Shown: one piece after another, positions 1-15,208 of the stretch
Position numbering within the stretch: position 1 is the first letter of the stretch
Layout: every line of letters starts with the position of its first letter
NCBI GenBank assembly: GCA_903870235.1
Contig: CAIQCA010000072.1
Coordinates: 1 to 15,208 of the forward strand
DNA length: 15,208 nucleotides
Direction: 5' to 3'
DNA from: an uncultured bacterium
GTDB lineage: Bacteria; Patescibacteriota; Minisyncoccia; Phycocordibacterales; PALSA-1337
Program-made: the position numbers and the translations under genes
Notes under the pieces: model-generated
What the model was told of the DNA's origin: nothing
Databases searched by the model: none
The model's input: the letters and a program-made list of their open reading frames with translations, nothing else

Positions 1-211
1 CACTATTGAAGTCACCTGTTACAACTGAATAAGGATTGGAACCTGTAGAATAGTCAACTTTAGTAGCAAATGTACCATCACCATTATTCAAATATACGGA
101 AACCGTATCAGATGCACCGTTTGCGACAACCAAATCCAATTTTCCGTCTGCATTAAAATCACCACCGGCAACCATACGAGGATTAGAGCCGGCCGCATAA
201 TTATAAATAGA
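1..211 (-). repeat. Start of a second FG-GAP array, cut by window edge
   Basis: DFNADGKLD is encoded near 158 and GDFN again at the edge near 11, 147 bp apart as in the first array. The super-module of block plus FG-GAP array is therefore repeated at least once more beyond the window. Confidence 0.9.
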
Positions 212-3200
212 TTTCACTGTAGAAGAAGCCGTACCTTGGAATGTACCAGCTGTTATAGTGGTAGTACCAGCAGCAAAAGTTAGAGCCCCAGTTGTTGGAC
301 CGTTCACTGTTGCATTCGCCCCATTTAATGTCAGCATTGGCAGTATTGCTCCACCACCAGCCAACTTCATACTCCTAGTTCCCGCCCCAGACACAACTAT
401 CTGTCCTGTACCACCATCGAAAAGTGGTGTGTTGGACATAGTTCCAGCAACACTGATAGTACCAGCAGCCGGTACGGTGGCCTGAGAGACTAGACCATCG
501 ACAAGAGAGAGGTTTCCGTTTACAACCAAGGTGTTACTGTTGGCCACAGTCAAAGCAACGGCAGTAGTTTTTGAAATAACTAAGTTATAGAAAGATTCTG
601 AGGTGTTGACTGTCCAAGTAGCGGCCGCACCAGTAGCTATAACTGTTCCATTGTTATGATTGAAGGTGCCGGCAACTGTATGAGAATAGTTACCAGGGAT
701 AATGAGATTACCACTCGTAGAAGTCATGGTACCACCAGTCAAGTTGATAGCACCAGACATGGTGATGTTGTTTGTACCACCATTGAATGATCCCCCGTTT
801 TGAGTGTAGGTACCAGTAAGAGATATACCAGTTCCACCACCATTGAAGGCTCCCCCCGAAACAGTAAGTGCTGGAATAGTTAAGCTTGGTAGAAGATTAC
901 CGAAGGTGCCATCACCGTTGTTTAGGTAGACTGAAGCATAAACTGCTCCAGAATTAGCTATAACTAGGTCAGGCTTACCATCATTATTGAAATCAGAACT
1001 CACAACTGCAGCCGGACCTGATAGAGTTGCAAAATCCAGCTTAGGGGCAAATGTTCCATTACCATTGTTTGTAAATATAGATACTGTAGCCGAGCCACTA
1101 TTGGTTACGGCCAAATCTGCTTTACCATCACCATTGAGGTCAACAGATGAGACAAAGGATGGATTTGTTCCTGTAGTATAATCAACTTTTGTAGCAAATG
1201 TTCCATTACCATTGTTCAGGAAGATTGAGACGGTGGCTGAACTATTGTTAGGTACTGCCAAATCTAACTTTCCATCGCCATTGAAATCATTAGTCACAAT
1301 AGAGAAAGGGGCAGAGCCTGTCGCATAATCAACCTTTGAAGCAAAAGTACCATCACCATTGTTCAATAATATTGAAACTGTATTGGACATATAGTTAGGC
1401 AGGGCCAAATCTAGTTTTCCATCACCATTGAAATCTCCAACCGCAATCGCGTATGGATTTGACCCAGTAGTGTAATCAGTCTTAGGAGCAAAAGTACCGC
1501 TACCGTTGTTTAGAAAAACTGAAACTGATGCCGCACCACTATTTGCGACGATTAGATCTAATTTTCCGTCACCATTGATATCTACTGGAACTACTGTTTT
1601 AGGAGTCCCGGCTGTAGGATAGTCAACGTTTGTAGCGAAAGTTCCGTCACCATTATTTTTGTAAATAGAAAGGATATTTGTCGACTGTCTGACCACAGCT
1701 AAATCAGGTTTTCCATCACCGTCAAAATCTCCAGCCGTAACTGACATAGGAAATGATCCTGTCGCATAATCAACCTTTGAAGCAAACGTACCATCACCAT
1801 TATTCATAAACACAGACATGGTGCTTGATGAACTATTGGCTACGACAAAATCTTGTTTTCCATCGCCATTGAAATCTCCAACTGCAATAGAATACGGGCC
1901 AGTTCCGGTCGTATAAGTCCTAACCACCTTTGCTGTACTCGTCGCCGCTCCTTGGAATGTTCCAGCTTGAACCATAGTGGTAGAACCAGCGGCAAAAGTA
2001 AGAGCGCCGGTTACCGGGCCATTGACTGTTGCTCCAGCTGAGTTCAAAGTCAGGTTCGGTAATGTAGCGCCGAGACCAGAGAGAGTCATTGTTCTGGTGT
2101 TTGCTCCAGTGATCACAATCTGTCCAGTACCACCATCAAACAAAGGCGTATTCGACATAGTTCCCTGCACATTTATTGTGCCGGTTGTAGGTATAGTAGT
2201 CTGGGAGATCATGCCGTCGTTAAGGGCCAAGTTCCCTGTAACGATCAAGGTGTTGCTGTTGGCCACAGTCAAAGCAACCGCAGTGGTCTTGGAGATAACC
2301 AGGTTATAGAAGGTATCCGTGGAACTAGCAGTCCAAGTAGCCGCCGCACCAGTCGCTATAACAGTTCCATTATTGTGGTTAAATACTCCACCGGCCGTGT
2401 GTGTCCAGTTACCTACTATGTTCAAGTTTGCAGAAGTAGATGTAAATGTACCGCCAGCCAACGTGAATGCCCCACCTACAGTAATATTGTTAGTACCACC
2501 AGTGAAGGTACCCGAGTTGGTAAGTGCACCAGCCACAGACAATGTTCCATTTCCACCTATATATGTAGACGAGCTAGTGAAGTTACTGGTGACAGTTGTG
2601 GAGAGACCCGCATTGAATGTACCTCCGTTCAAGATAAGGTTACCGGCAATCACTGGCGATGAGCTGGCCGTAAAGGTTCCACTATTGATCAAATTGTTGG
2701 TTACAGTCAGAGGATAAGGAGCGTTGACGACAGTAGGAGTACTCGTACCAGCGGCGAGAGCTGAGATTTCACCAGAGGTTAAGGCACGGTTGTAGATACG
2801 GACATCGTCTATGGAGCCAGCGAAGTAACTTGTAAACGTAGAATTGTTTGTATTATAATTTGCCCCTATTACACTTCCATAAGTAGCCGTGGACATTGTT
2901 CCGTTTCCAATACCATTACCATTTGGGATAAGACTACCAGAGCTATCCAAAACACCGTCTATATAAAATGAAACCATTTTGTTAACATACACCATAGATA
3001 CATGATGCCAAGCATTATCGGTTAGTCCCCTTGTTCCGATAAAATAGCTATAGTGCCCACTATCAGTCGAGCCGTAGAATTTCAATTTGTTTGCAGTTGT
3101 TTCAACATAAAAAGCCCATCCAGCTTGCGGTGATTGTATCCACGAATCATTAATAATACTGTATGTTCCCAACGTACTGGACGCCTTTATCCAAGCTGAA

Positions 3201-6200
3201 GTAGAAAAAGTTCCCGTGCTGTTAAAATTAAATAAATTTCCTGGTCTTACATACTGACTACTCCCATTAAACGTCAGCGCATTCGGATCCGAAAAAGTTA
3301 TCGCCGAAGGTACTGACGACGTAGGAACTGGATTACCAACCCAACTACCATTACCACTTAAGCCGGTTGCGTCCACTGCTTGGGGTGAATTGTTAAGTTT
3401 CCACCACCCAACTAAGGCGGAGTCTACTGCACCTTGTACCCCTGTCGCCAAAGTGGCCACCTCACCACTCGACAAAGCACGATTGTAAACTCTGACGTCT
3501 TGCATTAAGGATCCGGCCGTAGTGTTTTCTGGGTCTGCGAAAGTAAGAGTCTGTGTACCAGAAATAGGGGCAGTAAATGTTCCTGCCGTACTTGTAGTAA
3601 CTGCAACACCGTCTACATACAAAGTGTAGTGACCGAAGCCGGATACTCCATCCCATGTTCCTACGATGTGATGCCAAGCATTATCGGTATAGGTTGCGTT
3701 AGATAATATATTTCCAGAATCATTACCCATTCCAAACTTACCGGTAGTTGTGTAATACAAAGCATATCCCTTGGCGCTTGGTTGTCGTTGTAATAAAAGT
3801 AGGTTAACTGGTGGTGCTACACCGTTATTTTTGTACCACAATGAGAGAGTATATGCGCCAGTGATATTTAACGATGGTGAGTCAGCAACTGTGATGCCGT
3901 TCTGTGCTAGGTATGGAATACTGATAGATGCAGCACCGGGAATGTATGTGATAGTGGGACAAGATGCAGCAGCAGTATATCCTGACAAAAACGTACCAAT
4001 ATTACTATTCCCTGAACTATCAATCGCGGTCGTCGTAGCTTCATCAAGTTTCCAGTTAGCGATCATACCAGTCGAAGGACCGTATGAAGTCGAGGTCATG
4101 GTGTTGAATACATTTCCAGAATTGATGACAAGGTTGTAGAAAGTAGAGTTACTATTCAAGATGACACCACCTGTTGTCTGATTCACGGTTGTAGTTCCGG
4201 CCACTGGTACATACGTGTTCGAATAGTTCGTGATACCAGATCCATTGAAGTTCAAAAGGGTTGGAGTGAACGTACCGTTGGTTTGAATAAAAGATGAGTT
4301 GGCACCAACCAAGTTCCATGTCGTGGCCGTTGCCGTGCTGAGAACTGGTGTGGCCGTACCACCTTTTATGATAGAAATATTCCCTGGCACCGTATAAGAA
4401 GTCGTTGAAGCGATATTCCAAGTATGTGTAAATGCACCACCACCAGCTGTGGTCTGCACGATAAGCGAACCAACATAATTCAGTCCACCATTAAACGTAG
4501 ATGCGTAGCTGGCTGTGTCTGCTGAGGTCAAGACCACATTGTTGAATACCGTGCTACCCAAAGTTCTGGTCATGTTGAGGTTCGTGTCATTGAAAATCGT
4601 TGTGTTAGAACGGAACAAAATAGTTCCAAGATTGAGTAGATAATTGTTTATCGTGAGGCTGTATGCCGTTGTTCCACCATCCGGAGAAGTGTCGAGCGTC
4701 TGGCCAGCATTAACTGTGAGGTTATAGAAAGTGCTGTTACCAGTAAGATCTGCACTCTGACCGATAGTAGTAGTACCAGCTGTAGCGGTGCCACCTAGGT
4801 TTATCCACGCTGTGCCGGTACCACTAAATGTAATATTACCGGTTAGAGTAGAAGTGGAAACACCAAACAAAGTCTGACCAGCTCCGGTAAATGTGGCATT
4901 GCTTGCAAACGTACCACCTAAAAGATTTACACTAGTCACATTTGCACCAAAAGTTGGACTAGCAAAATACGTACCACTTATATAGTTAAATGATTGTCCA
5001 GCTGCACCATATGTAACGCCAGCGATACCATTGATAGCTGAGCCGTTCAAAGTCAGTGACTTTCCGGCACCAGTGAGAGCAAGTGTCGTATTTGCATTAC
5101 CAAATGCACCAGTTGATCCGAGGACCACATTCCCAGCGATAGACAAAGTTGTCACACCAGCAGGAGGAGTCACTATACCGCTAGCACCAGTAGAAGTAAT
5201 AAAGTTTCCACCAAACGTATTACAGCCGGAAGCGAGAGTGAAAACATAGTTAGCTGCCATGCTTAACTGAAGGCTGCCTGGAAAAGTACCGGTACACGCG
5301 AAGGTTTGAGCAACGTTGCCATTGAAGATCAAAGTTTTTCCCGTGGTATCAAATGTACCATTTTGCGTAAAGCCACCACCGGCATATATTGTCACTCCAG
5401 TATAAGTAGTAGTAGCTCCCGCGGAGTTCACAAAAGACACGTTGTTTCCAAAGGTCCAACCAGAACCGTTGTGTGTGATGGTGCCATTGTTTGTATTCGT
5501 CGTTGCGTACGTTGCCGTGTTAACTATCCATGTCTGTCCTGCTGGAACGGTCATTATTCCATTGTTCACAAAGCCGACACTAGCGATACCACCAACAGCC
5601 CATGGAGCGGAGGTATCAACGACTATGGAACATCCTGAGGATACAGTAAAGGCGCCAGCGGAAAGAGTATCTGCGACCCTAACTAGACCTCCAAGACTTC
5701 CAGAACAAGTCAGTGTTGTGATTTCAGAAGAGGTATTGAAAATCACTGTTATACCAGAAAGATTAAACGTACCGCTTTGCGTGAAGCTGCCACCGATAGA
5801 CAAAGTTGTGCCAGAATAATTAACAACACCAGAAGAAGAGTTAGTAAAGCTGTTTCTATTTCCGAATGACCATCCTGTACCATAATTATTTATCGTACCG
5901 TTGTTAGTATTAACGATGGTGTAAGTTGGGACACCTATATTCCATGTCTGTCCTGCTGGAACGGTCATTATTCCATTGTTCACAAAGCCGACACTAGCGA
6001 TACCACCAAAAGTCCACGGCACAGAAGTGTCCACAGTCACGGAACAGTTAGTCGAAATAGTGAAAGCACCAATCACACCAGACATCGTGGCCCTAACTGT
6101 TCCAGGAAAGTTACTGGCACAAGTGAGCCCAACACCACTGACATTCCCCGTAAATATCGTCACTCCAGTCATCCCACTAAAGGTTCCGCTTTGGGTGAAG

Positions 6201-8098
6201 CTACCGCCGATGACCAACAACGCACCAGAATAATTCAATGTCGCGCCAACATTGTTCGTGAGGTTGCCAGCAATACTAAGTGTCGCACCGGTACCCCAGT
6301 TTATAGTACCGGAGTTTATGAGGTTCGAAGAAAGAGTGGTAGTTCCGACGAGGTTTGGAGAATTGATCACCGCTCCAACATTATTGGTAATACCATTGAC
6401 CGACCACGCGGTTCCGTTGTTATTGACTGTGCCATTATTTGTAAATACGGCGCTACCATTTATAGACAATGTTCCTGAAGTAACACCCATCGTTCCGTTG
6501 TTCGTTAGTATACCGACAATGCTAGGATTAGCGCCGAAGTTTACAGTACAGCCGGAACCTATATTAAATGAGTATGTATTTGAGCCCAAACTAACAACCA
6601 AGACACCTGGATATGTACCGGTACATGCGATGGAAGTACTTCCACCATTACCAGCACCAGTGTATGTCGTGGTACCGGTGAAATTGAAAGTACCATTTTG
6701 TGTTATTACGTTTGTTGAACCTTCTGATATGGTGGCATTGGAAGCTGTGAAATTTATCACACCACCTGAATAGTTTGTGAAGGCATAGCCTCCACTACCA
6801 AGATTCCACGTCGTTCCATTATGATTTATCGTGCCATAGTTGAGGATAGAACCTGAAACCTCAGTCCAAGTACCACCAGCAAGAGTAAATGTGGCTCCGA
6901 CATTGTTTGTGATGGTGTAATATAGAGGATTGGTGATGCCACTACCATTATCTGTGACTATACCGTTGTTAGTGAAAAATGATGACTGGCTTCCCATGGT
7001 CCACAAACCAGAATCTACGACCACGGTTCCATTATTTATAACAGAACCACTTGTGGTTGGACTAGCCCCGAGGTGTATAGTACAGCCATAATCAAGTGTA
7101 AAAATATTCGCGTATGAACCAGTATTGATCACGACAGTTCCAGGATATACACCTGTACAAGTAGTAGTACCCGAACCCTGATTTGTAGTACCTGAGAAGT
7201 TGAACGTTCCAGCTATAGTTGCGATAGTGCCGTTTGAAAAATTTAGTGCGGCTGCAGTGCCATCGTAAGTTATCACGCCGCCAGCATAGTTTGTAAAATT
7301 GTAGGCACCGCCACTCATGTTCCAAACAGTTCCATGGTTATTTATAGTACCGTAGTTCAAGAGGTTACCAGCAAAAATCGTCCACGTACCGGCAGCAAGA
7401 GTAAAATTGGCACCGACATTGTTTATGAAACTTGTATAACTATTTGTAGTAATACCACTACCGTTGTCGGTAACTGTGCCGTTATTAGTGAAGTCTCCAC
7501 GACCCTGGGTCCAAAGCCCGGAATCTATAATAATAGTTCCGTTGTTAATAAAGGTTCCACTAGTAGTAAAACCTGCTCCAGTATGGATAGTACAACCGCT
7601 ATTGATAGTGAACGTATATGCTTGTGAACCAGTGACTATAGTCGACACTACTCCAGGAAATGTACCCGTACAGGTTAAGCCACCATTCCATGTGTTGGTC
7701 AAAGTCGTCGTTCCATTTCCTGTAAATGTTCCACCTAGAATAGAGATGAAGGCACTACTGGTCGGAAAATTCATAGTCGACGACAGAGTGATCGTTCCAG
7801 AATATCCAGAGGTCACCGACAATGACGCGGCAGTGAAAGGAGCATCTATCTTTGCATTTGTGTTTCCGCCACCATCAAAAATAACTGCATCGGCTGCCGT
7901 AGGTATTCCCGCGCCTCCTGCACCACCAGTATTCGCTGACCAGTTGGCTGCGGAGTTCGTGCTACCGTTGGCCGGACCAACCCAATATCTGGCAGCAAAA
8001 GTATTTTTAGAAAAAACAGTTAAAGATACGAAAAACAAAATAAAAAATAAAAGTGGTTTCAGTGCAGATTTTATTTTGAATGATTTGAAGAAATTCAT
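1..8098 (-). CDS. Giant secreted LamG/FG-GAP repeat surface protein, 3' end cut by window edge
   Basis: One frame runs from ATG at 8098 to the left edge without a stop: 2,699 complete codons. I checked the frame at several distant points and found it continuous. Modules in order: signal peptide (1-36), YWVG/NWS module (37-75), six cysteine-pair modules (about 100-960), a Thr/Asn/Gly-rich stretch (960-1343), two LamG-like domains (1343-1553 and 1561-1784), then two copies of a solenoid block plus FG-GAP array. The composition is rich in Thr, Gly, Asn, Ser and Val and poor in charged residues and cysteine, as in extracellular beta-solenoid proteins. Such domain mixtures are known in adhesins and glycan-binding proteins. 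It lacks any catalytic motif I recognise. The cell anchor would be in the missing C-terminus. It begins 20 bp after the short prepilin, so co-expression with the pilus is likely. The ATG has only a weak AAGAAA upstream, but the signal peptide supports it. Confidence 0.93.
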   Translation of the reverse strand, partial: MNFFKSFKIKSALKPLLFFILFFVSLTVFSKNTFAARYWVGPANGSTNSAANWSANTGGAGGAGIPTAADAVIFDGGGNTNAKIDAPFTAASLSVTSGYSGTITLSSTMNFPTSSAFISILGGTFTGNGTTTLTNTWNGGLTCTGTFPGVVSTIVTGSQAYTFTINSGCTIHTGAGFTTSGTFINNGTIIIDSGLWTQGRGDFTNNGTVTDNGSGITTNSYTSFINNVGANFTLAAGTWTIFAGNLLNYGTINNHGTVWNMSGGAYNFTNYAGGVITYDGTAAALNFSNGTIATIAGTFNFSGTTNQGSGTTTCTGVYPGTVVINTGSYANIFTLDYGCTIHLGASPTTSGSVINNGTVVVDSGLWTMGSQSSFFTNNGIVTDNGSGITNPLYYTITNNVGATFTLAGGTWTEVSGSILNYGTINHNGTTWNLGSGGYAFTNYSGGVINFTASNATISEGSTNVITQNGTFNFTGTTTYTGAGNGGSTSIACTGTYPGVLVVSLGSNTYSFNIGSGCTVNFGANPSIVGILTNNGTMGVTSGTLSINGSAVFTNNGTVNNNGTAWSVNGITNNVGAVINSPNLVGTTTLSSNLINSGTINWGTGATLSIAGNLTNNVGATLNYSGALLVIGGSFTQSGTFSGMTGVTIFTGNVSGVGLTCASNFPGTVRATMSGVIGAFTISTNCSVTVDTSVPWTFGGIASVGFVNNGIMTVPAGQTWNIGVPTYTIVNTNNGTINNYGTGWSFGNRNSFTNSSSGVVNYSGTTLSIGGSFTQSGTFNLSGITVIFNTSSEITTLTCSGSLGGLVRVADTLSAGAFTVSSGCSIVVDTSAPWAVGGIASVGFVNNGIMTVPAGQTWIVNTATYATTNTNNGTITHNGSGWTFGNNVSFVNSAGATTTYTGVTIYAGGGFTQNGTFDTTGKTLIFNGNVAQTFACTGTFPGSLQLSMAANYVFTLASGCNTFGGNFITSTGASGIVTPPAGVTTLSIAGNVVLGSTGAFGNANTTLALTGAGKSLTLNGSAINGIAGVTYGAAGQSFNYISGTYFASPTFGANVTSVNLLGGTFASNATFTGAGQTLFGVSTSTLTGNITFSGTGTAWINLGGTATAGTTTIGQSADLTGNSTFYNLTVNAGQTLDTSPDGGTTAYSLTINNYLLNLGTILFRSNTTIFNDTNLNMTRTLGSTVFNNVVLTSADTASYASTFNGGLNYVGSLIVQTTAGGGAFTHTWNIASTTSYTVPGNISIIKGGTATPVLSTATATTWNLVGANSSFIQTNGTFTPTLLNFNGSGITNYSNTYVPVAGTTTVNQTTGGVILNSNSTFYNLVINSGNVFNTMTSTSYGPSTGMIANWKLDEATTTAIDSSGNSNIGTFLSGYTAAASCPTITYIPGAASISIPYLAQNGITVADSPSLNITGAYTLSLWYKNNGVAPPVNLLLLQRQPSAKGYALYYTTTGKFGMGNDSGNILSNATYTDNAWHHIVGTWDGVSGFGHYTLYVDGVAVTTSTAGTFTAPISGTQTLTFADPENTTAGSLMQDVRVYNRALSSGEVATLATGVQGAVDSALVGWWKLNNSPQAVDATGLSGNGSWVGNPVPTSSVPSAITFSDPNALTFNGSSQYVRPGNLFNFNSTGTFSTSAWIKASSTLGTYSIINDSWIQSPQAGWAFYVETTANKLKFYGSTDSGHYSYFIGTRGLTDNAWHHVSMVYVNKMVSFYIDGVLDSSGSLIPNGNGIGNGTMSTATYGSVIGANYNTNNSTFTSYFAGSIDDVRIYNRALTSGEISALAAGTSTPTVVNAPYPLTVTNNLINSGTFTASSSPVIAGNLILNGGTFNAGLSTTVTSNFTSSSTYIGGNGTLSVAGALTNSGTFTGGTNNITVGGAFTLAGGTFTSTSANLNIVGNWTHTAGGVFNHNNGTVIATGAAATWTASSTDTFYNLVISKTTAVALTVANSNTLIVTGNLALNDGMISQTTIPTTGTINVQGTMSNTPLFDGGTGQIVITGANTRTMTLSGLGATLPNLTLNSAGATVNGPVTGALTFAAGSTTMVQAGTFQGAATSTAKVVRTYTTGTGPYSIAVGDFNGDGKQDFVVANSSSSTMSVFMNNGDGTFASKVDYATGSFPMSVTAGDFDGDGKPDLAVVRQSTNILSIYKNNGDGTFATNVDYPTAGTPKTVVPVDINGDGKLDLIVANSGAASVSVFLNNGSGTFAPKTDYTTGSNPYAIAVGDFNGDGKLDLALPNYMSNTVSILLNNGDGTFASKVDYATGSAPFSIVTNDFNGDGKLDLAVPNNSSATVSIFLNNGNGTFATKVDYTTGTNPSFVSSVDLNGDGKADLAVTNSGSATVSIFTNNGNGTFAPKLDFATLSGPAAVVSSDFNNDGKPDLVIANSGAVYASVYLNNGDGTFGNLLPSLTIPALTVSGGAFNGGGTGISLTGTYTQNGGSFNGGTNNITMSGAINLTGGTMTSTSGNLIIPGNYSHTVAGTFNHNNGTVIATGAAATWTVNTSESFYNLVISKTTAVALTVANSNTLVVNGNLSLVDGLVSQATVPAAGTISVAGTMSNTPLFDGGTGQIVVSGAGTRSMKLAGGGAILPMLTLNGANATVNGPTTGALTFAAGTTTITAGTFQGTASSTVKSIYNYAAGSNPRMVAGGDFNADGKLDLVVANGASDTVSVYLNNGDGTFATKVDYSTGSNPYSVVTGDFNS
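212..894 (-). repeat. Solenoid block A, second copy of the duplicated super-module
   Basis: Residues about 2402-2629, homologous to block B. One codon differs in length (ITAGTF here against MVQAGTF in the other copy), which shifts the offset from 1,716 to 1,719 bp. It links the first FG-GAP array to a second. Confidence 0.85.
895..1918 (-). repeat. FG-GAP/VCBS array of seven units with exact 147-bp period
   Basis: The first Asp of the DFNGDGKLD motif is encoded at 1874, 1727, 1580, 1433, 1286, 1139 and 992: seven units, each exactly 147 bp (49 codons) apart, without any insertion or deletion. Each unit also holds a VSIFLNNGDGTFA-type motif. The motif D-x-N/D-G-D-G-x-x-D matches the calcium-binding loops of FG-GAP repeats. 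Seven units suit a complete seven-bladed beta-propeller. Confidence 0.93.
1919..2746 (-). repeat. Solenoid block B, first copy of the duplicated super-module
   Basis: Residues about 1785-2060. The part between about 1928 and 2525 is homologous to 212-806, at an offset of 1,716-1,719 bp. Shared peptides include VFNHNNGTVIATGAAATWT (as TFNHNNG... in the other copy), FYNLVISKTTAVALTVANSN and MSNTPLFDGGTGQIV. The DNA is clearly diverged between copies, apart from short runs such as the one at 2260-2278. Confidence 0.85.
2747..3418 (-). other. LamG-like (concanavalin-fold) domain 2
   Basis: Residues about 1561-1784, directly after the first LamG domain. Hallmarks: ALVGWWKLNNSPQAVDATG, FSTSAWIKASS, DNAWHHVSMVYVNKMVSFYIDG, and DDVRIYNRALTSGEISAL. 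It is clearly of the same family as domain 1 but differs in most residues, so the tandem is old or was built from different sources. Confidence 0.9.
3440..4069 (-). other. LamG-like (concanavalin-fold) domain 1
   Basis: Residues about 1343-1553. Hallmarks of the Laminin_G_3 jelly-roll family: IANWKLDEATTTAIDSSG at the start, DNAWHHIVGTWDGV, HYTLYVDGVAV and the closing QDVRVYNRALSSGEVATL. Such domains bind glycans or proteins outside cells. One Cys (1380) has no obvious partner. Confidence 0.88.
4070..5221 (-). other. Thr/Asn/Gly-rich solenoid stretch before the LamG domains
   Basis: Residues about 960-1343 of the giant protein. It contains short beta-type motifs such as TFTGAGQTLFG, GSTVFNNV, STFYNLTVNAGQTLDT and STFYNLVINSGNVFNT, but no cysteines that I found and no known catalytic motif. 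The repeated FYNL motif also occurs in the later duplicated blocks, so this stretch is related to them. Confidence 0.6.
5527..5595. repeat. 69-bp perfect direct repeat, copy 2
   Basis: This is the second copy of the 5941-6009 repeat, in the fifth cysteine-pair module. The 414-bp distance equals 138 codons, the exact spacing of the cysteine pairs of modules 4 and 5, so the reading frame is kept. Confidence 0.95.
5941..6009. repeat. 69-bp perfect direct repeat, copy 1 (N-terminal side of the protein)
   Basis: This segment is identical to 5527-5595 over all 69 bases, 414 bp away. It encodes GGIASVGFVNNGIMTVPAGQ and flanking residues in the fourth cysteine-pair module. Flanking DNA diverges at once on both sides. 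Confidence 0.95.
7874..7990 (-). other. N-terminal YWVG...NWS...VIFDG module of the giant protein
   Basis: Directly after the signal peptide comes RYWVG, then AANWSANTGGAGGAGIPTA and DAVIFDG (residues 37-76). I recognise this combination as one that recurs at the mature N-terminus of large repetitive surface proteins. Its function is not known to me. It precedes the first solenoid module. Confidence 0.6.
7991..8098 (-). other. Signal peptide of the giant protein
   Basis: Residues 1-14 are basic (K5, K8, K10, K14), residues 15-29 are a Leu/Phe-rich core, and NTFAA at 32-36 offers a signal peptidase I site after residue 35 or 36. There is no Cys at the cleavage point, so it is not a lipoprotein. 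This predicts Sec export. Confidence 0.85.
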
Positions 8099-8118
8099 TT
8101 TCTTGAAAACGTCACACT

Positions 8119-8343
8119 CTAATTTACTCCATTCGAACTTTGTACTGCTTCCAAAACTTTGTTGGTAATAAATCTTCCATTGTCATTTACTTCCTGCCAA
8201 GCTTGTATCTTACTACTACTGTTAACACCATTGAATATGAATCCTCCAATAAAAGACAAGATAATGGCTAAAATAGCCACATAGATGACAACTTCGATTA
8301 GAGTAAAGCCACTATTCTGTGTTTTTTGAGCTTTAAACACCAC
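8119..8343 (-). CDS. Very short prepilin (N-terminal helix only)
   Basis: This is a 74-residue protein starting with GTG (8343; a second GTG at 8340 is equally possible). The leader MVFKAQKTQNSG is followed by cleavage between G12 and F13, giving FTLIEVVIYVAILAIILSFIG with Glu at mature position 5. The sequence then continues for about 40 residues of amphipathic helix and stops with TAG. Related minor pilins of these genomes usually continue past this point into a beta-domain of 80 or more residues, so the protein is either truncated or a naturally minimal pilin. I see no frameshifted remainder, because the giant gene starts 20 bp after the stop. In-frame sequence upstream of the GTG has no ATG before a stop near 8401. 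Confidence 0.75.
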   Translation of the reverse strand: MVFKAQKTQNSGFTLIEVVIYVAILAIILSFIGGFIFNGVNSSSKIQAWQEVNDNGRFITNKVLEAVQSSNGVN

Positions 8344-8346
8344 CGT

Positions 8347-8352
8347 ATTATA
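8347..8352 (-). promoter_or_regulatory. TATAAT element at the short prepilin gene
   Basis: The minus strand reads TATAAT ending 4 bp before the first GTG (8343) of the short prepilin. A start 7 bp downstream would fall at the second GTG codon (8340), which would make the transcript leaderless. There is no clear -35 hexamer or TGn extension. It could drive the short prepilin and the giant gene. Confidence 0.35.
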
Positions 8353-8407
8353 GCAAAAAGCGTCGAAAATAGTAGCGAAAATATTGAGCGTGGGGATAGT
8401 CTATGCG

Positions 8408-8965
8408 TCAATACCACTGACCATTTATATTTACAACTTTTTTGGTAGTTGTTCCCGTGTTTCTATCAGAATATATGATAATCACACTATTGGCATCCTT
8501 GATCCAAACAGAGCTTGGCATCAACATTTGGTCTGGTGTAGGCATAACCATAGTCTGGAGCATATGCTGTGACAAAGAAATCAAATCTGCATCGGTCTTA
8601 TTGGTAACAAGTGTTTTTTCGGCTAGTGAACTTGCTTTGGCTGTCATATATGCTCTGATAGCTTTTACGTCCTTTGAAGCCATGATCTTATATCCAGAAA
8701 GTAATGCTATATATATGGCCTTCTTTTCGGTGGCTGAAATATCGCTAGAACTTGCCGGATCTACAGGCGCATTGAAATCTATCTTACTCAAATCTACATC
8801 GAAGGCGGACACACCAGCCGGGATGACTTGCATGGTGGATGTGACAACGGAAGATTTCTGACGGATCTTGACCACGACAATTATGGCAACGATGACTACA
8901 ATCACAATAATGGCAATCAGGATTATTTTATTTTTTATATTTTTCTCTGGTGGGATAGTATCCAT
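8408..8965 (-). CDS. Single-pass membrane protein of unknown function in the pilus operon
   Basis: This 185-residue protein is not one I recognise. A short basic N-terminus (MDTIPPEKNIKNK) is followed by a strongly hydrophobic segment at residues 14-32, rich in Ile and Val, then KIRQK, which predicts an N-in signal anchor with about 150 residues outside. There is no prepilin motif (no G-F with Glu at +5), so it is not a pilin. The outer domain has a helical part (78-140, with SATEKKAIYIALLSGY and AIRAYMTAKASSLAEK) and ends in beta-like segments, VWIKDANSVIIIYSD and KKVVNINGQWY. That ending recalls small NTF2-like or assay-type domains, but this is only a resemblance. There are no cysteines. 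It sits between two minor pilin genes on the same strand and ends with TGA. A pilus-assembly accessory role is inferred from position only. Confidence 0.8.
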   Translation of the reverse strand: MDTIPPEKNIKNKIILIAIIVIVVIVAIIVVVKIRQKSSVVTSTMQVIPAGVSAFDVDLSKIDFNAPVDPASSSDISATEKKAIYIALLSGYKIMASKDVKAIRAYMTAKASSLAEKTLVTNKTDADLISLSQHMLQTMVMPTPDQMLMPSSVWIKDANSVIIIYSDRNTGTTTKKVVNINGQWY

Positions 8966-8972
8966 ATTTTTA

Positions 8973-8979
8973 TTCCTTT
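8973..8979 (-). promoter_or_regulatory. Ribosome binding site of the membrane protein gene
   Basis: The minus strand reads AAAGGAA about 8 nucleotides before the ATG at 8965. It is the clearest Shine-Dalgarno-like site in the window, and it supports this start. Most other genes here lack one. Confidence 0.6.
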
Positions 8980-9037
8980 ATGATAACTGTAATTCAAAAA
9001 TTAATCTAGCTATGTCATAACGCAAGACATACATACT

Positions 9038-9571
9038 CTATGGTCCAGGCTGACGCCAATTAGTTAAAACAGTCGTCAAAGTTACTACTTCATTTACACT
9101 GCGCGCATTCATCCAAGAAACCGTGCTGGTCGCTATGGCGGTCGATGTACTAGTAAAATTACTGGACGGATTTAGTGTGATAGTGATAGATCGGAAAAAT
9201 TTTACGTCAACAATATCGGAAGTTGAGGCGGCAAAGACCCAACCGAAACCACCAGGACCAGATGCAAGTCCGTGTGCGCCGGAAATTATCAGATTTGAAA
9301 ATCCAGAATCACGAATAGATGTCACAGCTTCGATTCCCTCTCGCGCAATCAAGATAGCTTCCGACTTATCTAGATCAGATCGAGTAGACGTGTTGGCATC
9401 GATCAACATCTTTCCCGCGACGATAGAACCGATAGAAAATATGGCAATAGCCAAAACCAATTCCATCAGACTGAAACCGCGCATATTATTTTCCCTTACA
9501 ATACTATTTTTTCCGGCGGAGTTGTTTTTATTTGATTTGTGCATATAAATTTCAGATATCAACATTTTCAT
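9038..9571 (-). CDS. PilV-like minor prepilin
   Basis: This is a prepilin of 177 residues from the first ATG. The prepilin signal is MRGFSLMELVLAIAIFSIG, with cleavage expected between G32 and F33 and Glu at mature position 5. I kept the ATG at 9571 because it directly follows the TAA of the FimT-like gene, but Met10 (9544) would give a more usual leader of 23 residues, and Met30 (9484) a very short one. The segment ILIAREGIEAVTSIRDSGF is typical of PilV/GspI-type minor pilins found beside FimT-like ones. The rest is Ser/Thr-rich, with the IRDSGFSNL motif near residues 91-99. It ends with TAG 72 bp before the next gene. Confidence 0.78.
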   Translation of the reverse strand: MKMLISEIYMHKSNKNNSAGKNSIVRENNMRGFSLMELVLAIAIFSIGSIVAGKMLIDANTSTRSDLDKSEAILIAREGIEAVTSIRDSGFSNLIISGAHGLASGPGGFGWVFAASTSDIVDVKFFRSITITLNPSSNFTSTSTAIATSTVSWMNARSVNEVVTLTTVLTNWRQPGP

Positions 9572-10051
9572 TTAATTTTGCACGATGGTGCCAAAACTAT
9601 CAACCGTCAAAGTCCTCATAAGCCCATTCCAGATTATCGATACTGTACCTGTCGCTGTCGGTTTACCAGTATGCTTAGCAAAACTTATTTCCGTGGAGGA
9701 GGCTGGCAAATAGACTATCGTATTTCCTAAGACTTGGTAGGATTCATCGTATGAAGTGTTGTGAGACGAACATGCCGCACCAGCTGCACCTTTGTACAAA
9801 ACAAAAGTCTGTGTATAAATACCGTTTTGGTTCAAACAAATTCCATATTGATCATCTCCCTTTTGTGCGACTGACTGGCTACGCGCGCGTGTGAGAGTGT
9901 CGCCGATTTGGCCTTGTATACCTGCAATAGTCTGACCATTGTAAAACTGCAATCCGAGAGGTGCTGTTACGAGCGACACGACCATGATCACAGCCAAAAC
10001 TATTATCACCTCTAGGATAGTAAAACCTCTGCGGGAAAAGCCAGGATTCAT
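9572..10051 (-). CDS. GspH/FimT-like minor (pseudo)pilin
   Basis: This is a complete 159-residue prepilin. The leader MNPGFSRRG is followed by predicted cleavage between G9 and F10, giving mature FTILEVIIVLAVIMVVSLV with Glu at mature position 5. The segment GDTLTRARSQSVAQKGDDQYG (50-70) is typical of GspH/FimT proteins, in which the helix ends with a region near 'LARSxA' before the beta-domain. Two cysteines (72 and 94) could form a disulfide in the globular domain. Minor pilins of this type prime pilus assembly or sit at the tip. Its TAA stop abuts the ATG of the next prepilin with no spacing, which suggests translational coupling. Confidence 0.82.
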   Translation of the reverse strand: MNPGFSRRGFTILEVIIVLAVIMVVSLVTAPLGLQFYNGQTIAGIQGQIGDTLTRARSQSVAQKGDDQYGICLNQNGIYTQTFVLYKGAAGAACSSHNTSYDESYQVLGNTIVYLPASSTEISFAKHTGKPTATGTVSIIWNGLMRTLTVDSFGTIVQN

Positions 10052-10060
10052 AATAAATGA

Positions 10061-10069
10061 ATTATAACA
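10061..10069 (-). promoter_or_regulatory. Extended -10 element just upstream of the FimT-like gene
   Basis: The minus strand again reads TGTTATAAT, identical to the element before the major pilin. The expected transcription start is only about 3 nucleotides before the ATG at 10051, so a transcript from here would be nearly leaderless. It lies in the 40-bp gap after pilC. It may provide separate expression of the minor pilins and the downstream giant gene. No clear -35 hexamer is visible. Confidence 0.4.
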
Positions 10070-10091
10070 TAAACTATGGCTACATCTATAA

Positions 10092-11144
10092 CTAGTTTAT
10101 GCTTCCAGTGAGTTTATAGATCGGCAAGATGATAGCTAGAGCCAACGTTGCCACAGCAACACCGATAAGCACCAGGAGGACTGGCTCGATAACAACCGGC
10201 AAGCGTTTGGTCTTGATGTTTATCTCTTTTGAATAATAATCAGCCAAATTGGCGAATGATTCTTGTAAAGACCCAGAATTCTCACCGACAGACAAAAGGT
10301 TAACAAAGTTGGAAGGATACAGGATTGGATACAATTTCACAGTTTCCGTTACAGAAACTCCGTTTAGCAATCTGGCTCTGATGTCCATCAAAGCTTTCTT
10401 ATAATATGAATTCCCTGTACCAACAAAGGCAATCTCCAGAGACTCATCTACTGTGAGTCCAGATTTCAAAAGTGTGGCCATGAGTTGACTGAAAAGAGCC
10501 AATTGGTAATCACGGATCATGTCACCAGCCAGAGGTGCGTGCATAAGGAATCTGTCCATGACTGATTTTACCAATGCCAATCGTTTGAGTACTTGGAAGA
10601 AAATGTATAGCACGATCAAACCCAATATAACCGCTGGCCAGTATACTTGTAAAAACACAGAGGCATTCAAAATAAATTCTGTTATCCACGGTAGCTGGAC
10701 GTGTAGACTTGTGAACATTGGTACCAGCTTCGGCAAGATAAATACTGATAGTCCACCGCCAAGGATGCCTGTTGCGCCGATAACCAACTTCGGATACAAA
10801 GTCACTGAACTGATTTCTTTACGTAGGTTACTATCACGACTAAGCCAGTCGGCCAAGAAATCCAAATTTTCTGGTAATGAACCCGAAACTTCACCGGCAC
10901 GTACCAAGCTAGTGACAACTTTTCCGAACATACTGTTACTGTTGGCCATGGCGGTATACAACGATACTCCTTTGGCAAGGTGACCACTAATATCCATGAG
11001 TGTCTTTTTGAGATTTTTGGATCGAGCCTGATTGGCTAGAGAAATGATGGCTTCGTCGATAGACACGCCTCCACGCAAAAGCACAGACAAGTTTTTTGCA
11101 AACTCAACCTGATCTTCTAGTTGTAGGGTTGACTTAAAGGTCAT
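10092..11144 (-). CDS. pilC: PilC/GspF-type pilus platform protein
   Basis: This is a complete 350-residue inner-membrane platform protein. Two T2SSF repeats are visible, about residues 13-136 and 213-336, each with a matching motif: GEVSGSLPENL at 84-94 and GENSGSLQESF at 287-297. Membrane segments are predicted near 117-142, 165-188 and 318-342. The protein couples the PilB ATPase to pilin extraction and assembly in the membrane. The length is somewhat short compared with the usual 400 or so because the N-terminal cytoplasmic extension is small. It follows pilB by 32 bp and ends 40 bp before the FimT-like gene. Confidence 0.95.
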   Translation of the reverse strand: MTFKSTLQLEDQVEFAKNLSVLLRGGVSIDEAIISLANQARSKNLKKTLMDISGHLAKGVSLYTAMANSNSMFGKVVTSLVRAGEVSGSLPENLDFLADWLSRDSNLRKEISSVTLYPKLVIGATGILGGGLSVFILPKLVPMFTSLHVQLPWITEFILNASVFLQVYWPAVILGLIVLYIFFQVLKRLALVKSVMDRFLMHAPLAGDMIRDYQLALFSQLMATLLKSGLTVDESLEIAFVGTGNSYYKKALMDIRARLLNGVSVTETVKLYPILYPSNFVNLLSVGENSGSLQESFANLADYYSKEINIKTKRLPVVIEPVLLVLIGVAVATLALAIILPIYKLTGSIN

Positions 11145-11176
11145 CGTAAGAAAACATTCTTAACGGTGAAGCGACA

Positions 11177-12871
11177 TTAGTTCGTAAGACCTAGTATTTC
11201 TTCGAAGGTAGTTAAACCTTTGAAAACTAGACCGACACCATTGTAGAACATAGTAATCATACCATTTCCTGCAGCTTTTGCCTCTATAGAGGAAGCTGAT
11301 GATTTCTTGATCACAAGGTCACGTATATCGTCATCAATTTCCATAACTTCAAATATACCCATACGGCCAAGATAACCAGTGTGATTGCAGTTTTTACATC
11401 CAGTACCTTTATATAGTTTCAAATCTTCTATGCGTTGGCCCGGGAAATGTCTGGTCATCAAGGTCTTGAACTCTGGTTCATCTTTGATCCTTTTTATCTC
11501 CGACAAGTTTTCTGGATGTGGTGGATACAAAATCTTGCAATAAGAACAAATCTTGCGTACCAATCTCTGAGAGATAATCACGTTGACAGAAGACGCCACC
11601 AAGAAAGGTTCCACACCCATCTCTGTGAGACGCGGGAAAATAGTAGCAGCATCGTTGGAGTGCATGGTCGACAAAAGCATGTGACCAGTCATAGAAGCAT
11701 TGATAGCGATTGAAGCTGTTTCATTGTCACGGATTTCTCCGACCATGATCACGTCCGGGTCCTGACGAACGATCTCGCGTAGACCGTTAGCAAAAGTAAT
11801 ATTCTTTTTGGCATTTACCTGAATCTGCTGAACCTTCGTTACACTATATTCTACTGGATCTTCGATGGTGACGATGTTTATCGGCAGCTGGTTCAACACC
11901 AGCATGATCGAATAAAGTGTGGTGGTCTTACCAGCACCAGTAGGTCCAACCACAATGATCATACCGTAAGGTTTATCTATAGCGCGCTTAACCTTCTCCA
12001 AATCTTCGTCGAGAAGTCCGAGGTCTTCTAGAGCCATCTTCCTGGATTTCTCCGAGAGGATACGCATCACGATATTTTCCCCATGAGTGATCGGCAAGAT
12101 AGAGACACGCACATCGAACTTAACTTTATCTTTCGTATAATCGAAACGACCGTCCTGTGTGGCGTCTTGCTCATCTGTACGCAAGTGAGACATAATCTTT
12201 ATTCTCGACACTACTGGGCGATGCATGTCCATCGGGTATTTGGAAACTTCATACAAAGTACCGTCGATACGGAAACGCACAGAAACAAACCCATCGTAAG
12301 CCGGTTCCAAGTGTATATCCGACGCGTAGTTCTCATAGGCATAGTCCAGAAGACGCTCAACTAGAGCCACTGGACTGCTTTCGTTCTTGTTCACCTCATA
12401 ATCTTCGATAAGGTCCTTAACAGTCTTATATATATTGTCTTTGTAATTTTTGAATGCTTCGCGCATACCAAAAGGTGTAGCATAGTAAACTACAACTTTT
12501 CCTTTATTGATCTTTACCAACGAATCGATAAACTCAATATTATTGGGGTCAATAATAGCTAGGCTTATGTCAGCACCTTCTTTAGCAAAGATAACAGCAC
12601 CCTGAGAACGCGCCACAACCTCGGGCAGAATTTCAAAAGCCTCGTTATCAACTCCTTGCTCATTGATATCTACAAATGGTACACCGTATTCTCTAGCAAT
12701 AAGTTCTCCCAGATCACGATCCTGGATTTCTCCACGTTCAACCAAAGATATTTCTACTGATTGATTGAGTTTATCAGCATCTTCAGCGGCCGCCTTAAAG
12801 CGAAGCTCATCTATATGACCTTTGGAAACAAGTAATTCCTTTAGCTTTTCTCGATCATATGAGAGTGACAT
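11177..12871 (-). CDS. pilB: PilB/GspE-type pilus assembly ATPase
   Basis: This is a complete 564-residue secretion-type AAA ATPase that powers pilin polymerisation from the cytoplasmic face of the membrane. Residues 1-150 form an MshEN/T2SSE N-terminal region. The core carries SDIHLEP (184-190), Walker A GPTGAGKTT (309-317), the Asp box VTIEDPVEY (334-342), Walker B DVIMVGEIRD (373-382) and the His-box region TGHMLLSTMHSNDA (395-408). A zinc-binding tetracysteine is present as CSYC (442-445) and CKNC (492-495). The tetracysteine and N-terminal domain mark an assembly (PilB/GspE) ATPase rather than the retraction ATPase PilT. All catalytic motifs look intact. Upstream is the major pilin (11-bp gap) and downstream is PilC (32-bp gap). 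No convincing Shine-Dalgarno site precedes the ATG. Confidence 0.96.
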   Translation of the reverse strand: MSLSYDREKLKELLVSKGHIDELRFKAAAEDADKLNQSVEISLVERGEIQDRDLGELIAREYGVPFVDINEQGVDNEAFEILPEVVARSQGAVIFAKEGADISLAIIDPNNIEFIDSLVKINKGKVVVYYATPFGMREAFKNYKDNIYKTVKDLIEDYEVNKNESSPVALVERLLDYAYENYASDIHLEPAYDGFVSVRFRIDGTLYEVSKYPMDMHRPVVSRIKIMSHLRTDEQDATQDGRFDYTKDKVKFDVRVSILPITHGENIVMRILSEKSRKMALEDLGLLDEDLEKVKRAIDKPYGMIIVVGPTGAGKTTTLYSIMLVLNQLPINIVTIEDPVEYSVTKVQQIQVNAKKNITFANGLREIVRQDPDVIMVGEIRDNETASIAINASMTGHMLLSTMHSNDAATIFPRLTEMGVEPFLVASSVNVIISQRLVRKICSYCKILYPPHPENLSEIKRIKDEPEFKTLMTRHFPGQRIEDLKLYKGTGCKNCNHTGYLGRMGIFEVMEIDDDIRDLVIKKSSASSIEAKAAGNGMITMFYNGVGLVFKGLTTFEEILGLTN

Positions 12872-12882
12872 TTGTCAAAATA

Positions 12883-13443
12883 TTATCTAGAGACGCCGAT
12901 ATCACCGTCAACATTACCACCGGAAGTGACATTTTCTGTAAGAGGTGCACAGACAAGGACGCGACTGTTACTCAATGAGAGTTTTGCGATAAAATATCCA
13001 GTACCAGTTCCAGTCGAAGTCGCTGAAGGATCAGTCGGCATTGACGTAACATAAGACACCCCACCTTGAGTAGAAGTAGCTACATAACCACCAAGAGCAG
13101 CGAAACCGGAGCAAGTAGTAGCACTAGACTTACAAATTTCATTGGTTGCTGTAGCAGCTATCACAGCACAAGTAGTCGAAGCTGAAACATAGTGGTTGGT
13201 ACTGTCTATCGGTATTGCATTTGGAATAGTGCCATTGTTATCGATAACATACTGATAAACCGCACTCAAGATTGTAGCCACATCTGCCCTTCTTTGTGCG
13301 TTTCTAGCATCACCAAGTTGTTTAGCTGGGTTTATAGCGACGATAACGATACCTGCCAAGATCGCGATAATGGCTACAACAAGCAAGATTTCCAAAAGAG
13401 TGAAACCTCGTGAGTTAGCATTGGCGCGCATTTTTTTCATCAT
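12883..13443 (-). CDS. Type IV prepilin, probable major pilin
   Basis: This is a 186-residue prepilin. A basic leader (MMKKMRANANSRG) is followed by the class III signal with predicted cleavage between G13 and F14, giving mature FTLLEILLVVAIIAILAG with the invariant Glu at mature position 5. Residues 14-37 form the hydrophobic N-terminal helix that packs in the pilus core. The following NPAKQLGDARNAQRRADV segment is typical of pilins and GspG-like pseudopilins. The C-terminal region is Ser/Thr-rich with four cysteines (92, 104, 111, 165) and a MPTDPS...GTGY motif common in this pilin group. It is the first gene after the probable promoter and the longest pilin here, which is why I call it the likely main subunit. 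PilB starts 11 bp after its stop. Met2 or Met5 are alternative starts. Confidence 0.85.
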   Translation of the reverse strand: MMKKMRANANSRGFTLLEILLVVAIIAILAGIVIVAINPAKQLGDARNAQRRADVATILSAVYQYVIDNNGTIPNAIPIDSTNHYVSASTTCAVIAATATNEICKSSATTCSGFAALGGYVATSTQGGVSYVTSMPTDPSATSTGTGTGYFIAKLSLSNSRVLVCAPLTENVTSGGNVDGDIGVSR

Positions 13444-13483
13444 ATATGTTAAATTAAGAATAAGCTTATTAATAAAACTTGAT

Positions 13484-13551
13484 CACATGTGTGGATTAAG
13501 TGCTTAAATTATAACACATATAAACACCTCGCTCACTATGACATGTGTGGA
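13484..13551. repeat. Pair of 11-bp direct repeats flanking the pilus promoter
   Basis: The plus-strand sequence ACATGTGTGGA occurs at 13485-13495 and again at 13541-13551, a spacing of 56 bp. One copy lies upstream and one downstream of the -10 element at 13508-13513. The first copy is extended into the palindrome CACATGTG (13484-13491). The arrangement could be a pair of operator sites, but no regulator is identified and chance cannot be excluded. Confidence 0.3.
13508..13516 (-). promoter_or_regulatory. Extended -10 promoter element for the pilus gene cluster
   Basis: The minus strand reads TGTTATAAT, a perfect TATAAT with an upstream TGn extension. No good -35 hexamer is present at 16-18 bp, as expected of extended -10 promoters. 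It lies in the 131-bp gap between the HAD gene and the first prepilin, and would give a leader of roughly 55-60 nucleotides. This is the largest gap on the right side of the window and the natural start of the pilus operon. Confidence 0.6.
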
Positions 13552-13574
13552 AAACTAACGTATTTCAGTCATTT

Positions 13575-14327
13575 TTACTCCCCAATCATTCCAGCAATGA
13601 TTTTCTTGGTCTCTTCCGGACCACTTACCTGCATACAGTCAATTCCGGTGGATTTTGCCGGATAGTCGTTTCCACCATGGAAAAGAGTATCACCGATAAA
13701 AATCATATGATCGAGGGGCATATGCAAAAATTCTTCCAATTTACGAATTCCGTAAGCTTTGTTGACACCTTTCATGGTTATATCAACAGATGTTGAGCCA
13801 CCGACACGTACATCAAATCTCGGTAGCTTCTCTTTTAAGATTTCCGCTATTTGCTGTCGTTTCTCTCTAGTGGGATCCCATGCTTCCTTCAAATCTAATG
13901 GTGCCTCTTGTCCCAAGCCAGAAAATGTTATTTGAGATCCACGATCTTCAATAAGCGGTCCATATGTTTTTTCTGGCTTTTCGAATTTTACTATAGAAAG
14001 AGCCATGTTCAATTTTTCTATAATATTTTTTCTGTCATTCTCAGCAATGTTTTCCGCATACTGCTCATGCCATTCGCCACGCCAAACGTATAATCTTGTT
14101 CCAGAAGTTGGTAATAAAAACAAATTCGTGAATCTCTGCCCTTCGATCGGTAATTTACTTAAAAATTGAGTTTGAAATTGAGGATAGCCACCGCCGGAGA
14201 TAACCGCCACCTTCTTTTTGGCCAAAAGAAATATTATTAACTTGGCCATCTCATCATCTAAAACGGATTTGCTGGCCGCGAGCGTGCCATCTAAATCGAA
14301 TATTATAAGTTCTTTTTGTTGATTCAT
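13575..14327 (-). CDS. HAD-IIB family hydrolase, phosphomannomutase-like
   Basis: This is a complete 250-residue protein from ATG to TAA. HAD motif I is FDLDGTLA at residues 10-17, with D11 as nucleophile and D13 as general acid/base. The motif II region is SGGG at 44-47, K190 is a candidate motif III lysine (in GVNKAYGI), and motif IV is IGDTLFHGGND at 211-221. The segment VGGSTSVDITMKGVNK (175-190) and the GDTxxxGGND motif resemble the eukaryotic-type phosphomannomutase branch of HAD-IIB, and the length matches that family (about 245-250 residues). The likely reaction is mannose 1-phosphate to mannose 6-phosphate in the cytoplasm, but a sugar-phosphate phosphatase role is also possible. It follows the GH130 gene by 33 bp on the same strand, so the two are probably co-transcribed. 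No clear Shine-Dalgarno site precedes the ATG. Confidence 0.82.
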   Translation of the reverse strand: MNQQKELIIFDLDGTLAASKSVLDDEMAKLIIFLLAKKKVAVISGGGYPQFQTQFLSKLPIEGQRFTNLFLLPTSGTRLYVWRGEWHEQYAENIAENDRKNIIEKLNMALSIVKFEKPEKTYGPLIEDRGSQITFSGLGQEAPLDLKEAWDPTREKRQQIAEILKEKLPRFDVRVGGSTSVDITMKGVNKAYGIRKLEEFLHMPLDHMIFIGDTLFHGGNDYPAKSTGIDCMQVSGPEETKKIIAGMIGE

Positions 14328-14360
14328 CGTATGAGGGTAATATTACAAAAGCTATTTTGT

Positions 14361-15208
14361 TTACGTTCGCAATTTATTTAACAAATCTTCCAGACTTATC
14401 GTAGCTACACCGATAACACTATCAGCGGCTCCATAATATATATAGACGGTGTTTTTTCTAACAATCAAACTACAAGGAAATACTATATTTGGTACAAGAC
14501 CGTTTTTTTCATAGCTTTCCTCCGGCTCAAAAACTGGTACAGCTGTCCTGGCTTTCACCATGGTTGGATCTTTCAGGTCCAACAAGACTGCACCAACACG
14601 ATATTTTTTGCTTCTAGAAACTCCATGGTACAGAAGAAGCCAACCTTGTTTTGTCTTTACTGGAGGTCCAGCGATACCAACTTTGACACCGTCCCACATC
14701 CCTGGACGTGGATTCAAGATTTCTATACATCTTTTTATTTCTTCTTTTGCGAAATCCAGAGAAGTAATATAATCCGCACAAATACTATCATTGACTCTAT
14801 GGATAACTAAATATTTTCCATCTATTGCCTGAGGCAAAATAACTGCGTCCTTATTTGGAATATTGGCGGGAGTTATCACTCTTGGCATGGACCAAGCACT
14901 CCAACGTCTATCTATAAAATCATGAATGGTTATGAAACTTACAGCCACTCTAGGAGTCACACCATCATAGGCCGTATAGGTCATATAAAGCTTATCTCCT
15001 ATAATGACAATTCGTGGGTCTTCACAGCCATAGTTGGCGTTTGAACCAGGCCTGTATTCAAAGTCCGCACGTGGAAAATATATCGGCTTATCTAGCCGTT
15101 CGTCTATAGTAAATCCGTCACTACTAACCGCGAAACCGAGAACTGAAACATTGGAAGAAGAAGCACCCCTATAGATGATATAAGTTTTATTATTTATATC
15201 TACTGCGG
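14361..15208 (-). CDS. GH130-family mannoside phosphorylase or mannosidase, 5' end cut by window edge
   Basis: The frame is open from the right edge and ends with TAA at 14363-14361, giving 281 visible residues. An internal ATG at 14984 is not the true start, because family-typical sequence continues upstream of it to the edge. The fragment carries GH130 signatures: IIYRG near residue 10, GCEDPRI at 60-66, YMTYTAYDG from about 74, then NKDAVILPQAIDGKYLVIHR and later GWLLLYHGVSRSKKYRVGA, LLDLKDP and IYYGAADS. In this family the Asp of the EDPR motif (visible residue 63) is the catalytic acid. GH130 enzymes are five-bladed beta-propellers of roughly 310-340 residues, so about 30-60 N-terminal residues are probably missing. 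Members phosphorolyse or hydrolyse beta-linked mannosides in the cytoplasm. I cannot assign the subfamily, hence phosphorylase versus hydrolase is open. The next gene, a phosphomannomutase-like HAD protein 33 bp downstream, favours the phosphorylase reading. Confidence 0.88.
   Translation of the reverse strand, partial: AVDINNKTYIIYRGASSSNVSVLGFAVSSDGFTIDERLDKPIYFPRADFEYRPGSNANYGCEDPRIVIIGDKLYMTYTAYDGVTPRVAVSFITIHDFIDRRWSAWSMPRVITPANIPNKDAVILPQAIDGKYLVIHRVNDSICADYITSLDFAKEEIKRCIEILNPRPGMWDGVKVGIAGPPVKTKQGWLLLYHGVSRSKKYRVGAVLLDLKDPTMVKARTAVPVFEPEESYEKNGLVPNIVFPCSLIVRKNTVYIYYGAADSVIGVATISLEDLLNKLRT

Follow-up and report, generated by a model that had tools for sequence, protein, structure and literature searches.

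The window analysed here (the whole stretch of DNA, 15,208 bp) spans contig C72 from end to end; the contig belongs to a genome bin of 0.89 Mb that is 75% complete. The window carries a type IV pilus operon on the minus strand. Its first genes, for a pilin, PilB and PilC, are followed by those for two minor pilins, for a protein of 185 aa and for a 74-codon prepilin; the last gene, directly after this short minor-pilin gene, encodes a giant secreted protein. The pilin (12883-13443) is, by its family matches, the probable major pilin; it is followed by the PilB/GspE extension ATPase (11177-12871; PilB, E 1.5e-146) and the PilC/GspF platform protein (10092-11144; GspF, E 2.5e-69), both of these matches falling short of the equivalog cut-off. 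The H-like (9572-10051) and I-like (9038-9571) slots of the two minor pilins were inferred from operon order, and the 185-aa protein (8408-8965) has an N-terminal hydrophobic stretch and matches no family above cut-off. Close relatives aside, the best named matches of PilB belong to Patescibacteria such as Candidatus Wolfebacteria, Jacksonbacteria and Veblenbacteria, which suggests a patescibacterium of the Parcubacteria type. Beside the operon, also on the minus strand, lie a HAD/phosphomannomutase-like gene (13575-14327) and a GH130 mannoside phosphorylase-like gene (14361-15206; E 4.6e-58); neighbours of these types were also seen at three other loci (L032, L033 and L036).

The giant gene (8098-2, minus strand) is one uninterrupted open frame of 2,699 codons without a stop, as a previous sequence-only reading of this DNA had stated; since the window is the complete contig, the gene is truncated by the contig end and not by a stop codon. 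That reading had also described a signal peptide, a cysteine-pair solenoid, LamG domains and FG-GAP repeats, and each of these was recovered. The N-terminus, MNFFKSFKIKSALKPLLFFILFFVSLTVFSKNTFAARYWVG, reads by eye as a Sec-type signal peptide (residues 1-36, positions 7991-8098, ending in NTFAA and followed by RYWVG), and relatives have similar signal ends followed by YWV or YWI starts. A T/G/N/S-rich region, read as a beta-solenoid of six modules (residues ~37-1300, positions 4199-7990, approximate limits), houses all six cysteine pairs (143/169, 314/339, 492/517, 660/685, 798/823 and 935/959), with 24-26 residues within a pair and 137-178 residues from module to module; a thirteenth cysteine, Cys 1380, is partnerless within the known piece. 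Further on are a first LamG-like region, for which Pfam is among the bases (residues ~1330-1560, positions 3419-4111, approximate), a second LamG domain of the Laminin_G_3 family (residues 1611-1779, positions 2762-3268) and an FG-GAP propeller (residues ~2068-2400, positions 899-1897). The last part, which reaches the contig edge (residues 2425-2698, positions 2-826), is a copy, at 68% identity, of the solenoid and propeller start at residues 1853-2126; because this block of ~275 residues is duplicated, a second propeller starts right at the contig end.

The profile search that the sequence-only reading had proposed for Laminin_G_3 and FG-GAP matched both families: FG-GAP_3 in nine stretches (E 1.8e-88), FG-GAP in eight and Laminin_G_3 in two (E 1.1e-38). 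A match to the TafC family fimbrial protein (NF052521) was rejected, as it covers the LamG part only and reaches 48 bits versus the more than 410 bits needed. The PilY1 family is absent from the Pfam and NCBIfam matches of the giant, whose own C-terminal part is incomplete. The structure prediction proposed for each module was carried out for residues 1-634, where the AlphaFold model is all-beta with a mean pLDDT of 71 (moderate confidence); the assignment of the solenoid relies on the cysteine positions and on this segment, and the top PDB matches found with Foldseek are beta-helix adhesins that do not reach significance (Antigen 43, E 0.04). Taken together, the sequence supports the earlier description of a giant secreted protein that is probably adhesive. 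The module content given by that description was correct, but the tail of the pilus operon, the short open reading frame upstream and the pilin-like C-terminus described below had been missed.

In an ordinary pilin, a beta-sheet head domain packs on the alpha-1 helix. The 74-codon gene (8343-8119, minus strand) encodes the first part of such a protein: it has a class III prepilin motif (G|FTLIE), a hydrophobic alpha-1 helix bearing Glu5 and an N_methyl match above cut-off (E 1.2e-7), and it stops after EAVQSSNGVN. On a profile of intact pilins it corresponds to positions 1-63 and ends there, and the globular beta head is absent from the polypeptide. We call it the stalk and regard it as the N-terminal half of a split minor pilin. 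The gspJ model matches the stalk pilin through the helix only (E 0.0016, far below cut-off).

The other half was found at the far end of the giant. The earlier proposal to recover the full gene from a longer contig was overtaken by the window being a whole contig already; however, contig C21 of the same genome (G000) holds a 316-aa C-terminal sequence of the same family, open at the contig edge, and the order there is pilin-head C-terminus, a pilin lacking Glu5, and PilM (identified by Pfam). Judged by sequence, the C21 frame is presumably the end of the window's giant gene, with the link between the two contigs made by homology to relatives alone, as the giant is not whole in G000; if both parts belong to the same gene, the protein has at least 3,015 aa. 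The C-termini of two relatives, P0014 (3,620 aa) and P0057 (2,636 aa), consist of a beta-sandwich followed by ~100 residues resembling the second half of a pilin. A search for this end in the genus recovered it in three of 34 genomes (G006, G022 and, on C21, the genome of the window). The sequence-only reading had proposed to look for a C-terminal anchor such as a sortase motif, a membrane helix or a cell-wall domain; C21 and those relatives that have a C-terminus terminate in the pilin head and have neither an LPxTG nor a membrane-helix ending; no LPxTG/N motif occurs in the window part of the giant. The anchor thus appears to be the missing pilin head.

To place both halves on one scale, we used a profile HMM with 162 positions, built from 21 intact pilins. 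The C-half profile A1 had served to collect these pilins, which makes the set dependent on the C-half; the match of the stalk is independent. The stalks of all eight genomes match positions 1-63 (1-61 in G119). The last 135 residues of the secreted relatives match from positions 53-72 to positions 157-162 in 31 of 31 cases (28 distinct by their last 100 residues; three loci are also present in the protein database), with scores between 24.1 (G425) and 77.4 bits. The controls remained far lower, at no more than 4.3 bits for 118 other giant proteins and no more than 6.6 bits for 950 shuffled C-halves. Stalk and secreted C-terminus thus tile one pilin nearly without overlap: they are homologous to two parts of a full-length pilin and are encoded by separate genes, contiguous in G119 and G425 and on two contigs in G000. 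Profile A1 also matches prepilins across the order: at E<=0.5 it finds them in 72 of 397 genomes, where the low-scoring matches are doubtful and the stronger ones are frames of ~156-213 codons. Profiles A1 and A5 were trained on members of the family, and their E-values for members are not independent. In the structural model of a 398-aa member, the head region is mostly confident, and no pilin is among the fold matches listed, which are filled by one domain. If the giant were an ordinary surface adhesin, with the pilin operon and the pilin-like C-terminus being coincidental or the latter a general beta-domain, its LamG, FG-GAP and beta-sandwich modules would be unexceptional, since such modules are common and the beta-sandwich occurs in other giants without the head; the absence of the head match from all 118 other giants, together with the operon slot and the neighbouring stalk, makes this explanation quite improbable.

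The arrangement recurs. Among the eight genomes searched, all have the stalk and seven have the head; in G031, the head was not found, and its giant gene exits the contig. In a sample of 397 genomes of the order, the secreted head is present in six (G000, G022, G119, G296, G379 and G425), and the split arrangement occurs in at least three families. In G119 (on a contig of 143 kb) and in G425, the stalk, the giant, a Glu5-less pilin and PilM are contiguous (PilM identified by Pfam in G119, as on C21). In G379, the only gene between those of an I-like and a Glu5-less pilin is the 74-codon stalk; the head protein (405 codons) is encoded on a different contig. G296 likewise has its head on a separate contig, and its stalk is fused to DUF2341 and LamG. 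A Glu5-less pilin comes next in all seven split genomes looked at, and in G119, G425, G379 and G296 the split pilin lies between H/I-like pilins and this K-like pilin, that is, in the J slot. The stalk of G022 is not adjacent to PilB.

Short frames were also surveyed with a stalk profile of 69 positions, with matches listed down to ~E 1.4e-8 in the 397-genome sample. Among the matches listed, frames of at most 110 aa that cover at least 60 of the 69 positions occur only in genomes with a secreted head (five of six, the sixth being G296 with its fused stalk), and all frames of at most 110 aa come from these five genomes, G170 and G427 (110 aa, at a contig edge). The frame in G170 (L237, 9786-10022, minus strand; 79 codons, 47 of 69 positions) lies beside PilC-like and PilB-like genes; no head was found in G170, where the frame may be one more short pilin or the product of a frameshift. 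The window's own genome contains, on contig C64, a second J-like pilin frame of 79 codons (L190, 1405-1641, plus strand; ending in SEMSIYNQVHETYDE), which matches 37 positions and overlaps the beginning of a further Glu5-less pilin (GFIATIS). No head was found in the 2.4 kb around this frame, which could be a truncated pilin or one more that consists of a stalk only; short J-like frames resembling it are present in G022 (C25) and G031 (C52). It should be noted that headless short frames (C64, G170) count slightly against the split reading, stalk-only pilins not being strictly tied to a head.

The junction between the two genes bears on how the halves are expressed. In the window, the giant starts 20 nt past the stalk stop and has its own signal peptide. 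The stop-to-start offsets at the stalk/giant junctions are 20, 9, 21, 34, 20 and -32/+4 nt, and the junctions include all three reading-frame relations and three different stop codons; this variation indicates that recoding is not a common mechanism. Stalk and giant are in frame across the stop in G031 and G022, which favours one modular pilin produced by frameshifting or stop read-through, but the diversity of frames and stops, the signal peptide retained by the giant and the head of G379 encoded on another contig render such an origin highly improbable.

A different possibility is that an unrelated giant-adhesin gene inserted into a pilin gene and destroyed it, the halves being relics and the adhesin working alone. 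G119 and G425 have both halves on one contig with the giant placed exactly between them, the window, G006, G022 and G031 are compatible with the same picture, and the C64 and G170 frames show that very short pilins without a known head exist. However, the ratio pN/pS is 0.055-0.143 for the stalk (six pairs), 0.20 for the head (one pair) and 0.08 for PilB, with synonymous sites saturated; given these low values, neither half looks decaying, and the purifying selection on both is at odds with relics. Moreover, three other members of the genus (G006, G022 and G031) share the stalk breakpoint of the window, the split is seen in at least three families of the order (G379 and G296 having the halves apart), and the head is kept with little cargo in 19 database proteins of 314-482 aa. 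We therefore consider the insertion scenario improbable.

What varies among relatives is the cargo. P0014 and P0057 have LamG without an FG-GAP match, and in P0057 LamG precedes the solenoid; the constant part is the signal peptide, the beta-sandwich and the pilin head. The order of modules in the window, previously reported as unfamiliar, is indeed so, but is secondary because the cargo differs between relatives. The 19 short database proteins (14 of them 389-402 aa) consist of beta-sandwich and head with little cargo; in 14 of the 19 the N-terminus resembles a signal peptide and leads into YW or FW, and the remaining five look partial or different. The beta-sandwich of the 398-aa member has no Pfam family match; its fold is that of the N-terminal domain of GH33 sialidases, and it is present in many other large patescibacterial surface proteins that lack the pilin head (L164-L178). 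Lectin-like modules were also observed on several tip pilins of one operon: the H-slot pilin of G379 (L211, 3988-6999, minus strand; 1,004 codons) is fused to LamG according to Pfam, and in G296 (L212, plus strand) the H-slot (6136-9804; 1,223 codons) and I-slot (9832-10947; 372 codons) pilins are LamG-like by eye. Directly after a J-like pilin of 156 codons (1495-1962, minus strand), G191 (L094) encodes another protein that is secreted and solenoid-like, with at least 501 codons; this is possibly an intermediate state.

Both halves of the pilin are present, tile, are co-inherited and are conserved. The explanation that we favour, and consider probable, is that the split minor pilin of the window is the J-subunit of an HIJK tip complex, in which the head, exported by Sec, bears the adhesin and attaches to the stalk. 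The stalk would be a pilin reduced to the prepilin peptide and the alpha-1 helix, processed by the prepilin peptidase and then incorporated in the tip complex. The giant protein would be exported by Sec through its own signal peptide, fold outside and dock through its head on the stalk's exposed alpha-1C, and the growing pilus would push the docked adhesin outward together with its cargo of beta-solenoid, LamG lectin-like domains and FG-GAP propellers. The docking, the position at the tip and the adhesion to a host cell or glycan are inferred.

Alternatively, the head could be a docking or export signal, the giant being a substrate of a T2SS-like pseudopilus tip that is released or left on the surface and is no permanent subunit. 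The HIJK complex of the T2SS is described as contacting secreted effectors directly (PMC10191384), and the giant has its own Sec-type signal. However, the stalk is headless in all eight genomes, which fits subunit replacement better than substrate recognition, and the Sec cargo of a monoderm should need no T2SS; we regard this alternative as unlikely, if less so than those discussed above. Returning to the split J-subunit, an extension of it is a plug-and-socket tip, in which one stalk accepts alternative Sec-exported heads, even heads encoded elsewhere (as in G379 and G296), as a host-recognition device of episymbionts; we give this extension a nearly even chance.

The closest known parallel is the major pilin of Geobacter, described as two proteins, PilA-N and PilA-C (GSU1496/GSU1497), split in the loop after alpha-1 and encoded by adjacent genes (PMC5174107, PMC10191384). 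Stalk and head are likewise two proteins here; the Geobacter stalk of known structure is 61 residues long. A Geobacter stalk is the best PDB sequence match of the intact-pilin profile (E 2.2e-6), through the general helix motif only (positions 5-44). Unlike the major pilin described for Geobacter, the split pilin here is a minor one, in the J slot and in Patescibacteria-like genomes, and its head forms part of a secreted protein of ~400 to 3,600 residues that is sometimes encoded elsewhere. PilB and PilC of Streptococcus sanguinis are reported to have an adhesive domain grafted on a minor pilin with a proposed place in the tip complex, with a concanavalin A-like domain in PilC (PMC9934059). 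Those modular pilins are described as single polypeptides with a class III signal, whereas here the module is on the separately exported head polypeptide only and not on a complete pilin; the LamG of G296 is on the stalk. The protein PilC/PilY1, presented as a very large tip protein on the HIJK complex and termed a non-pilin (PMC9934059, PMC10191384), is similar in its size and in the HIJK tip proposed here, but different in that no PilY1 family match was found.

Among Patescibacteria, Nanosynbacter lyticus TM7x is reported to have a minor pilin, PilX2, with a beta-propeller and no predicted PilD signal, the deletion of which lowers host binding (PMC12206443); PilX2 is depicted as lollipop-shaped with an extra C-terminal domain, and the available account describes no separate stalk gene, in contrast to the stalk gene here. 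The adaptable Kil tips of Myxococcus are part of a Tad system, and the available text on them does not mention a split pilin. In the portions available, reviews describe domains grafted on minor pilins, and they mention stick and head as separate parts only in the case of the major pilin of Geobacter; a search of open papers found no split minor pilin with a giant-adhesin head. If correct, the proposed arrangement would account for the way in which a pilus tip can bear a protein larger than 3,000 residues, exported and folded apart and docked afterwards, and would provide a concrete candidate for a host-binding protein in uncultured Patescibacteria-like bacteria: some tiny, probably host-dependent bacteria would make a pilus building block as two proteins, with the head bearing a giant adhesin. 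Split pilins and modular pilins are already known separately; the variant proposed here, which combines them, would be new.
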